From NCBI RefSeq assembly GCF_014042165.1, contig NZ_JACDZE010000001.1, forward strand, positions 434,001-498,000: a stretch of DNA of 64,000 nt, given 5' to 3'. This document shows, in pieces, positions 1 to 64,000 of this stretch. Every line of letters begins with the position of its first letter. Within the stretch, counting starts at the first letter, position 1. This DNA is from Moheibacter lacus. Lineage in GTDB: Bacteria > Bacteroidota > Bacteroidia > Flavobacteriales > Weeksellaceae. The position numbers were made by a program, and so were the translations under genes. The notes below the pieces were generated by a model. It did not search any database. It was not told the DNA's origin and saw nothing but the letters and a program-made list of their open reading frames with translations.

Positions 1-1
1 T

Positions 2-463
2 TTAGGTGAATTTACTACACCAATCGGTGAAGTCGAGATCACCAAAGAAGGTTCTGACGTTACGCTTGTAACTTATGGTTCAACTTGGAGAGTCGTGACG
101 GAAGCCGCAAAAGAATTGGCGCAATTGGGCATCGATGCAGAAGTGATCGATATTCAGTCCTTGTTGCCATTTGATTTGAAACATGACATCGTAAAAAGTT
201 TAGAGAAAACCAATCGTTTGGTAGTCATCGATGAAGATGTTCCGGGAAGTGCTTCTGCTTTTATGTTGCAACAAATTTTAGAAGTACAAAACGGTTATTT
301 CCATTTGGATAGCAAACCGACTACCATTACGGCTAAACCACACAGACCGGCTTATGCGACCGATGGTGATTATTTCTCCAAACCTTCTGTAGATGACATC
401 GTGGAAAAAGTCTATGAATTGTTTCATGAAGCAAAACCCCAAGATTTCCCTGAATTATTTTAA
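2..463 (+). CDS. 2-oxoacid dehydrogenase E1 component, beta-subunit C-terminus (partial)
   Basis: This is the 3' end of a gene whose start lies outside the window; 153 codons are visible. The sequence matches the C-terminal transketolase domain of E1 beta subunits (pyruvate or branched-chain 2-oxoacid dehydrogenase). Visible are VTLVTYGSTW, then the segment around EVIDIQSLLPFD, then the conserved GSASAFM region and a late PAYATDGDYFSKP segment. E1 decarboxylates the 2-oxoacid with thiamine diphosphate and acylates lipoyl-E2. In many Bacteroidota alpha and beta are fused in one chain of about 650-690 residues, so this may be the end of a fused alpha/beta protein; that cannot be decided here. 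Which 2-oxoacid is used is also not visible. A strong hairpin terminator follows. Confidence 0.85.
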   Translation, partial: LGEFTTPIGEVEITKEGSDVTLVTYGSTWRVVTEAAKELAQLGIDAEVIDIQSLLPFDLKHDIVKSLEKTNRLVVIDEDVPGSASAFMLQQILEVQNGYFHLDSKPTTITAKPHRPAYATDGDYFSKPSVDDIVEKVYELFHEAKPQDFPELF

Positions 464-490
464 GAATTAAGTTCAAAAATAAATATTTCA

Positions 491-519
491 AATCCGTCAG
501 AAATGGCGGATTTTTTTTT
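491..519 (+). terminator. rho-independent terminator after E1 gene
   Basis: Inverted repeat AATCCG / CGGATT followed by a run of T, 28 nt after the stop codon of the E1 gene. Confidence 0.8.
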
Positions 520-559
520 CCCATTTTATTAGGATACTCAATTTGCGTGAGGGATGGAG

Positions 560-745
560 GTATTGTTTGACTACGTCGAACCACTTCGTTAGGTTTGAGC
601 TCTTTCTTTTTGTTGACTGAGGTTCTCATTGTTGACTGAGGTTCTCGAAGTCAAACAAAAAGAAAAGCGAGTGCCTAGAGCCCGACCCCGTTGCGGAACG
701 GAATTCTAAATTGGTTCAAATCTGAATCGCAACGGGGTCACGCCT
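560..745. repeat. repeat-like intergenic block with nested inverted and direct repeats
   Basis: Between the E1 terminator and the CDF gene I see no convincing gene. The stretch holds a near-exact tandem direct repeat of TTGACTGAGGTTCTC (about 613-627 and 632-646). It also holds an imperfect inverted repeat (565-582 against 640-656, GTTTGACTWCG.. type) and a perfect 12-bp inverted repeat GACCCCGTTGCG (684-695) / CGCAACGGGGTC (728-739). Such layered dyads in a non-coding gap look like an interspersed repeat family or the remnant of a small mobile element. Only one copy is in the window, so copy number is unknown. Confidence 0.45.
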
Positions 746-758
746 AAATTTATATGAT

Positions 759-1634
759 TCAATTCACCACTACCCTATCAGGCTCCACATGAATAAGGAC
801 ATCGGCTATTTCCGGCAACCTCTTCCTAACTTCATCTTTGAGATTATGCGCAATGGTATGGCCTTGCATCACCGTAAAATTGGCATTGACGATCAAATGC
901 AGGTCGACATAATAGACCATCCCCATCTTTCTGACATGGATTTTCTCGATGGCAATGACATCTGAAACCGACTTTGAGATTTGGATAATTTCGTTTGACA
1001 ATTCTTCATAAATCTGTTCGTCAGAAATTTCACTGATGATCGGTTTAAAAATTCGATAAGCATTGTAAATAATGATCCCTGAAGCAATCAAGGCCGCAAC
1101 ATCATCTGCCGCCTCAAATCCATCACCAAATAAAATCGCCACCGAAATCCCGACGAATGCCAAAACGGATGTAATCGCATCACTCCGATGGTGCCAAGCA
1201 TCTGCTTTTAAGGAAGAACTATTGGTTTCTTTGCTTTTCCGCATGACGTAATGGAAAGCCAATTCTTTGAAAAGAATGATTCCGCCGAGTACAAAAAGCG
1301 TGAAAACTTTCGGACCTTCATGTGGCGTTTGGATGTTTTGGATACTTTCGTAGGCAATTACCGTCGCTGAAATCACTAAAAACCCGATAACCGCGAAAGT
1401 GGACAAGGTTTCAAATCGACCATGTCCATAAGGATGATTTTCGTCGGGCGGTTTGGTCGAATATTTCAGTCCGATCCAAACGAGAATCGAAGCAAAAACG
1501 TCAGCAGTCGATTCAATCGCATCTGCAATCAACGCATAAGAATTTCCCAAAACACCGGCAACGAATTTAATTGACGCAAACGCAATGTTGCCGAGAATAC
1601 TGAAAACCGAAGTTTTAATCGCTTCTGAACTCAT
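759..1634 (-). CDS. cation diffusion facilitator (CDF) family metal transporter
   Basis: 291 aa inner-membrane protein of the CDF family, which exports divalent metals such as Zn, Fe, Mn or Co by proton antiport. The N-terminal two thirds hold about six membrane segments. The two intramembrane metal sites are visible: ADAIESTAD in TM2 (around D38/D45, with Glu where many homologues have His) and WHHRSDA in TM5. The C-terminal ~90 residues form the cytoplasmic dimerisation domain, ending in LIHVEPD. The loop HPYGHGRFET after TM2 is typical of the FieF/CDF group. Length is normal. The metal specificity cannot be read from sequence alone. It is a single gene on the minus strand, downstream of pruA but separated from it by a terminator. 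Confidence 0.92.
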   Translation of the reverse strand: MSSEAIKTSVFSILGNIAFASIKFVAGVLGNSYALIADAIESTADVFASILVWIGLKYSTKPPDENHPYGHGRFETLSTFAVIGFLVISATVIAYESIQNIQTPHEGPKVFTLFVLGGIILFKELAFHYVMRKSKETNSSSLKADAWHHRSDAITSVLAFVGISVAILFGDGFEAADDVAALIASGIIIYNAYRIFKPIISEISDEQIYEELSNEIIQISKSVSDVIAIEKIHVRKMGMVYYVDLHLIVNANFTVMQGHTIAHNLKDEVRKRLPEIADVLIHVEPDRVVVN

Positions 1635-1652
1635 GTTTTTCTTTTCTAATAA

Positions 1653-1684
1653 AAAACCTCAAAGATTTGAACTTTGAGGTTTTA
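1653..1684 (-). terminator. terminator downstream of pruA
   Basis: AAAACCTCAAAG / CTTTGAGGTTTT hairpin with A/T tails on both sides, between the stop of pruA and the start of the CDF gene, both on the minus strand. Confidence 0.8.
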
Positions 1685-1701
1685 TGTTTGAATGATCTAA
1701 T

Positions 1702-3333
1702 TTAATCTTTCGCTAAAAACGGATAGCGGTAATCCTTTGCCGGAACAAAGGTTTCTTTTACCGTTCTCACGGAAACCCATCGCATCAAATTCATCGCTGA
1801 ACCAGCTTTATCGTTTGTTCCGGAAGCTCTCGCTCCACCAAATGGCTGTTGTCCTACAACAGCTCCGGTTGGTTTGTCATTGATGTAGAAATTTCCTGCC
1901 GCATTTTCCAAAGCTTTGATTCCTTGGTTTAACACATATCGGTCTTTGGCAAAAATCGCTCCTGTCAATGCATAATCAGAAGTCGTATCGACCAATTCCA
2001 ATGTTTTCTCCCAATTTTTATCTTCAAATACATAAATGGTCAAAATCGGGCCGAAAATTTCCTCTACCATACTTTCATAATGAGGATCTGACGCTAAAAT
2101 AACGGTTGGTTCTACAAAATAACCGACTTTATCGTCACATTTTCCACCGAAAACGATTTCTGCGTTTTTGGATTTTTTTGCTCGGTCGATGTAACCTTTG
2201 CATTTTTTAAACGAATTTGCATCGATTACCGCCGTCACAAAATTGGAGAAATCTTCCGGAGAACCCATTGTGATGGAATCCAATGCTTTTTTCATTTCTT
2301 TTTCAACTTTTGGCCAAAGACTTTTGGAAACATAAGCCCTTGAAGCTGCCGAACATTTCTGACCTTGGTATTCAAATGCTCCGCGAACCAAAGCTGTTGC
2401 TACTTCTTGCGCATCTGAAGATTTATGTGCGATGACAAAATCTTTTCCGCCTGTTTCTCCAACGATTCTTGGATAGGTTTTATAAATATCAATATTGTTT
2501 CCAATTTGTTTCCAAAGTGATTTAAATACCGAAGTTGATCCTGTGAAATGCAATCCTGCAAAATCAGGATGTTCCATTACGGTTTTTGAAGTTGCTGCTC
2601 CGTCTGTCAAAACCATGTTGATCACACCATCCGGTAATCCTGCTTCACGGAAAACTTCCATGATGATTTCTGCCGAATAAATCTGCTTATCTGAAGGTTT
2701 CCAAACGACCACATTTCCCATCAATGCCATCGAAGCCGGAAGATTGGCTGAAATTGCAGTGAAATTAAATGGGGTGATGGCAAATGTAAATCCTTCTAGT
2801 GGTCTATATTCTACTCTGTTCCAAACGCCTTCAGATGAAATCGGTTGGTCAGCATAGATTTGGGTCATGAATTCTACATTGAATCTTAAAAAGTCAATCA
2901 ATTCACAAGCAGCGTCGATTTCCGCTTGAAAAACGTTTTTGGATTGACCGATCATCGTTGCGGCATTGATTCTTGCACGGTAAGGTCCGGCCAATAAATC
3001 TGCTGCTTTTAAAAAGATCGCTGCGCGATTTTCCCAACTCATATTTGCCCAATCTCTTCTCGCTTTCAACGCAGCATCGATTGCGGCTTTCACGTCATCT
3101 TGGGTTCCTTCGTGGTAATACCCCACGATGTGCTGATGGTCATGCGGCGGACGGATTTCCTTTTTGTTTCCGCTCTTTACGACTTTACTCCCGATGTACT
3201 GAGGAACTTCGATTACCTGTTTGTACATTTTTTTATAAGTTGCCTGTAGTTCTTCCCGTTCAGGTGAACCCGGAACATAGGATTTTACTTCTTCATTGGC
3301 TACAAAGGGTATTTGATAGATTCCTTTTGGCAT
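1702..3333 (-). CDS. pruA: L-glutamate gamma-semialdehyde dehydrogenase (1-pyrroline-5-carboxylate dehydrogenase)
   Basis: Oxidises glutamate-5-semialdehyde/P5C to glutamate with NAD+, the second step of proline catabolism. 543 aa, the usual length for the monofunctional P5C dehydrogenase. Aldehyde dehydrogenase hallmarks are visible: FTGSTSVFKSLW in the NAD-binding part, VGETGGKDF with the general-base Glu, and GQKCSAASRAY with the catalytic Cys. The open frame extends 31 codons further upstream, but the start at MPKGIYQIPF is preferred because homologues begin there and the extra residues are low-complexity read-through. A -7 box lies about 40 nt upstream of that start. No proline dehydrogenase gene is nearby, so the enzyme stands alone here. 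Confidence 0.93.
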   Translation of the reverse strand: MPKGIYQIPFVANEEVKSYVPGSPEREELQATYKKMYKQVIEVPQYIGSKVVKSGNKKEIRPPHDHQHIVGYYHEGTQDDVKAAIDAALKARRDWANMSWENRAAIFLKAADLLAGPYRARINAATMIGQSKNVFQAEIDAACELIDFLRFNVEFMTQIYADQPISSEGVWNRVEYRPLEGFTFAITPFNFTAISANLPASMALMGNVVVWKPSDKQIYSAEIIMEVFREAGLPDGVINMVLTDGAATSKTVMEHPDFAGLHFTGSTSVFKSLWKQIGNNIDIYKTYPRIVGETGGKDFVIAHKSSDAQEVATALVRGAFEYQGQKCSAASRAYVSKSLWPKVEKEMKKALDSITMGSPEDFSNFVTAVIDANSFKKCKGYIDRAKKSKNAEIVFGGKCDDKVGYFVEPTVILASDPHYESMVEEIFGPILTIYVFEDKNWEKTLELVDTTSDYALTGAIFAKDRYVLNQGIKALENAAGNFYINDKPTGAVVGQQPFGGARASGTNDKAGSAMNLMRWVSVRTVKETFVPAKDYRYPFLAKD

Positions 3334-3374
3334 AATGGATTTGTTTTGATTGTTTTGTGAAAAATTTTGAAGTG

Positions 3375-3382
3375 CAAAGGTA
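3375..3382 (-). promoter_or_regulatory. -7 promoter element of pruA
   Basis: TACCTTTG on the minus strand, matching the Bacteroidota -7 consensus TAnnTTTG, 41 nt upstream of the pruA start. Confidence 0.6.
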
Positions 3383-3490
3383 CGAAGGAAAGTTTTAAAT
3401 TCGGAGTTTTGAACTCTAAAATACAATTCTCATCATACAGAAACAGCAGAATTGAACATTTTTGAATTTCGAGTTTTAAACGATCTGAAA

Positions 3491-3703
3491 CCAAAAGGTT
3501 TATCCAACCCAACTTGTAAAGAAATAGCTGATTGATCCTTGAAATCACAATCAGACCGACGGGATTTTCAAGTCGGTTATTTTGCAGTCAATAAAAAAGG
3601 GGAAGTCGGCACCTATTCGATTCGCAAAGGATTTTCCTATACGATTTACCAAAACGGTGAAAACAAACGAGTGGATCCGGGGTTTTATTTGGAAGGGAAG
3701 TGA
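3491..3703 (+). pseudogene. 3' remnant of an N4-(beta-N-acetylglucosaminyl)-L-asparaginase-like gene
   Basis: In the frame ending at the TGA at 3701-3703, translation gives FQVGYFAVNKKGEVGTYSIR followed by KGFSYTIYQ and ends GFYLEGK. This resembles the extreme C-terminus of aspartylglucosaminidase-type Ntn hydrolases. Further upstream in the same frame are residues like GLS..TCKEIAD, then an in-frame TGA at 3533-3535 where an Arg codon (CGG/CGA) would be expected. The reading frame cannot be followed back beyond about 3490, where the sequence runs into the pruA promoter side. I therefore read it as a decayed gene fragment with no start and one internal stop. The family assignment comes from recall of the C-terminal motif and needs a search. 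Confidence 0.6.
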
Positions 3704-3729
3704 TTTTTAAGTTAGAATTATGAATTTAA

Positions 3730-3748
3730 TGTAATAAAAATTGTTACA
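3730..3748. promoter_or_regulatory. operator-like inverted repeat upstream of the Rrf2 gene
   Basis: TGTAATAAAAATTGTTACA, a TGTAA-N9-TTACA dyad located 15 nt before the -7 box of the Rrf2 regulator gene. A near-identical 19-mer lies at 4197-4215 before the next gene. Confidence 0.6.
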
Positions 3749-3762
3749 ATTAAAAATTTATC

Positions 3763-3770
3763 TATATTTG
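3763..3770 (+). promoter_or_regulatory. -7 promoter element of the Rrf2 gene
   Basis: TATATTTG ends only 4 nt before the ATG at 3775, so transcription would be expected to begin at or next to the start codon. Confidence 0.55.
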
Positions 3771-3774
3771 CAGC

Positions 3775-4179
3775 ATGAATAACACAAGATTTGCAACGGC
3801 GATTCATATTTTGACTCTTTTAAAACAGAGTGATTCGGACTGGCTTTCTTCGGAATGGATAGCGGGAAGCATCGGTGTGAATCCGGTTGTGGTTCGTAAG
3901 GAAATCGGTGTTTTAAAAAAAGCGGGATTGATTGAAAGTCAAAGAGGAAAGGAAGGTGGTTGTCGTTTGAGGAAAACGGAGATAAATTTGGCTGAGATTT
4001 ATTTGGCAGTGAAAAATTCGGAAGTTTTGGGAAAGAAAAATTTGACGCCCAATCCAAATTGTGATATAGGTAAAGATATCAATAAAAATTTGGATAAATT
4101 GTTTCAAGAAACGGATGAACAAGTCGTCGGGTTTTTAGGAAATTGTTCTCTTGAAGAATTTGCTTTGCTATTTGCTTAA
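3775..4179 (+). CDS. Rrf2-family transcriptional regulator (YwnA-like)
   Basis: 134 aa winged-helix regulator. The N-terminal ~65 residues carry the Rrf2 pattern: RFATAIHILTLL, then SSEWIAGSIGVNPVVVRKEI as the helix-turn-helix, then GLIESQRGKEGGCRL as the wing. The three clustered cysteines that ligate an Fe-S cluster in IscR/NsrR are absent; the Cys residues seen are scattered (GGCRL, PNCDIG, GNCSL). This places it with the cluster-less YwnA-type branch. It is followed by an NAD(P)-binding oxidoreductase, the same order as Bacillus ywnA-ywnB. Identical-looking dyads precede both genes, so the protein probably represses itself and the oxidoreductase. The inducing signal is unknown. Confidence 0.85.
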   Translation: MNNTRFATAIHILTLLKQSDSDWLSSEWIAGSIGVNPVVVRKEIGVLKKAGLIESQRGKEGGCRLRKTEINLAEIYLAVKNSEVLGKKNLTPNPNCDIGKDINKNLDKLFQETDEQVVGFLGNCSLEEFALLFA

Positions 4180-4196
4180 AAAAATTTGAATTAATA

Positions 4197-4215
4197 TGTA
4201 ACAAAAATTATTACA
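4197..4215. promoter_or_regulatory. operator-like inverted repeat upstream of the NAD(P)-binding oxidoreductase
   Basis: TGTAACAAAAATTATTACA differs from the site at 3730-3748 at two positions and keeps the TGTAA-N9-TTACA dyad. It lies 17 nt before the ATG at 4232. Confidence 0.6.
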
Positions 4216-4231
4216 AATAAAATAAAATTAA

Positions 4232-4888
4232 ATGAATATGAAAAAAGTAGCAGTAATAGGTGCAACCGGGTTTGTCGGTTCAAAAGTGGTAAATGAATTA
4301 GCCACTCGTGGTTACGAAGTAAAAGCTATCGCAAGAGATACTTCAAAAGTGGACCAAGCGGAGAATGTACATCCCGTAAATGTGGATGTTTACAACGAAG
4401 TGGAATTGGCAGAAAAATTAAAAGGTAGTGATGCTGTAATCAATACGTTTAATGCAGGATGGACAAATCCAAATTTGTACGATGATTTTTTATTTGGCTC
4501 AAGGAATATTGAAAAAGCAGTTGAAAATGCTGGAATTAAGAGATTTATAACAGTAGGTGGTGCAGGAAGTTTATTTATAGATGGAAAGCAGATTGTAGAT
4601 GGTTCAGATTTCCCTTCAGAAATTAAACCTGGTGCTACAGCTGCGAGAGATTTTTTGAATGAATTGAAACAAAACGAAAAGTTGGATTGGACTTTTTTTT
4701 CTCCGGCTATCGAAATGCATCAAGGTACTTCTGGCGTAAGAAAAGGTACTTATAGAACTGGAACAGAAAATCCGGTTTTTGATGAAAATGGACGAAGTGT
4801 TTTATCTGCTGAAGATGTAGCTGTTGTCTTGGTAGATGAACTAGAGAACGAGAAATTCATTAAACAACGATTTACTGCAGCTTACTAA
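4232..4888 (+). CDS. NAD(P)-dependent oxidoreductase, atypical SDR / NmrA-like (YwnB-like)
   Basis: 218 aa single-domain Rossmann protein. The dinucleotide-binding motif GATGFVGSKV is at the N-terminus and VGGAGSLF sits near the active-site region. The fold corresponds to the NAD(P)H-binding (PF13460) group of atypical short-chain reductases, usually cytosolic, with substrates that are mostly undefined. The start could be this ATG or the one two codons later (MKKVAVIGA); both fit. It lies 52 nt after the Rrf2 gene and carries its own copy of the putative operator, which suggests it is the main target of that regulator. A bidirectional terminator separates it from the convergent TonB-dependent receptor gene. 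Confidence 0.85.
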   Translation: MNMKKVAVIGATGFVGSKVVNELATRGYEVKAIARDTSKVDQAENVHPVNVDVYNEVELAEKLKGSDAVINTFNAGWTNPNLYDDFLFGSRNIEKAVENAGIKRFITVGGAGSLFIDGKQIVDGSDFPSEIKPGATAARDFLNELKQNEKLDWTFFSPAIEMHQGTSGVRKGTYRTGTENPVFDENGRSVLSAEDVAVVLVDELENEKFIKQRFTAAY

Positions 4889-4914
4889 TAAAAAAGAGTA
4901 TTCTTAATTAATGC

Positions 4915-4953
4915 AAAAAACCTCGAAAATCTCTATTGTTTTCGAGGTTTTTT
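4915..4953. terminator. bidirectional terminator between convergent genes
   Basis: AAAAAACCTCGAAAAT / GTTTTCGAGGTTTTTT hairpin with A-rich and T-rich flanks, between genes that end at 4888 (+) and 4976 (-). Confidence 0.85.
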
Positions 4954-4975
4954 GTATTAAACAAGTCAAATATTA

Positions 4976-7414
4976 TTAAAACTTCATCCTGATTTTCGCA
5001 TTGATAAAACGTCCGGTCAAACGGTTTGGAACACCATAAATCATCGAACTGTTTACATCACGTACCCACGTATTGGAAATTTCGTTTCGGATGTCGAAAA
5101 TGTTGAATAAGTCAACGCCTAAGGATAGTTCTTTAAAGTTTTTCCAGAAATTTCCATTTGCTTTTAATTCTTTTTGGTTGATGAATTCTTTGATAAATCC
5201 GATGTCAACACGTTTGTAATCGGTCAAATAATTTTGGAAATCATACGGATCGGTTAAAGGCGGTGCGCCGTTTGGCAATCCTGACGCATACACCAAATTC
5301 ACATTGACTTTAAACGACGGTAAAATCGGCATATAATCTTGGAAGAAAATCGAAGCTTTGAACCTTGGGTCAGTCGGCAATGGAATATTTCCACGATCGT
5401 CGATGTTTTGGAAAGCGCGTGCATACGACAAACTCAACCAAGAATCCACGCCCGGTACAAATTCACCGAACAAACGCATATCCACACCATACCCATATCC
5501 TTTTGCGTTGTTGTCAGCCGTGTATCGGATGCGCACATTGTCCACAAAATACGGATTCAGGTCGTTGAACATTTTATAATAGGCTTCTGTCGTCAATTTA
5601 AACGGACTGTTCCACATCGTAAATTCATAGTCATGACCTAAAATGAAATGAATGGATTGTTGGGCTTTTACTTCATTGTTCAGCGTTCCATCCAATCGTC
5701 TTACTTCTCTGTAAAAAGGCGGCTGATAATAAATTCCGGTGTTAAAACGGAAAGTCATGTTTTCTTCCCAGTCCGGTTTGATGGCGATTTGCGCGCGAGG
5801 TGAAATGTTGAATTCTTCATTGAAATCCCAATAAGTTGCTCTAACACCTCCGTTTACCAAGACCTTTGAGCCACCCCAATTGAATCTTTTGGTATATTGC
5901 GCATAACCTGAAAAACGGTTGGTTTTTAATTCGTTACGTGCATGAACGCTGTAATTTAACACCAAATCGGATTCGTCCAAAACGCCCGGCTGGTAATTGC
6001 CCGGAACTGAATATCCGGTGGAATCCAATAATTGCCATTCGCTCATCAAATCACGGATGTCTTCCTGTTGGTACTTCACGCCCCATTCGATGTCGGTATT
6101 GACATCCAATTTGTATCGACCACGATGTTGTGCACCGACCACCAACGCATCAAAATTATTTCTAGCATGGTCGATTTGGCTTCCGATGTCGTAAGTAACT
6201 TCTATGTTTCCTTCACCGTCCAATTCGTTCAAACGGTAAGCACCATAAATATCAAAGTATTCGCGTTCTTTTGAATGAAAAGCAAAAGCATCTACAACCA
6301 AATCCAATTTTGAATTTGGGGTATGCCGAACGGTTATGGATCCTGATTCCGTCGCAAAACGATCTTCTTCATTTCCGTCATAAAAAACGGTCAAACTCAT
6401 CGGTGTATCAAGCGTTCCAAATTTGGTATCGCGGTTTTTTGGGACCAATTCAAATTTGCTATCGGTCTTTGCACCTAGAAAGGAAACCTCCCATTTCGAA
6501 TTGAATTTATAATTGATATTGGCTTGAACGTCATAATAAACCGGATTGAAATCACTTTCACCGTCCAATGTGTTCAAAACCAAATTTCGATTTTGATAGC
6601 GTGCCCCGACGATTGCCGATAATTTTTTATTTTTAGAAGCACCGCCTACGGTCAAACTCCCACCCATCAAACTGGCTTCGAGTGTTGCTTCGAATTCTTT
6701 TGGGCGTTTGTAAATGATGTCGAGAACAGAAGACATTTTATCGCCATATTTGGGTTCCCAACCACCGGCTGAGAAATTCACGGCATCTGTCATTGCCGGG
6801 TTTACAAACCCCAAACCTTCTTGTTCGCCCGAACGAATGAGTTGTGGTTTATAGATTTCGATTCCGTTGACATAAATAAGATTTTCATCAAAATTCCCAC
6901 CGCGCACTCGGTATTGGGAGGTCAATTCTGAACCGATGCTCACCGACGGTAAACTTCCCAACATTTCAGCAACACCACCGGTCATCCCGATGGAGGTTTC
7001 CATCGCAGCCGGATCAAGTGAAATACTGTTCAGGGGTTTCTCATTGGTTCTACGTAAAATCACAGCGCCTTCGAGCTGGACGCTATTGGCGAGAATGATG
7101 TATTTTTCCAAAGTTTCGCCTTCGGCTAAATTGACCGTTTCGGTAAAAGTAGATTTCCCTTCTTGTTCAAATTGAATTTCCACATCAGATCCAGAGGAAA
7201 TTTCTATCGAGAAATCCCCATTTCCATCTGTGTAAACTGTATTGATCCCGTCCGAAACCGAAACATCCATGAGTGGAAGTTGGTATTCGTCAAAAACTTT
7301 TCCTTTAAACGTGGCTTGCTGTGCATAGATAAATCCGGCAAAAAATAAAAAGAGAAAAAATAAATTAACTCTTGTTGAAATTGACGGTGTAGGTGGCTGT
7401 ATTGTTCTTTTCAT
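4976..7414 (-). CDS. TonB-dependent receptor with carboxypeptidase-regulatory-like N-terminal domain
   Basis: 812 aa outer-membrane beta-barrel receptor. A signal peptide (hydrophobic run ending FAGFIYAQ) is followed by a CarboxypepD_reg-like domain (about residues 32-110, FKGKVFDEYQLPLMDVSVSD). Next come the plug domain (about 115-235, with YRVRGGNFDENLIYVNGIEI) and a long barrel ending in the aromatic-terminated strand INAKIRMKF. Such receptors import ligands using TonB energy. No SusD partner is adjacent, so it is not a SusCD glycan locus, and the ligand is unknown. The start overlaps the 3' end of the upstream M23 peptidase gene by 50 nt, so the two are translationally close and probably co-transcribed. 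Confidence 0.9.
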   Translation of the reverse strand: MKRTIQPPTPSISTRVNLFFLFLFFAGFIYAQQATFKGKVFDEYQLPLMDVSVSDGINTVYTDGNGDFSIEISSGSDVEIQFEQEGKSTFTETVNLAEGETLEKYIILANSVQLEGAVILRRTNEKPLNSISLDPAAMETSIGMTGGVAEMLGSLPSVSIGSELTSQYRVRGGNFDENLIYVNGIEIYKPQLIRSGEQEGLGFVNPAMTDAVNFSAGGWEPKYGDKMSSVLDIIYKRPKEFEATLEASLMGGSLTVGGASKNKKLSAIVGARYQNRNLVLNTLDGESDFNPVYYDVQANINYKFNSKWEVSFLGAKTDSKFELVPKNRDTKFGTLDTPMSLTVFYDGNEEDRFATESGSITVRHTPNSKLDLVVDAFAFHSKEREYFDIYGAYRLNELDGEGNIEVTYDIGSQIDHARNNFDALVVGAQHRGRYKLDVNTDIEWGVKYQQEDIRDLMSEWQLLDSTGYSVPGNYQPGVLDESDLVLNYSVHARNELKTNRFSGYAQYTKRFNWGGSKVLVNGGVRATYWDFNEEFNISPRAQIAIKPDWEENMTFRFNTGIYYQPPFYREVRRLDGTLNNEVKAQQSIHFILGHDYEFTMWNSPFKLTTEAYYKMFNDLNPYFVDNVRIRYTADNNAKGYGYGVDMRLFGEFVPGVDSWLSLSYARAFQNIDDRGNIPLPTDPRFKASIFFQDYMPILPSFKVNVNLVYASGLPNGAPPLTDPYDFQNYLTDYKRVDIGFIKEFINQKELKANGNFWKNFKELSLGVDLFNIFDIRNEISNTWVRDVNSSMIYGVPNRLTGRFINAKIRMKF

Positions 7415-9059
7415 CCCAAACTTTTAATTCTAAATTATGTTTTCCGGAGGCAATTCCTTCACGGTTTAAATCGATGGTCAATGATCTCGTTTTTTGATCA
7501 TAATTGGACAAAATCCATTTTCCATCTACATAAGCATCAAAATCCTCAATCCCTGACTCACTGTCGCTTATGGTAAAACGAATGACTCCTTTGGCGCCCG
7601 TAAATGTACTATTTTCTTTGATATTAACGGGATTTATTGTCGGTTTCGTATTGTCGATTCCGACAGAAAAAACACCGAAGTCACGGGTTTCGCCCACAAC
7701 TTTTCCGTTTTTGTACTCCGCCGTGATGTATTCCTTTTTCCAAGCACCCCGTTTTTGGTATTCAAGAATCAAAATCGCTTTGTCCAATTGAGCGGTTGGA
7801 ATTCCTTCCGGTTCTATTGAGATGGTATAATAGTTATGAACAGGTATGTTCCAATCGTGTACCCAATGTTTTCCGTTTTCTGATTTTCTGTATTTGAATT
7901 CTAAATCTTCATAAATCACACCTTTAGGCATAGAGATTTCGATTCCGTCTTGTTTGAAATGATTTTCCTTGTCCCAATTTAATACGATAGTAGATTCATC
8001 TATCGGCTTTTCAGCGGGAGGTTTTTTACCGGAAATTTTGAATTTGGATTCTTTTTTATTTCCTGCATAATCGAGGACTTCGATTCGGATGGCGTAGGTT
8101 TTTCCTTCTTCCACATCGAGAATGCCGTTGTTTTGAAGATTGGAATACATTTGAATCGGATCTCCTTCTTTTTTATACAATTGATAGACCCAACTGTTGT
8201 TTCTCAAACGATCTTCATAGTCCACCAAACAATTGATGGCGCGAGACCAATTGAAATTCAAACGTTCAGCAGTATAAGTATAATGTGGTTGCTCATCTAC
8301 AAAGACATTGATTTGGTAAACACCATTCATGTTGGAAGCGCCGTTGTGCTTGTCATAAGCTTTGATACCCAAACCAACTTTTCCAGAAACTGAAAGCGTG
8401 GTTCCGGCAGAAACGACTTGACGGGAAGTTTTTCCGTTCACATTTCCGTTGATCGGATAAATATAAGTTCCATTGATCAAAGGCGCACTGGTGTCGGGAA
8501 CATCAAATCCGAAGAGAAATGGGTTGATCGGTTCTTCGGTTTTGGTATCGCGAATTTCAAAGTGTAGATGTGGACCACCTGAACCGCCAGAATTTCCGGA
8601 AAGCGCTACGATATCAGCTGAATTTACTTTTAATTCGTCTTTTTTCGGATAAATTTCAACCGAGAAGGTTTCGTTTTTATATTGATATTGACGGACGTAT
8701 TCTTCTATTTCAGGACTAAATTTCTGCAAGTGTCCGTAAACGGAAGTGTAACCATTTGGATGGTCGATGTAGAGTGCATTTCCATATCCGCGAGCCGAAA
8801 CATTGATTCGGGAAATAAAACCATCACCAACTGCATAAATATTATAGCCTTCTTTTTGATTGGTTTTGATGTCGATTCCGCTATGGAAATGGTTGTTTCT
8901 GAGTTCAGCGAAATTACCGGAAAGATAGTTGGTAATCCCGAGTGGATTACGAAATTCGCCTTTTGGATACTCCACTTTTGATTCCTCTTTTTCGGGCGAA
9001 TTTTGGGCGCAAGTACTTAAAAATACCAATCCGAAAAGCAGAACATTTAATTTCTTCAT
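7365..9059 (-). CDS. M23-family metallopeptidase lipoprotein
   Basis: 564 aa. The N-terminus is a lipoprotein signal with lipobox LSTC (Cys17), so the protein is probably anchored in the envelope. The LytM/M23 domain follows. Its zinc motifs are visible as HFHSGID (H59-x3-D63) and GPHLHFEIRD (HxH) near residue 165. LytM peptidases cut peptidoglycan cross-bridges or act as regulators of such enzymes. The C-terminal ~380 residues form Ig-like beta domains, for example the TISDSESGIEDFDAYVDG segment, common in the flavobacterial members. Catalytic residues look intact. The downstream receptor gene overlaps its end. Confidence 0.9.
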   Translation of the reverse strand: MKKLNVLLFGLVFLSTCAQNSPEKEESKVEYPKGEFRNPLGITNYLSGNFAELRNNHFHSGIDIKTNQKEGYNIYAVGDGFISRINVSARGYGNALYIDHPNGYTSVYGHLQKFSPEIEEYVRQYQYKNETFSVEIYPKKDELKVNSADIVALSGNSGGSGGPHLHFEIRDTKTEEPINPFLFGFDVPDTSAPLINGTYIYPINGNVNGKTSRQVVSAGTTLSVSGKVGLGIKAYDKHNGASNMNGVYQINVFVDEQPHYTYTAERLNFNWSRAINCLVDYEDRLRNNSWVYQLYKKEGDPIQMYSNLQNNGILDVEEGKTYAIRIEVLDYAGNKKESKFKISGKKPPAEKPIDESTIVLNWDKENHFKQDGIEISMPKGVIYEDLEFKYRKSENGKHWVHDWNIPVHNYYTISIEPEGIPTAQLDKAILILEYQKRGAWKKEYITAEYKNGKVVGETRDFGVFSVGIDNTKPTINPVNIKENSTFTGAKGVIRFTISDSESGIEDFDAYVDGKWILSNYDQKTRSLTIDLNREGIASGKHNLELKVWDEKNNTATYTVNFNKS

Positions 9060-9075
9060 TTAGGTCAAATTTGGA

Positions 9076-9083
9076 CAAAAATA
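9076..9083 (-). promoter_or_regulatory. -7 promoter element of the M23 peptidase gene
   Basis: TATTTTTG on the minus strand (TAnnTTTG), 16 nt upstream of the start at 9059. Confidence 0.5.
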
Positions 9084-9159
9084 AGGATTTATATGAAAGA
9101 GGAATTCTTGAAATTCGAAATTAAAATTAGAATCCTTTATTTATTTATACAAAAAAAGT

Positions 9160-9167
9160 TACCTTTG
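9160..9167 (+). promoter_or_regulatory. -7 promoter element of the zapA operon
   Basis: TACCTTTG, 36 nt before the ATG at 9204. Confidence 0.6.
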
Positions 9168-9203
9168 CGTTAAATAAGTTAGGACAAAAAGTTCTCTTAT
9201 CAA

Positions 9204-9503
9204 ATGGATCAAAATGAGTCAAATTTCATAAATCTTGAACAAAAGCTCTATCAACTGGTAGATGCTTATAGAAATATTAAAAAAGAAAAAGAGTCGCTGA
9301 AGGAGGAAATAGATGCGTTGAAAGATAGTTTAAAAACATCGAGATCAGAAGTGTTAAAGTTAAAGGATGATAATGATCGGCTGAAAGTGGCAAATGCCAT
9401 GTTGGGAGATGAAGAACACAGAAGATTGATGAAATTGAGGGTTAACAAACTTATAAAAGAACTGGATGTTTGTATCGCTCAAGTGAAAAAGGAAAAAGGA
9501 TGA
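9204..9503 (+). CDS. small coiled-coil protein upstream of ZapA
   Basis: 99 aa, highly charged, rich in Lys, Glu and Leu, with heptad-like spacing through residues 10-75 (EQKLYQLVDAYRNIKKEKES and onwards). It is predicted to be one long coiled coil with no signal peptide or membrane segment. Its stop codon overlaps the zapA start as ATGA, so the two are translationally coupled. By position and size it may be a Z-ring accessory protein, functionally comparable to ZapB, but I cannot show homology and that role is inference. It is the first gene after the -7 box at 9160. Confidence 0.7.
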   Translation: MDQNESNFINLEQKLYQLVDAYRNIKKEKESLKEEIDALKDSLKTSRSEVLKLKDDNDRLKVANAMLGDEEHRRLMKLRVNKLIKELDVCIAQVKKEKG

Positions 9504-9796
9504 GTACGCTAAAAGTGAAAATCAACATAGCCGGAAGACAATATCCTTTGAATATCAATGCAGAAGAGGAAGAAGCAGTGCGAAATGCAGGAAAGGAAAT
9601 TAATAACCTGATTCAAGAATTTGAAGACAGATATGCAGTAACGGACAAACAGGATGCAATTTCAATGGTAGCCCTTCAGATGGCTTCAAAATACAATTTG
9701 CTTAAAAAGTCCGGCTCAGGAAATGAAGTTCAAATGAATGAAAAATTAGATCAATTGATAGATCTCATCGATAGAGAATTAGAAGAAAATAAATAA
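9500..9796 (+). CDS. zapA: cell division protein ZapA
   Basis: 98 aa. ZapA binds FtsZ and bundles protofilaments at the division site. The globular N-terminal head is recognisable (VKINIAGRQYPLNI, the ZapA signature), followed by a C-terminal helix for the dimeric coiled coil (LDQLIDLIDRELEENK). Length is typical. The start at MSTLKVKINI is chosen because the ATG forms an ATGA overlap with the previous stop; an in-frame upstream ATG at 9470 would add ten residues lying inside the previous gene. A 6S-like RNA follows, as in many bacteria where ssrS neighbours zapA. Confidence 0.9.
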   Translation: MSTLKVKINIAGRQYPLNINAEEEEAVRNAGKEINNLIQEFEDRYAVTDKQDAISMVALQMASKYNLLKKSGSGNEVQMNEKLDQLIDLIDRELEENK

Positions 9797-9835
9797 AATT
9801 AAGACGTTCAGCTGTTTGAATACAGTAAAAATACT

Positions 9836-10023
9836 ATCCCACATTAGTTCTAACATTTTGGTAAGCTCAACGCCAGTTTTGTAACCGGGTGAAAGTTGTC
9901 CGGAAAGCGGGCCGCAACAACGCAAGTTGTTCAAATTTATTTGACAGCGGATTCTTGACTGACAAAATAGCCTAAAACCTGTTTTCAGGAGCTTACGCAA
10001 AACTTATTTAACTAGTGTGGGAT
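9836..10023 (+). ncRNA. ssrS: 6S RNA (flavobacterial 6S type)
   Basis: The 252-nt gap between zapA and rny has no plausible ORF. It contains a sequence closed by a long terminal stem: ATCCCACATTAGTT at 9836-9849 pairs with AACTAGTGTGGGAT at 10010-10023, with one G-U pair. A T run follows as terminator. The interior is GC-richer than its surroundings, with internal hairpins around GGGTGAAAGTTGTCCGG and CAACAACGCAAGTTGTT. About 188 nt, a closing stem and the zapA-adjacent location all match 6S RNA, which mimics an open promoter and sequesters housekeeping RNA polymerase in stationary phase. The covariance model has not been run. Confidence 0.75.
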
Positions 10024-10048
10024 TTTTTATGACCTAAAATGAAAAAAA

Positions 10049-11623
10049 ATGGACACAACTATGACAATAATTGTAGGTATTGCAGGGCTCGTAATCGGAG
10101 CTGTTTTAAGTTATTTCCTTGCGAAAAAATCAGTTGATAAAGAGAACCAAATACTGGTTGATGATGCGAAAAGAAAAGCCAAAGAAATAGTAGGAGATGC
10201 CGAAAAAGAAGGCGAAGCCATCAAAAAAGAAAAAATATTTCAAGCCAAAGAAAAATTTCTAGAATTAAAATCTGCTCACGAAGAAGCCATCAACCAAAGA
10301 GAAAGAAAAACGGCTGAATCTGAATCTAAAGTAAAAGAAAGAGAAGATAAATTAAAATCGGATTTTTCAGACATTCAAAGACAAAGAGATTTGTTAAAAA
10401 ATGAATTGTCCAATCTTCAATCTCGTCAGGACAAATTGAACCTGAAACAGAAAGAAGTCGATACGATGCATAAAAAGCAAGTAGAGGTTTTGGAAAAAGT
10501 TTCCAGTTATACTGCTGAAGAAGCCAAAGCTGAATTGATGGAAACGCTTAAGGATGAAGCGAGATTGAAAGCCCAAGCCCATATCCAGGAAATCATGGAA
10601 GAGGCAGAATTGAATGCAAAAAACGAAGCGAGAAAAATCATCATCGGTTCGATTCAAAGAATCGGAACAGAACAGGCTGTTGAAAACGCCGTTTCTGTGT
10701 TTAACATAGAGTCAGATGAAGTAAAAGGACGCATCATAGGCCGTGAAGGTCGAAATATCCGCGCGATAGAAGCTGCAACCGGAGTTGAAGTTATCGTAGA
10801 TGATACGCCGGAAGCGATCATTCTCTCTTGTTTTGATCCGGTAAGACGTGAAATCGCCCGGCTTTCATTACACCGATTAGTAACAGATGGGAGAATTCAC
10901 CCTGCAAGAATCGAAGAAGTCGTTGCAAAAACGACCAAACAAATCGAAGATGAAATCATCGAAGTAGGTAAAAAAACCATCATGGATCTCGGGATTCATG
11001 GTTTGCACAAAGATTTGGTAAAAATCGTAGGTCGCATGAAATACCGTTCTTCTTATGGTCAAAACTTGCTACAACATTCACGTGAAGTAGCGCATTTGGC
11101 AGGAACGATTGCAGCTGAATTAGGTTTGAACCCTAAACTGGCCAAACGAGCTGGTTTATTGCACGATATAGGGAAAGTTCCGGATCAAGAATCCGAATTA
11201 CCACACGCTATTTTAGGAATGCAATGGGCCGAAAAGTATGGTGAGCATCCAGATGTAGTCAATGCCATCGGAGCGCATCACGACGAAATCGAGATGACAG
11301 CTTTGATTTCGCCGATCATTCAGGTAGCCGATGCGATCAGCGGCGCAAGACCGGGTGCAAGACGTCAAGTGGTAGAATCTTACATCCAACGATTAAAAGA
11401 TTTAGAAACAACGGCTTTGAGTTTTGATGGTGTAGAGAAAGCATTTGCGATTCAAGCCGGACGAGAATTAAGGGTCATGGTGGAAAGCGATAAAGTAGAC
11501 GACGCAAAAGCATCAGAATTGTCCTTTTTAATTACCGATAAAATCCAAAATGAACTCACCTATCCTGGACAAGTTCGGGTAACTGTAATCCGAGAAACAA
11601 GAGCAGTCAATGTAGCGAGATAG
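10049..11623 (+). CDS. rny: ribonuclease Y
   Basis: 524 aa endoribonuclease that starts mRNA decay from the inner face of the membrane. An N-terminal membrane anchor (about residues 5-26, [18 protein letters not shown]) is followed by a long charged coiled coil (30-200). Next is a KH domain with [15 protein letters not shown] (about 225-240), then an HD domain with [10 protein letters not shown] near residue 371 and IGAHHDE after it. Length and order are those of canonical Rny. It is the first protein gene after the 6S RNA and ends in a strong terminator. Confidence 0.96.
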
Positions 11624-11649
11624 ATCAGAATATTTTGATAAAGATTTAA

Positions 11650-11691
11650 AAAAATCCGAACAAAAATTGAAGTTTTAGTTCGGATTTTTTT
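11650..11691 (+). terminator. terminator after rny
   Basis: AAAAATCCGAAC / GTTCGGATTTTTTT hairpin directly after the rny stop. Confidence 0.85.
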
Positions 11692-11865
11692 CATGACGAA
11701 AGTCAGCTTCTATCGCTTTACAGTAAAATGTTTTAGCTGAATCAGTTCGTAAATTTAAACAAAATTTAAAATTCGCAATTATTTGATTATCAGATTTTTA
11801 ATTCAATGTTAATAACCTTTTGATTACTTTTCATGAAAGAGTCGTCAAACTTTCATTTGAAATTA

Positions 11866-11873
11866 TAATTTTG
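11866..11873 (+). promoter_or_regulatory. -7 promoter element of nrdB with a long leader
   Basis: TAATTTTG, about 143 nt before the nrdB ATG. The rest of the 325-nt gap (11692-12016) is AT-rich with no clear gene, and I recognise no NrdR box or riboswitch in it. Confidence 0.4.
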
Positions 11874-12016
11874 AAAATACCTAAGTACTCAAGCAAAAAA
11901 CAAGCAATGTTTTGACTATGAACAGATTCAGTTTTTGACAATTGAATCCATAAGATCGACACCGTTATTTTTTTGAGACTTTAAATGTTTGAATTAAAAA
12001 AAAATCAGTTTGCCCT

Positions 12017-12991
12017 ATGTCCATATTTGACAAAAGAATCAATTACAAGCCGTTTGAATATCCAGGCATTTTCCAATTTACAGAAGCCATCAATAAATCC
12101 TATTGGGTACATAGTGAAGTAGACTTTACCGCAGACACCCAGGATTTTCATTCTCACTTAAATGTTGCAGAAAGAACAGCCATTAAACACAGTTTACTTG
12201 CGATCGCCCAAATTGAGGTAGCAGTTAAAACCTTTTGGGGCGACATTTACCAACATTTCCCAAAACCTGAGTTTAACGGTTTGGGCGCTACTTTTGCAGA
12301 ATGTGAATTTCGTCACTCAGAGGCTTATTCGCGACTTTTGGAAGTTTTGGGGTATAATGAAGAATTTGAAGGCTTACTCGAAGTTCCCGTGATCAAAGAA
12401 AGAATAGAATATCTTTCTGCAGCTTTAAAAGATGCTCGATCTCAAGACCGTAAAAAATATGTAGTCTCTTTGATTTTGTTTTCCATTTTGATAGAAAATG
12501 TTTCCCTTTTCAGCCAATTCGGGATCATCCTTTCCTTTACCAAATTCAAAGGATACATGAAAAATGTAAGCAACATCATTGCTTGGACTTCAGTTGATGA
12601 GCAAATTCATGCAAATGGTGGAATCTATATCGTCAATAAAATCAGAGAAGAATTTCCTGACTTTTTTGATGAAGAAACGGTCAACTATATCCTTGAAACT
12701 GTTGAAAATTCGATTGACATAGAAAGTAGAATCCTCGATTGGATTTTCATTGAAGGTGAAATTGAAACCGTCAATAAAACCAATTTGCTCAATTTTATGA
12801 AATTTAGAGTAGATGATAGCATGAAGAAAATTGGATTAAAACCGATTTACCATATTTCTCAAGAATTATACAAACCAATGGCTTGGTTCGAAGAAGAAGT
12901 TTTTGCCAATAGCTTAGACGATTTCTTTGCCAAAAGGCCAACTGATTATACCAAACACGACAAACCGATTACCGCAAACGATTTATTCTAA
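12017..12991 (+). CDS. nrdB: ribonucleotide reductase small (beta) subunit, class Id-like
   Basis: 324 aa ferritin-fold radical-generating subunit. Six metal-ligand candidates are visible: E67 (AIAQIEV), E97 and H100 (ECEFRH), E160 (SILIENV), and E195 and H198 (DEQIH). The first ligand is Glu rather than the Asp of classical class Ia/Ib enzymes, and a Tyr (Y104) sits at the E. coli Y122 position. This combination matches the Flavobacterium johnsoniae class Id protein, known as a dimanganese, superoxide-activated enzyme with no tyrosyl radical. There is no N-terminal ATP-cone. nrdA follows 21 nt later. Subclass assignment is by residue pattern only. Confidence 0.93.
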   Translation: MSIFDKRINYKPFEYPGIFQFTEAINKSYWVHSEVDFTADTQDFHSHLNVAERTAIKHSLLAIAQIEVAVKTFWGDIYQHFPKPEFNGLGATFAECEFRHSEAYSRLLEVLGYNEEFEGLLEVPVIKERIEYLSAALKDARSQDRKKYVVSLILFSILIENVSLFSQFGIILSFTKFKGYMKNVSNIIAWTSVDEQIHANGGIYIVNKIREEFPDFFDEETVNYILETVENSIDIESRILDWIFIEGEIETVNKTNLLNFMKFRVDDSMKKIGLKPIYHISQELYKPMAWFEEEVFANSLDDFFAKRPTDYTKHDKPITANDLF

Positions 12992-13012
12992 CCCCAAAAA
13001 GAAACAAACTAT

Positions 13013-14713
13013 ATGGAACCAAACAACAGCGAACTCCCAATGCAAGCAGCAATACAACCTGAGTTAATGGAAAAACTTTGGTGGAAAAATGAAGAAAGTG
13101 AACAGATCTTAAACAGAGGTTATCTGTTAAAAGGAGAAACAGTAGAAGGCGCAATTGAAAGAGTAGCAACTGCAGCCGCAAAACGCTTGTACAAGCCGGA
13201 ATTGATCGAACCTTTCAAAGAAATGATCGAGCGCGGATGGATGAGTTTGAGTTCACCGATTTGGGCCAATATGGGTACGCAACGAGGATTGCCTATTTCT
13301 TGTTTCAATGTTTTTATTCCGGACAGTATAGAAGGGATCACACACAAATTGGGGGAAGTGATCATGCAAACCAAAATAGGTGGAGGAACTTCCGGTTATT
13401 TTGGTTCTTTAAGGGAGCGCGGAAGTGCGGTAACAGACAATGGAAAAAGTAGTGGTGCCGTAAGTTTCATGAAATTGTTTGACACTGCCATGGACACCAT
13501 TTCTCAAGGTGGTGTCAGAAGAGGTGCCTACGCAGCTTATTTGGATATCGACCATGCAGACATCGAAGAATTCTTGAAAATAAAAAGCATCGGTAACCCG
13601 ATTCAAAACCTATTCACAGGCGTTTGTGTGCCGGATTATTGGATGCAGGAAATGATAGATGGAGATACGGAAAAACGCCAGATTTGGGCAAAAGTGATAG
13701 AAAGTCGTCAACAAAAAGGATTGCCTTATATCTTTTTCTCAGACAATGTAAACCGTAACAAACCACAAGTTTACAAAGACCTGAACATGCGCATCCATGG
13801 AAGTAATCTTTGTTCCGAAATTATGCTTCCGTCCAGTGAAGAAGAATCATTTATCTGTTGTTTGTCTTCAATGAATTTAGAATTGTATGACGAATGGAAA
13901 GATACAGAAGCCGTTAAATTGGCGATATTCTTTTTGGATGCCGTATTGCAAGAATTCATCGAAAAAACAGAAGGAAACCACTATCTGGCATCAGCAAACC
14001 GATTTGCTAAACGACACAGAGCACTTGGTTTGGGCGTTTTAGGATGGCATTCCTACTTACAGAAAAATATGATCCCATTTGAAGGTTTGGAAGCCAAAAT
14101 GAAAACAAGCGAAATCTTCAAACACATTCAAGACAGAGCCGATAAAGCAACGCAAGAATTAGCGAGAATTTATGGAGAACCGGAATTGCTTCGCGAATAT
14201 GGAAGAAGAAATACCACGACATTGGCAATTGCTCCAACCACTTCATCCTCAGCTATTTTAGGACAAACATCACCTGGGATTGAGCCTTTTGCTTCCAATT
14301 ATTACAAAGCAGGATTGTCCAAAGGAAATTTCATGCGGAAAAATAAATATTTGGCCAAATTACTTCAAGAAAAAGGTATGGACAACGAAGATACATGGCG
14401 AAACATCATGTTGAATCAAGGAAGTGTACAAGGATTGGATGGTTTGACCGAACATGAAAAAGCAGTTTTCAAAACTTTCCGTGAAATCAGTCAGTTGGAA
14501 ATCATTCAACAAGCGGCCATCCGTCAAAAATTTGTAGACCAAGCCCAAAGTTTGAACCTCAATATTCCTGCAGAATTGCCAATCAAAGATGTAAACAACC
14601 TGATGATAGAAGCTTGGAAGTTGGGTGTAAAAACCTTGTATTACCAACGTAGTCAAAGCGTTTCAAAAGAAATGGTAACCAATTTGGTGAGCTGTAGCAG
14701 CTGCGAATCTTAA
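13013..14713 (+). CDS. nrdA: ribonucleotide reductase large (alpha) subunit, short form without ATP-cone
   Basis: 566 aa catalytic subunit that reduces ribonucleoside diphosphates. Catalytic features are present: PISCFNVFIPDS with the first redox Cys, GSNLCSEIMLP with the thiyl-radical Cys in the N-L-C-x-E context, FICCLSSMNLE with the partner Cys, and a C-terminal SCSSCES tail that relays electrons. The N-terminal ATP-cone that gives overall activity control is missing and the protein is about 200 residues shorter than E. coli NrdA. Because all catalytic blocks and the tail are intact, this is a genuine short form, not a truncation. Pairing with a class Id-like NrdB is consistent. A terminator follows. 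Confidence 0.95.
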   Translation: MEPNNSELPMQAAIQPELMEKLWWKNEESEQILNRGYLLKGETVEGAIERVATAAAKRLYKPELIEPFKEMIERGWMSLSSPIWANMGTQRGLPISCFNVFIPDSIEGITHKLGEVIMQTKIGGGTSGYFGSLRERGSAVTDNGKSSGAVSFMKLFDTAMDTISQGGVRRGAYAAYLDIDHADIEEFLKIKSIGNPIQNLFTGVCVPDYWMQEMIDGDTEKRQIWAKVIESRQQKGLPYIFFSDNVNRNKPQVYKDLNMRIHGSNLCSEIMLPSSEEESFICCLSSMNLELYDEWKDTEAVKLAIFFLDAVLQEFIEKTEGNHYLASANRFAKRHRALGLGVLGWHSYLQKNMIPFEGLEAKMKTSEIFKHIQDRADKATQELARIYGEPELLREYGRRNTTTLAIAPTTSSSAILGQTSPGIEPFASNYYKAGLSKGNFMRKNKYLAKLLQEKGMDNEDTWRNIMLNQGSVQGLDGLTEHEKAVFKTFREISQLEIIQQAAIRQKFVDQAQSLNLNIPAELPIKDVNNLMIEAWKLGVKTLYYQRSQSVSKEMVTNLVSCSSCES

Positions 14714-14730
14714 TTAAAATGAAATAAAAT

Positions 14731-14766
14731 GAAAAGCCATGATTGAGGCAATCATGGCTTTTCTTG
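14731..14766 (+). terminator. terminator after nrdBA
   Basis: GAAAAGCCATGATT / AATCATGGCTTTTC hairpin 18 nt after the nrdA stop. Confidence 0.8.
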
Positions 14767-14834
14767 TTAGAAAACAGATTGGAATAGTTTTTGTTATCAT
14801 TTGAAGTTGGGGCATAAAAGGAAGCGTTTATCTG

Positions 14835-15653
14835 ATGAAAAAACTACTATTTATTTCGTTTATTTTAGTTTCAGCTGGTTCGTGTAACACATTGAACCAG
14901 GAAAGTGTGCTCTATCCTAATTCCATGAACTTGGTTGAAAGTACACCTTTGATGAACGACCATGGGAAAACCGTTTTAGAGCGATTTGATGCACCACTTG
15001 GATACAATCGCGTTGCTGTTTCGCCCAACACTTTCCCACACTATTTGAGAACTTTAGAGTTGAAGCCGGAAGGCTCCATGGTTCAATTTTATGATGGAAA
15101 AACCAAACCCAACAACAACGTTTATGTCTCGGTGGTAGATTTACCGATTTCCAAACAAAATGTTCAAATTTCTTCAGATTCCGTCATCCGACTTATTTCC
15201 GAATACCTTTTCAAAACTGGTCAATACGATGAAATAGGCTTTCATGCCAATAAAGAAAAACTGGCTTTCAGTGAATTTGCCAAAGGAGATTTTTCCAGAA
15301 AAAATTTTGAAAAATACATGGACTTCGTGATGGAAAAAGTATCCACACCTAGTTTTTGTGCAGATTTAAAACACATTCCTTTAAAAGAAATCAAAATCGG
15401 AGACATTTTTGTACAAAACACCCAGCCAAACGGACATGCCGTTATCGTTGTGGATTTGGTTGAAAATGCAAAAGGAGAAAAACTATTTCTATTGGCCCAA
15501 GGATTTCAACCGGCGCAAGAAATTCAAATTCTGGCCAACCCAAGCCGAGAGGATATCAGTCCTTGGTACGCATTAAAAGAGGGAGAACTTTTGACTCCTG
15601 AATGGCGCTTCATGACTTCAGACCTCATGAGGTTTGTGTTTTTACCAAATTAA
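14835..15653 (+). CDS. DUF4846-type lipoprotein
   Basis: 272 aa. An N-terminal lipoprotein signal (LVSAGSC, lipid on Cys18) predicts an envelope-anchored protein. The body resembles DUF4846: FDAPLGYNRV near the start, LPISKQNVQISSDSVIRL in the middle, and FVQNTQPNGHAVIVVDLVEN later. The GHAVIVVD segment with an upstream Cys (PSFCADLKH) is reminiscent of NlpC/P60-like papain folds, so a hydrolase role is possible, but no activity is established. It is a separate unit between the nrd terminator and the PrcB-like lipoprotein. Moderate confidence in the family name. Confidence 0.7.
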   Translation: MKKLLFISFILVSAGSCNTLNQESVLYPNSMNLVESTPLMNDHGKTVLERFDAPLGYNRVAVSPNTFPHYLRTLELKPEGSMVQFYDGKTKPNNNVYVSVVDLPISKQNVQISSDSVIRLISEYLFKTGQYDEIGFHANKEKLAFSEFAKGDFSRKNFEKYMDFVMEKVSTPSFCADLKHIPLKEIKIGDIFVQNTQPNGHAVIVVDLVENAKGEKLFLLAQGFQPAQEIQILANPSREDISPWYALKEGELLTPEWRFMTSDLMRFVFLPN

Positions 15654-15680
15654 TTTCCATTTCGTCCCAAATTATTTCTG

Positions 15681-15688
15681 TAAATTTG
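15681..15688 (+). promoter_or_regulatory. -7 promoter element of the PrcB-like lipoprotein gene
   Basis: TAAATTTG, 19 nt before the ATG at 15708. Confidence 0.5.
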
Positions 15689-15707
15689 GGGTTAAAATCA
15701 TTTCGAA

Positions 15708-16166
15708 ATGAAAAAAATAATTTTTTGTTTTGGGATTTTGCTTTTTGCAGTTTCCTGCAGCAATTCTCAAGCAACCTCAGATGAAGCCTCAAAAATGAAA
15801 AATTTCGAAATTCTTTACCAATCCGAATATGGCGGAATTGGAGTTGAAAAAACAGAAATTTATACTGAAGCGGAAACCTTTGCCAAAATGTGGAACGAAA
15901 CCATCAATGTTTATTCCGAATCCGCAGAAATTCCGACAGTAGATTTCGATAAAAAAATGGTCATCGCCAAACATTTTCAAAGCCAAAATAGCGGTGGAAC
16001 CGAATATGAAATTCAATCTGTCAATCAAACCGGCAATAAAACAGAAGTTTTATACAAAGCAACTCCACCTGATGGAATGGCAACCATGGCGATCACCAAT
16101 CCGCTGATCATTCTCGTTGTCAACAAAGTCCAAAGTCCGATGGTAGAATTTAAAGCGCAAAAATAA
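15708..16166 (+). CDS. PrcB-like C-terminal-domain lipoprotein
   Basis: 152 aa with a lipobox AVSC at Cys17. The mature part resembles the PrcB C-terminal domain (PF14343), a small beta domain named after the protease-complex subunit of Treponema: EAETFAKMWNETIN, then FDKKMVIAKHFQSQNSGGTE, then PLIILVVNKVQ. In Bacteroidota it is a common stand-alone lipoprotein whose role is not defined. No protease gene is adjacent; the next gene, 19 nt on, is a cysteine desulfurase. Confidence 0.65.
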   Translation: MKKIIFCFGILLFAVSCSNSQATSDEASKMKNFEILYQSEYGGIGVEKTEIYTEAETFAKMWNETINVYSESAEIPTVDFDKKMVIAKHFQSQNSGGTEYEIQSVNQTGNKTEVLYKATPPDGMATMAITNPLIILVVNKVQSPMVEFKAQK

Positions 16167-16185
16167 CACACAAAATAACACATAA

Positions 16186-17343
16186 ATGCGAAAAATTTAT
16201 TTGGACAATGCTGCAACTACACCTATCCACGAGGAAGTGATAGATGAAATGGCAGATTGTATGAAAAAAACATTTGGAAATCCATCTTCCACACACGTTT
16301 TTGGACGGGAAGCAAAAGCCAAAATGGAATTGTCAAGAAAAAAAATCGCTGAAGCTTTACAAGTATCACCTGCTGAAATCGTCTTTACTTCCTGTGGAAC
16401 CGAATCCAATAATTTGATCATTCGTTCTTCTGTTGATCATTTGGGAGTCAAACGCATCATCACTTCCAATCTCGAACACAAATGTGTAAAAGAAACGAGT
16501 TTGGAAATGGGCGAATGTAGAAATGTGGAAGTTGTAAAAGTAAAAACCGATGTAAATGGATCTGTTGATTTAGAAGATTTAGAAAAAATACTTAAATCTT
16601 CCGATCAAAAAACTTTGGTGACTTTGATGCATGCCAACAATGAAATCGGAAATCTTTTGGATGTCAAAAAAGTACAGACTTTATGTGAAGAAAACGCAGC
16701 GCTATTCCATACCGATACCGTTCAAACTTTGGGTCACTACCCCATGGATTTGAGTGAATTGAAAGTAGATTTCGCATCTTGTAGTGCACATAAAATCCAT
16801 GGCCCGAAAGGAATCGGATTTGCCTACATCAAAAAATCAACCAGACTTCGCCCCCAGATTACCGGTGGAGGACAAGAACGCGGATTGCGTTCAGGGACCG
16901 AAAATGTCTATGGTGTAGTTGGGTTGGCGAAAGCATTTGAAATGGCAATTCAAGATTTGGACAAACATAAAACTCATATTGAAAGCCTAAAAAAATATAC
17001 CATTGACCAATTAAAAGCGACCATTCCTGGTGTGGAATTTAACGGACTTTCTGCCGATTTGGAAAAAAGTTTGTACACGGTTTTGAACATCCGTTTGCCG
17101 TTCAAAGATGCTTTAATCGGCTTCGAATTGGAATTAAAAGGAATAGCAGTTTCGCAAGGAAGTGCTTGCAGCTCAGGTGCAGCCAAAGTCTCTGCAGTGA
17201 TTGAATCCATTTTAACACCGGAACAAATCGAAACGACCACACCCATCCGTGTTTCTTTTAGTTGTTATAACACCAAAGAAGACATCGATGCATTGGTAGG
17301 CGTTTTGAAAAACATCTCCGAGAAACATTTGGTGCCGCATTGA
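16186..17343 (+). CDS. cysteine desulfurase (NifS/IscS family)
   Basis: 385 aa PLP enzyme that releases sulfur from cysteine as a persulfide for Fe-S clusters, tRNA thiolation or cofactors. The N-terminus YLDNAATTPIHEEV is typical. The PLP lysine lies in SCSAHKIHGPKG, and the active-site Cys in GSACSSGA belongs to the flexible loop. The short loop pattern is that of group I (NifS/IscS-like) enzymes rather than SufS. No iscU or nifU gene is adjacent, so the acceptor is unknown. The last base of its TGA is the first base of the next ATG (TGATG), so the CvpA gene is translationally coupled to it. Confidence 0.92.
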   Translation: MRKIYLDNAATTPIHEEVIDEMADCMKKTFGNPSSTHVFGREAKAKMELSRKKIAEALQVSPAEIVFTSCGTESNNLIIRSSVDHLGVKRIITSNLEHKCVKETSLEMGECRNVEVVKVKTDVNGSVDLEDLEKILKSSDQKTLVTLMHANNEIGNLLDVKKVQTLCEENAALFHTDTVQTLGHYPMDLSELKVDFASCSAHKIHGPKGIGFAYIKKSTRLRPQITGGGQERGLRSGTENVYGVVGLAKAFEMAIQDLDKHKTHIESLKKYTIDQLKATIPGVEFNGLSADLEKSLYTVLNIRLPFKDALIGFELELKGIAVSQGSACSSGAAKVSAVIESILTPEQIETTTPIRVSFSCYNTKEDIDALVGVLKNISEKHLVPH

Positions 17344-17831
17344 TGAATTATTTGGATTGGTTTTTTGTATTCATTTTAGGTTCAGGCGCAGTTTGGGGCT
17401 ACCAAAAAGGATTGATAAAAGCAATATTAGGTTTTTTAGGAATCGGATTGGCGATTTGGATCGGATTTAAATTCTCCGAATTCGCAGTGCCTTATGTCGC
17501 TGAAGTGGATTTTATTCCAATCGAATTAGTGAACCTTGTTGCTATCGTCCTTACGATCATCCTCATTTATTTCGCTGTGAAAATCATCGCAAAAATTTTG
17601 CATTCCATTACGCATACCATCGGATTGGGAATTTTCAACCGATTGGGAGGTGTAGTGTTCGGAATATTAATTAACTTATTTATGCTGGGCGCTTTGGTGT
17701 ATTATGTTTTGCCGTTTTTTGACTCGATGATCGGTTCTGAAATGATTTCACAAAGTAAATTGATGCCGTACTTACATGATGTAATCGATTTATTTAAAAT
17801 GAATTTCCATTTGGTAAAAGAATCTTTGTGA
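17343..17831 (+). CDS. CvpA family membrane protein
   Basis: 162 aa with four predicted membrane segments. The CvpA pattern is visible: LDWFFVFILGSGAVWGYQKG at the N-terminus and a later GIFNRLGGVVFGI segment that is the most conserved part of the family. In E. coli CvpA affects colicin V export and envelope homeostasis; its function elsewhere is not settled. The ATG start at 17343 is chosen over the TTG one codon upstream because it forms a TGATG overlap with the cysteine desulfurase gene. Confidence 0.88.
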   Translation: MNYLDWFFVFILGSGAVWGYQKGLIKAILGFLGIGLAIWIGFKFSEFAVPYVAEVDFIPIELVNLVAIVLTIILIYFAVKIIAKILHSITHTIGLGIFNRLGGVVFGILINLFMLGALVYYVLPFFDSMIGSEMISQSKLMPYLHDVIDLFKMNFHLVKESL

Positions 17832-17925
17832 GACTTTGAGGATTCTAAGTTTTATTGTGTTTAATTTTCCAAATAAGAAATTGTTTTAATTCTTAATCAA
17901 CCTTAGATTTTTTTTCTAGAAACCT

Positions 17926-17933
17926 TATATTTG
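17926..17933 (+). promoter_or_regulatory. -7 promoter element of the acyl-CoA dehydrogenase gene
   Basis: TATATTTG, 19 nt upstream of the ATG at 17953. Confidence 0.6.
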
Positions 17934-17952
17934 AACCACAAAAACGAACAAA

Positions 17953-19095
17953 ATGGATTTCCAATTATCAGAAGAACAGTTGATGATACAACAAGCCGCA
18001 AGAGATTTTGCGCAAAATGAATTATTACCCGGCGTAATCGAACGCGACGAACACCAGAAATTTCCGACCGAACAAATCAAAAAAATGGGCGAACTCGGAT
18101 TTCTTGGGATGATGGTCGACCCGAAATACGGAGGTGCCGGACTCGATACGATTTCCTATGTTTTGGCGATGGAAGAAATCTCCAAAGTTGATGCATCGGC
18201 TTCTGTGGTGATGTCCGTCAACAATTCATTGGTTTGTTGGGGATTGGAAAAATTTGGAACAGAAGAACAAAAAGAAAAATATTTGACCAAATTGGCGACC
18301 GGTGAACAAATCGGTGCATTTTGTTTGTCCGAGCCGGAAGCTGGTTCAGATGCAACTTCACAACGCACCACAGCGGAAGACAAAGGCGATTATTATTTGC
18401 TAAATGGAACCAAAAACTGGATCACAAACGGTGGAACGGCTTCGGTTTATTTGGTGATGGCGCAAACCGATCCGGAGAAAGGCCACAAAGGAATCAATTG
18501 TTTGATCGTGGAAAAAGGAATGGAAGGTTTCCAAGTTGGTTTGAAAGAAAATAAATTGGGAATCCGAGGTTCCGATACGCATTCCTTGATGTTTACGGAC
18601 GTAAAAGTTCCCAAAGAAAACAGAATCGGTGAGGACGGATTTGGATTTACCTTTGCGATGAAAACCTTGTCCGGCGGACGAATCGGGATTGCATCTCAAG
18701 CCTTAGGAATCGCAAGCGGCGCTTATGAATTGGCACTAAAATATTCAAAAGAAAGAAAAGCATTTGGGAAAGAAATTTCTCATCATCAAGCAATCGCTTT
18801 CAAATTGGCCGATATGGCGACCAATATCGATGCAGCTCGTCATTTATGTTTACACGCAGCTTGGTTAAAAGACCAAAAACAAAACTTCGACAAAGAAGGT
18901 GCAATGGCCAAATTATTTGCCTCAAAAACGGCGATGGATGTGACGGTAGAAGCCGTTCAAATCCACGGCGGATATGGATACGTGAAAGAGTATCATGTAG
19001 AGCGATTGATGCGCGATGCAAAAATTACGCAGATTTACGAAGGAACATCCGAAATCCAAAAAATCGTGATTTCAAGATCGGTTTTGAAGGATTAA
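17953..19095 (+). CDS. acyl-CoA dehydrogenase (short-chain/butyryl type)
   Basis: 380 aa FAD enzyme that introduces the 2,3-double bond into acyl-CoA. All signature blocks are present: FCLSEPEAGSDA and NGTKNWITNGG in the middle domain, KERKAFGKEISHHQAIAFKL, AVQIHGGYGYVKEYHVERL, and YEGTSEIQKIVISR with the catalytic Glu of the short-chain group. Length is typical. It is transcribed alone from a clear -7 box and ends in a terminator. The chain-length preference is inferred from the YEGTSEIQ context only. Confidence 0.93.
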   Translation: MDFQLSEEQLMIQQAARDFAQNELLPGVIERDEHQKFPTEQIKKMGELGFLGMMVDPKYGGAGLDTISYVLAMEEISKVDASASVVMSVNNSLVCWGLEKFGTEEQKEKYLTKLATGEQIGAFCLSEPEAGSDATSQRTTAEDKGDYYLLNGTKNWITNGGTASVYLVMAQTDPEKGHKGINCLIVEKGMEGFQVGLKENKLGIRGSDTHSLMFTDVKVPKENRIGEDGFGFTFAMKTLSGGRIGIASQALGIASGAYELALKYSKERKAFGKEISHHQAIAFKLADMATNIDAARHLCLHAAWLKDQKQNFDKEGAMAKLFASKTAMDVTVEAVQIHGGYGYVKEYHVERLMRDAKITQIYEGTSEIQKIVISRSVLKD

Positions 19096-19115
19096 TTTCG
19101 AAAAATATTAAAAAG

Positions 19116-19144
19116 AAACCATCGAGGAATCGGTGGTTTTTTTG
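19116..19144 (+). terminator. terminator after acyl-CoA dehydrogenase
   Basis: AAACCATCG / CGGTGGTTT hairpin with a T run, close to the end of the convergent PIN-domain gene. Confidence 0.75.
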
Positions 19145-19151
19145 TTATTTC

Positions 19152-19586
19152 CTATTGATTTTCTTGACTTTCTTTCCATTTTAAAAAATTCAATGGGGTC
19201 ATAACCGCAATGGAAGAATTTTGGTAATCCTTTGTGTTTCGGGTGATGATCGCATCCAAATCTTTTATGGTCAGCGCAGAAGAATATTGAATTGAATCTT
19301 CAAAATCTGAAAAATTATTTTTTAAAGCCTGAAGAATTTCTGTTTTTGTCGTTCCTACTATTTCCGTCATATTTAGTAAAGTCGCCACAACTTCCAAGGT
19401 TTTTTTATGCCCTAAAAATTTTCGAACGATGTAATAAATATTGTTGATACTTACGGCAGATAAATAGAGACTTAAAACGCCCTGTTCATTTAATTCAAAG
19501 AGTTCACTTGCCGGATTTGCGTGTGGTTCTCGATCCGTGAAAAAATCGATGACAACGTCCGAATCAATAAATAATTTAAACGCCAT
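19152..19586 (-). CDS. PIN-domain toxin of a type II toxin-antitoxin system
   Basis: 144 aa. The PIN fold is a metal-dependent RNase: the acidic residues are visible as IDSDVVIDFF at the N-terminus, a central Glu in LEVVATLL, and ALTIKDLDAIITRN towards the end with conserved Asp residues. Toxins of this type cleave RNA until neutralised by their antitoxin. It overlaps the upstream antitoxin gene by 11 nt, the normal TA arrangement with antitoxin first. The gene looks intact. Confidence 0.85.
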   Translation of the reverse strand: MAFKLFIDSDVVIDFFTDREPHANPASELFELNEQGVLSLYLSAVSINNIYYIVRKFLGHKKTLEVVATLLNMTEIVGTTKTEILQALKNNFSDFEDSIQYSSALTIKDLDAIITRNTKDYQNSSIAVMTPLNFLKWKESQENQ

Positions 19587-19830
19587 ATTTTTTGGAAAGT
19601 TCTTCGGTTAAGATTTTTTTGTAATCAAAATCTTCGTTGGAACTGATAATTCCGCGTAGTTTTTTGACATTGGGAGAAAGTTGTTTTTTTTCTATTCTTC
19701 TTCGGTCAACGGTAACCAATTTGAAATAGTTTTCCACTATTTCAGATAAACTCTGCCCTTTCTCTTTTGCGTATTCTTTTGCAATCTCGATGACTTCTTT
19801 TTCAATGGTCAATGTCAGTTTTGTATTCAT
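19576..19830 (-). CDS. DUF6364-type antitoxin
   Basis: 84 aa. The N-terminus NTKLTLTIEKEVIEIAKEYA followed by KGQSLSEIVENYF is a ribbon-helix-helix-like DNA-binding segment of the DUF6364 family, usually found next to PIN toxins. The C-terminal part, rich in Lys and acidic residues, probably wraps the toxin. The start at MNTKLTL is preferred over the alternative seven codons upstream because it matches the family and leaves the operator free. A perfect palindrome lies 30 nt upstream, so autoregulation by the TA complex is likely. Confidence 0.82.
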   Translation of the reverse strand: MNTKLTLTIEKEVIEIAKEYAKEKGQSLSEIVENYFKLVTVDRRRIEKKQLSPNVKKLRGIISSNEDFDYKKILTEELSKKYGV

Positions 19831-19859
19831 AACCAAACGCTTTGCTAACAAAGGTAGGG

Positions 19860-19902
19860 ATTTTATAACACGTGTTATAAAATATTTTTAAGCACGTGTT
19901 AG
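19860..19902. promoter_or_regulatory. TA operator: 24-bp perfect palindrome plus second half-conserved site
   Basis: ATTTTATAACAC at 19860-19871 is the exact reverse complement of 19872-19883. A second CACGTGTT core (AGCACGTGTT, 19891-19900) lies 23 bp from the first (AACACGTGTT, 19868-19877). Both are immediately upstream of the antitoxin gene. Confidence 0.7.
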
Positions 19903-19916
19903 AATTTTTTGTACAA

Positions 19917-20318
19917 TCACTCAACTACATTGCCGTTCCTTCTAAATAACATTTTTCCTTGATTTTTAATTTGATAGGAATAATTTTCAAAGCATATAGG
20001 AATTGAATCACTCCGAACACTTTGATTAAATAAAAAAATACTATCTTTTTTAATTTCAAATTTACCTTTTGATCGACACTGACAATTATATACAGTATAA
20101 GTTGAATCACGTAAAAATTTAAAATTGTAATGAAATTCCAAAGTGTCTATTCCACGAACAAGAAATATTGGCTTTTCATACAAAGGAACAGATAATTTAT
20201 TTTCATAATTTCCTACTAATTCAATTTGTGGTGCGCAAGAAAATAGTGAAAACACTACTAATATATAGTATTTAAATCTATGGACATATATGTTATTTTT
20301 CAGAAATATACTCTTCAT
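19917..20318 (-). CDS. small lipoprotein of unknown function
   Basis: 133 aa from the ATG at 20318; a TTG four codons earlier would overlap the upstream stop. A hydrophobic segment (YYILVVFSLFSC) ending at a lipobox-type Cys predicts an outer-membrane or periplasmic lipoprotein, though the positively charged region before it is unusually long. The mature part is beta-rich and polar with two Cys in CQCRSKGKF. The base composition is more AT-rich than the neighbours. I recognise no family. It follows the DinB-like gene by 8 nt, suggesting co-transcription. Confidence 0.6.
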   Translation of the reverse strand: MKSIFLKNNIYVHRFKYYILVVFSLFSCAPQIELVGNYENKLSVPLYEKPIFLVRGIDTLEFHYNFKFLRDSTYTVYNCQCRSKGKFEIKKDSIFLFNQSVRSDSIPICFENYSYQIKNQGKMLFRRNGNVVE

Positions 20319-20326
20319 TATTTTTT

Positions 20327-20788
20327 TCAAACCACCCCAAACTGCTCAAAATGATGCGTAAAATGTTTGGAATGAAAGATTTTCCATTCGTCATAAATCA
20401 ACCAATTCAAAACCGGATGCAAGGTTTTCTGCTCCGGATTTTCCGTAAAAAATGAATGAAAATCATCGATTTCAGAAGTCAGTTTGTCGATGGCAACTTC
20501 CAGATTTTCATAACGCAGCGGAAGTGGTTGATCTTCCGGAATTCCTTTGGCTTTTACGCCTTTTGGGAATTTCATATCGGTATAAATCAATTGTTGTTTA
20601 AAAGATTCTGCCGATTCCTCGCTTCTGGAAAGTGGAAAATTGAGCTTCCCAGTCGAAATTTTCATCAAGACAATCAAGTGTTCCACCATGTGTTGCGCCG
20701 TCATCACACCAAATTTGGCGGGTGTTTCCGGTGTTATTTTTTCTAATTGAGGAAGAATATCATTTTTGGATGTAAAGTTTAGCATCAT
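20327..20788 (-). CDS. DinB-like / DUF1569-type protein
   Basis: 153 aa, mostly helical, no signal peptide. It contains GVMTAQHMVEHLIVLMKIST, which resembles the DinB/DUF1569 motif with metal-binding His on a helical bundle, and a late HSKHFTHHFEQFG segment with further His residues that could complete the site. Some DinB-superfamily members are thiol transferases; a role for this one is unknown. Two adjacent Met codons start the frame. It is divergent from the Crp/Fnr regulator gene 60 nt away. Confidence 0.65.
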   Translation of the reverse strand: MMLNFTSKNDILPQLEKITPETPAKFGVMTAQHMVEHLIVLMKISTGKLNFPLSRSEESAESFKQQLIYTDMKFPKGVKAKGIPEDQPLPLRYENLEVAIDKLTSEIDDFHSFFTENPEQKTLHPVLNWLIYDEWKIFHSKHFTHHFEQFGVV

Positions 20789-20848
20789 AATTATTTTTCA
20801 AATGGAAATGTACAAAGAAAGCCGTATTTTCAACCAAAATTTAAAAAA

Positions 20849-21445
20849 ATGTTTGATGAGCTTTTGGTTTATTTAGAAGGAAAGTTGGTAGAGGTAACAC
20901 CTGAAATGAAAAATTTGATGAACGAACATTTGATTCGTCAAACGGTCAAAAAAAACCAAATTATTTTGCGTCCGGGAGAAGCTTGTCATCATACATTTTT
21001 TGTTGCCAAAGGATTGTTGCGCGCCTATACGATCGATGAAAATGGGAAAGAACATATTTTGCAATTTGCACCGGAAAATTGGTTGATATCAGATCGATCA
21101 AGTGTTTTGTTCAATGAAGTTTCGGAGCAATTTATCGATGCAGTAGAAGACTCAGAAGTGATTTTGATCGAATCCGGATTTTTTGAAAAATTAGCGGAAA
21201 TCAGTCCGAGTTTTCAGCGTTTCAATATGTTGGCGTTGAACAATCACATTCGGCATTTGCACAAACGCATCAATTTATTGATCAGCGCATCGGCAGAAGT
21301 TCGTTATATGGATTTCATCAAATTATACCCCGATATTTTGTTGCGCGTTCCCCAATTGATGGTCGCTTCTTATCTTGGCATCACACCGGAATCGCTCAGC
21401 CGTGTTCGAAAAGAATTGGCACGAAAAAACTTCAAACCCAATTGA
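20849..21445 (+). CDS. Crp/Fnr family transcriptional regulator
   Basis: 198 aa. The N-terminal ~120 residues form a cNMP-binding-type beta-roll (IILRPGEACHHTFFVAKGLL and GKEHILQFAPENW), without the N-terminal Cys cluster of Fnr and without an obvious full cAMP-binding signature. The C-terminal helix-turn-helix is PQLMVASYLGITPESLSRVR. This short form is the common Bacteroidota type. It is the first of a co-oriented run of redox-linked genes (pirins, flavin reductase, OsmC) and may control them; that link is inference from position. Confidence 0.88.
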   Translation: MFDELLVYLEGKLVEVTPEMKNLMNEHLIRQTVKKNQIILRPGEACHHTFFVAKGLLRAYTIDENGKEHILQFAPENWLISDRSSVLFNEVSEQFIDAVEDSEVILIESGFFEKLAEISPSFQRFNMLALNNHIRHLHKRINLLISASAEVRYMDFIKLYPDILLRVPQLMVASYLGITPESLSRVRKELARKNFKPN

Positions 21446-21569
21446 TTTTCATTCTTATCTTAGATCAATCCCCCACCCAATTGTTTGTTGTATTTTAATG
21501 ACATAATTAAAAGAAAATCAATAAAATACGTTCTTATCCTACATCAATTTTCAGCTGAATTTCGCATTG

Positions 21570-21577
21570 TAATTTTG
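21570..21577 (+). promoter_or_regulatory. -7 promoter element before the 116-aa protein and first pirin
   Basis: TAATTTTG, 22 nt before the ATG at 21600. A promoter here implies the unknown protein and the first pirin (18 nt gap) are one transcript. Confidence 0.5.
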
Positions 21578-21599
21578 TTGAACAAATAAGAGATAAACA

Positions 21600-21950
21600 A
21601 TGAGAAATTTAGAAGTTTTGGTCGTTATTCCTTTCCAAAAAATGCCTAAAGTTTTAAACTGGAAAGTTACCACCACAAACAATGTAGATGCAGCGATTGA
21701 AAAAATTCAAACCTCTGCTTTTAAAGTATTGGCTATTCACAACTCAATTGACGAATTGGAAAAAATAAGAGGTAAAAAGCTTGCTTATTTATTGGATTCC
21801 GATTTGGTGGTTGTCGAATTTGAAAATGCGAATGAATTGGACAGAAAAGTCAATGAAACCTATTGGAAATCAAAAAAATATTCGTCCAATTTGGTGTATC
21901 ACGATAATTCGTTTGGATTGGAATTAAACGATTTTATAAAATTCAAATAA
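21600..21950 (+). CDS. unknown cytosolic protein, 116 aa, upstream of pirin
   Basis: I do not recognise a family. The protein has no signal peptide or membrane segment. It looks like a small alpha/beta fold: LEVLVVIPFQ as a first strand, then AAIEKIQTSAFKVLAIHNSI, then KLAYLLDSDLVVVEFENAN, ending with a helix and NDFIKFK. The alternating strand/helix order recalls a receiver-like or flavodoxin-like half, but no phosphoacceptor pattern is evident. It lies 18 nt upstream of the first pirin gene behind its own -7 box, so a related stress role is plausible. Confidence 0.6.
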   Translation: MRNLEVLVVIPFQKMPKVLNWKVTTTNNVDAAIEKIQTSAFKVLAIHNSIDELEKIRGKKLAYLLDSDLVVVEFENANELDRKVNETYWKSKKYSSNLVYHDNSFGLELNDFIKFK

Positions 21951-21968
21951 AAATTTAAGAGATTAAAA

Positions 21969-22838
21969 ATGAAAACAAAAAGCATAGAAAAAATCACGAG
22001 ACCGGGAATTCCACATTTCGTAGGGGATGGATTTAGAGTACATAACTTTATTCCCGGCACACAGACGATGCAAAGGATGGATCCGTTCATCATGCTGGAT
22101 TACAATTCCAAATACAATTTCCCGCCATCCGAAATCCCAAAAGGAGTCGGCGTGCATCCGCACAAAGGATTTGAAACGGTTACCATTGCGTACAAAGGCA
22201 GAATCGAGCACGGCGACAGTTCCGGTGGTGGTGGCGTAATCGGCGAAGGCGATGTTCAATGGATGACGGCGGCTTCGGGTGTTTTGCACAAAGAATTTCA
22301 CGAAACCGAATGGAGTAAAAAAGGCGGTGAATTTCAAATGGTGCAATTATGGGTCAACCTTCCGGCAGAAGACAAAAAAGGACCGGCCAAATACCAAGCA
22401 ATTTCCAAAAACGAAATTAAAAAAGTCGAATTGAGCGAAGGTCGTGGTCAAGTACAAGTAATCGCCGGAGAATTTAATGGTGAAAAAGGTCCGGCTAGCA
22501 CATTTACTCCGATTTCTATGTACAATATAGAATTGAAAGCCGGTAAAAAATTGGAGTTGAATTTTCCTGCGAATTATACGACCGCTTTGGTTGCGATTGA
22601 AGGTGATTCTAAATTGAACGACACTGAATTACCACAGGATCATTTTGCGCTTATGGCCAATGATGGAGAAGAATTTTCTATCGAAGCAACAACCGATTCC
22701 ATCGTTTTGGTTTTAAGTGGTGAACCGATTAAGGAGCCAATTGCAGCGCATGGCCCATTTGTGATGAATACACGAGATGAATTGGTTCAAGCTTTTGAAG
22801 ATTTTAATTTGGGGAAATTCGGGTATTTAGAAGATTAA
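21969..22838 (+). CDS. pirin family protein (first copy)
   Basis: 289 aa bicupin. The N-terminal cupin carries the metal ligands of pirins: GVHPHKGFET (HxH) and GVLHKEFHE (HxE pattern). The C-terminal cupin contains SGEPIKEPIAAHGPFVMN, typical of the group. Pirins bind iron; bacterial members include quercetin 2,3-dioxygenases and redox-responsive regulators, so the reaction here is undefined. A second pirin, only distantly similar, lies 243 nt downstream. Likely co-transcribed with the 116-aa gene. Confidence 0.92.
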   Translation: MKTKSIEKITRPGIPHFVGDGFRVHNFIPGTQTMQRMDPFIMLDYNSKYNFPPSEIPKGVGVHPHKGFETVTIAYKGRIEHGDSSGGGGVIGEGDVQWMTAASGVLHKEFHETEWSKKGGEFQMVQLWVNLPAEDKKGPAKYQAISKNEIKKVELSEGRGQVQVIAGEFNGEKGPASTFTPISMYNIELKAGKKLELNFPANYTTALVAIEGDSKLNDTELPQDHFALMANDGEEFSIEATTDSIVLVLSGEPIKEPIAAHGPFVMNTRDELVQAFEDFNLGKFGYLED

Positions 22839-22942
22839 TTGTAATGGTTGTCCTGAATTCTCGGGATTTGATTCTGAATGATTAAATTTGTGAGAAAGCA
22901 TTTAACATTTTATTATCAATACTCATGAAGACCTGAAAGGAA

Positions 22943-23013
22943 ACAACAGTTTTAAAAACTGCGTTACAAACGCTGTGGAGGCAAGATGCTCGTTGCAAAC
23001 GAGCACCTGTTGT
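22943..23013. repeat. REP-like element with multiple stem-loops
   Basis: The 243-nt gap between the two pirin genes contains a compact run of hairpins. CAGTTTT-A-AAAACTG lies at 22947-22961, GCGTT-ACA-AACGC at 22961-22973, and GCTCGTT-GCA-AACGAGC at 22988-23004. An outer pair ACAACAG (22943-22949) / CTGTTGT (23007-23013) can close the set. The hairpin loops share a GTTRCAAAC sequence. This layout is that of REP/BIME-type intergenic repeats mobilised by REP-associated tyrosine transposases. Only one copy is in the window, so the repeat status is inferred. Confidence 0.5.
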
Positions 23014-23081
23014 CCAGTTGTTCAAAATCTAACGTCAATCGTAAAAACATCACAACAAAAATTGTAATTAAAAATTAAAAA

Positions 23082-23978
23082 ATGCAATCCAACGTAGGTT
23101 TAATTTTAGAAGAAAAAGCGGCAGACATCGGCAATTTTTTGGTCGGAAGATTATTGCCATTTAAAGAAAAAAGAGCCGTAGGTCCGTTTGTTTTCATCGA
23201 TCACATGGGACCGACTTGTTTGAAAGAATACCAGAATTTTGATGTTCCGCCCCACCCACACATCGGGCTTTCCACTTTGACCTATCTTTTTGAAGGCTCT
23301 ATTTTTCATCGGGATTCGATGGGAAATGCTGTGGAGATCAAACCGGGTGAAGTGAATTGGATGACTGCAGGAAAAGGTGTCGTACATTCGGAAAGAACGC
23401 CGGATTATCTGCGAAATTCACCTCAATTTTTACATGGATTTCAAATTTGGATTGGGCTTCCAAAAGCATTGGAACAAAGCGATCCGAGTTTTTTTCATAT
23501 CGATAAAGATCAAATTCCGGTTTGGGAGGAAAATGGAATTCAATTCAAATTGATCGCAGGCGAATTGACCGATAAAAAATCGCCGGTTCCAGTGCATAGT
23601 CCACTTTATTTTTTGGAGATTAAAACGAAAGAAGCACAGAAAGTTAATATTGGTCATAAATTATTTGGAGAAGTTGGGATGTATGTTTTGGACGGAACGG
23701 TAAAAATTGAAGGAAATGATTACGGCTCCAAACAATTGTTGATTGCAAAAAATGCTTCGCTTTGCGAATTTGAAACCAATGGAGAAACGACTCTGTATTT
23801 GTTTGGTGGAGAACCTTTTGAAGAAGAACGATTGATGTTTTGGAATTTCGTGAATTCAGACAAGGAAATTCTGGAAGCAGCAAAGAAAAATTGGCGAGAA
23901 CAAAATTTGGATGCTTTTCCAAAAGTTCCGGGAGATGAGGAAGAATTTGTTCCTTTTCCTGCTAAAAAATTAAATTAA
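23082..23978 (+). CDS. pirin family protein (second copy)
   Basis: 298 aa bicupin of a second pirin subgroup. The N-terminus FLVGRLLPFKEKRAVGPFVF is typical. Metal ligands are visible in PPHPHIGLSTLTYLFEG (HxH) and GKGVVHSERTP (HxE). The C-terminal cupin has LYLFGGEPFEEERLMFWNF. Spacing to the first pirin (243 nt with a REP-like element) suggests it may be transcribed separately. Biochemical activity is undefined. Confidence 0.9.
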   Translation: MQSNVGLILEEKAADIGNFLVGRLLPFKEKRAVGPFVFIDHMGPTCLKEYQNFDVPPHPHIGLSTLTYLFEGSIFHRDSMGNAVEIKPGEVNWMTAGKGVVHSERTPDYLRNSPQFLHGFQIWIGLPKALEQSDPSFFHIDKDQIPVWEENGIQFKLIAGELTDKKSPVPVHSPLYFLEIKTKEAQKVNIGHKLFGEVGMYVLDGTVKIEGNDYGSKQLLIAKNASLCEFETNGETTLYLFGGEPFEEERLMFWNFVNSDKEILEAAKKNWREQNLDAFPKVPGDEEEFVPFPAKKLN

Positions 23979-24039
23979 ATAAAAATTGAATTGGCTCAAT
24001 CTAGGAATAGTTCTTGCCAAATGTTCTAAAAAATAAACA

Positions 24040-24726
24040 ATGAAAAAATTTGCAAACCTATTTTCCATCGCTTTTCTACTCGTATTTTTATCGGCATGTT
24101 CCAATTCAAAATTGAATTCCAATTCCACTAAGATTTGGGTGAGCGGTTATAAAGTGGTAGCTTCAGCCGGTGCAGGAAAATCGATGGTTTATTTGGTGAA
24201 TAAAAATTTGGATTATAAAGAAGGGAATTGGGAGTATTTCTATGCACCGATTGATGGTTTCTCCTTTGAGGAAGGCGTTTTAAAACAAATTGAAATGACT
24301 GAAGAGAAGTTAGACCCATCAACGGTTCCAGCAGACGCTTCTTCCATCCAATATACTTTTGTGAAAGATGTTCAGGCGTTCCCAGACCCACGTTTGAAGT
24401 TGAAAGGAAAATGGGCGATATCAAAGATAAATGGCGAAACTTTTGATGAAAAAATTGAAATGCCGACCATGGAAATCGATTTCAATCAATTAGTGGTTTC
24501 CGGTAGTGATGGCTGCAATCAATACTCCGGAAAAGTCCTAGAATTGACTGCTTCAGAAATTCAAATTGGGGAGTTGGCATCCACAAAAAGAGCTTGTTTA
24601 AAAGCCGATATTTCGCATTTGTTTTATCCGGCGATGAAAGGAAAATTGACTTATGAAGAAAAAAACGGATCATTGATTTTGAAAAATGCTTCCGGAGAAT
24701 TGAATTTCATTTTGAGCTCCAAATAA
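24040..24726 (+). CDS. lipoprotein with DUF4377 and META (HslJ-like) domains
   Basis: 228 aa. The lipobox is LSAC (Cys20). The first half has the DUF4377 look (WEYFYAPIDGFSFEEGVLKQ). The second half is a META domain: KGKWAISKINGE, then VSGSDGCNQYSGKV, then LASTKRACL. The GCN-Y and final Cys are the META signature. META/HslJ domains occur in envelope proteins linked to motility, novobiocin resistance or heat stress. It sits 61 nt after the second pirin on the same strand. Confidence 0.82.
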   Translation: MKKFANLFSIAFLLVFLSACSNSKLNSNSTKIWVSGYKVVASAGAGKSMVYLVNKNLDYKEGNWEYFYAPIDGFSFEEGVLKQIEMTEEKLDPSTVPADASSIQYTFVKDVQAFPDPRLKLKGKWAISKINGETFDEKIEMPTMEIDFNQLVVSGSDGCNQYSGKVLELTASEIQIGELASTKRACLKADISHLFYPAMKGKLTYEEKNGSLILKNASGELNFILSSK

Positions 24727-24775
24727 ACCTAATTAATTGATATTCTAATCTTTATAAAAAACTAAATACTTCTAA

Positions 24776-25312
24776 ATGATGAAAATACTTGCCTTTGCAG
24801 GAAGCACCTCTTCCACGTCCAGAAACCGACAATTGGTAAAATATGTTTTGAAAAATTTCGAAAGCGACGAAATCAATCTCATAGATTTAAATGACTACGA
24901 AATGCCCATTTTTTCTGTAGACAAAGAAAAAAAAGGCTTTCCTGAAGCTGCTAAAAAATTCTTAAAAAACATAGAAGAATGCGATGTGATCATCTGCTCT
25001 TTGGCAGAACATAACCGGATTTATGCTGCAGCATTTAAAAATATTTATGATTGGGCTTCGCGAATTGAAGTAAAAGTTTGGCAAGGAAAACCCATGTTTT
25101 TGATGACGACTTCCACCGGAAAATACGGTGGCGGAAATGTGATGGAACATGCAAAAAAACATTTTCCGGGTTTTGGTGCCGACATTAGGGAAACTTTTTC
25201 TTTACCGCAATTTGATGAGAATTTTGATGTGGAAAAAGGGGAAATTACCAATGAAGATTTGGCTAAATCGCTTCAAGAAAAAATAAAAAATTTCAAGAAA
25301 TCTTTGAATTAA
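24776..25312 (+). CDS. NADPH-dependent FMN reductase family flavoprotein
   Basis: 178 aa flavodoxin-like fold. The FMN phosphate loop is FAGSTSSTSRNRQ at the N-terminus, and CSLAEHNRIYAAAFKNIYDW is the conserved central segment of this family. MTTSTGKYGGGN follows. Members reduce quinones, chromate, azo compounds or free FMN with NADPH. The OsmC gene starts 8 nt after its stop, so the pair is one transcript with a likely antioxidant role. Confidence 0.87.
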   Translation: MMKILAFAGSTSSTSRNRQLVKYVLKNFESDEINLIDLNDYEMPIFSVDKEKKGFPEAAKKFLKNIEECDVIICSLAEHNRIYAAAFKNIYDWASRIEVKVWQGKPMFLMTTSTGKYGGGNVMEHAKKHFPGFGADIRETFSLPQFDENFDVEKGEITNEDLAKSLQEKIKNFKKSLN

Positions 25313-25320
25313 TTAGATCA

Positions 25321-25710
25321 ATGCATACAGTAAAGGCAAAAATTGGAAAAGAAAAATATAGAACGGTTATCGAAACCGACACCCATAGTTTTGTGACAGA
25401 TGAACCCATGAGTTTGGGAGGAAAAGATTTGGGTCCAGATCCTGGGGAATTACTCTCTAGCTCTTTGGCAGCCTGTTCTGCTGCCACAATTAAAATGTAT
25501 GCAGATCGAAAAGGTTGGGAGCTAGAAGAGGCTGTGGTAGAAGTTGATTTTAAAAAAATTGAAAAAACCGATACAACTCAGTTCTCCAAAAAGATTTATT
25601 TAAGCGGAAATCTGGATGAAGAGCAGAAAAAAAGGCTACATGAAATCGCTTCCAAATGTCCCATCCATAGATTGTTGATGGGAGAAATCAATATCGATTC
25701 AGAATTATAG
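25321..25710 (+). CDS. OsmC family peroxiredoxin-like protein
   Basis: 129 aa. OsmC/Ohr proteins reduce organic hydroperoxides with two conserved Cys. Both are seen here: SLAACSAATIKMYADRKGW and ASKCPIHRLLMGE. The GPDPGELLSSSLAAC segment is the family signature. Length is normal for the OsmC-like subgroup. It is placed directly after the NADPH:FMN reductase-like gene and is the last gene of the putative stress cluster. Confidence 0.9.
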   Translation: MHTVKAKIGKEKYRTVIETDTHSFVTDEPMSLGGKDLGPDPGELLSSSLAACSAATIKMYADRKGWELEEAVVEVDFKKIEKTDTTQFSKKIYLSGNLDEEQKKRLHEIASKCPIHRLLMGEINIDSEL

Positions 25711-25748
25711 CTAAATCAACATAAAATGGCATAGAATATTTTGACATA

Positions 25749-25775
25749 AAAAAAACCCTGACTGTCAGGGCTTTA
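25749..25775 (-). terminator. terminator after the Spy-like gene
   Basis: AGCCCTGA-CAG-TCAGGG followed by a long T run when read on the minus strand, 12 nt after the stop of the gene at 25787-26206. Confidence 0.7.
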
Positions 25776-25786
25776 AATATTAGTTC

Positions 25787-26206
25787 TTATTTTTTGTCTC
25801 GGCTAATTTTCTTTCTTTTTTCCATTTCTTCGTGTCGTTTTTCACGTTCAATGGTAAATTGTTTGTACTGATCAGCTGTCAAAATCGTTTTTAGTTTAGC
25901 GTCCATTTCTTGACGATGCGCATCTTTTTTTGCTTTGAATTCTTTTTTCTCTTCATCGGTCAATGCTCTTTTTCCAGTTTCAGATTTTAAAGAATTGCCT
26001 TTTTCATTTCGCATAGCTTGACGATCTTCTTTGTTTTCTTCAAACATTGTTTGGATTTCAACTTTCTGTTTTTCAGTCAGATTCAAATTTTCAAACATTT
26101 CCATTTTATCACGTGGTGGTTTTGGTCGATCCTCTTTTTCTGTTTTCTCTTGGGCTGAAACGGCGATGACCAATGTCAATGCAGTTAGTGTGATGGATTT
26201 TTTCAT
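25787..26206 (-). CDS. small periplasmic Spy/CpxP-like protein with LTxxQ motifs
   Basis: 139 aa. A signal peptide (MKKSITLTALTLVIAVSAQ) is followed by a highly charged, helical mature protein. LTxxQ-type motifs are visible as NLTEKQKVEIQ and LTADQYKQF, with ALTDEEKKEF between them. That pattern is found in Spy/CpxP periplasmic chaperones and in many small Bacteroidota proteins of similar composition. A chaperone or metal-related role is inference. It is a single gene, convergent with osmC. Confidence 0.7.
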   Translation of the reverse strand: MKKSITLTALTLVIAVSAQEKTEKEDRPKPPRDKMEMFENLNLTEKQKVEIQTMFEENKEDRQAMRNEKGNSLKSETGKRALTDEEKKEFKAKKDAHRQEMDAKLKTILTADQYKQFTIEREKRHEEMEKRKKISRDKK

Positions 26207-26351
26207 TTCTAATGATTTTAATTTGTTGAATAATTTAGTTGTTAACTGAATTTCAATTTATGTGCCTAAAAAACAATCTTTTAGAAATATATAGACAAAC
26301 TGTCCAAATTTGTCGACGAATTCCCTAATTTTATGATTTCAATAAGAATTT

Positions 26352-26633
26352 ATGGACATTCAACGAATCAACAACGGGAACAAAGGCTTTTTTCAAGCGA
26401 TGGAAAATGGTGTTCAAGCCGGACTTATGACCTATTCTTGGGCCGGAAATGATAAATTTATCATTGACCATACAGAAGTCGATGAAAAGTTCAATGGTCA
26501 AGGTGTCGGAAAAAAAATGGTGATGGAAGCGGTAGATTTTGCCCGATCCAACAACCTGAAAATCATCCCGCTCTGTCCTTTCGCTAAATCGGTTTTTGAT
26601 AAAGTCGCTGAAATTCAGGATGTGAGAGGGTGA
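26352..26633 (+). CDS. small GNAT N-acetyltransferase (YjdJ-like)
   Basis: 93 aa, a minimal GCN5-related domain. The acetyl-CoA loop is EKFNGQGVGKKMVMEAVDFA, and the end NLKIIPLCPFAKSVFDK with its Cys-Pro-Phe is the signature of the short YjdJ/GNAT-like group. No substrate is known for these. It is a single gene divergent from the Spy-like gene. Confidence 0.85.
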   Translation: MDIQRINNGNKGFFQAMENGVQAGLMTYSWAGNDKFIIDHTEVDEKFNGQGVGKKMVMEAVDFARSNNLKIIPLCPFAKSVFDKVAEIQDVRG

Positions 26634-26661
26634 CTTTAACATTTCAAATTGTAAAAATGTT

Positions 26662-26669
26662 TATTTTTG
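26662..26669 (+). promoter_or_regulatory. -7 promoter element of the LRR protein gene
   Basis: TATTTTTG, 18 nt before the ATG at 26688. Confidence 0.5.
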
Positions 26670-26687
26670 CTCATCTAGAATTTACCC

Positions 26688-29249
26688 ATGAAAAAAATCT
26701 ATTCTCTTCTATTTCTTTTGTTCTTTCTTACACTTCAGGCGCAAATCGTTAATATTCCAGATCCGAATTTTAAGGCGAAGTTGTTGGAGGCAAGTCCTTC
26801 AAATAATATTGCTAAAGATGTTAATGGGAATAATATTACTATTGATGTGAATGGAGATAATGAAATACAAGTTAACGAAGCTTTAAATGTATATTATTTA
26901 GATGTGAGTTTTACATTTAGTATAACTAATATTGAAGGAATTAATTCATTTTCAAATTTAGTTTTTCTTGATTTTAGTGAACAAAATATTTCAGAAGTAG
27001 ATTTAAGTAATTTAATAAATTTAAGAATACTTAATTGTACTGAAAACGACTTATCTTCAATAAACCTTTTTGCACTTACAAATCTTGAACATTTTGAAAG
27101 TGTAAATAATCATTTATCTAGTGTGGTTTTTTCAAATTCTGGAACCTTAAATTATTTGGATTTAAGTAGTAATTCTTTTCAACACATTAATTTTGCTAAC
27201 CTACATAACTTAGAATATTTAGATTTATCATCTAACTTCTTTGATTCTCTTGACCTCTCAAATCTTTCAAATTTGAAACATTTAGATTTGTTTAATAATG
27301 GATTGAGTTCAGTTGATTTATCAAATTTGAATGTTTTAGAGTATTTAAATTGTGAAAGTAATGATTTGACTAATATAGACTTAGGTGATTTACACAATCT
27401 TAAATATTTCAATTGTAATTTTAATAATCTAAATAGCATTGTTGTAACTAATCTGATAGAATTGGAAACTTTGGTTTGTGGATCAAATAATTTATCAGAA
27501 TTGGATTTAATAGAAAATGTCAATTTAAAAACTCTTGGATGTGATTATAATAATATTTCAGGATTGGATTTAACAGAGAATATTAATTTAAACTTTTTGT
27601 CATGTAGCAATAATAATATCTCAGATTTAGATTTGACAAATAATGTCAATCTCAATTTATTATATTGTGATTCAAATAATATCTCTAATTTGGATCTTTC
27701 AAGTTGTCTTTTAGGCCAAGATTTGTCTTTTTTTGAAAATCCTATTCAAAATTTGAATATAAAAAATGGAAATAATGCGGTTTCACTTTATAATATTCAA
27801 AATGCAATTCCTGAAAATTGTTACATATGTATAGATGATGCTGATAAAGAGGGTTTTGACTTAAGTCAATTGCCAGAAGGAGTAGTAATTTCAACTTACT
27901 GTAGCTATCCTCCCGGCGGAGTTAATAATACGATTCTCGGATATGTTAAATATGATTTAAATATTGACGGAACTTGTGATATAAGTATTGAAAATATAAA
28001 ATTAAACATCTCGGATGGAACCGAAACCGGACATACTCTTGCAAATAATGAAGGAGAATATACTTTTTATGTACCTGAAGGCAATTTTACACTCACTCCT
28101 GAAATCATAGAAAATCCAGATTATTTTATCATTTCTCCAGCAAATGCAAGTTTGAATTTTCCTCTTTTGGATGGAAGTACTCAAACCCAAAATTTCTGTA
28201 TTTCACCCAACGGAAACCACCCAGATGTAGAGATACTTTTCTCACCACTTGAACCCGCTCGCCCAGGATTTGAAGCATCCTACCGTTTGGTGTACCGAAA
28301 TAAAGGAAATCAAACCGTTTCTGGAACCATAAATTTGGAATACGATGATGATAAATTGGATTTTCTGAATAGTACAGTTACACCTGACAACCAATCTTCG
28401 GGATTATTAAATTACAATTTTTCAAACCTAAACCCTTTTGAAATTAGAACGATCGAATTGAGTTTTGAAGTCAATGCACCAACTGACAATCCTCCGGTAA
28501 ATATTGGCGATATTTTATCGTTTACTGCTCAAATCAATACTGGAAATGATGAAAATCCAGATGATAATTCTTTTGAGTTAAATCAAGAAGTCGTTGGCTC
28601 TTTTGACCCTAACGATATAACATGTTTGCAGGGTGAGTCCGTTGCGCCGGAAATGATCGGTGAAGAATTGCATTACCGTATCCGTTTTGAGAATACAGGA
28701 AATTTCCCTGCTGAAAGAATAGTTGTGGCGATGCCTATTAATCCTGAGGATTATGAAGTTTCCAGTTTCCAGTTATTAAATACTTCGCATGAAGTTCAAG
28801 CAAGAGTAGTGGACAATACAGCTGAATTTTTCTTTGAAGAAATAGATTTAGGTCCAAATGAAGAAGGTGATATTTTATTCTCCATCAAATCGTTGGAATC
28901 ATTGCAGATTGGAGATTCTGTAATGAGCTATGCCGATATTTATTTTGATTACAATTATCCGATTACGACTAACGAAGCCGTAACGACATTTGAAATCATG
29001 AATACAGAAGAAGTCGAATTGAACACCGTTTCGATTTTCCCGAACCCAGCAACCACTCAATTCAATATTTCATCTGAATACAAAATTAATTCAGTTGAAA
29101 TCTACGATGTAGCTGGACGATTGATTCAAGTTTCAAAATTGAATTCCAATCAATCTTCGCAAAACATTTCACAATTACCAAAAGGAATGTATATCTTGAA
29201 AATCCAAACTGAGAAAGGTTTGGTTTCCTATAAATTGATAAAAAAATAG
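26688..29249 (+). CDS. T9SS-secreted leucine-rich-repeat surface protein
   Basis: 853 aa. A signal peptide (residues 1-19, ending LTLQAQ) precedes roughly fifteen LRR units between about 60 and 350, with the pattern LxxLxCxxNxLxxLDL, such as LKYFNCNFNNLNSI. From about 410 there is a SdrD/CnaB-like or carboxypeptidase-regulatory-like beta domain (GYVKYDLNIDGTCD). Next are DUF11-like repeats (YRLVYRNKGNQTVSG; LHYRIRFENTGNFPAERI). The C-terminal ~75 residues are a T9SS type A sorting domain: VSIFPNPATTQFNIS at its start and GMYILKIQTEKGLVSYKLIK at its end. The protein should be exported across the outer membrane and anchored or released. Role: likely adhesion or protein binding (inference). Local AT content is high. 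Confidence 0.88.
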   Translation: MKKIYSLLFLLFFLTLQAQIVNIPDPNFKAKLLEASPSNNIAKDVNGNNITIDVNGDNEIQVNEALNVYYLDVSFTFSITNIEGINSFSNLVFLDFSEQNISEVDLSNLINLRILNCTENDLSSINLFALTNLEHFESVNNHLSSVVFSNSGTLNYLDLSSNSFQHINFANLHNLEYLDLSSNFFDSLDLSNLSNLKHLDLFNNGLSSVDLSNLNVLEYLNCESNDLTNIDLGDLHNLKYFNCNFNNLNSIVVTNLIELETLVCGSNNLSELDLIENVNLKTLGCDYNNISGLDLTENINLNFLSCSNNNISDLDLTNNVNLNLLYCDSNNISNLDLSSCLLGQDLSFFENPIQNLNIKNGNNAVSLYNIQNAIPENCYICIDDADKEGFDLSQLPEGVVISTYCSYPPGGVNNTILGYVKYDLNIDGTCDISIENIKLNISDGTETGHTLANNEGEYTFYVPEGNFTLTPEIIENPDYFIISPANASLNFPLLDGSTQTQNFCISPNGNHPDVEILFSPLEPARPGFEASYRLVYRNKGNQTVSGTINLEYDDDKLDFLNSTVTPDNQSSGLLNYNFSNLNPFEIRTIELSFEVNAPTDNPPVNIGDILSFTAQINTGNDENPDDNSFELNQEVVGSFDPNDITCLQGESVAPEMIGEELHYRIRFENTGNFPAERIVVAMPINPEDYEVSSFQLLNTSHEVQARVVDNTAEFFFEEIDLGPNEEGDILFSIKSLESLQIGDSVMSYADIYFDYNYPITTNEAVTTFEIMNTEEVELNTVSIFPNPATTQFNISSEYKINSVEIYDVAGRLIQVSKLNSNQSSQNISQLPKGMYILKIQTEKGLVSYKLIKK

Positions 29250-29268
29250 AAAAAACAATAATTAAGTG

Positions 29269-29305
29269 AAAAGGCAGTTTTGATCAGAAACTGCCTTTTG
29301 TTTTT
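29269..29305 (+). terminator. terminator after the LRR protein gene
   Basis: AAAAGGCAGTTT / AAACTGCCTTTT hairpin followed by TTTTTAA. Confidence 0.8.
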
Positions 29306-29323
29306 AAATTCAAATCAATTTTC

Positions 29324-29331
29324 TACATTTG
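29324..29331 (+). promoter_or_regulatory. -7 promoter element of the DUF5103 gene
   Basis: TACATTTG, ending 5 nt before the ATG at 29337. Transcription would start at or beside the start codon. Confidence 0.5.
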
Positions 29332-29336
29332 AAAAT

Positions 29337-30587
29337 ATGAAATCAAGCATTTTTCTATTCGCCATTTGTATTTCGAACTTTTGTTTAGCTCAAACCTACA
29401 CAGAAGTCAATCCGCCGGATCACATCAAAACCGTCCAACTTTTTAACCCACAAACCAACGACCAAACACCTGTCGCAAGAATAAGTGGCGAATATTTCAT
29501 CCTTTCCTTTGATGATCTCAATGCCGGTTTTCATGAATACAACTATAAAATCGAACATTATAACGCAGACTGGACACCTTCCGGCATTTTCCAGTCCGAA
29601 TTCCTTGACGGATATTCCTCTGATTACATCCGCGATTACCGGAATTCGTTCAATACCTATCAGAATTACACCCATTATCGTCTACAAATCCCCAACCAAA
29701 ATACTCGACCGAAACTGCCCGGAAATTATGTAATCAAAGTTTATACAAAAGATGAAAATAACCCGATCTTCACCCGAAGATTTGCACTATATGATGATCA
29801 GAGAGTGACGGTCGGGATTCAAGCTGAAAGAGGTATCGGAACAGGGAATTTGAACCAAAGGCTGAACGTGATCGCCAGTAGTGGTCAAGTAAATTTGACC
29901 GAAACACCGGACGGTGCGACGCTTTTTATTATGAAAAACGGCAATTGGGAAGATCATTTGAGGATCAAACGTCCTTCATTTGTCCAAAATAGTCAGTTGA
30001 CTTATCGCGATCAAAATCATTTGTTTGAAGGCAATAGCGAATACCTTTGGTTTGACACCAAAACACTGGAAGTTCCGGCGATGAGCACAGAACGTGTTTT
30101 CAGACAAGATAGTTTGTACCATACGGTCATCAGAACCGATTTTCAAAAATGGAATTTGGGTTATTTTGATGAACCGGATGTAAACGGCGCTTTTTATATC
30201 CGAAATGTCCGATTGAATGATCAAAATTTATCCAATTCACAAGCGGATTATACTTGGGTACATTTTGCTCTGGACGAATTTGATGACGCAGGCGGCACAA
30301 AAGAATTGTACATCGTGGGCGCATTTAACGATTGGCAATTGACGCCGGAATACCGTCTGAAAAAAATGGAAAACAACTTTTGGGAACTTTCCGTTTTGCT
30401 CAAACAAGGTTATTACAATTACCAATATGCCGTTTATGACCAAAGCACAAACGAAGTCAGCTATTCGACCATCAACGGTAGTTTCTGGCAAACCGAAAAT
30501 CTGTATCAAGCCCTTTTTTATTACCGACCTTGGGGCGTTCGCTATGATCTTTTGATGGGATATGGCGAGGTGAATACAAGGAATTGA
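29337..30587 (+). CDS. type IX secretion system plug protein domain (DUF5103) protein
   Basis: 416 aa from the ATG at 29337. The signal peptide FAICISNFCLAQ comes directly after it, which is why this start is preferred over the TTG at 29280. The N-terminal half has the DUF5103 signature: ISGEYFILSFDDLNAGFHEY then YNADWTPSGIFQSEFLDGYS. The later segment KELYIVGAFNDWQLTPEYRL is an E-set-like region. DUF5103 proteins include the Flavobacterium Plug protein, which closes the SprA translocon pore of T9SS. The gene follows a T9SS cargo gene, which fits. Assignment of the exact Plug function is by family only. Confidence 0.82.
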   Translation: MKSSIFLFAICISNFCLAQTYTEVNPPDHIKTVQLFNPQTNDQTPVARISGEYFILSFDDLNAGFHEYNYKIEHYNADWTPSGIFQSEFLDGYSSDYIRDYRNSFNTYQNYTHYRLQIPNQNTRPKLPGNYVIKVYTKDENNPIFTRRFALYDDQRVTVGIQAERGIGTGNLNQRLNVIASSGQVNLTETPDGATLFIMKNGNWEDHLRIKRPSFVQNSQLTYRDQNHLFEGNSEYLWFDTKTLEVPAMSTERVFRQDSLYHTVIRTDFQKWNLGYFDEPDVNGAFYIRNVRLNDQNLSNSQADYTWVHFALDEFDDAGGTKELYIVGAFNDWQLTPEYRLKKMENNFWELSVLLKQGYYNYQYAVYDQSTNEVSYSTINGSFWQTENLYQALFYYRPWGVRYDLLMGYGEVNTRN

Positions 30588-30930
30588 TGCTAAATCAATC
30601 CGAAGTTCATGATAGGAAACTGATTAACATCAATTCAAGTAAAATTCGTCAATTCGAGTGTTTTTCAAAATGAAATGAAGAAAAATGTATCGAGAATCGA
30701 ATTTTAATTCAAAATGCACAACCGGTTTAGAGCTTATTTTAAATTTTAATGGTTTTATATCGAACTCCGTAGTTAAATCTTGATAGATTTGGACAACGTC
30801 CAAAGTGAATTCAAATAGGTGAATTGATCATTTTGGCGTGTGTTTTTCAAATGGGACCAAACCACCCTGCCATCTTGTCATTTAATTTGCATTGGCAATG
30901 TTTTTGAAAATCAAATCGAAAATTAGAAAA
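30588..30930. other. intergenic region before grpE
   Basis: 343 nt without a convincing gene. A near -7 box (TAATTTG, one base short of consensus) occurs about 40 nt before the grpE ATG. I see no CIRCE element, so HrcA control is not supported from this sequence. Confidence 0.4.
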
Positions 30931-31467
30931 ATGTCAGAAAATAACATACCGAACGAAATCAATGAAGAAATCCAAAATCAAGTGAATGAAGTTCAGGATG
31001 ATTTGGAAGTGGAAATGTCGGAATTGGAAGCATTAAAAGCTGAAATCCAAAAAGAAAAAGACCAATATTTACGTTTGTTTGCCGAATTTGACAATTACAA
31101 AAAACGCACAACCAAAGAAAGATTTGACATCTTTAAAACTGCTAATGCTGAAGTGATTACGGCCTTATTACCGGTTTTAGATGACTTTGACAGAGCGATC
31201 AAAGAATTGGAAAAAAAGGAAGACCAAGAGGTTCTTAAAGGAGTTCAATTGATTCAAAACAAACTAATCGAAACCTTAAGAGGAAAAGGATTAAAAGCTT
31301 TGGAAATTCAGTCCGGACACGATTTTGACACGGACACTATGGAAGCCATCACCCAAATTCCTGCTCCAACGGAAGATTTAAAAGGAAAAGTGGTAGATGT
31401 GATCGAAACCGGCTACGCCCTAAACGACAAAGTCATCCGATTTGCCAAAGTGGTTATCGGGCAATAA
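30931..31467 (+). CDS. grpE: nucleotide exchange factor GrpE
   Basis: 178 aa. GrpE releases ADP from DnaK. The N-terminal coiled coil (EMSELEALKAEIQKEKDQYL) leads into the conserved FAEFDNYKKRTTKER block. The C-terminal beta domain is present: MEAITQIPAP, then GKVVDVIETGYALNDKVIR. Start at MSENNIPNEI: a longer frame from a TTG at 30892 adds 13 basic residues unlike GrpE N-termini. dnaJ follows 84 nt downstream; dnaK is not in the window. Confidence 0.96.
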   Translation: MSENNIPNEINEEIQNQVNEVQDDLEVEMSELEALKAEIQKEKDQYLRLFAEFDNYKKRTTKERFDIFKTANAEVITALLPVLDDFDRAIKELEKKEDQEVLKGVQLIQNKLIETLRGKGLKALEIQSGHDFDTDTMEAITQIPAPTEDLKGKVVDVIETGYALNDKVIRFAKVVIGQ

Positions 31468-31551
31468 TTGATAATGAACAATGCAAACAAGAATATAAAG
31501 TTCTTCAACATTTTACATTATACAAGGATACTTTATACATAAAGAAAAAAC

Positions 31552-32679
31552 ATGTCAAAAAGAGATTATTACGAAATATTGGAAGTTTCCAAATCCGCTT
31601 CTGCAGAAGAAATCAAAAAAGCCTATCGGAAAATGGCTTTGAAATTTCATCCCGATAAAAATCCGGATGACAAAGTAGCTGAGGAAAAATTCAAAGAAGC
31701 AGCAGAAGCTTACGAAGTCCTGAGCGACCCCAATAAAAAGGCCCGATATGACCAATACGGTCATGCAGGTTTGGGAGGAGCTGCGGGCGGAGGATTCGGT
31801 GGCGGATTCGGCGGTGGCGGAATGAATATGGAAGACATATTCTCCCAGTTCGGCGATATTTTTGGCGGTCATTTTGGCGGTGGGTTTGGACAACAGCAAC
31901 GTGGACCTCGTCGTATGAAAGGTTCGGATTTACGCATCCGCGTGAAACTGAATTTGGAAGAAATGATGAACGGTACCACCAAAAAAGTCAAAGTCAAAAG
32001 ATTCAAACAAGCAGAAGGTGTTACCTTTAAAACTTGTCCGACTTGTAATGGGTCTGGATACCAAACCAAGGTCACCAACACTTTCCTTGGCCAAATGCAA
32101 ACCACCGTTCCATGTGGAAGCTGTCAGGGAATCGGGAAAGTAGCCGATAAGATTCCGGCAGGAGCCAACAACCAAGGATTAAATAAAATCGAAGAAACCG
32201 TCGAAATCAAAATCCCAGCCGGTGTACGCGAAGGCATCCAACTCCAGGTTTCTGGAAAAGGAAATGATGCTCCTTTCGATGGAATTCCGGGCGATTTGTT
32301 GGTTGTGATTGATGAAGAAGTACACAACGAACTCAAACGCGATGGAAATAATTTGCATTATGATTTGTACATTTCCATTCCGGAAGCCATCCTTGGCGCT
32401 TCAAAAGAAATCCCAACGGTCAACAATAAAGTCCGAATCAAAGTAGAAAAAGGAACCCAATCCGGAAAAGTCTTGCGTCTGAAAGGTCAAGGTCTTCCAA
32501 GTCTGAACAGCTACGGAAACGGAGATTTATTTGTACATATCAATGTTTGGACGCCTGAAAAATTGAGCAAAGAACAAGAAGCCTTTTTTGATAATATGAA
32601 AGACGATGAACATTTTTCACCGCATCCCGGGAAAAATGAAAAATCATTCTTTGACCGTGTGAAAGAAATGTTTAGTTAA
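31552..32679 (+). CDS. dnaJ: chaperone protein DnaJ
   Basis: 375 aa co-chaperone that stimulates DnaK ATPase. Residues 4-70 are the J domain with the HPD motif (FHPDKNPDD). A Gly/Phe-rich stretch ([12 protein letters not shown]) follows, then the zinc region and two C-terminal beta domains. Only two zinc-binding CxxCxGxG motifs are present (CPTCNGSG and CGSCQGIG, about 35 residues apart) where E. coli DnaJ has four, so one zinc centre is expected. This is, as I recall, normal in Flavobacteria. It pairs with grpE just upstream. Confidence 0.96.
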
Positions 32680-32704
32680 AAACTTCAATTGAAATCTAAA
32701 ATAT

Positions 32705-32732
32705 AAAGCCCTGAATTTCAGGGCTTTTTTTT
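32705..32732. terminator. bidirectional terminator between dnaJ and the amine oxidase gene
   Basis: AAAGCCCTGA / TCAGGGCTTT hairpin with a T run on the plus strand. Confidence 0.85.
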
Positions 32733-34092
32733 ATCCAATTGCATCTGCGGCATCCTCACCCGTATTGATCGCACCTTCCATAAATCCTTGCCAATCTGCA
32801 ATGTGCTCACCCGCAAAATGAATGTGCTCAAATGGTTCGGCAAGAATCGGTTTGACCGTAAACCATTGGCCAATTCCATACAAAGCATAAGCGCCCATCG
32901 TCCGCTCATCTGCGCCCCAATAATAATTCAACTGATCTTTTACCAAATGATCCAATTTCCCAAAATGAGGTGAGAGTGTTGTTTCCAATTCTTTTTGATA
33001 ACGATCATGAGTTCGATTGGCTGCCACAGCCGCTTTCTCGCCGATCGTATACGAAATCAAAACCCCTTCTTTGGCCTTTTGGTTTTTGGTCGCATGGTAA
33101 AAATAATGCGGCATTTCATCGGTAATCAAATCAAAATTTTCGACTTTCCAAAACCGTTCATTAAACAAAATCGCCCGTTTGTTGATTCGGGCATATTGCA
33201 GTTCCTGAATGGCTTTGGCTTTATTTTCCGGTAGTCCCGGCTGCCAATCGATTTTACTCATCGCAAATGTAGGCAAGGCACAAACGACTTTATCGGCCGT
33301 AAATGACTTTCCATTTGTACAAACAACCGAAACTTTATCGGTCTGCTTGACTCGGCTCACTTTATGATCAAACAAAATATTTTCTCTCCCTATAGCGTCC
33401 GCCAACTTTTCAGCCAGCATTTTATTTCCGCCTTTAATTTTCAGATCCATTTCGTTTTTTTCACTGCTTTCGGCGTATTCGGCCAATGCTGCAAAAGCCG
33501 ACACATGCCGGATGCTTTCCCCAAAATCTGTACTATCCAGCAATTCTCGAATGTCCAAATCCCGTCCTTCACAACCTTTGTTGATCAGAAATCGCCACCA
33601 ATCGTATTGATCCAATGCCAATTTATCGGCATCTGAAAAATTTTCATACTCTTTTATTATTTGGTCGAACTTTTTATTCCAATTCTCCGAATAATTCCAT
33701 TTTCCGGCGGGAAAATATTCATCTTTATAAATCAAATGGGTGTCAAACTGATTGTTTTCCAATTCCAAATTGAACTCTCCGCATAATTCCTGCAAACGCG
33801 TATGCGAATTCCCAACCCATTCGCCTCCGAGTTCGATGACCAAATCGGGCTGAATATTATGCGAAAAAACCCGACCTCCCACTCTTTTTTGGGATTCCAA
33901 AACGGTCACTTTAAATCCTTTTTGTTTGAGTTTGTATGCCGCCGAAAGTCCGGCCAATCCGGCTCCCATGATCACCACATGCAAATTGGAGTTGGGAGAA
34001 AAAATGTTGGCTAATGAAGGTGCGCTCACAAAAAGCCCGGCTCCCGCCAATGCGGTTTGCTGTAGAAATTTTCTTCTCGTAGTCATTTTCAA
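32731..34092 (-). CDS. flavin monoamine oxidase family protein, Tat-exported
   Basis: 453 aa. The N-terminus has a twin-arginine signal (TTRRKFLQQTALAGAGLF), so the folded, FAD-loaded enzyme is probably sent to the periplasm. FAD binding is shown by VVIMGAGLAGLSAAYKL and the adjacent GGRVFS. A C-terminal FAD block, HFAGEHIADWQGFMEGAI, completes the amine oxidase fold. Family members oxidise amines, amino acids or related substrates with O2; the substrate here is unknown. Single gene, convergent with dnaJ. Confidence 0.9.
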   Translation of the reverse strand: MKMTTRRKFLQQTALAGAGLFVSAPSLANIFSPNSNLHVVIMGAGLAGLSAAYKLKQKGFKVTVLESQKRVGGRVFSHNIQPDLVIELGGEWVGNSHTRLQELCGEFNLELENNQFDTHLIYKDEYFPAGKWNYSENWNKKFDQIIKEYENFSDADKLALDQYDWWRFLINKGCEGRDLDIRELLDSTDFGESIRHVSAFAALAEYAESSEKNEMDLKIKGGNKMLAEKLADAIGRENILFDHKVSRVKQTDKVSVVCTNGKSFTADKVVCALPTFAMSKIDWQPGLPENKAKAIQELQYARINKRAILFNERFWKVENFDLITDEMPHYFYHATKNQKAKEGVLISYTIGEKAAVAANRTHDRYQKELETTLSPHFGKLDHLVKDQLNYYWGADERTMGAYALYGIGQWFTVKPILAEPFEHIHFAGEHIADWQGFMEGAINTGEDAADAIG

Positions 34093-34271
34093 TGTTTTAG
34101 CAGAACTTAAATGTATAAAATATTTGAATCAAATGAATTAATTTTTTAAGTATTTAGAAACAACTAAATAAATTTGAAAAGATTAGTTTAATTGAATTTT
34201 CAAATGCAATCTCTTAGTATTTTGAAAGAATTTAAATTATGGCATTCAAATTTTCAGATGTTGCTTTTTCG

Positions 34272-34279
34272 TAACTTTG
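34272..34279 (+). promoter_or_regulatory. -7 promoter element of the 128-aa secreted protein gene
   Basis: TAACTTTG, ending 5 nt before the ATG at 34285, again positioned for a leaderless or near-leaderless transcript. Confidence 0.55.
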
Positions 34280-34284
34280 TATAA

Positions 34285-34671
34285 ATGAAAAGGATTCTCT
34301 CCATATTTTTCTTATCCATTTATCTGTTTTCTTATACAGAAGCAAGAGAATTATGGAAACTTCCCATCGTATTCCAGCATTTTCAGGAACATAAAATTTT
34401 AAATCCGGATTTGAGTTTTATTGATTTTTTGGATATCCATTACATGCACGGCTCTCCCCATGATGGGGATTATGACAGAGATATGCAGTTGCCGTTTAAA
34501 ACACCTTTTTCTTCTAATTGTGCTAACGCTAATTTTATAATAACAATTCCCGATTTTCTCACTGAACAAAAAATTTCTCAAATAGTAAAAAAACCTCTTT
34601 TATTTTATACCCTTTCCGGGTATTCCTATAATTTTCACTCCTCTATTTGGCAACCGCCAAAAATTTCATAA
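34285..34671 (+). CDS. small secreted protein of a Bacteroidota family with HYxHG...DYDxDMxLPFK motif
   Basis: 128 aa. A signal peptide (MKRILSIFFLSIYLFSYTEA) is followed by LPIVFQHFQEHKI, LSFIDFLDIHYMHGSPHDG, then DYDRDMQLPFKT. I recall proteins with this pattern as short exported proteins common in Bacteroidota, often next to heavy-metal or copper-efflux genes; no function is established. The His- and Asp-rich core could bind metal (inference). It opens a three-gene co-oriented set with a haem-binding protein and a P-type ATPase. Confidence 0.6.
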   Translation: MKRILSIFFLSIYLFSYTEARELWKLPIVFQHFQEHKILNPDLSFIDFLDIHYMHGSPHDGDYDRDMQLPFKTPFSSNCANANFIITIPDFLTEQKISQIVKKPLLFYTLSGYSYNFHSSIWQPPKIS

Positions 34672-34795
34672 TCCTATTTGAAATAATCTTTGTTGAATGC
34701 AATCCCGAATTGTAGCTTTCAGCAATATCATAAACTTTAATTGTTTTATTATCAAATAATTAAATAATGAAGTTAAAATTATAAAAAAAACTATC

Positions 34796-35272
34796 ATGAA
34801 TCTTAAAATAAAAAAATCAAATGTCTCAAAAAAGATATTTTTGGGAATTCTCGTTATTTTTCTGCTTATCCAGTTTTACCGGCCGGAAAAAAACATTTCC
34901 ACAGAACCAAGTGCCAACGAAATCGAATTACATTATAATGTACCGGAAAATGTGCAAACTATTTTACAAACCAGTTGTTACGACTGTCATTCCAATAACA
35001 CGAAATATCCCTGGTACAATAATGTTCAACCGATAGCTTTCTGGCTGAACAGTCATGTTATTGACGGAAAAAAACACCTGAATTTTGATGAATTCAATGC
35101 TTATACTTTGGATAGAAAAAGAAAAAAATTAAAAGAAATAGGCGAAACGCTTGAAGAAAACGAAATGCCATTGCCCTCTTATACCATCATTCATGGCGAC
35201 GCAAAGCTTTCTGATACAGATAAAAAAATGTTGATTGATTGGACAAATTCCCTATCAGACGGACTTAAATGA
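34796..35272 (+). CDS. haem-binding domain protein (CxxCH), membrane-anchored
   Basis: 158 aa. An N-terminal membrane anchor (FLGILVIFLLIQFYRP) leaves the rest in the periplasm. The haem-binding domain (PF14376 type) shows TSCYDCHSNNTKYPWYNN, a c-type CxxCH with its downstream partner region, and ends LSDTDKKMLIDWTNSL. A likely distal Met ligand is in EENEMPLPSY. These proteins are mono-haem electron carriers or sensors often found beside metal resistance genes. The ATPase gene starts 33 nt after its stop. Confidence 0.85.
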   Translation: MNLKIKKSNVSKKIFLGILVIFLLIQFYRPEKNISTEPSANEIELHYNVPENVQTILQTSCYDCHSNNTKYPWYNNVQPIAFWLNSHVIDGKKHLNFDEFNAYTLDRKRKKLKEIGETLEENEMPLPSYTIIHGDAKLSDTDKKMLIDWTNSLSDGLK

Positions 35273-35305
35273 TTTAATATCTTAAAAAAAAACACCCAAT
35301 TACCC

Positions 35306-37810
35306 ATGCCCTATAAAATTCCGGAATCTTTAAAGGGTCTTAACGACAGCGAAGTTGTGGCTTCTCGACAGCAATACGGTTACAATCGCATAAACACAAC
35401 ACAAAAAAATGGTTGGCTAGAATTGCTGGTCGATATTCTGAAAGAACCTATGTTAATTTTGCTAATTGCCATTTCGGTAATCTATGTCATCATCGGCGAT
35501 TATGGCGAAGCCTTATTTATGTTTGTTGCCATCGTCGCCGTTTCTGCTATTTCTTTTTATCAGGATAACAGAAGTAAAAAGGCATTGGAAGCATTGGAAA
35601 AACTGAACGAACCATTGAGTACGGTAATACGAAATGGTAAAGTTCTAAAAATTCCCACCCACGAGATTGTAGTGGGGGATTTGTGTATTACCGAAGAAGG
35701 AAAGATGATCAATGCCGATGGAAGCATTGTGCACAGCAATGATTTTTCCTTAAATGAAGCCTCTCTGACGGGAGAAAGTTTATCGGTTTTTAAAAACAAT
35801 GAAAGCGAAGACAATCAAGTTTATAGCGGCACTATTGTCGTCTCAGGATTAGCGGTTTTCAAAGTGGAAAAAATCGGTGCAGCAACCCGTTTGGGGAAAA
35901 TCGGTAGTTCGTTAGCGGAAATTAAAACAGAAGTTTCGCCTTTACAAGTACAGATCGGGAAGTTTGTAAAAACGATGGCAATCATCGGCATCATTATTTT
36001 TCTTTTGGTTTGTTTGGTCAATTATTACCAAACCCAAAATCTCCTGGACAGCCTGCTCAACGGATTGACATTGGCGATGTCTGTTTTACCCGAAGAAATC
36101 CCGGTTGCCTTTACCACTTTTATGGCTTTGGGTGCTTGGAAACTGATGCAGAAAGGCATCGTCATCAAACGAAGTAGCGTTGTGGAAACTCTGGGTAGTA
36201 CGACTGTAATTTGTACCGATAAAACCGGAACCATTACCGAAAACACTATGCACCTGAAGCATTTGTATGATTTTCGTTTAGATCAAACTTTTGATGAAAA
36301 TGATTTTGGAAATGATGCGCTCTCCGAATTGATCAATTATGCAATGTGGAGCAGTGAGCCGGTTCCCTATGACCCGATGGAAAAGACTCTGCACCGAATT
36401 TATGAACAAACCCAAAAAGCCGACAGACGGCAAAACTTCCAAATGATACACGAATATCCTTTGGAAGGTAAGCCTCCGATGATGACCCATCTTTTTGAAG
36501 ATGCGGGAAAGAACCGGATTATTGCAGCCAAAGGCGCACCAGAAGCGATATTGAATGTTTCTTCGCTTTCTGAGGAAGAAAAAAATAGAGTTGGGAAATT
36601 CATCAAAGATTTCGGCAAACAAGGTTATCGGGTGTTGGGTGTGGCTAAATCTGATTTTAAAGGCCAGGATTTTCCCGAAAGGCAGCAGGATTTTTCTTTT
36701 GAATTTTTAGGTTTAGTCGTGTTTTATGATCCGCCGAAAAAGGAGATTCAAAAAACATTCCAACAGATTTATGATGCCGGCATTCAGGTCAAAGTCATCA
36801 CCGGAGATAATACTGATACTACCAAAAGCATTGCCACACAGGCTGGAATTATACACGCTGAAAATACCATAGAAGGAAAAGAAATCATGGAGTATTCTGA
36901 AGCTGAATTATTGCAGAAAGCACAGGAAAAAGTGTTGTTTACAAGGATGTTTCCGGAAGCAAAATTGGCCGTGGTAAACGCTTTGAAGCAGGATGGCGAA
37001 GTGGTCGCGATGCTGGGCGATGGCATAAACGATGCACCTGCCTTGAAAGCAGCACACATCGGCGTGGCAATGGGTAACAAAGGAACGGAGATTGCCAAAG
37101 CCGCCGCTTCTTTGGTTATTATCGATGATGATTTAAGCAAACTGATTACCGGAATAGCTGCAGGAAGAAGAATTTATGCGAACATCAAAAAGGCGGTTCA
37201 GTACATCATTTCTATTCATATTCCGATTATTTTCACAGTTTCCATACCCCTGTTTTTAGGTTGGGTATTTCCACAAATCTTTACACCGGTGCATGTTATT
37301 TTTCTGGAACTGATTATGGGCCCCACCTGTTCTATTGTTTATGAAAATGAACCCATGGAAAAGAACACGATGCGTCGCAAACCGCGGAAAATGACCGACA
37401 CTTTCCTGAATTGGAAAGAATTAGGAATAAGCATTTTTCAGGGGTTAATCATCACAATCGGTGTATTGTTTGCTTATCAGTTGATGGTGCAAAAAGGAAG
37501 TAATGAAGAGCAAACAAGAGCTATGGTTTTTACCACATTGATTTTCGCCAACATCTTATTGAGTTTAACCAATCGTTCTTTTTATTACAGTTTATTTGAA
37601 AGTTTCAAAAATCGGAACCGCCTCTTTTTCGTAGTCATTGTTTTAACCCTTGTATTGCTTTTCGTCATCTTATATTTTCCGGCGGTTGCAGCATTTTTTA
37701 AAGTGAGCGGATTGAGTTTTCAGGACTTAGGAATCGCAGTGATCATTGCCATAGTTTCGGTTTTGTGGTTTGAAATTTATAAATTGGTGAAAAGAAAAAT
37801 TTCTAATTAA
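35306..37810 (+). CDS. cation-translocating P-type ATPase (P2-like, PEEIP type)
   Basis: 834 aa. All P-type hallmarks are present: SLTGESL in the actuator domain, CTDKTGTIT with the phosphorylated Asp, KGAPEA in the nucleotide domain, and MLGDGINDAPAL. About ten membrane helices. The M4 motif is PEEIP where SERCA-type pumps have PEGLP, and M6 reads MGPTCSIVYENEP rather than the N..D calcium ligands. These put it in a less-studied P2-like branch. There is no N-terminal heavy-metal HMA domain and no CPC motif, so it is not a P1B copper/zinc pump. The ion is unknown; co-location with a haem protein suggests metal or cation homeostasis. Confidence 0.9.
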   Translation: MPYKIPESLKGLNDSEVVASRQQYGYNRINTTQKNGWLELLVDILKEPMLILLIAISVIYVIIGDYGEALFMFVAIVAVSAISFYQDNRSKKALEALEKLNEPLSTVIRNGKVLKIPTHEIVVGDLCITEEGKMINADGSIVHSNDFSLNEASLTGESLSVFKNNESEDNQVYSGTIVVSGLAVFKVEKIGAATRLGKIGSSLAEIKTEVSPLQVQIGKFVKTMAIIGIIIFLLVCLVNYYQTQNLLDSLLNGLTLAMSVLPEEIPVAFTTFMALGAWKLMQKGIVIKRSSVVETLGSTTVICTDKTGTITENTMHLKHLYDFRLDQTFDENDFGNDALSELINYAMWSSEPVPYDPMEKTLHRIYEQTQKADRRQNFQMIHEYPLEGKPPMMTHLFEDAGKNRIIAAKGAPEAILNVSSLSEEEKNRVGKFIKDFGKQGYRVLGVAKSDFKGQDFPERQQDFSFEFLGLVVFYDPPKKEIQKTFQQIYDAGIQVKVITGDNTDTTKSIATQAGIIHAENTIEGKEIMEYSEAELLQKAQEKVLFTRMFPEAKLAVVNALKQDGEVVAMLGDGINDAPALKAAHIGVAMGNKGTEIAKAAASLVIIDDDLSKLITGIAAGRRIYANIKKAVQYIISIHIPIIFTVSIPLFLGWVFPQIFTPVHVIFLELIMGPTCSIVYENEPMEKNTMRRKPRKMTDTFLNWKELGISIFQGLIITIGVLFAYQLMVQKGSNEEQTRAMVFTTLIFANILLSLTNRSFYYSLFESFKNRNRLFFVVIVLTLVLLFVILYFPAVAAFFKVSGLSFQDLGIAVIIAIVSVLWFEIYKLVKRKISN

Positions 37811-37823
37811 TAATCCATTCAAA

Positions 37824-38208
37824 ATGAACATATTCAGTTATTGAAATCATAGTATGTGATTTTCAGCAAGAAAGTATAGATTTTTATTCTAAATTATTCC
37901 AAAAAAAAACCTGATTTGAATGTTCCGGGATGAGTGAATTCCAACTTGCCGAGAACTGCAAGTTAGGTCTGATGCCCAATAAAGGAATTGCTCAATTTCT
38001 TTCCTACAAAAGATTTCATCCTGATTTGGGAAATGGCATTCCGAGACGTGAGCTTTATCTATATGTTGAAAATAGGGAGTTAGAATTTGAGAATGCCATA
38101 AAAATTTATGCACAATTCATTAGCCCGTTAGAAGAAAGAAATTGGGGCGATAAAGTTTGTTATTTTGCAGATTCTGACGGGATATTATTGCATTTGCAGA
38201 AAAATTAA
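37824..38208 (+). pseudogene. VOC (glyoxalase-like) family protein gene broken by frameshifts
   Basis: The intact 3' part (from 37930) encodes MSEFQLAENCKLGLMPNKGI ... DKVCYFADSDG, the C-terminal half of a VOC-fold protein. Upstream, IVCDFQQESIDFYSKLFQ is readable in the same frame, but between them an in-frame TGA interrupts. In the +1 frame the missing linker KKPDLNVPG can be read across a run of nine A. One extra A at 37901-37909 and one lost base near GGGATG (37927-37932) would explain this pair of compensating shifts. A further shift is needed to join the ATG at 37824. Either a real pseudogene or homopolymer sequencing errors. Confidence 0.65.
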
Positions 38209-38286
38209 TGAATTAAATATCCGGATAGCTGCAACTTATATTTTGCTGAAATTCCAACAACCCTTAATTTTAGGCAAATTTTAGAA

Positions 38287-39120
38287 ATGAGTAAAATCAA
38301 TTGGGAAACAATAAAAGAATACGAAGACATTACCTTTAAATATTGCGACGGCGTAGCCAGAATCGCCTTTAACCGACCGGAAGTCCGAAATGCCTTTCGT
38401 CCAAAAACCGTTTTTGAATTGCTCGACGCATTCTCAATTGCGGAAGAAGACCGAAAAATCGGTGTGATTCTCTTAACCGGCGAAGGACCATCTCCTAAAG
38501 ACGGCGGATGGGCGTTCTGTTCCGGTGGAGACCAACGCGTACGCGGAAAATTTGGTTACGAAGGTTCTGATAAAATCGGAAGATTGAACATCCTTGAAGT
38601 TCAGCGTTTGATCCGTTTCTCGACCAAAGTGGTAATTGCAGTCGTAAACGGTTGGGCAGTTGGAGGTGGGCATTCGCTCCATGTGGTTTGTGACATGACG
38701 ATTGCATCCAAAGAACATGCGATTTTTAAACAAACCGATGCCGATGTGGCGAGTTTTGACGGCGGATTTGGGTCGGCTTATTTGGCAAGACAAGTCGGAC
38801 AGAAACGCGCAAGAGAAATTTTCTTTTTGGGGTTGAATTATTCTGCCCAGGAAGCCTTTGATATGGGCATGGCAAATGCCGTTGTTCCACATGAAGAATT
38901 GGAAGAATTTTCTTTTAATTGGGCACAAGAAATTTTGACCAAATCACCAACCGCCATCAAAATGTTGAAATTTGCTTTCAATTTAATCGACGATGGACTC
39001 GTCGGCCAACAGGTTTTTGCAGGCGAAGCAACGCGACTCGCTTATGGAACTGATGAAGCCGAAGAAGGACGAAATGCATTTCTCGAAAAACGGAAACGGG
39101 ATTTTGATCGGTTCAGGTAA
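38287..39120 (+). CDS. menB: 1,4-dihydroxy-2-naphthoyl-CoA synthase
   Basis: 277 aa crotonase-fold enzyme of menaquinone synthesis that cyclises o-succinylbenzoyl-CoA. Visible are FNRPEVRNAFRPKTV, the oxyanion-hole region FCSGGDQRVRG, and the MenB-specific VVNGWAVGGGHSLHVVCDMT. DVASFDGGFGSAYLARQVGQ follows. Length is right for MenB. menA lies 2.5 kb downstream on the same strand, supporting the assignment; the intervening genes are a lipoprotein, an MFS carrier and a TA module. Confidence 0.95.
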   Translation: MSKINWETIKEYEDITFKYCDGVARIAFNRPEVRNAFRPKTVFELLDAFSIAEEDRKIGVILLTGEGPSPKDGGWAFCSGGDQRVRGKFGYEGSDKIGRLNILEVQRLIRFSTKVVIAVVNGWAVGGGHSLHVVCDMTIASKEHAIFKQTDADVASFDGGFGSAYLARQVGQKRAREIFFLGLNYSAQEAFDMGMANAVVPHEELEEFSFNWAQEILTKSPTAIKMLKFAFNLIDDGLVGQQVFAGEATRLAYGTDEAEEGRNAFLEKRKRDFDRFR

Positions 39121-39127
39121 ACCTATT

Positions 39128-39661
39128 ATGAAATTTATTTTTGCAATATTATTAGTTGGATTTACCTTTATACAATGTTCGAAAATTACTTCGAATGAAA
39201 ATACGAAGAAAATTTATACCATTGAAAATGCTGAATCCTTACTTCCTAAACCAATTGGACTTGTAAACGATTTCACCTATACATTTACCCAAGGCCAACG
39301 AGCTGAATTGGAAAAATTTCTTAGAGATTATTCCAAACGAACCACCAACCAAATAGTGATTGTTACCGTTGATGAAATTCAACCCTATACCAACATCAAT
39401 GATTATGCTACGGATTTGGGAAATTATTGGGGAGTTGGAACGGCCGAAAAGAACAATGGTTTGGTTATAGTCTTGAATATGAAAAGCAGAGAAATTCGAA
39501 TTTCGAGCGGATATGGAGCAGGAAAAGTTCTTTCGGATGAATTCTTAAAGAAAATAATCGACGAAGAAATCATTCCTTATTTTAAACAAAATAATTTTTA
39601 CGAAGGTTTGATGAAAGGATTAAATAAAATTATTGAACATTGGGATAAAACCTCACTTTAA
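39128..39661 (+). CDS. TPM-domain lipoprotein
   Basis: 177 aa. The start at MKFIFAILLVG gives a lipoprotein signal with the lipobox Cys in FIQCSK; longer readings run back into menB. The TPM domain (PF04536) shows LVNDFTYTFTQGQRAELEKF and then GLVIVLNMKSREIRISSGYG. TPM proteins are periplasmic phosphatase-like or photosystem-repair-like folds; in bacteria the role is unclear. It lacks the usual C-terminal membrane segment and glycine-rich tail. It starts 8 nt after menB, so it is very likely co-transcribed. Confidence 0.82.
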   Translation: MKFIFAILLVGFTFIQCSKITSNENTKKIYTIENAESLLPKPIGLVNDFTYTFTQGQRAELEKFLRDYSKRTTNQIVIVTVDEIQPYTNINDYATDLGNYWGVGTAEKNNGLVIVLNMKSREIRISSGYGAGKVLSDEFLKKIIDEEIIPYFKQNNFYEGLMKGLNKIIEHWDKTSL

Positions 39662-39700
39662 CGAATTAAATTCGCATCAAAATTAACATCCAAAACTCCA

Positions 39701-40951
39701 ATGGAAGATAATCCTCAAATCCCATCGGTCTGGAAAAACAAAGAATTCGTATCCTTTATTTTTTTACGGTTTTCGTTGATTTTTGCTTTGTTCATCCAAA
39801 GCACTTCTGTTGCCTATGAAATTTTCAGGGTGACCAAAGAAGAAATTTATTTGGGATTAATCGGACTTTTTGAATTTGCGCCGATTTTATTGACCGCGAT
39901 TTATGCTGGGCAATTGGTCGATAAATTGGACAAAAAGAAAGTGATCAAAAGGTCGATCATCACCTATATGTTTGCCTCGTTTATTTTATTGATCGTCAAT
40001 TTCCCGAGTATCAGAGAACAAGTCGGCATTCCGCTTTATTTGAGTGTTTGTTATTTGGTTTTCTTCATTTTGGGATTGACGAGATCCTTTTCAGGTCCTG
40101 CCGTTTTTTCATTATTAGCATTGGTCGTCCGAAAAGAAAATTATGAAAAAGCGATTCCACTGAGTTCTTCGGCTTTTATGATCGGATCGGTTTTGGGTCC
40201 GTTAGCTGGCGGATTGTTAATTGCGGGATTTGGAGTAGAAGTTGCGCTGGGAACCGCTTTTGTATTCATGTGCGTTTCGATGCTGATGATTTTACGTATC
40301 ACACCCAAACCGGCGATAAAAGAAGAAGCAGAATCGACAGAAACGCCATGGGAAAGGATGAAACAAGGATTGAAGTTCATCTGGGCGACGCCGATTATTT
40401 TAGCCGTTTTGAGTTTGGATATGTTTGCGGTTTTCTTTGGCGGTGCCGAATCTTTATTGCCCGCCGTGACGGAAAAAGTCCTGAATGCCGGTTCGGTAGA
40501 ATTTGGATGGTTGCGTTCGGCGCATGGAATTGGATCCCTTTTGATGTTATTTGGACTTTCTTCACTCCCATTATTGAAAAGTAGAGTAGGGCCAAAACTC
40601 TTAGGAAGTGTGGCGATGTTTGGGGTTTGCATCATCGTGTTTGGATTGTCGCGAAATTTTTATTTGTCGTTTTTCATTTTGATGTTGGGTGGTGCTTTTG
40701 ATGCCGTTTCCATGATCATCCGTCAAAGCATTTTACAATACAAAACACCTGAAAACCTGAAAGGCCGGGTTTCGTCTGTCAACAGTATTTTTGTGAGCAG
40801 TTCCAACGAATTGGGCGCATTTGAAAGTGGTGTGGCAGCGAGTTTGATGGGATTGGTTCCAGCGATTTTGTTTGGTGGAACGATGACGATCATTACCGTA
40901 ATTGTGATAGCGATTTCTATAAAAGCAATTCGGAAAGTGAAACTAGAATAA
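39701..40951 (+). CDS. MFS transporter
   Basis: 416 aa with about twelve membrane helices and a central loop rich in Glu and Lys (TPKPAIKEEAESTETPWER). Motif A-like residues GQLVDKLDKKKVIKRS follow TM2. The overall pattern resembles MFS_3/EntS-type exporters. The substrate is unknown. It is 40 nt after the TPM gene on the same strand; menA, its usual companion pathway, lies after the TA module. Confidence 0.88.
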   Translation: MEDNPQIPSVWKNKEFVSFIFLRFSLIFALFIQSTSVAYEIFRVTKEEIYLGLIGLFEFAPILLTAIYAGQLVDKLDKKKVIKRSIITYMFASFILLIVNFPSIREQVGIPLYLSVCYLVFFILGLTRSFSGPAVFSLLALVVRKENYEKAIPLSSSAFMIGSVLGPLAGGLLIAGFGVEVALGTAFVFMCVSMLMILRITPKPAIKEEAESTETPWERMKQGLKFIWATPIILAVLSLDMFAVFFGGAESLLPAVTEKVLNAGSVEFGWLRSAHGIGSLLMLFGLSSLPLLKSRVGPKLLGSVAMFGVCIIVFGLSRNFYLSFFILMLGGAFDAVSMIIRQSILQYKTPENLKGRVSSVNSIFVSSSNELGAFESGVAASLMGLVPAILFGGTMTIITVIVIAISIKAIRKVKLE

Positions 40952-40999
40952 AGAAGAATTAGAACAAAAATTCAAAAACCATACTTGTTATCGATACTT

Positions 41000-41023
41000 A
41001 TTTGGTGTACATTTACACCAAAT
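41000..41023. promoter_or_regulatory. TA operator: 10-bp inverted repeat upstream of parD
   Basis: ATTTGGTGTA at 41000-41009 and TACACCAAAT at 41014-41023, separated by 4 nt, ending 9 nt before the antitoxin ATG. Typical of ParD-type autoregulation. Confidence 0.75.
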
Positions 41024-41032
41024 CATGAAAAA

Positions 41033-41272
41033 ATGTCACGACAAAGTATTTCGTTTACAAAACCAAATGATGAATGGTTAAAAACACAAGTAGAAAATAA
41101 GGAATATTCGAGCAAAAGTGAATTGGTTAACGATTTGATCAGACAAGCGAGAAAACAGCAAATTGAGGTAGATTGGATACGAGCCAAATTGGAAAAAGCG
41201 GAAAAGAGCGGATTTTCGGAAGATTCAAAAGAAGATATTTTGGCGCAATCCAAACAATTACTAAATGGATAA
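41033..41272 (+). CDS. ParD-like antitoxin (type II toxin-antitoxin)
   Basis: 79 aa. MSRQSISFTKPNDEWLK and then YSSKSELVNDLIRQARKQQ form a ribbon-helix-helix DNA-binding domain of the ParD/CopG type. The charged C-terminal tail probably blocks the toxin. The start is set at MSRQSISF; the longer frame begins inside the operator. The last 8 nt overlap the toxin gene. A clean inverted repeat precedes it, so autoregulation is likely. Confidence 0.9.
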   Translation: MSRQSISFTKPNDEWLKTQVENKEYSSKSELVNDLIRQARKQQIEVDWIRAKLEKAEKSGFSEDSKEDILAQSKQLLNG

Positions 41273-41552
41273 ATATCGATTAAGTAATGAAGCCAAGGAA
41301 GACTTAATTCGAATTCATCAATATGGAATGCAAAAGTTTGGAATGATGCAGGCTGATAAATATTATTATTCTTTATTTGCATGTTTTGAAATGATTGCCG
41401 AACGTCCTTTTTCCTTTGAGTCCGTCGATTTCATTAAACCAGGATATAGACGCTGTGTTTGTGGAGTTGACAGTATTTATTTCAAAATCAATCAAGATGT
41501 TGTGGAAATTATGGCAATTTTGGGTAGACAAGATGTACAGCATATCCTTTAA
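41265..41552 (+). CDS. ParE/RelE-family toxin
   Basis: 95 aa. The ParE-type pattern is visible: YRLSNEAKEDLIRIHQYGMQ at the N-terminus, then ERPFSFESVDFIKPGYRRCV, then a C-terminal MAILGRQDV segment. ParE toxins poison DNA gyrase, RelE toxins cleave mRNA; this sequence looks closer to ParE, given its ParD partner. The gene overlaps the antitoxin by 8 nt. The module sits between an MFS gene and menA, all on the plus strand. Confidence 0.88.
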   Translation: MDKYRLSNEAKEDLIRIHQYGMQKFGMMQADKYYYSLFACFEMIAERPFSFESVDFIKPGYRRCVCGVDSIYFKINQDVVEIMAILGRQDVQHIL

Positions 41553-41597
41553 AGTTTTGAATTTCTCATTTAATTAATTAGAATTTACATTTCAAAT

Positions 41598-42491
41598 ATG
41601 AAAAAATGGATTGCGGCAGCAAGATTGCGCACTTTACCTTTGTCGATTAGCGGCATCATTTTGGGCTCATTGATCGCTTTGTCGGAAGGACATTGGAACT
41701 GGGCGATATTTGGTTTGGCTTTTTTGACGACTTTGTTTTTACAGGTATTGTCCAATTATGCCAACGATTACGGCGACGGAATCAAAGGAACAGACGCGGA
41801 AAGAATCGGCGAAAAACGAGCGGTAGCTTCCGGAGAAATTTCGGCGAAGCAAATGAAAAATGCCGTGATTTTATTTAGTGTCTTATCTGCTGTAACAGCT
41901 TTTCTACTAATTTACATTTCGTTTAAAGAGAATTTTCTCTGGGCGTTGTTGTTTATCTTTTTAACGTTTGCTTGTGTTTGGGCAGCGATCCGATATACCG
42001 TTGGAAAAAGCGCTTATGGATATGCCGGAATGGGCGATATTTTTGTGTTTGCTTTTTTTGGGATCATTTCGGTCTGGGGAAGTTATACTTTGTATCAGCA
42101 CGAAACCTTTCATCCTTCCATTTTTCTTCCGGCGGCAGCGATTGGACTATTAAGCACAGCCGTTTTGAATCTAAATAATTTACGCGACATCGAGACCGAT
42201 AGAAAAGCCGGAAAACTGACATTACCGCTCAGAATGGGTTTTCAAAACGGAAAAATTTATCAATCTACTCTAATTCTTCTTCCCTTTATTTTAAGTGTAA
42301 TTTATTTGTTCCAAATCGGGAAAACAGAGTGGTTTCGATTTTCATTTTTGATTCTTTTGATTCCTGCATCTCTATTTCTAAAAACCCTTTTTCAAACAAA
42401 CGAACCAAGACTTTTGGACAAAGAATTAAAAAAAGTAGCTTTGATGACGTTGGCATTTTCTTTACTTTTGGGCTCAGTTTTAACTTACTAA
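41598..42491 (+). CDS. menA: 1,4-dihydroxy-2-naphthoate polyprenyltransferase
   Basis: 297 aa UbiA-family membrane enzyme that prenylates dihydroxynaphthoate to demethylmenaquinone. About eight or nine helices. The first Asp-rich motif is NYANDYGDGIKGTDAER, and the second is LNNLRDIETDRKAGK. AARLRTLPLSISGI at the N-terminus is typical of MenA. Length matches. menB on the same strand upstream supports the pathway. It is 46 nt after the toxin gene. Confidence 0.93.
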   Translation: MKKWIAAARLRTLPLSISGIILGSLIALSEGHWNWAIFGLAFLTTLFLQVLSNYANDYGDGIKGTDAERIGEKRAVASGEISAKQMKNAVILFSVLSAVTAFLLIYISFKENFLWALLFIFLTFACVWAAIRYTVGKSAYGYAGMGDIFVFAFFGIISVWGSYTLYQHETFHPSIFLPAAAIGLLSTAVLNLNNLRDIETDRKAGKLTLPLRMGFQNGKIYQSTLILLPFILSVIYLFQIGKTEWFRFSFLILLIPASLFLKTLFQTNEPRLLDKELKKVALMTLAFSLLLGSVLTY

Positions 42492-42507
42492 TCAATTTAT
42501 TAAAATC

Positions 42508-45045
42508 ATGAAAAAAAATTTATCCTTTTTTTTATTGCTATTATTTAATTCTTCCCTTTTTTCACAAATTGATTTTGGAGACAGAGTGAATATTTATGAC
42601 TCCAGTTTTACACTACCTGAAGATCGTTATGTAATTCTAATTGATGTTGACAATGACGGAGATAACGATGCGGTTTGTTTTTCTGAATGGCATACTACAA
42701 GAATTTATTGGTATGAAAATGTAAATGGTGATTTTAATTACAATCAAAGAAAACATATCGCAGAATTAGAATATTTACAAGACATCAGTGTGGGAGATAT
42801 AGATGGAGATGGATTTAACGATATTCTAACCACACACTATTTTGAAAAGGAAATAATTTGGTTTAGAAATATAGATGGTAATACATTTTCAGAAGAAATT
42901 GAGATAGCAACATTACCTGAAGATTTTCCTCGTTTTCGAATGTTGCATTTAGCTGATATAGATGGAGATGGATTAAATGATATTTTGGCAGGTGCTCACG
43001 ATGGAAATGGACTTTATAAAATGATAAATTTGGGTGATGGGAATTTTTCCGACCCTATTCATGTCTCTGATTTTTGGTTATATGTGAATGAAATTAAGAC
43101 GATTGATATTGACAATGATGGCGATTTAGATGTTTTTGTAGGATATTATTCTGAGGGTTTGTCGGTTTTAATTAACGATGGAACTGGTCAATTATCAGAT
43201 TCAATGAGTTTTAGTAGCTATGTTAATAATGGTAGAGGATTTTCATTTTCAGATTATAACAACGATGGACTAAAGGATGTTATTGTTGCTGATGGTGATG
43301 ATAAAATTGTCCTTTTTAGAACCACCATTGATGAAGATACTAATGAATTATCATTTGAAAGAATCGATTTATTAACTGGAATTAACCAACCAGGTCATGT
43401 CCAAATAACAGACATTGATAATGATGACGATCCTGATATTTTCTACAGTACATACGGTATAGGAGCTGTTTTTGGTTGGGTTGAAAATTTAGGTGGTACG
43501 TTTGGGGATTTTAATTTAATTAGAGATAATTTTTATGGTGCTACTTGTTTATTGGCGGATGATTTTAACAATGACAACAAATCGGATTTTATATTATCCT
43601 TTTACAGTCATAGTAATATGGATCTAAGAACACCGGAAAGAATTTCCGTTTTTTATCCGGTGGAAAATAATCAGTTTGAAGAAGAATATCTTGATTATTT
43701 CTTTATGGGTTTGTCTAAAATTGTAATCGAAGATTTTAATAATGATACTACAAAAGATTTAGGAGTGTTTGGTGGTTATGGTATGGCTTGGTTTGAAAAT
43801 AAAGGAGATGGGAATTTAAGTTCTTATAGAATATTGGAAGAAACTGTGGCAGAAATGGGAAACTCAAATATATGGGAATATTTATCAGAAGATTTTAATA
43901 ACGATGGTTTAAATGATATAATAGCAACTTATTCAGGCAGAGCTATTGCAAAAATATTTAAAAATGAAGGAAGTAACAATTATTCTTTAGTAAATATATA
44001 TGAATCAACTTTACAGCATAAAATTGAATCCCCAATTCTATTGGACATAGATGGGGATGGTTTTAAAGATTTTTTGTATTTGTATATTGAAAATTCAAAC
44101 CATCGTCCTCATATTTATTGGATTCGAAATTTAAATGGACAAGGGTTTGAAAGTTTTGAAAATGCAACTGAAATCAATTTGGATTACCAAAATTTTGCTT
44201 ATCATAAATTCAAAACTGCTGATATAAACAATGATGGATTAATTGATTTGGTAGCTGGTTCTGATCTAAGCTGGAGAATTGATTGGTTTGAAAACACTGG
44301 AAATGGTGTTTTCACCAGACGGAATCTAACAACCGTATCGCACCTATTAGATGATTATATAATTAAAGATATTGATAATGATGGTGATTTAGATATAATA
44401 ACATTTGATCAATATTATTATAACGATCCTTCCCCTATAAAATATTATAAAAATAATGGGAGTGGTACATTTTCAATGACGAATATAGATACAAATCAAA
44501 ATGCTGAATCTCTTTATTTAGAAGATGTAAATAATGATAATCTACCCGATTTAATTGGCTGTTCAAATGATTCCCAAAATCAAAATGATTCAAGACAAGT
44601 TTTTGTCTATATCAACCAAGGGTCTAATTTTGGAAGTAAATTGGTAATAGAGGCTAATGTTGAAGAAATATATCTTGATTGTTCAGTTGGAGCATTAGAT
44701 ATAAACAATGACAATAAGAATGATATATTTATTGTAGATGAATCGGATATAGTTGGCTATTATATAAATAACTCCATCCTTGAGATTGAGGAAATTAATT
44801 CAAATGAAAATTCATTTACTGTATTTCCAAACCCATTTTCCGAAACCATCAATTGGTCTGACAACAGAAATTCACAAAATAACTCAATCTATTTGATTCA
44901 AATAAAGGATTTAACAGGTAAAAGTATTTACCAAAATACTCTAAAAAGCAATTATTTGGATTTGAAATTTTTATCAAAAGGGGTTTATTTACTTACAATC
45001 CAATCAAATGGAAATTCCTCCACTTACAAAATTATAAAAAAATGA
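42508..45045 (+). CDS. T9SS-secreted FG-GAP/VCBS-repeat protein
   Basis: 845 aa. A signal peptide (LLLLFNSSLFSQ) is followed by about a dozen FG-GAP-like units with Ca-binding loops such as DVDNDGDND, GDIDGDGFND and DIDNDGDLD, predicting a beta-propeller or two. The C-terminal ~75 residues are a T9SS sorting domain (SFTVFPNPFSETINW ... SKGVYLLTIQSNGNSSTYKI). Composition is much more AT-rich than menA before it and the hydrolase after it. Its stop overlaps the next start (ATGA). Role unknown; adhesion or ligand binding is typical of such propellers. Confidence 0.87.
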   Translation: MKKNLSFFLLLLFNSSLFSQIDFGDRVNIYDSSFTLPEDRYVILIDVDNDGDNDAVCFSEWHTTRIYWYENVNGDFNYNQRKHIAELEYLQDISVGDIDGDGFNDILTTHYFEKEIIWFRNIDGNTFSEEIEIATLPEDFPRFRMLHLADIDGDGLNDILAGAHDGNGLYKMINLGDGNFSDPIHVSDFWLYVNEIKTIDIDNDGDLDVFVGYYSEGLSVLINDGTGQLSDSMSFSSYVNNGRGFSFSDYNNDGLKDVIVADGDDKIVLFRTTIDEDTNELSFERIDLLTGINQPGHVQITDIDNDDDPDIFYSTYGIGAVFGWVENLGGTFGDFNLIRDNFYGATCLLADDFNNDNKSDFILSFYSHSNMDLRTPERISVFYPVENNQFEEEYLDYFFMGLSKIVIEDFNNDTTKDLGVFGGYGMAWFENKGDGNLSSYRILEETVAEMGNSNIWEYLSEDFNNDGLNDIIATYSGRAIAKIFKNEGSNNYSLVNIYESTLQHKIESPILLDIDGDGFKDFLYLYIENSNHRPHIYWIRNLNGQGFESFENATEINLDYQNFAYHKFKTADINNDGLIDLVAGSDLSWRIDWFENTGNGVFTRRNLTTVSHLLDDYIIKDIDNDGDLDIITFDQYYYNDPSPIKYYKNNGSGTFSMTNIDTNQNAESLYLEDVNNDNLPDLIGCSNDSQNQNDSRQVFVYINQGSNFGSKLVIEANVEEIYLDCSVGALDINNDNKNDIFIVDESDIVGYYINNSILEIEEINSNENSFTVFPNPFSETINWSDNRNSQNNSIYLIQIKDLTGKSIYQNTLKSNYLDLKFLSKGVYLLTIQSNGNSSTYKIIKK

Positions 45046-45722
45046 AAATCACCTTTTTAGGTCATGCCAGTTTGGGAATCGAAACCCGTGGAAAACACAT
45101 CATCGTTGATCCTTTTATTTCAGGAAACGAATTGGCTAAGCACATTGATATCAACAGTTTACAAGCCGATTATATTTTGCTCACCCATGCGCATCAAGAC
45201 CATATTCTGGATGTGGAAACCATCGCTGAGCGAACCGGTGCAACCATCATTTGCAATGCGGAAATGTCCTACTATTATGGAAACAAAGGATTTAAGGTTA
45301 TAGGAATGAATACCGGCGGAAAATTTGAAACGGATTTCATGCGCATCAAATCGACCATTGCTTTTCATTCGAGTTCATTCCCGGACGGTACTTATGGCGG
45401 AAATCCAAATGGATATGTGATCGAAGCTGATGGAAAACGGATTTACATCGCGGGAGACACTTCTTTGACATACGAAATGAAGTTGATTCCGGAAACCATT
45501 GGTCAATTGGATTTGGCCGTTTTTCCGATTGGAGATCATTTTACGATGGGATTTGAGGACGCTTGTTTCGCTTCCGATTTTGTACAGTGCAACAAAGTTT
45601 TGGGATATCATTTTGACACCTTTCCACCGATAAAAATCGATCACCAAGTGGCCCAAGATTTCTTTTCCGGAAAAGGAAAAAATTTGATTTTGTTGAACAT
45701 CGGGGAGTCGATTGAGATTTAA
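45042..45722 (+). CDS. UPF0173-type metal-dependent hydrolase (MBL fold)
   Basis: 226 aa single-domain metallo-beta-lactamase fold. The metal-binding signature is LTHAHQDHILDV (HxHxDH), followed by the conserved AGDTSLTYEM with a ligand Asp and a final GYHFDTFPPI. Such UPF0173 proteins are broadly conserved with no settled substrate. The start overlaps the previous stop (ATGA), so translation is coupled to the FG-GAP gene; I recall this hydrolase directly next to menA in relatives, so the FG-GAP gene may be an insertion. Confidence 0.9.
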   Translation: MKITFLGHASLGIETRGKHIIVDPFISGNELAKHIDINSLQADYILLTHAHQDHILDVETIAERTGATIICNAEMSYYYGNKGFKVIGMNTGGKFETDFMRIKSTIAFHSSSFPDGTYGGNPNGYVIEADGKRIYIAGDTSLTYEMKLIPETIGQLDLAVFPIGDHFTMGFEDACFASDFVQCNKVLGYHFDTFPPIKIDHQVAQDFFSGKGKNLILLNIGESIEI

Positions 45723-45754
45723 ATTGAACTAATTAATACACAAATAATTAAAAC

Positions 45755-47359
45755 ATGAAAAACATTTTATTTTCGATCGTCGGACTTTTGGGGATTTCTG
45801 CATTTTCCCAAACTTCGTATACGATTTATGATCAAATCGTTTTTTACGACGGATATGCCGCAACAGTTGACGAACCGGTTCCGGACGGAGTCGTCCGTAT
45901 CAATAATGCGCGATACACGACCAAATTATCAGACGAAATGGTCAATAACCTATCCGCAGGTTCACTATCACTGGATGTCACCATCGGCGCGCTTTGTGAC
46001 AATTATGATCGGTTGGGCGAAATCTTTTTGGCAATGGTTCCACAGGGAGCAACCGAATACGATTCAGATGCCGTTGAACGTATCGAAATCGCGCGTATCA
46101 TCACGCCGTTTATGAATAAGAATATCAATCCTACGGAAGTTCCTTATCATTTTAAGCTGGACAATGTTGCCGAAATTTTTAACGACGCAACTTTAAATGC
46201 AGAATTTGATTTTTGGTTAGAATTTGAAGTTTTTGGTGTCCCCTACGCTGCACAAACACAGGTTGCAGGTTGCGCAGGAAGAATCGATGTGTTTGAAGGA
46301 ACTTTGGTTTTTAACGTAGACGAACCTACAGAAACCTACACAAATCCTCATTTTCTTTTACCGCTTTCGGATTATGAAATTCTAAATAATTACAATGCAA
46401 CGGATGTTCCGGGCGAAACCACCAAAATCATCAATTTCACACTGGATGCTCCACAAGAAAATGTCGTTTTGTATCTGATCAGTTCCAATCACGGTGCCAA
46501 TGCGGGAGGAGAAGAATACGAACGAAGAAAACATTATTTGTATTTGGATGACGAATTGATCCATCAATATGTTCCGGGTGGAAAATCTTGCGAGCCTTGG
46601 CGACAATTCAACACCCAAGGAAATGGAATCTACGGAACCGTTCCCAAAACCACACGTCAATGGTTGGAATTTAACAACTGGTGTCCCGGTGATAAAATCC
46701 CAAACAGAGAAGTCGTTTTGGGCAATTTAGCAGCTGGAAACCACACCCTTAAACTGGATGTTCCCGATGCTGTTTTTGTAGGCGGAGAAGGCTATTTCCC
46801 GATTTCCATGTATTTGCAAAATCGTAAAAGCGGTCAAATCATCTGTAAAGATCCGACGGACTTTGTGATCACTGAACAAATTGGCAATACCATCACAACC
46901 AATTGGACAGAAAATGGCGATGCTGCAGAATGGGAAATCATGTATGGAAGAAGAGGCGTTCCATCACAAGAATTATTCCTGAGCGATACCGATGGTGAAA
47001 CCGGTTACCAATTGACCGATTTGACTGAAAACTGGTATTATTCACTTTATGTGAGATCGGTTTGTAGTGATGATCTTTCCAGCGGTTGGGTAGGACCAAT
47101 TGACTCTGATAGAATTCTAGCTACATCCGATGCTGATTTGGCAAAAATTCAATTTTACCCCAATCCGGTTCAAGATGTTTTGCAAATTCAATCTGAAAAA
47201 GAAATTGAAACCGTTACCATCCTCAACATGGAAGGAAAAAAATTAAAAACAGAAACAGATACTACGATCAATTTCTCAGTTTATCCGGCAGGAAATTATT
47301 TGGTAATCGTCAAATTGAAAAATGGCGAAACCATCACCAAAAAAATCATGAAACGCTAA
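45755..47359 (+). CDS. T9SS-secreted PNGase F-like peptide-N-glycosidase
   Basis: 534 aa. A signal peptide (residues 1-18, ending SAFSQ) is followed by an N-terminal jelly-roll (about 20-190) with LCDNYDRLGEIFL, where the YDR segment resembles the PNGase F active-site Asp region. The second jelly-roll (about 200-360) has SSNHGANAGGEEYERRKHYL and NWCPGDKIPNREVVLGNLAA, which resemble the PNGase F C-terminal domain. A fibronectin-III-like domain (about 375-450) and a T9SS sorting domain (QFYPNPVQDVLQIQ at its start) follow. The enzyme would remove N-glycans from glycoproteins outside the cell. Catalytic residues are assigned by motif resemblance only. Confidence 0.8.
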   Translation: MKNILFSIVGLLGISAFSQTSYTIYDQIVFYDGYAATVDEPVPDGVVRINNARYTTKLSDEMVNNLSAGSLSLDVTIGALCDNYDRLGEIFLAMVPQGATEYDSDAVERIEIARIITPFMNKNINPTEVPYHFKLDNVAEIFNDATLNAEFDFWLEFEVFGVPYAAQTQVAGCAGRIDVFEGTLVFNVDEPTETYTNPHFLLPLSDYEILNNYNATDVPGETTKIINFTLDAPQENVVLYLISSNHGANAGGEEYERRKHYLYLDDELIHQYVPGGKSCEPWRQFNTQGNGIYGTVPKTTRQWLEFNNWCPGDKIPNREVVLGNLAAGNHTLKLDVPDAVFVGGEGYFPISMYLQNRKSGQIICKDPTDFVITEQIGNTITTNWTENGDAAEWEIMYGRRGVPSQELFLSDTDGETGYQLTDLTENWYYSLYVRSVCSDDLSSGWVGPIDSDRILATSDADLAKIQFYPNPVQDVLQIQSEKEIETVTILNMEGKKLKTETDTTINFSVYPAGNYLVIVKLKNGETITKKIMKR

Positions 47360-47380
47360 TTCAAATTGACCATAAAATCA

Positions 47381-47413
47381 AAAAACCTCGAACTGAATAA
47401 TTCGAGGTTTTTA
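47381..47413. terminator. bidirectional terminator between the PNGase F-like and M3 peptidase genes
   Basis: AAAAACCTCGAA / TTCGAGGTTTTT hairpin between convergent genes. Confidence 0.85.
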
Positions 47414-47439
47414 TTTTGATTCAATTTGAATTTTTCAAG

Positions 47440-49569
47440 TCAATTAAATCCTTTGCTCTCCAAAATGGCATCCACTTTAGGATCTGTTCCACGAAAAGAT
47501 TTATAGGCTTCTTTATATTCCAAAGTATTTCCTTTTGAAAGAATCATTTCGCGATAACGTTGACCATTTTCACGATTGAGTCCACCTTTTTCATCAAACC
47601 ATTTTCCGGTATCCAGCGCCAACATTTCTGTCCACAAATAGGCATAATAACTTCCGGCATATCCGCCACCAAACACATGGTTAAAATACGTAGCACGGTA
47701 CCTCGGCGGTACATTTTCCATCCATAAATTATCTTCTGTCAAAGATGATTTCTCAAATTCATTTACATCAAATTCCTTATCCAAAACGCTCAAGGTATGG
47801 TAATTAAAATCCAAAACGGCTGCACCTAAAGTTTCACCATAAGCAAATCCTTGGTTAAATTGAGCAGCTTTTTTCAATTTGTCAATTAAAGATTGCGGAA
47901 TCACTTCTCCCGTTTTATGGTGAATGGCATAGTTTTTCAAAACTTCAGGATGCAAAGTCCAGTGTTCGTTCGCTTGAGACGGATATTCCACAAAATCTCT
48001 GGCAACCGAAGTTCCGGAAAGCGATGGATAATTTTGGTCAGCAAAAAACCCATGCAAAGCATGCCCAAATTCGTGGAACAAAGTTTCTACCTCATCGTAG
48101 GTCAAAAGCGCCGGTTCTCCTGAAGCAGGTTTGGTGTAATTGCAAACATTGTAAATCACCGGTTTTTTATTCAAAAGATGGGATTGGGTCACAAAATTGC
48201 TCATCCAGGCTCCTCCTCTTTTGCTTTCTCTTTTGAAGAAATCTCCATAAAACAAGCCCAATAAAGTTCCGTCTTCTTCAAAAAGTTCGTAGACCATCAC
48301 ATCCGGATGATAAGTCGGAATATCAGTTCTCTGTTTAAATGTGATCCCAAATAATTTCGTTGCCGAATAAAAAACGCCTTTTTCCAATACATTTTTCAAT
48401 TCGAAATAAGGTTTCAATTGTCCTTCATCCAAATCGTATTTTTCTTTGCGAACTTGTTCCGCATAATACGTCCAATCCCAAGGTTTTAACTCAAAATCTC
48501 CTCCATCTGATTTGATTTTTTCTTGCAAAACCTTTGCTTCCTCACCTGCCGCTTTTACCGTTCCAGGAACCAATTGTGCAAAGAAACTGTCTACCGTTTC
48601 GGTCGTTTTCACCATCGTATCTTGTAAATTCCAAGCTGCATAAGATGGAAAACCGAGCAAATTGGCTTTCTCAATTCTCAATTTCACAATCTCAGCGATG
48701 ATGTCCAGAGTTGAATATTCACCACCATCGGTTCTGCTCCAAGCTTTTTGGAACAAATTTTCACGGACTTTCCGGTCTTTGATGATAGATGTAAACGGTT
48801 GTTGTGTCGTATTTTGAATCGGAATTTTCCATTCCATTTTTCCTTCCACTTTGATAGAATTGATTTCACTTTGGGTCAATCCATTTAATTTGGCAGTGTC
48901 TCGGATGATAAAAGCCAAATTATTTGTGGCTTCCAATAAAGTTTGTCCAAATTGGTTTTCAAGTGAAGCCAACTTTCCATTGATTCCTTTCAGACTCTCC
49001 TTTTCATCATCATTCAAATTGGCTCCGGCTTTTACAAATTCCTGGTATTTCACTTCAACCAATTTCAAATCTTCTCCTTTCAATGCCAATTTTTCACGAT
49101 CTTCATAAATCGTTTTGATACGCTGAAACAATTTGGTGTTCAATAAAATATTGTCAGTGTGCGCCGCAAATTTGGGAGCCATTTCAGCATCTAACTTTTT
49201 CAGTGTTTCATTTGTATTTGCTCCGGTTAAGGCATAAAAAACATTGGAAACACGGTCGATCAATTCATGCGCTTTCTCCATTTCAACAAAAGTGTTTTCA
49301 AAAGTCGGCGCTTCGGGATTATTGGCAATTTTTTCAATTGCCTCCGATTCTACCTGAAAAGCATATTCCAAAGCAGGTTGGAAATGTTCATCCTTTATTT
49401 TAGTGAAATCAGGCGCAAAATAAGGCAAGGAACTCTCCTGTACTAAAGGGTTTTCTTTCATTTGTTCTGCTGTAAATTTGGTAACATCTGTTGCGTCTGA
49501 TTTTTTATCGTTGCAACTTAAAAACAGGCAAGCCATCAAACTTACCATCGCGATTTTTTTTATTTTCAT
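47440..49569 (-). CDS. M3-family metallopeptidase (peptidyl-dipeptidase Dcp-like) lipoprotein
   Basis: 709 aa. The N-terminus is a lipoprotein signal with lipobox LSC (ACLFLSC), so the enzyme is probably periplasmic. The zinc motif is ETLFHEFGHALHGFF (HEFGH), followed by a downstream Glu ligand region around FVEYPSQANEHW. Dcp-type M3 enzymes remove dipeptides from the C-terminus of oligopeptides, a nutrient-processing role. Length and helical content are typical. Single gene. The 224-nt gap upstream holds two A/T dyads. Confidence 0.92.
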   Translation of the reverse strand: MKIKKIAMVSLMACLFLSCNDKKSDATDVTKFTAEQMKENPLVQESSLPYFAPDFTKIKDEHFQPALEYAFQVESEAIEKIANNPEAPTFENTFVEMEKAHELIDRVSNVFYALTGANTNETLKKLDAEMAPKFAAHTDNILLNTKLFQRIKTIYEDREKLALKGEDLKLVEVKYQEFVKAGANLNDDEKESLKGINGKLASLENQFGQTLLEATNNLAFIIRDTAKLNGLTQSEINSIKVEGKMEWKIPIQNTTQQPFTSIIKDRKVRENLFQKAWSRTDGGEYSTLDIIAEIVKLRIEKANLLGFPSYAAWNLQDTMVKTTETVDSFFAQLVPGTVKAAGEEAKVLQEKIKSDGGDFELKPWDWTYYAEQVRKEKYDLDEGQLKPYFELKNVLEKGVFYSATKLFGITFKQRTDIPTYHPDVMVYELFEEDGTLLGLFYGDFFKRESKRGGAWMSNFVTQSHLLNKKPVIYNVCNYTKPASGEPALLTYDEVETLFHEFGHALHGFFADQNYPSLSGTSVARDFVEYPSQANEHWTLHPEVLKNYAIHHKTGEVIPQSLIDKLKKAAQFNQGFAYGETLGAAVLDFNYHTLSVLDKEFDVNEFEKSSLTEDNLWMENVPPRYRATYFNHVFGGGYAGSYYAYLWTEMLALDTGKWFDEKGGLNRENGQRYREMILSKGNTLEYKEAYKSFRGTDPKVDAILESKGFN

Positions 49570-49609
49570 TGTTTATTTTTTGTTTTTCAATTGCCACATG
49601 CAACCTTAG

Positions 49610-49658
49610 ATGATTAAAATAATCATTACACTCTGTGTTTAAAGATTATTTTAATCAT
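49610..49658. promoter_or_regulatory. paired A/T-rich dyads in the M3 peptidase upstream region
   Basis: ATGATTA-AAA-TAATCAT (49610-49626) and AGATTA-TTT-TAATCAT (49643-49658) are both palindromic and together form a 15-bp perfect inverted repeat (49610-49624 against 49644-49658). Possible operator pair or hairpin; the factor is unknown. Confidence 0.4.
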
Positions 49659-49735
49659 TTCGGTTTCATACTCAATTTTTGACGAATCCCAAATGTAGGA
49701 AATTCAGCGTTAGGAATCCTTCTAATTTAGCCAAA

Positions 49736-49764
49736 TAAAAACGGCTGAATCACTCCAGCCGTTT
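49736..49764 (-). terminator. terminator after the VWA lipoprotein gene
   Basis: AACGGCTG / CAGCCGTT hairpin with a T-rich tail on the minus strand, 30 nt after the stop of the VWA gene. Confidence 0.7.
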
Positions 49765-49793
49765 CCAAACACTAAATAGGACAATGAAAAAAT

Positions 49794-51389
49794 TTATAAA
49801 TCCTCTGCTTTTCGTACCAAACTCAAAAATTCGGAACGATAACCTTCTTCATCACTTCCTACTCCGTTTTTCGCCCAATTCTTTACATCTTCATAATTGT
49901 AATTCGTGGCAAATTTGGAATCGCGTAACAACAACCCAAATCCGGCAACCGCACCGACAAATTGTTGATCTTGACTCGCCGAATTCCAATTTTTCAAATC
50001 CGAAGTTTTTACAATTTGTGTAATCAATTTACTTGTTTCCGATTCGATTGGTTTGTACCGTAATTTTAACGTCACCAAATCAGAAGAATTTCCTCCTGTC
50101 GATTGGGTTTGGTATTTCAATGGATCAACACTTCCGGCATTGGTTTTTCCTCCTTTTGGAACGATTTCATAAATCGCCGTTACGTTGTGTCCCGCACCCA
50201 ATTCGCCTGCGTCTTTGGTGTCATCATTAAAATCTTCATCGTTTAACAAACGGTTCTCATAGCCGATTAATCGATATTCTTCCACGGTATTTGGATTGAA
50301 TTCCACTTGAATTTTTACGTCTTTTGCGATCGTAAATAAATTGGCGGTCAATTCTTTTTTGAATACTTTTTGGGCTTCGCCCCAATTGTAGATGTAAAAA
50401 TAATTTCCGTTTCCTTTGTTGGAGATGGCTTCCATCGTTTGGTCGTTGTAATTTCCCATTCCAAATCCGCAAATGGTTAAGAAAACTTTGGATTTTGCTT
50501 CTTTTTGAATCAAATCCATCAATCCGCTTTCCGACGTATTTCCCACGTTAAAATCACCATCTGTCGCCAAAATCACACGGTTATTTCCGTTTTCGATGAA
50601 ATTTTCACGGGCAATTTGATAAGCTTTCTCGATTCCACCTGCGCCATTTGTCGAACCACCAGAAACCAAATTATCCAAAGCTTCTTCTATTTTTTCTAAA
50701 TTTTTTACCGATGTACTTTCCAGCGCCACACCTGCATCTCCGGCATAGGTTACGATGGCCACCTTGCTTTTTGGGTCTAAATTTTGCGCCATCAACTTAA
50801 AGGAACGCACCAACAAAGGCAATTTATTTGGATCGCTCATCGAACCCGAAACATCGACCAAAAACACCAAATTGGAGGGTTGTAAATGATCATAATCCAA
50901 TTTTTTTCCCTGAATTCCTATGCGCAATAATTGGTTTTCGTTATTCCAAGGCGCTTCTGTCAATTCCGTCGTTACGGAAAAGGGCGTTTCTCCGGTTGGA
51001 TTTGGGTAATCATACGAGAAATAATTGATCATTTCTTCTATGCGTACCGCTCCTTTTTCCGGTTTCTGACCCATTTCTATAAATCGACGAACGTTGGCAT
51101 ACGAGGCATTGTCCACATCGATAGAAAAAGTCGAAAGCGGATTTTGTTTGGCATTTTTAAATTCGTTTTCCACGATTTCCGCATAGCGTTCCGTGTTATG
51201 TTGCACAGCTGCGGGTTCGCCTTCGGGAGCCGGAGCGATTTCATAATTGGCTTCATCGGCCGACTCAACCGAATACTCTTCCATTTTGTAATTTGGATTT
51301 TGATTTCCACAGGAATTCAATCCAAAAAGGATCGCGGTAGAAAAGACTACAACTCCTAAACTTCTTTTGATTAAATGGTTTCGTTTCAT
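49794..51389 (-). CDS. VWA-domain lipoprotein (YfbK-like)
   Basis: 531 aa. The start MKRNHLIKRSLGVVV gives a lipoprotein signal with lipobox NSC; a frame 19 codons longer exists but the extra residues do not fit. An N-terminal YfbK-type segment (PLSTFSIDVDNASYANVRRF) precedes a von Willebrand A domain with an intact MIDAS (VFLVDVSGSMSDP) and ILATDGDFNVG. The C-terminal part has the YfbK/DUF3520 look (FGLLLRDSKFATNYNYEDV). VWA proteins mediate metal-dependent protein contacts; the partner is unknown here. Single minus-strand gene. Confidence 0.87.
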   Translation of the reverse strand: MKRNHLIKRSLGVVVFSTAILFGLNSCGNQNPNYKMEEYSVESADEANYEIAPAPEGEPAAVQHNTERYAEIVENEFKNAKQNPLSTFSIDVDNASYANVRRFIEMGQKPEKGAVRIEEMINYFSYDYPNPTGETPFSVTTELTEAPWNNENQLLRIGIQGKKLDYDHLQPSNLVFLVDVSGSMSDPNKLPLLVRSFKLMAQNLDPKSKVAIVTYAGDAGVALESTSVKNLEKIEEALDNLVSGGSTNGAGGIEKAYQIARENFIENGNNRVILATDGDFNVGNTSESGLMDLIQKEAKSKVFLTICGFGMGNYNDQTMEAISNKGNGNYFYIYNWGEAQKVFKKELTANLFTIAKDVKIQVEFNPNTVEEYRLIGYENRLLNDEDFNDDTKDAGELGAGHNVTAIYEIVPKGGKTNAGSVDPLKYQTQSTGGNSSDLVTLKLRYKPIESETSKLITQIVKTSDLKNWNSASQDQQFVGAVAGFGLLLRDSKFATNYNYEDVKNWAKNGVGSDEEGYRSEFLSLVRKAEDL

Positions 51390-51680
51390 CTGTTTCGTTT
51401 TTAATAATTGATGCAACGAAGTAAAAAAGCGTTGGGCGGAAGTCAAGAAAAAACACTTGTAAAGTTTTTGTTTAGTGGGTTTTTCAATTTTGTAAATGAA
51501 GATGCAATTTACAAATGCCTATTTTCCAATTAATTAAAAAAATATTCAAGGTTAATAATCCTATTGAATATCAACTTTGGAGATTTATGCATTGATGAAA
51601 AATCTACGGTAATGTTTTGAAACTTTATGAACTAAATTTAATCTTAGGATTAAAAAAACTGCCTTCAAATTTTATTATTT
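51390..51680. other. AT-rich gap between the VWA gene and the iterons
   Basis: Nothing gene-like is visible. A weak variant -7 box (TACTTCG on the minus strand, around 51416-51423) could serve the VWA gene. The stretch becomes very A/T-rich towards the iterons. Confidence 0.35.
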
Positions 51681-51772
51681 GTAAAACAATATATCATAAT
51701 ATTGTAAAATATTTTATTATAAATATGTAAAGTATAAGCACACTAATATGTAAAATAAAATGTATATTTGAG
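51676..51772. repeat. four iterons with a 23-bp period upstream of the DUF4143 ATPase
   Basis: The core GTAAA begins at 51681, 51704, 51727 and 51750, exactly 23 bp apart each time. The flanking context is conserved too (about WATWTGTAAAATA): ATTTGTAAAAC, TATTGTAAAAT, ATATGTAAAGT, ATATGTAAAAT. The last unit covers the promoter -7 box at 51763-51770. Direct repeats near two helical turns apart suggest a protein binding cooperatively on one DNA face. Confidence 0.6.
51763..51770 (+). promoter_or_regulatory. -7 promoter element of the DUF4143 ATPase gene
   Basis: TATATTTG, 16 nt before the ATG at 51787, inside the fourth iteron. Confidence 0.55.
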
Positions 51773-51786
51773 AAAATAAATGGTTT

Positions 51787-53040
51787 ATGGGATACATCAG
51801 CCGCATATCGGATAAGGAATTACAACGAAAATTAGAATCATCTGGAGCATTGCTTATCAGAGGGACAAAAGCATGTGGCAAAACCGAATCGGCAAAGCAA
51901 TTTTCAAAAAGCATTTTACAGGTAGACAGAGATGAACAGGTAGTGGCACTGATGGACACATCTCCCAAAAGATTATTGTTGGGAGATACGCCTCGTTTGA
52001 TTGACGAATGGCAGGAGCAACCCAAAATATGGAATTACATACGGCATGAAGTGGATGAAAGAAAAAAAACAGGTCAGTTTATCCTGACGGGCTCTGTAAA
52101 TCCAAAGGAAGAAGTAAAACTGCATTCCGGTGCCGGCAGATTTACGGTGATGGACATGCGTACGATGTCATGGCAGGAATTGGATTTCTCTTCAGGTAAA
52201 ATCAGTTTGGCTACCCTTTTTGAAGGCAAAGGAATTGATATTTATGATGAGCCAGTTGATTTAGAATTTATTATTGAGAAAATTGTAACGGGCGGTTTTC
52301 CTACCAACCTTAACAAGACGAGCGGGCAAGCTGCCGACTTGAACCGGGCTTATGTAGAATTGCTTACGGAAGTAGATATGAGTCGAATTTCCGATGTGAA
52401 ACGCGATCCCGTAAAAGTTAGAAACCTGTTACGATCTCTTGCCCGAAATACTTCAACTTTGGTAGACATCACAACGATGGAAAAGGATATCAAACAAACA
52501 GAAAACACGGACATTTCACGCCCGACCCTCTATGATTACCTCGATGCGCTCAACCGATTGATGATTACAGAAGACCAACCCGCATGGAACACACATATCC
52601 GTTCGTCTTCTGCATTGCGAAAATCTCCCAAACGCCATTTTACTGATGTTTCTCTTGCTGTAGCAACGTTGGGTACCACTACGGAATCACTCCTAAACGA
52701 CTTGAATTTTACTGGATTTTTATTTGAATCATTGGTTATACACGAACTCAGGGTGTATGCACAAGCCAACGATGCCAAAGTGTATCATTACAGAGACTCA
52801 AGCAATCTGGAAGTTGATGCAATTGTGCAGAAATACAACGGTGATTGGTGCGCATTTGAAATAAAACTCGGCTCAGGGCAAATAGAAGAAGCTGCGAGAA
52901 ATCTCAATAAATTGGTTGCTATATTGGACAACAAAAAAGTAAATCCACCGAAATCACGAAATATCATTACTGGAACCGGCATCAGCTATACCCGGCAGGA
53001 CGGAATTAACGTTATTTCCCTTGGTTCACTGGGAGCATGA
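51787..53040 (+). CDS. AAA-family ATP-binding protein with DUF4143
   Basis: 417 aa. The N-terminal AAA_14 domain has a Walker A-like loop RGTKACGKTESA, a Walker B-like RLIDEWQ, and a sensor-type GQFILTGS. The C-terminal DUF4143 part includes FLFESLVIHELRVYAQAND, then YHYRDSSNLEVDAIVQ, then WCAFEIKLGSGQIEEAARNL, which has the look of a PD-(D/E)xK nuclease-like core (D...ExK). Such proteins are numerous in Bacteroidota and other genomes, with unknown function; a mobile or defence-related role has been suspected. Codon use looks different from neighbours. It stands alone, between a VWA gene and metG. Confidence 0.85.
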   Translation: MGYISRISDKELQRKLESSGALLIRGTKACGKTESAKQFSKSILQVDRDEQVVALMDTSPKRLLLGDTPRLIDEWQEQPKIWNYIRHEVDERKKTGQFILTGSVNPKEEVKLHSGAGRFTVMDMRTMSWQELDFSSGKISLATLFEGKGIDIYDEPVDLEFIIEKIVTGGFPTNLNKTSGQAADLNRAYVELLTEVDMSRISDVKRDPVKVRNLLRSLARNTSTLVDITTMEKDIKQTENTDISRPTLYDYLDALNRLMITEDQPAWNTHIRSSSALRKSPKRHFTDVSLAVATLGTTTESLLNDLNFTGFLFESLVIHELRVYAQANDAKVYHYRDSSNLEVDAIVQKYNGDWCAFEIKLGSGQIEEAARNLNKLVAILDNKKVNPPKSRNIITGTGISYTRQDGINVISLGSLGA

Positions 53041-53105
53041 GTAGCTGAATCTAAAAACTTTTCCATAGTTCGGAACTTAGGAAATGCTTTATTCTAAAAA
53101 TTAAG

Positions 53106-55142
53106 TTACCCGATATTCACACCATTCAGTGTTTCTTTTTCCGGAACGAGAAACGTCAATTTCCCATCTTCTTTATCGGTCAGCAAAAGCATCCCCTGAC
53201 TTTCGATCCCACGTATTTTCCTCGGCGCCAAATTCACCAAAACAGTTACCTGTTTTCCCACGATTTCTTCCGGTGTGAAACTTTCCGCAATTCCCGAAAC
53301 GATCGTCCGAACATCAATTCCGGTATCTACTTTTAGTTTCAATAATTTATCGGCTTTTTCCACTTTTTCCGCTTCCAATATGGTTCCCACACGCATATCG
53401 ATTTTCATAAAATCATCAAATTGAATCGTTTCTCTTTGTGGTTCTGCGTTTGGATTTGTCATTTGATTTTGGGATTTGCTGTTTGCTAATTTTTGGATTT
53501 GAAAGTCGATGGTTTCGTCTTCTATTTTACTGAATATCAACTCAGAAGGATTCAATTGATGGCCGATTGGAATGATTTCTTCTATTTGTTCCAATTCGTT
53601 CCAATTCATCGGCGAAATGTTCAACATTTTGAATAATTTCTCTGCGGTAAACGGTAAAAAAGGTTCGCCTAACTGCGCCAACATTCCGGCGATTTGTACC
53701 GAAGCATACATAATTCCTTTTACTTCTTCGGGTTTGTCTTGTTTTTTCCAAGGTTCTTGGGATTGCAAAAATTGATTCCCCAAACGCGCCAAATTCATGT
53801 ATTCCATCAGCGCATTTCGGTATTCGAATTTTTCTAAATATTGCCCAATTTTCTTTGCAAAGTCTTTTAATTGCTTTAATTCTTCAAATTCAACCTTTTT
53901 TTCAGGCACAATACCATCATAATATTTATGCGTCAAAACCATCACACGGTTGATGAAATTCCCCAGAATTCCCACTAATTCCGAATTGTTTTTGGTTTGA
54001 AAATCTTTCCAGGTAAAATTATTGTCTTTGTTTTCCGGTAAATTCGCCGTCAACACATACCGTAAAACGTCTTCTTGACCTGGAAATTCGTCCAAATATT
54101 CGTGTCCCCAAACCGCCCAATTCCGTGAAGTGGAAATCTTATCATCCTCCAAATTCATAAATTCGTTGGCCGGAACATTTTCCGGTAAAATGTAATCACC
54201 GTGCGCTTTTAACATCGATGGAAAAATGATACAATGAAAAACAATGTTGTCTTTCCCTATGAAATGAATCAGTTTCGTGTTGGGATTTTGCCAATAATCT
54301 TTCCAATCTTTTCCATTGGCTTCCGCCCATTCGATGGTCGAAGTGATGTACCCAATCGGCGCATCAAACCAAACATAGAGTACTTTCCCTTCAGCATCTG
54401 GCAACGGAACTTTCACACCCCAATTCAAATCACGCGTCATCGCTCTTGGTTTTAATCCATCGTCCACCCAAGATTTAACTTGCCCGTAAACATTTGATTT
54501 CCAGTCGTTTTTATGTCCTTCAAGAATCCATTCTTTTAGAAAATCTTCGTATTCGTTTAGCGGCAAATACCAGTTTTTTGTATCTTTTAAAATCGGAGAA
54601 TTTCCACTCAACGATGATTTTGGATGGATCAATTCAGTCGGACTTAAGGTAGAACCGCAATTCTCACATTGGTCGCCATACGCATTTGGATTTCCACATT
54701 TCGGGCATTCGCCAACGATATAGCGATCCGCCAAAAATTCTTTGGCTTCTTCGTCGTAGAATTGCTCCGAAACCTCTTCGATAAATTTCCCATTGTTGTA
54801 CAAATTCAAAAAGAAATCGGAAGAAACTTCGTGGTGTTTGGGATTGGAAGTTCGCGAATAATGATCAAATGAAACGCCAAATCTTTGCATCGTTTCCTTG
54901 ATTTGTTCGTGGTATTTGTCCACGATGGCTTGTGGAGTCGTGTTCTCTTTTCTCGCACGAATCGTAATCGGAATTCCGTGTTCGTCCGAACCGCCTATAA
55001 ACGCTACATCCATTCCTTTTCGGCGCAAATAACGCGCATAAATATCGGCCGGAATGTAAACGCCTGCCAAATGTCCGATGTGGATCGGGCCATTGGCATA
55101 AGGAAGTGCTGCAGTAAGGGTATAGCGATTTGGATTGCTCAT
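53106..55142 (-). CDS. metG: methionine-tRNA ligase
   Basis: 678 aa. Charges tRNA-Met. The HIGH motif is PIHIGHLAG near the N-terminus. A zinc knuckle [18 protein letters not shown] is visible, and the KMSKS-type loop is DKISTSRNW. The C-terminal ~110 residues form the EMAP/Trbp111-like tRNA-binding domain ([20 protein letters not shown] and later [20 protein letters not shown]). Length and layout match the long bacterial MetG. A -7 box (TATCTTTG) lies 20 nt upstream. Confidence 0.97.
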
Positions 55143-55162
55143 CAGAATTCAATTTTGGATTG

Positions 55163-55170
55163 CAAAGATA
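55163..55170 (-). promoter_or_regulatory. -7 promoter element of metG
   Basis: TATCTTTG on the minus strand, 20 nt before the metG start. Confidence 0.6.
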
Positions 55171-55223
55171 ATGCTTAGAAGTTAGAAATTAGAACGTAAA
55201 ATGTTTGATTCCTGTAGATCAAA

Positions 55224-55676
55224 TTAAAACTCAATACTTATATTCAGCCATTCGCCGTCAAATTTGGCATTGTATTTTTTGTAGAATTCGATTGCGGGTT
55301 CGTTCCAATCCAAAACCTGCCACATCATTCCCGAGAAACCGTTTTCTTTTCCGAATTCAATTGTTTTATCCAAAAGCATTTTCCCTAAACCTTTTCCACG
55401 AGCAGATTCCGTTACGATTAAATCTTCCAAGTACAAACGTCTTCCTTTCCAAGTTGAATAACGAATATAGAACAAAGACATTCCCACGATTTTCTCGTCC
55501 AACTCTGTCACAAAGGCTTCCCAAACCGGATTTTTTCCAAATCCGCAATCGATGAATTCTTCCATAGAAACAGTAACTTCATCGGGTGCTTTTTCATAAA
55601 CCGCCAACTCCCTGATGAGTTCCATCAATTGCCCGCAATCTTCCTTTAATGCTTTCCGAATTCTAAAATTTTCCAT
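55224..55676 (-). CDS. GNAT family N-acetyltransferase (spermidine/diamine acetyltransferase-like)
   Basis: 150 aa. The acetyl-CoA signature is visible as ESARGKGLGKMLLDKTIEFG, preceded by RLYLEDLIVTE, and the C-terminal part is WQVLDWNEPAIEFYKKYNA. This pattern is close to the SSAT/thialysine acetyltransferase branch, which acetylates polyamines or lysine analogues; the substrate is not proved. It starts 3 nt after the stop of the GT39 gene, so both are one transcript. Confidence 0.87.
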   Translation of the reverse strand: MENFRIRKALKEDCGQLMELIRELAVYEKAPDEVTVSMEEFIDCGFGKNPVWEAFVTELDEKIVGMSLFYIRYSTWKGRRLYLEDLIVTESARGKGLGKMLLDKTIEFGKENGFSGMMWQVLDWNEPAIEFYKKYNAKFDGEWLNISIEF

Positions 55677-55679
55677 CTC

Positions 55680-57290
55680 TTATTTTCTAACTTTAAACAT
55701 CAACATCCTTTTTCGGTCTACATGGTTTTTGGCTCCCGATTTTTCTTCGTTATCATCAAACTTCTGATAAAATTGCGCCGAATAACCCCTTTTTTTTAAT
55801 TGTTTTTGGATTTCTTCCACCGACTCGTTGTCCTGCGAAATCAGAAAAAATTCAGCTTCTTTTGGAAAGGTTTCGGGTTTATCAGGATAAATTTCCGGTA
55901 TTTTTTCACCGTATTTGAACCAAATTTCAGGCGAATATGCATCATACCCGTATAATTTCAATCCGGACTTTTCGATTCTTTCTTTTGCCGTCAAAATTGA
56001 ATTGTAATTTTCATTGCTATAAAAAATTTGATCGATCACCGGAATTCCCAAAAGCATTGCAGATGCGACAAAAAACACCGTTCCCAGAAACGCATTTTTT
56101 AAATTGAAGGATTGAAAAATTGATTTCAATAAATAAATTCCAATTAAAATTCCGGCAACAGAAAAAGCGATCGAATAAACGCCAATTTCTACTTTTAAAA
56201 TCAAGAATAAAATCACCGGAACCAAAAACGAAACGACACCGATTAATCCAAATGAAAATTTCACCAAAATCTTTTCCCATTTTTTCCAATCCTGGTTTTG
56301 CATCAAATAATGAAGATAAAATCCGGTCGTGGCCGCCAAAGGAATCATCAAGGGAAACAAATACCTTTCTTTTTTAGATGGAATCAAACTCAACAACACC
56401 AAACATATCACCGTCCACCAAAAGAAAAAAGCATAGGATTTCGGGAATTCAACTTTCTTTTTTACATAAGGAAATGCCAAAGCCACCACCGCAAAAATCG
56501 CCCAAACACCCATCTGAATCGGGAAACTTAAATAACGCGCCGGCGATCGCACATTTCGGTTCGTGCGGGCCGTGGACTCTACTTCCAAAGTTTGGAGCAG
56601 AGTTTCTTGGTCAAAAAGATAAATATAGCCGTACCAGGAAAATCCTATGAAAACGGTCAAAATCCCCATCCAAATCCAACCCATCCATTTGATTTTTGGA
56701 AATCCGTATGCAATCCAATATGCGAGGAAAAATGGTGCTCCGATGACGTAAAATCCTGTTGGTCCTTTGCATAAAATGGACAATCCGAGGAAAATTCCGG
56801 CCAATGAAAAATGCAGAAAATTTTTCTGTTCTGATTTAAAAGTTTGATAGAAATAATAAATCCCGATGAAGGTAAAACTATAACAAAAAACGTCCCAAGT
56901 CGCTCGTTTTCCGACAAATAAAACGAGATAAGTCGTCACCAAAACCAATCCGGCGGTCAAAGCCAACTTTCTATTTTCCGTTTCCTTTTTTAAGAATTCA
57001 TAGAAAACTAAAATCAAAACCACACAAGAAAGTGCCGCCGGAAAACGCAATGCCCAGATGGAATTCGTCCCAAAAATTTCGGCCATTCCAGCGCTAAACC
57101 AAGTCGGAAGCGGTGGTTTTTGGTAGCGGGGTTCACCATTCATCGTCGTAAAAAGCCAGTTTCCATCATCCACCATTTCGCGTGCAGTTACGAAATTTCT
57201 TGCTTCCATAATGTCCACAAAAAGATAATTCAAATGCAAAAGAAACAATGCCAAACTAAGGAACAGCAGAAGTTGATAGGAAATGCGCAT
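55680..57290 (-). CDS. glycosyltransferase family 39 (ArnT/PMT-like) membrane protein
   Basis: 536 aa with about twelve membrane helices. The first periplasmic loop carries EARNFVTAREMVDDGNWLFT and RYQKPPLPTWF, the acidic/aromatic signature of the PMT/ArnT fold. Such enzymes move a sugar from a polyprenyl-phosphate donor to lipid A, protein or glycan on the periplasmic side. A C-terminal soluble part (about 440-536) follows. The ATG at 57290 is preferred to an upstream TTG. It lies directly upstream of the GNAT gene. Acceptor unknown. Confidence 0.87.
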   Translation of the reverse strand: MRISYQLLLFLSLALFLLHLNYLFVDIMEARNFVTAREMVDDGNWLFTTMNGEPRYQKPPLPTWFSAGMAEIFGTNSIWALRFPAALSCVVLILVFYEFLKKETENRKLALTAGLVLVTTYLVLFVGKRATWDVFCYSFTFIGIYYFYQTFKSEQKNFLHFSLAGIFLGLSILCKGPTGFYVIGAPFFLAYWIAYGFPKIKWMGWIWMGILTVFIGFSWYGYIYLFDQETLLQTLEVESTARTNRNVRSPARYLSFPIQMGVWAIFAVVALAFPYVKKKVEFPKSYAFFFWWTVICLVLLSLIPSKKERYLFPLMIPLAATTGFYLHYLMQNQDWKKWEKILVKFSFGLIGVVSFLVPVILFLILKVEIGVYSIAFSVAGILIGIYLLKSIFQSFNLKNAFLGTVFFVASAMLLGIPVIDQIFYSNENYNSILTAKERIEKSGLKLYGYDAYSPEIWFKYGEKIPEIYPDKPETFPKEAEFFLISQDNESVEEIQKQLKKRGYSAQFYQKFDDNEEKSGAKNHVDRKRMLMFKVRK

Positions 57291-57350
57291 AGAAAAATTT
57301 AGATTCAAATATAAGGATTCATAAACTTGAAATTATTGTAATTTTAGAAA

Positions 57351-57464
57351 ATGAATGAAACAGTTGAAAAAACGATTTTCAATACAGTTGATGGATTTCA
57401 ATGGATATTATTTGGAATGCTCCTGGTTTGTTTGCTTTACATTTTGATCCGAAAGAAAAAATAA
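57351..57464 (+). CDS. predicted 37-aa single-span membrane protein
   Basis: ATG to TAA encodes a short polar N-terminus (MNETVEKTIFNTVDGF), one hydrophobic segment (WILFGMLLVCLLYILI) and a positive tail (RKKK), the layout of a small membrane protein. A variant -7 box (TAATTTTA, 57339-57346) ends 4 nt before the ATG. It lies in a gap between divergent GT39 and convergent AEC genes. No homologue is known to me; it could be chance, but the combination is suggestive. Confidence 0.45.
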   Translation: MNETVEKTIFNTVDGFQWILFGMLLVCLLYILIRKKK

Positions 57465-57469
57465 TTCGC

Positions 57470-58381
57470 CTAAATCAACTGTAATACCCAATACCAAATC
57501 GCCAAAGTCAGAAATGAAATCGGAATCCCAATTCCAACCATCATCGCACTCAATTTGGGTTTCAATCCATAAGAAATTGCCACAATCGAAGCCGTGATCA
57601 TCGGTGCCATGGCCGCTTCCATTACCGAAACTTCAAAAGCCAAACCGGATTGATCAAATCCGAATTTATACAGACTGAAAATCATCAACGGCCAAAGTAT
57701 GAGTTGATAACCCAACCCTAAAATCAAAAATTTCCAATGTTTGCTACGTTTGTCAACTTTTAATTGATAACCAACGGAAACCAATGCCAGTGGCGTGACC
57801 GTTAAAGACAATTTCTCAAAAACCACATCAATAGTTTCTGGAAATTGGAATTGAAATAAAGTAAATAAAATTCCGATGCAAAAAGCGATAAATGGTGGGA
57901 AACGGAGAATGCGATTGGAAATTTGACCTAAATTGGTTTTCCCTCTCGAATAAGTCGCTGCAGTTAATATACCGACTGTAGAAAGGACCATAAAAGTTCC
58001 CGGCAAATCAACTAAAACCAAGGTTTTTAGTCCTTCTTGTCCATAAAGTGCTTCGATGACCGGAATTCCAACGAATGAAGTATTGCCCAGTCCGCCTGTT
58101 AAAATCAAACAACCGATTAAACTTTTGGACCACTTAAATATTTTTCCTAAGCTGATAAAAAGTAAGGCTGAAAAAAGAAAACCAAGCCAAGCAACCCCAA
58201 TTGGAAAAAGAAGTTGGGTGGATATTTCGATTTTCGGCAGATAAAAAAGCGCCATTGCCGGAAGTGAAATGTAAATCACAAATTGATTCAAAACCAAAGG
58301 CGTTTCTTTTGGGAAAACTTTTATTGATCTGAATAAAATCCCCAAAAACAAACACAGAAAAAGTAAGATGATGCTGGACAC
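57470..58381 (-). CDS. AEC family transporter (auxin efflux carrier-like)
   Basis: 303 aa with about ten membrane helices. The N-terminus resembles AEC carriers (LNQFVIYISLPAMALFYLPK), with the LTGGLGNTSFVGIPVIEALYG segment around the crossed broken helix and a C-terminal repeat including VMEAAMAPMITASIVAISYG. Bacterial AEC proteins move organic acids such as malonate or malate. Its stop is 6 nt from the end of the 37-aa ORF. Transport specificity is unknown. Confidence 0.88.
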   Translation of the reverse strand: MSSIILLFLCLFLGILFRSIKVFPKETPLVLNQFVIYISLPAMALFYLPKIEISTQLLFPIGVAWLGFLFSALLFISLGKIFKWSKSLIGCLILTGGLGNTSFVGIPVIEALYGQEGLKTLVLVDLPGTFMVLSTVGILTAATYSRGKTNLGQISNRILRFPPFIAFCIGILFTLFQFQFPETIDVVFEKLSLTVTPLALVSVGYQLKVDKRSKHWKFLILGLGYQLILWPLMIFSLYKFGFDQSGLAFEVSVMEAAMAPMITASIVAISYGLKPKLSAMMVGIGIPISFLTLAIWYWVLQLI

Positions 58382-58457
58382 ACTGCAAAATTATGGCATC
58401 GAATCGAGAAATTTTATGATATCCAATAGTTTTTCTTCATCCTATCATTGCTTATCG

Positions 58458-58465
58458 TACCTTTG
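58458..58465 (+). promoter_or_regulatory. -7 promoter element of der
   Basis: TACCTTTG, 57 nt before the ATG at 58523. Confidence 0.55.
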
Positions 58466-58522
58466 CAAAAAATTTGGGCTCAGAGAGATACCCATTAATA
58501 AATCCTTTATTAAACAATTTTT

Positions 58523-59830
58523 ATGGCAAACATCGTTGCAATCGTCGGCCGACCAAACGTCGGGAAATCCACACTTTTTAATCGTTTAGTTCAAAAACGC
58601 CAAGCCATTGTCGATGACGTTTCAGGTGTAACACGTGACCGTCATTACGGAAAAACCGACTGGAATGGAAGCGATTTCACCGTTATCGATACCGGCGGAT
58701 ACATCGTTGGCTCTGAAGATACCTTTGAAACCGAAATCCGCAAACAAGTCGAATTGGCCATCGACGAATCCAACGTGATTCTTTTTATGGTCGACAACCA
58801 AGTCGGCCTCACCGATATGGACAAAGAAGTTGCACAATTGCTCCGAAAAAGCCAAAAGCCGGTTTTATTGGTTGTGAACAAAGTGGATTCCAACAAAAAT
58901 TTGGATGATACTTACGAATTCTACAACCTTGGTTTTGAGGAATTCTACACCGTTTCTTCCATGACAGGAAGCGGAACCGGAGAATTGCTCGACGAAGTCG
59001 TCAAACATTTTGACGATACGGAATTTGAAGATCCATTTGAAGGTTTGCCAAGAGTTGCGATCGTAGGTCGCCCAAATGCCGGAAAATCGACTTTAACAAA
59101 CGCACTTCTCGGTGAAGAACGAAACATCGTTACCGATATCGCCGGAACGACACGGGATTCCATCGAAACGCTTTACAATAAATTTGGACACGAATTCGTG
59201 TTGATCGATACCGCCGGAATGCGGAAAAAAGGAAAAGTAAGCGAGGATTTGGAGTTTTATTCGGTGATGCGTGCCGTTCGTGCCGTAGAAGAATGCGATG
59301 TTTGTGTGCTGATGGTGGATGCGACGCGCGGAATCGAAGCACAAGATTTAAACATTTTATTTCTCGCGGAGCGAAATCGAAAAGGTGTGATGATTCTCGT
59401 TAACAAATGGGATTTGGTAGAAAAAGAAACCAATACCATAAAAGAATACGAAGCCGAAATCAAAAAGAAAATCGCTCCTTTTACAGATGTTCCGATTCTT
59501 TTTATTTCTGCGCTGACCAAACAACGCGTCCATAAAACGGTAGAAACGATCATGCAAGTGACAGAAAACCGAAGCCGAAGAATCAAAACCAGTAAATTGA
59601 ACGAGTTGATGTTGCCCATCATCGAAATCACGCCACCACCGGCAATCAAAGGAAAATACATCAAAATCAAATACGTCACCCAATTGCCGACCAAAACCCC
59701 GCAATTTGCGTTTTTTGCCAATCTGCCACAATACGTAAAAGAACCCTATAAACGATTTATTGAGAATCAATTGCGCAAGAATTTTGATTTTACGGGTGTG
59801 CCGATAGATATATATTTCAGACAAAAGTAA
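58523..59830 (+). CDS. der: ribosome biogenesis GTPase Der (EngA)
   Basis: 435 aa with two tandem G domains. G1 motifs are [12 protein letters not shown] (first) and [12 protein letters not shown] (second); the G3 motifs are DTGG and DTAG; NKVD and NKWD are the G4 motifs. A C-terminal KH-like domain includes [20 protein letters not shown]. Der is essential for 50S subunit assembly. Length is normal. Transcribed from its own promoter. Confidence 0.97.
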
Positions 59831-59880
59831 TTGAATTTCTACGCAATGCGAATAGCGCTTTTCGCCATTCGAAATTAAAA

Positions 59881-61272
59881 ATGGAATACAAAGTTTTAAC
59901 CGATCAAGACATTCAGTTTTTCCAAAATTTAATTGGAAAAGAAAATGTATTGCTTTTAGATTTGGAGAAATATTCGGCTGATGCAACTGAAAATCTAGAA
60001 TTCTATCCAGATGTTGTATTGAAACCCAATTCTGTTGAAGAAATTTCCAAAATCGTAGCATTTTGCAATGAAAATCTTTTGCCCATCACGCCTCGTGGAG
60101 CGGGAACCGGATTGGCTGGAGGCGCATTGCCGATCAAAGGCGGTGTGGTTTTATCGGTTGAGAATTTGAATCAAATCATCCAAATCGACGAGAAAAATTT
60201 TCAAGTAATAGTTGAAGCCGGCGTGATCAATTATGTTCTTCAAGAAGCGCTTTCCGAGAAAAATTTATTTTTCCCACCAGATCCAAGCAGTTGGCAAAGT
60301 TCGTTGATCGGTGGAAATATTTCAACCAATGCCGGTGGCCCAAAAGCGGTAAAATATGGCGTAACTTCCAACTATGTTTTGAATTTGGAAGTGGTTTTGC
60401 CTAACGGCGAAATCATTTGGACGGGCGCAAACACACTAAAAAACAGCACAGGACTAAATCTGACGCAACTCTTTGTTGGAAGTGAAGGAACGCTCGGCAT
60501 TATCACAAAAGCCGTTCTGAAAGTCATTCCAAAACCTGAAAAAGACATTTCGATTTTGGTGCCGTTTTATGATTTGGAAGAAGCTTGTGAAGCCGTTTCA
60601 GCGATTTTTCATGCCGGTGTAAACCCTTCTGCATTGGAATTTTTGGAACAACGCGCGATCGATGCGGCAACCGAATTTTTATTTGCCGACGCTAATTCTT
60701 CGTTTGAAAAAAATTCTGAAATCCAAGCGCATTTGTTGATTGCTCTGGACGAAAAAATCGAAATTGACCTTCAAAAATTAGTTGAAGTGGTTTCAAAATT
60801 TCACATCGGAGAAATTCTTTTTGCCGAAAATGAAACCGAAAAAGCAAGAATTTGGCTCATCAGAAGACGTGTCGCCGAAATTGTTAAAATCAACGGTTAT
60901 ACGATTGAAGAAGACACGGTTGTGCCAAGAGCGAATTTGGGGAAATTGGTTAAAAAAATTCATCAAATGGCCGATGAAAATGATTTTAAAGTTGTTTGTT
61001 ACGGACATGCAGGCGATGGAAATTTGCACATCAGAATCAATCATCCGGAATTTAAAAATTCTTACAATGTTCCTGAAATTCAATTGATTCTAGCTCAATT
61101 ATTTCAAATCGTAAAAAATTTAGGTGGGACGATTTCCGGCGAACATGGCATCGGACTGATTCAAAAACCATTTTTACCGATTGTATTTTCAAAAGCCAAT
61201 TTGGAACTGCAAAAAACCATTAAAAAAACCATCGATCCGAGAAATATTATGAATCCGGGAAAGATTTATTAA
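59881..61272 (+). CDS. FAD-binding oxidoreductase, GlcD-like (glycolate/D-lactate dehydrogenase family)
   Basis: 463 aa. The FAD-binding PCMH-type domain has ITPRGAGTGLAGGALPIKGG and NAGGPKAVKYG, with ALEFLEQRAID and then CYGHAGDGNLHIRI in the C-terminal FAD-oxidase domain, and GTISGEHGIGLIQK near the end. The family oxidises 2-hydroxy acids such as glycolate or D-lactate. GlcE and GlcF subunits are absent here, so it may be a single-chain D-2-hydroxyacid dehydrogenase. It starts 50 nt after der. Confidence 0.9.
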   Translation: MEYKVLTDQDIQFFQNLIGKENVLLLDLEKYSADATENLEFYPDVVLKPNSVEEISKIVAFCNENLLPITPRGAGTGLAGGALPIKGGVVLSVENLNQIIQIDEKNFQVIVEAGVINYVLQEALSEKNLFFPPDPSSWQSSLIGGNISTNAGGPKAVKYGVTSNYVLNLEVVLPNGEIIWTGANTLKNSTGLNLTQLFVGSEGTLGIITKAVLKVIPKPEKDISILVPFYDLEEACEAVSAIFHAGVNPSALEFLEQRAIDAATEFLFADANSSFEKNSEIQAHLLIALDEKIEIDLQKLVEVVSKFHIGEILFAENETEKARIWLIRRRVAEIVKINGYTIEEDTVVPRANLGKLVKKIHQMADENDFKVVCYGHAGDGNLHIRINHPEFKNSYNVPEIQLILAQLFQIVKNLGGTISGEHGIGLIQKPFLPIVFSKANLELQKTIKKTIDPRNIMNPGKIY

Positions 61273-61400
61273 TTCCGACCTATCAACCCAAGATTTTTCT
61301 TCCCCGACCCTAAAGGGTGGAAAAATTTTCTCCCATCACCCATCTTCCATCCTCTTCCTTCCATCCAAATTCCTTAATTTTACATTCAAAATCAATAGAC

Positions 61401-61979
61401 GTGCATTTCTTTTTCAATTTCAACGAGGAGATTCCCGAAGAATTTTATTCGGAAGAAAATCACCAGCCTTATGACCAATGTTCCGTTTGTGGAAACGGTT
61501 TTGGAGATGGTCATTATTTTATCGAGAAAGCATTTCAAAAAACACACGATCAATCCAATTTTGAAACGACTTTTGAATATGCCATCTGTGAGAATTGTAA
61601 AACTGATATGATGAAAAGCATTTCAAAAGAATCGATGCAAAACATTCAAGAGTTTGCGATGGGTCTGGGTGGAATGCCGAAAATGGAAAATGCGAATGAA
61701 ACAGAAATTGATTTGAATTATTTAATGAATCATTGCATTGCAAGCGGAAAATCAAAAGAAGAATTGAACGAATACCATTTGGTTGGGATATTTAGAAATG
61801 GGAAATTGGTGCAATTGCCTATGCTATACGGCGAAAGTTTCATCGAAGAATATTCTGAATTATTATCCGAAGAAACCAAAGGTTTTTTTGATGATTTCTT
61901 TAATAATATTACCGTTCTACCACCGACATTGGCCAAAATCCTCGAAGACGAAAAACCTCGGCGACCGGTGTTGATTTAA
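61401..61979 (+). CDS. conserved protein with two CxxC motifs (GTG start)
   Basis: 192 aa. I recognise it as a typical flavobacterial hypothetical, not a named family. It has CSVCGNGFGDGHYF and CENCKTDMM, two CxxC pairs that could hold one zinc, then a helical region ending PRRPVLI. The chosen start is GTG at 61401, preceded by a variant -7 box (TAATTTTA, 61375-61382). The ATG at 61317 would place low-complexity, non-conserved residues before it and lies upstream of that box. Its end overlaps the convergent DUF5995 gene by 4 nt. Confidence 0.72.
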   Translation: MHFFFNFNEEIPEEFYSEENHQPYDQCSVCGNGFGDGHYFIEKAFQKTHDQSNFETTFEYAICENCKTDMMKSISKESMQNIQEFAMGLGGMPKMENANETEIDLNYLMNHCIASGKSKEELNEYHLVGIFRNGKLVQLPMLYGESFIEEYSELLSEETKGFFDDFFNNITVLPPTLAKILEDEKPRRPVLI

Positions 61980-62731
61980 ACATTTTTAATCGCTTGTAAA
62001 ATCTCAATATTTTTTACAATGTCTTGACTTTCACAACTTCGTAAATCGGAAATGGTTTTGGAAGAAATCAATTTAGGATGTAGAATTTGCGTCGCCACTT
62101 TTGCCGTGGCATAATCCACGATATCGATGACCGATTCCCGTAAGAATTTGGGCGTATTGGAATGGATGACCGCCGTAGTCCAGGATGCTTCTCTGGCTCT
62201 GGAGATAGCAAAATCAAGGACAGCATTGTCTTTTCCATTGGAAATTTTATCCAAAAGATCAATCGGATAAAAAATTTCATTTAGTTTTTCCTGCACATTT
62301 TGATTGATGGAAGCAATGACCGAATTGATTTTCACAAAATCTTTTTTAAGCGGATTGATTTTCCGATAAGGCATCACCGCTGCCGCAGAAATCCCCAAAT
62401 CCAAATTGATATGCGCATTCATCCCCAAAAATATATGGTGGAGAATCAATAGTTTATCATTTTTAGCTGCTTCAAAAGTCAAGTACCATGAATGCGTACA
62501 TTTTTTACCTTTTTGGTAAGCGCCCCAAGCATCAATATACCGTAATGCGAAATCCACATCCATACGAACCATCCGCGGATTATCCTCAAATTTTTTCAAT
62601 TCTATATTTCGCAGGACTTGTGCTGTAGTAGCACGATATGTGCAGGCAAAATAGCCAAGCGGACTTTTATTTTCTTTGCTCCAAAGAATGATTTCATCTA
62701 GTTTTATTAGTACTTCTTCGATTGTTTTCAT
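61976..62731 (-). CDS. DUF5995 family protein
   Basis: 251 aa, mainly helical, no signal peptide. The DUF5995 look is clear: SPLGYFACTYRATTAQVLRN, then FEDNPRMVRMDVDFALRYID, then HHIFLGMNAHINLDLGISAA with the conserved His/Asn residues. Function unknown. It is divergent from the epimerase gene and overlaps the CxxC gene tail to tail. Confidence 0.78.
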   Translation of the reverse strand: MKTIEEVLIKLDEIILWSKENKSPLGYFACTYRATTAQVLRNIELKKFEDNPRMVRMDVDFALRYIDAWGAYQKGKKCTHSWYLTFEAAKNDKLLILHHIFLGMNAHINLDLGISAAAVMPYRKINPLKKDFVKINSVIASINQNVQEKLNEIFYPIDLLDKISNGKDNAVLDFAISRAREASWTTAVIHSNTPKFLRESVIDIVDYATAKVATQILHPKLISSKTISDLRSCESQDIVKNIEILQAIKNV

Positions 62732-62851
62732 GGAATTTTTTATTGGTTGAGTGTTGAAATTTACTTCTTTTTCAGTTCAAACTTATGTTTGTCCACAAAA
62801 TTTCTAATTTCTAACATCTTCTTTCTAAAATCTAAACTTTATCTTCGCAAA

Positions 62852-63847
62852 ATGGTTTTTGTAACGGGAGCTACAGGTCTGATCGGAAGTTTTTTATTGC
62901 TCGAATTGTCCAAAAAAGGAAAACAAATTCGGGCGATGAAACGCAAAAATTCCGATTTAGAAGCGGTAAAAAATTTGTTTTTGGAATTTTCCGATTTGGA
63001 AAGTTTTCAGAAAATTGATTGGGTTGAAAGCGATTTGTTGGACATTCCAGATTTGGAAAAGCATTTCGATGGAGTGGAAACGATTTATCATGCTGCAGCT
63101 TCTGTCGGATTTGACGATCGGTCCAGAAAACAAATCCATGAAATCAATGTCAAAGGAACAGAAAATCTGGTCAATCTCGCAATAGCCAAAACAATTCCCA
63201 ATTTCGTCTATATCAGCTCGATTGCCGTTCTAGATGAAATACCGGGAGAAAAAATCATCACTGAAAAATCAAAATTTGATGCAGAGCGCATTCATTCTGA
63301 ATATGCCATTTCAAAAAAGAAAGGTGAAATGAATGTTTGGCGTGGATCACAAGAAGGTTTAAAAGTGCTTGTGGTTCATCCTTCCGTGGTCATCGGAAGT
63401 CTGGATGGAAATCGCGCAAGTGAAAGATTGTTCCAATTAGCCGGAAAGAAAAAAGCCTTTGCAACTGCAGGTTTGACGGGATATGTGGATGTAAGAGATG
63501 TGGCTTTTGCGATGGTGGAATTGGTCGAAAAAAACAAATGGAATGAAGCTTTTATTCTAAACTCGGGTGATGAAAGTTTTTTAAATGTATTCAATCATTT
63601 GCGGAAAGCTAAAAATTTAGGCGAAGCCAAATTGGTCTCAAAAGGAAAATTAAAATTGGCCAAATTTTTATCCCAAATCAGCCGGATTTTCGGTGGACCC
63701 TACATGAGCCAAGCCAGTTATCATGCTTTGACCGGAAATGTCGTCTACTCCAATGAAAAAATCAAAAAAGAAATCGGGATGGAATTCATTCCCATTGAAG
63801 AAGCTTTGGATTTTCATGCCAAACGTTATGAGAAATTCAAATCATAA
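62852..63847 (+). CDS. NAD-dependent epimerase/dehydratase (extended SDR)
   Basis: 331 aa. The Rossmann motif is VTGATGLIGSFLL at the N-terminus and the active-site pair is in SEYAISKKKGEMNV (YxxxK), with VYISSIAVL supplying the Ser. It resembles the 3-beta-HSD/flavonol-reductase-like group of extended SDRs; the substrate is unknown. The ATG at 62852 is used because the nucleotide-binding motif starts immediately after it; upstream codons are low-complexity. A variant -7 box (TATCTTCG, 62840-62847) ends 4 nt before the ATG. Confidence 0.88.
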   Translation: MVFVTGATGLIGSFLLLELSKKGKQIRAMKRKNSDLEAVKNLFLEFSDLESFQKIDWVESDLLDIPDLEKHFDGVETIYHAAASVGFDDRSRKQIHEINVKGTENLVNLAIAKTIPNFVYISSIAVLDEIPGEKIITEKSKFDAERIHSEYAISKKKGEMNVWRGSQEGLKVLVVHPSVVIGSLDGNRASERLFQLAGKKKAFATAGLTGYVDVRDVAFAMVELVEKNKWNEAFILNSGDESFLNVFNHLRKAKNLGEAKLVSKGKLKLAKFLSQISRIFGGPYMSQASYHALTGNVVYSNEKIKKEIGMEFIPIEEALDFHAKRYEKFKS

Positions 63848-64000
63848 TGGTTCAATCCTACTCATTTCTTAGTGGACTTCGTGATTTCTTTGTGCATCTT
63901 TGTGGTAAATATTTATTGAAATCAAATCTGAATAAGAAACCACAATGTTCACTAAGCTCAGATAATTCGGAATTTACAACGAACACCAAGAAATTAAATT
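63848..64000. other. intergenic tail at the window end
   Basis: 153 nt with no gene, hairpin terminator or RNA that I can support. Confidence 0.4.

What the first reader, a model, noticed from the sequence alone, without database searches (positions are those of the whole stretch)
45755..47359. PNGase F-like deglycosylase exported by T9SS
The two jelly-roll halves of PNGase F are followed by an Fn3-like domain and a T9SS sorting domain. An enzyme that removes N-glycans points to use of eukaryotic glycoproteins, unexpected if the organism is purely free-living. No glycan-uptake genes lie beside it.
Basis: partly seen in the sequence, partly recalled or inferred. Interest (0 to 1): 0.5.

Follow-up and report, generated by a model that had tools for sequence, protein, structure and literature searches.

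The report
Secreted PNGase F-type deglycosylase, ordinary
This is a secreted bacterial enzyme of a well-known kind that clips sugar chains off other organisms' proteins, very likely for food; its catalytic residues are in place and similar enzymes are common in related bacteria, so it is a solid but ordinary find.

Summary
The structural version failed: poor AlphaFold model, fold search busy.

The ecological reading is only partly supported. Use of foreign N-glycoproteins is the likely role, but it is not unexpected in a free-living bacterium: the PNGase F C-terminal domain scores over cut-off in 179 of 395 genomes of the order (an upper bound), and the orthologue is in a sediment isolate. The gene stands alone, which is usual for published PNGases. 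The genome has a second, type II PNGase and three GH92, seven SusD and SprA hits of PF14349, but no GH18 or GH20. Nearest published layout: PNGaseL of Flavobacterium akiainvivens. New member of a known kind; low interest.

The parts
45755..47359 (+). PNGase F-superfamily gene, 534 aa, with T9SS sorting domain
45755..45811 (+). probable signal peptide (aa 1-19, ends ..SAFSQ)
   Evidence: read from the sequence; no signal-peptide program was run
45830..46267 (+). N-glycanase_N jelly-roll half (aa 26-171)
   Evidence: PF09112, 39.3 bits
46007..46009 (+). codon of D85, equivalent of PNGase F Asp60 (catalytic), in the motif C-D-N-Y-D-R
   Evidence: 33 of 33 family sequences
46208..46210 (+). codon of D152, probable equivalent of PNGase F Glu118
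   Evidence: three MAFFT modes, 33 of 33; profile alignment to PNGase F; 3ks7 has Y-I-D-T-W where PNGase F has Y-T-E-T-W; the profile alignment to type II is shifted here
46418..46816 (+). N-glycanase_C jelly-roll half (aa 222-354)
   Evidence: PF09113, 87.2 bits
46514..46516 (+). codon of E254, equivalent of PNGase F Glu206 (catalytic)
   Evidence: 33 of 33 family sequences
46853..47071 (+). Fn3-like module (aa 367-439), weak
   Evidence: PF00041, 18 bits, under cut-off; 4 of 29 family members at E<=0.01, (7 of the 29 were cut before this module); profile match to a tenascin-R chain at E 0.021
47156..47347 (+). T9SS type A sorting domain (aa 468-531)
   Evidence: PF18962 42.8 bits; TIGR04183 39 bits

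Best explanation
A secreted peptide:N-glycosidase (EC 3.5.1.52) of the PNGase F superfamily. It crosses the inner membrane by its signal peptide and the outer membrane by T9SS through its C-terminal domain. Outside the cell it hydrolyses the GlcNAc-Asn amide of N-glycoproteins, with D85 and E254 as the catalytic pair and D152 in the place of Glu118. This frees the glycan and exposes the protein to proteases, as nutrient acquisition from algal, plant, fungal or animal debris. Shown: domains, residue mapping by sequence, sorting domain, conservation and selection. Inferred: signal peptide, actual export, enzymatic activity, substrate range, nutritional role.
For: Both PNGase F Pfam domains are above cut-off in the window protein and found at E<=0.01 in 29 of 29 family members scanned. 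Solved sequences hit at E<=1e-12 are PNGases or PNGase-family proteins; the family profile finds the same five at E<=1e-16. D60->D85, E206->E254, W251->W309 and E118->D152 hold in 33 of 33 sequences; profile alignments to PNGase F and to the type II enzymes agree on D85 and E254. H246 falls opposite Trp191 of PNGase F in the profile alignment, fitting the statement in PMC12381499 that other PNGases have His where PNGase F has Trp. The core is under purifying selection. T9SS sorting domain and SprA are present. The genome has enzymes that could use released glycans: three GH92 hits, one Asparaginase_2 hit, seven SusD hits. PNGaseL, of similar layout, was active on all six substrates of its first screen (PMC12381499).
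Against: No activity data. The AlphaFold model from a two-row alignment is poor (mean pLDDT 50.3, pTM 0.46) and the fold search never ran, so placement of residues rests on sequence alone. PNGase F itself is found only at E 0.068-0.089 by the family profile, and the N-terminal half alone finds no PNGase. The residue aligned to Arg248 is Phe or Trp in all 33 family sequences while five type II sequences keep Arg. MAFFT left Trp191 opposite a gap. The profile alignment to type II puts D152 and the Gly of F-I-G-N-Y in different columns. Two of 29 members also match PNGaseA (PF12222) weakly, best E 0.0046. No GH18 and no GH20 in the genome.
Confidence: 0.86

Rival explanations
1. A PNGase-fold protein that binds glycans or acts on another bond, no longer a PNGase.
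For: The Arg248 position is aromatic in 33 of 33 sequences; the subfamily is only 21-23% identical to PNGase F and the type II enzymes in profile alignments; I found no report of an assayed member, unless PNGaseL is one.
Against: Asp60 and Glu206 equivalents are present in 33 of 33, which a binding-only protein would not need. The distant zebrafish homologue Ngly2 (24% similar to PNGase F) is active with the same two residues and loses all activity when either is changed to Ala (PMC12753239, passages).
Confidence: 0.09
2. It processes glycoproteins made by the bacterium itself rather than food.
For: The gene stands alone, with no glycan-uptake genes recognised beside it here, in M. sediminis, or around the second PNGase (by eye).
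Against: The general protein glycosylation described for Bacteroidetes is O-linked (title and start of abstract of PMC8698959), whereas PNGases act on Asn-linked GlcNAc. Prokaryotic PNGase F enzymes are described as nutrient enzymes (PMC12381499).
Confidence: 0.04
3. A copper monooxygenase-like (PHM fold) jelly-roll protein misread as PNGase.
For: PHM is recalled (no call) to share the double jelly-roll fold.
Against: Among alignment columns filled in at least 25 of 29 rows, only H246 and H330 are His and only M120 is Met in more than 90% of rows, too few for two copper sites (the need for more is recalled). The PNGase Pfam models match above cut-off and the PNGase catalytic residues are present.
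Confidence: 0.01

Closest known systems
PNGaseL, Flavobacterium akiainvivens (PMC12381499)
   Same: PNGase F-superfamily core with a small C-terminal beta module and a T9SS signal; most PNGase genes in that paper are orphans; environmental flavobacterium; aromatic-Asp-positive/aromatic motif (Y84-D85-R86 here) and a His plus a Glu on another loop (H246, E254 here).
   Different: PNGaseL is assayed and broad; this protein is not assayed.
PNGase F (type I), Elizabethkingia meningoseptica (1PNF)
   Same: Asp60, Arg61, Glu206, Trp251 and Cys252 equivalents present.
   Different: About 23% identity; Glu118 is Asp and Arg248 is Phe/Trp; extra Fn3-like and T9SS domains here.
PNGase F-II (type II; 4r4x, 7zgn)
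   Same: Same superfamily; among the strongest solved relatives by sequence.
   Different: Lacks the N-terminal bowl domain (PF22252) that this genome's own second PNGase has; the type II Gly that makes room for core alpha-1,3-fucose (PMC9522356) is Asp here, if D152 is placed correctly.
Bacteroides group 1 PNGases (3ks7, 4qhb)
   Same: Asp in the Glu118 position (PMC9522356, passages; motif).
   Different: Only the C-terminal half matches by sequence. That they carry no T9SS or Fn3 domain is recalled and fits their chain lengths of 395-397.

Membership tests
PNGase F superfamily (PF09112 + PF09113) | both N-glycanase domains above curated cut-off | tested here: met
   39.3 (cut-off 22.4) and 87.2 (cut-off 25) bits
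PNGase F superfamily (PF09112 + PF09113) | catalytic Asp60 and Glu206 equivalents | tested here: met
   D85 and E254, 33 of 33 sequences; sequence alignment only
PNGase F superfamily (PF09112 + PF09113) | two eight-stranded jelly rolls side by side | tested here: inconclusive
   model too poor; fold search busy
PNGase F superfamily (PF09112 + PF09113) | hydrolysis of GlcNAc-Asn | not testable with these tools
   needs an assay
PNGase type II (PNGF-II) | N-terminal bowl domain PF22252 | tested here: not met
   no match; present in the genome's other PNGase
PNGase type II (PNGF-II) | Gly at the Glu118 position | tested here: not met
   Asp in 33 of 33 by alignment to PNGase F; the type II sequences themselves were gapped at that column
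PNGase type I-like (group 1) | Glu or Asp at the Glu118 position | tested here: met
   D152; sequence alignment only
PNGaseL-like | close sequence relationship to PNGaseL | not tested
   sequence not in reach; a search of the main text of PMC12381499 for accession, UniProt, locus tag and GenBank found none
T9SS type A cargo | C-terminal sorting domain above cut-off, with a T9SS component in the genome | tested here: met
Fibronectin type III domain | PF00041 above cut-off | tested here: not met
   18 bits against 25

The most novel reading that the evidence does not exclude
The protein belongs to a Flavobacteriales PNGase subfamily, perhaps unassayed, with a remodelled active site: Arg248 replaced by an invariant aromatic, Glu118 by Asp, and a conserved Cys (C173, 28 of 29) in a stretch that PNGase F lacks. 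That could give a substrate range different from type I and type II, for example native algal or invertebrate N-glycans. Some genomes, this one among them, hold it together with a type II enzyme, as a complementary pair.
Probability: 0.35. Interest if true: 0.35.

Novelty: new member of a known kind. Interest (0 to 1): 0.2.

Why it matters
It adds a candidate deglycosylase for glycobiology (PNGaseL, of similar layout, is a commercial product according to PMC12381499) and places likely N-glycoprotein use in a Weeksellaceae lineage that includes a sediment isolate. It changes no general picture.

Tried and rejected
Structure route: AlphaFold on the core with a two-row alignment gave mean pLDDT 50.3, too poor to superpose. 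A deeper alignment was not submitted because the tool names only window sequences and loci from the search for related loci, the DNA search or the look-up of encoding contigs; relatives from the genome search are not on that list. The second structure job was not used. The PDB fold search was tried four times and the machine was busy each time.

E156 was first considered as the Glu118 equivalent because it is invariant in the 29-row alignment A3. It is Gln in L071, and the E/D-x-W/Y motif, the profile alignment to PNGase F and all three MAFFT modes point to D152. The profile alignment to type II puts E156, not D152, opposite a Gly, and that Gly is the earlier of two in the stretch, so D152 is probable, not proven.

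A glycan locus was sought around the second PNGase (38 kb of contig C7; frames of 150 aa or more judged by eye from their first 60 residues): none recognised next to it; one GH92 lies about 22 kb away. Paper searches for PNGase with Chryseobacterium (3 papers, none relevant by title) and PNGase with T9SS (only PMC12381499) found no assayed member of this subfamily; the library holds only open-licence papers.

Rows dropped: a first alignment used 20 of 32 loci because my script looked at one strand only; it was replaced by A3. A3 is P0001 plus 28 of the 30 loci L004-L033: L004 is the window gene itself and the frame of L013 holds a stop codon. Seven A3 rows (L027-L033) were cut at the end of the core match. 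One search adds four sequences from another family of the order (L068-L071).

Full report
Observation. The reading frame 45755-47359 (+) is intact, 534 aa. Pfam places N-glycanase_N at aa 26-171, N-glycanase_C at 222-354, a weak fn3 at 367-439 (below cut-off) and Por_Secre_tail at 468-531; NCBIfam agrees on the T9SS type A domain. By sequence, the five solved sequences matched at E<=1e-12 are 7zgn, 4qhb, 4r4x, 4r4z and 3ks7, PNGases or PNGase-family proteins under other names, all through the C-terminal half. The N-terminal half alone finds no PNGase chain, and PNGase F itself appears only at E 0.068-0.089 with the family profile.

Where it is. The window lies at G000:C1:434001-498000 of a 2.77 Mb genome, 99.79% complete. 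The only named relative found by the one genome-contig scan is Moheibacter sediminis, 70% identical over the whole length. Its contig has the same length as G038 contig C14, and G038 is listed as same genus, so the window is very likely from a Moheibacter species (Weeksellaceae). Within that genus the gene is patchy: of six genomes searched, only the own one and G038 have a match beyond 1e-20; two of the other four are only 76 and 81% complete. A genome of another genus (G124, g21) has a 71% identical copy.

Catalytic residues. PNGase F letters were recalled and verified against 1pnf. In three MAFFT modes over 33 family sequences, five type II sequences and PNGase F, Asp60 maps to D85, Arg61 to R86, Glu206 to E254, Trp251 to W309 and Cys252 to C310, each the same residue in 33 of 33; Glu118 maps to D152 (Asp in 33 of 33) and Trp120 to W154 (Trp or Tyr). 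Profile alignment gives the same D85 and E254 against PNGase F (probability 83-84%) and against type II (99%), D152 against Glu118, and H246 against Trp191 of PNGase F. Asp60 and Glu206 are the active-site residues cited in PMC12753239 (passages), whose zebrafish homologue loses all activity when either equivalent is changed. PMC9522356 (passages) reports Glu118 in PNGase F, Asp in Bacteroides group 1 and Gly in type II; the Bacteroides chain 3ks7 shows the matching motif. Against the reading: the Arg248 position is Phe or Trp throughout the 33, while type II keeps Arg, and the profile alignment to type II is shifted around D152. All of this is sequence only, since the structure model failed and the fold search never ran.

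Selection and family. Against the M. sediminis gene, the core (aa 20-356) is 81% identical with pN 0.12 and pS 0.67; the Fn3-like part is 62% and the sorting-domain part 39% identical. That is a conserved enzyme on a loosely constrained carrier. In a sample of 197 genomes of the family, 58 carry a core match at E<=1e-110: 23 (own included) over most of the protein and 35, all in genus g20, over the core, in frames of 440-480 aa (my count from the rows). Two of those 35, G135 and G191, have two copies with starts about 1.7 kb apart. In the wider order the family profile matches at E<=1e-60 in 37 of 395 genomes and 5 of 109 genera.

Is it unexpected? PF09113 scores over cut-off in 179 of 395 genomes of the order, 60 of 109 genera. 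Many of the weaker listed hits lie in frames of about 650-1170 aa and may be other jelly-roll proteins, so this is an upper bound for PNGases. PMC12381499 (parts 1-4 of 5 read) assayed six superfamily members, among them ones from marine sediment, decaying wood, maize and soil isolates; it notes T9SS signals on two of them and that most of the genes are orphans. So neither the free-living habit nor the lonely gene is a puzzle.

Surroundings. Beside the gene lie a metallo-beta-lactamase-fold hydrolase and an FG-GAP T9SS protein upstream, and an M3 peptidase on the other strand downstream. In M. sediminis the immediate neighbours differ: by my reading of the ORFs, a tyrosyl-tRNA synthetase upstream and a bactofilin and an M23 peptidase downstream; a closely similar 678-aa frame (methionyl-tRNA synthetase by eye) lies downstream in both, 5.7 and 1.4 kb away. 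Elsewhere in the genome: a second PNGase with the type II bowl domain (C7:126006), three GH92 hits, one Asparaginase_2, seven SusD and SprA, but no GH18 and no GH20.

Verdict. Very probably an active, nutritional, T9SS-exported PNGase F-superfamily enzyme. A new member of a known kind. The most novel reading left open is an altered substrate range from the remodelled active site.

Noticed in passing
G000 contig C7:126006-126428 (L001:250-1932): A second PNGase, type II with the PF22252 bowl domain, in the same genome; 560 aa, no T9SS sorting domain matched.
   Followed up: partly
window:29280-30587 (+): Protein with a T9SS plug domain (PF17116), about 15 kb from the PNGase gene.
   Followed up: no
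window:40985-41552 (+): Two adjacent 95-aa frames that look by eye like a ParD/ParE-type toxin-antitoxin pair.
   Followed up: no
window:42508-45045 (+): FG-GAP repeat protein (9 FG-GAP_3 stretches) with a T9SS sorting domain, two genes upstream.
   Followed up: no
window:26688-29249 (+): Leucine-rich-repeat protein with DUF7619 and a T9SS sorting domain.
   Followed up: no
G135:C18:35477-38258 and G191:C44:1004360-1007131: Two copies of the family's core gene, starts about 1.7 kb apart, in genomes of genus g20.
   Followed up: no
L013 (G137:C11:127277-128911): A family member whose frame holds one in-frame stop codon; left out of the alignment.
   Followed up: no
genus g1 genomes G009, G055, G069, G079: Four genomes of the window's own genus lack a full-length match to this protein, so the gene is patchy within the genus.
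   Followed up: no
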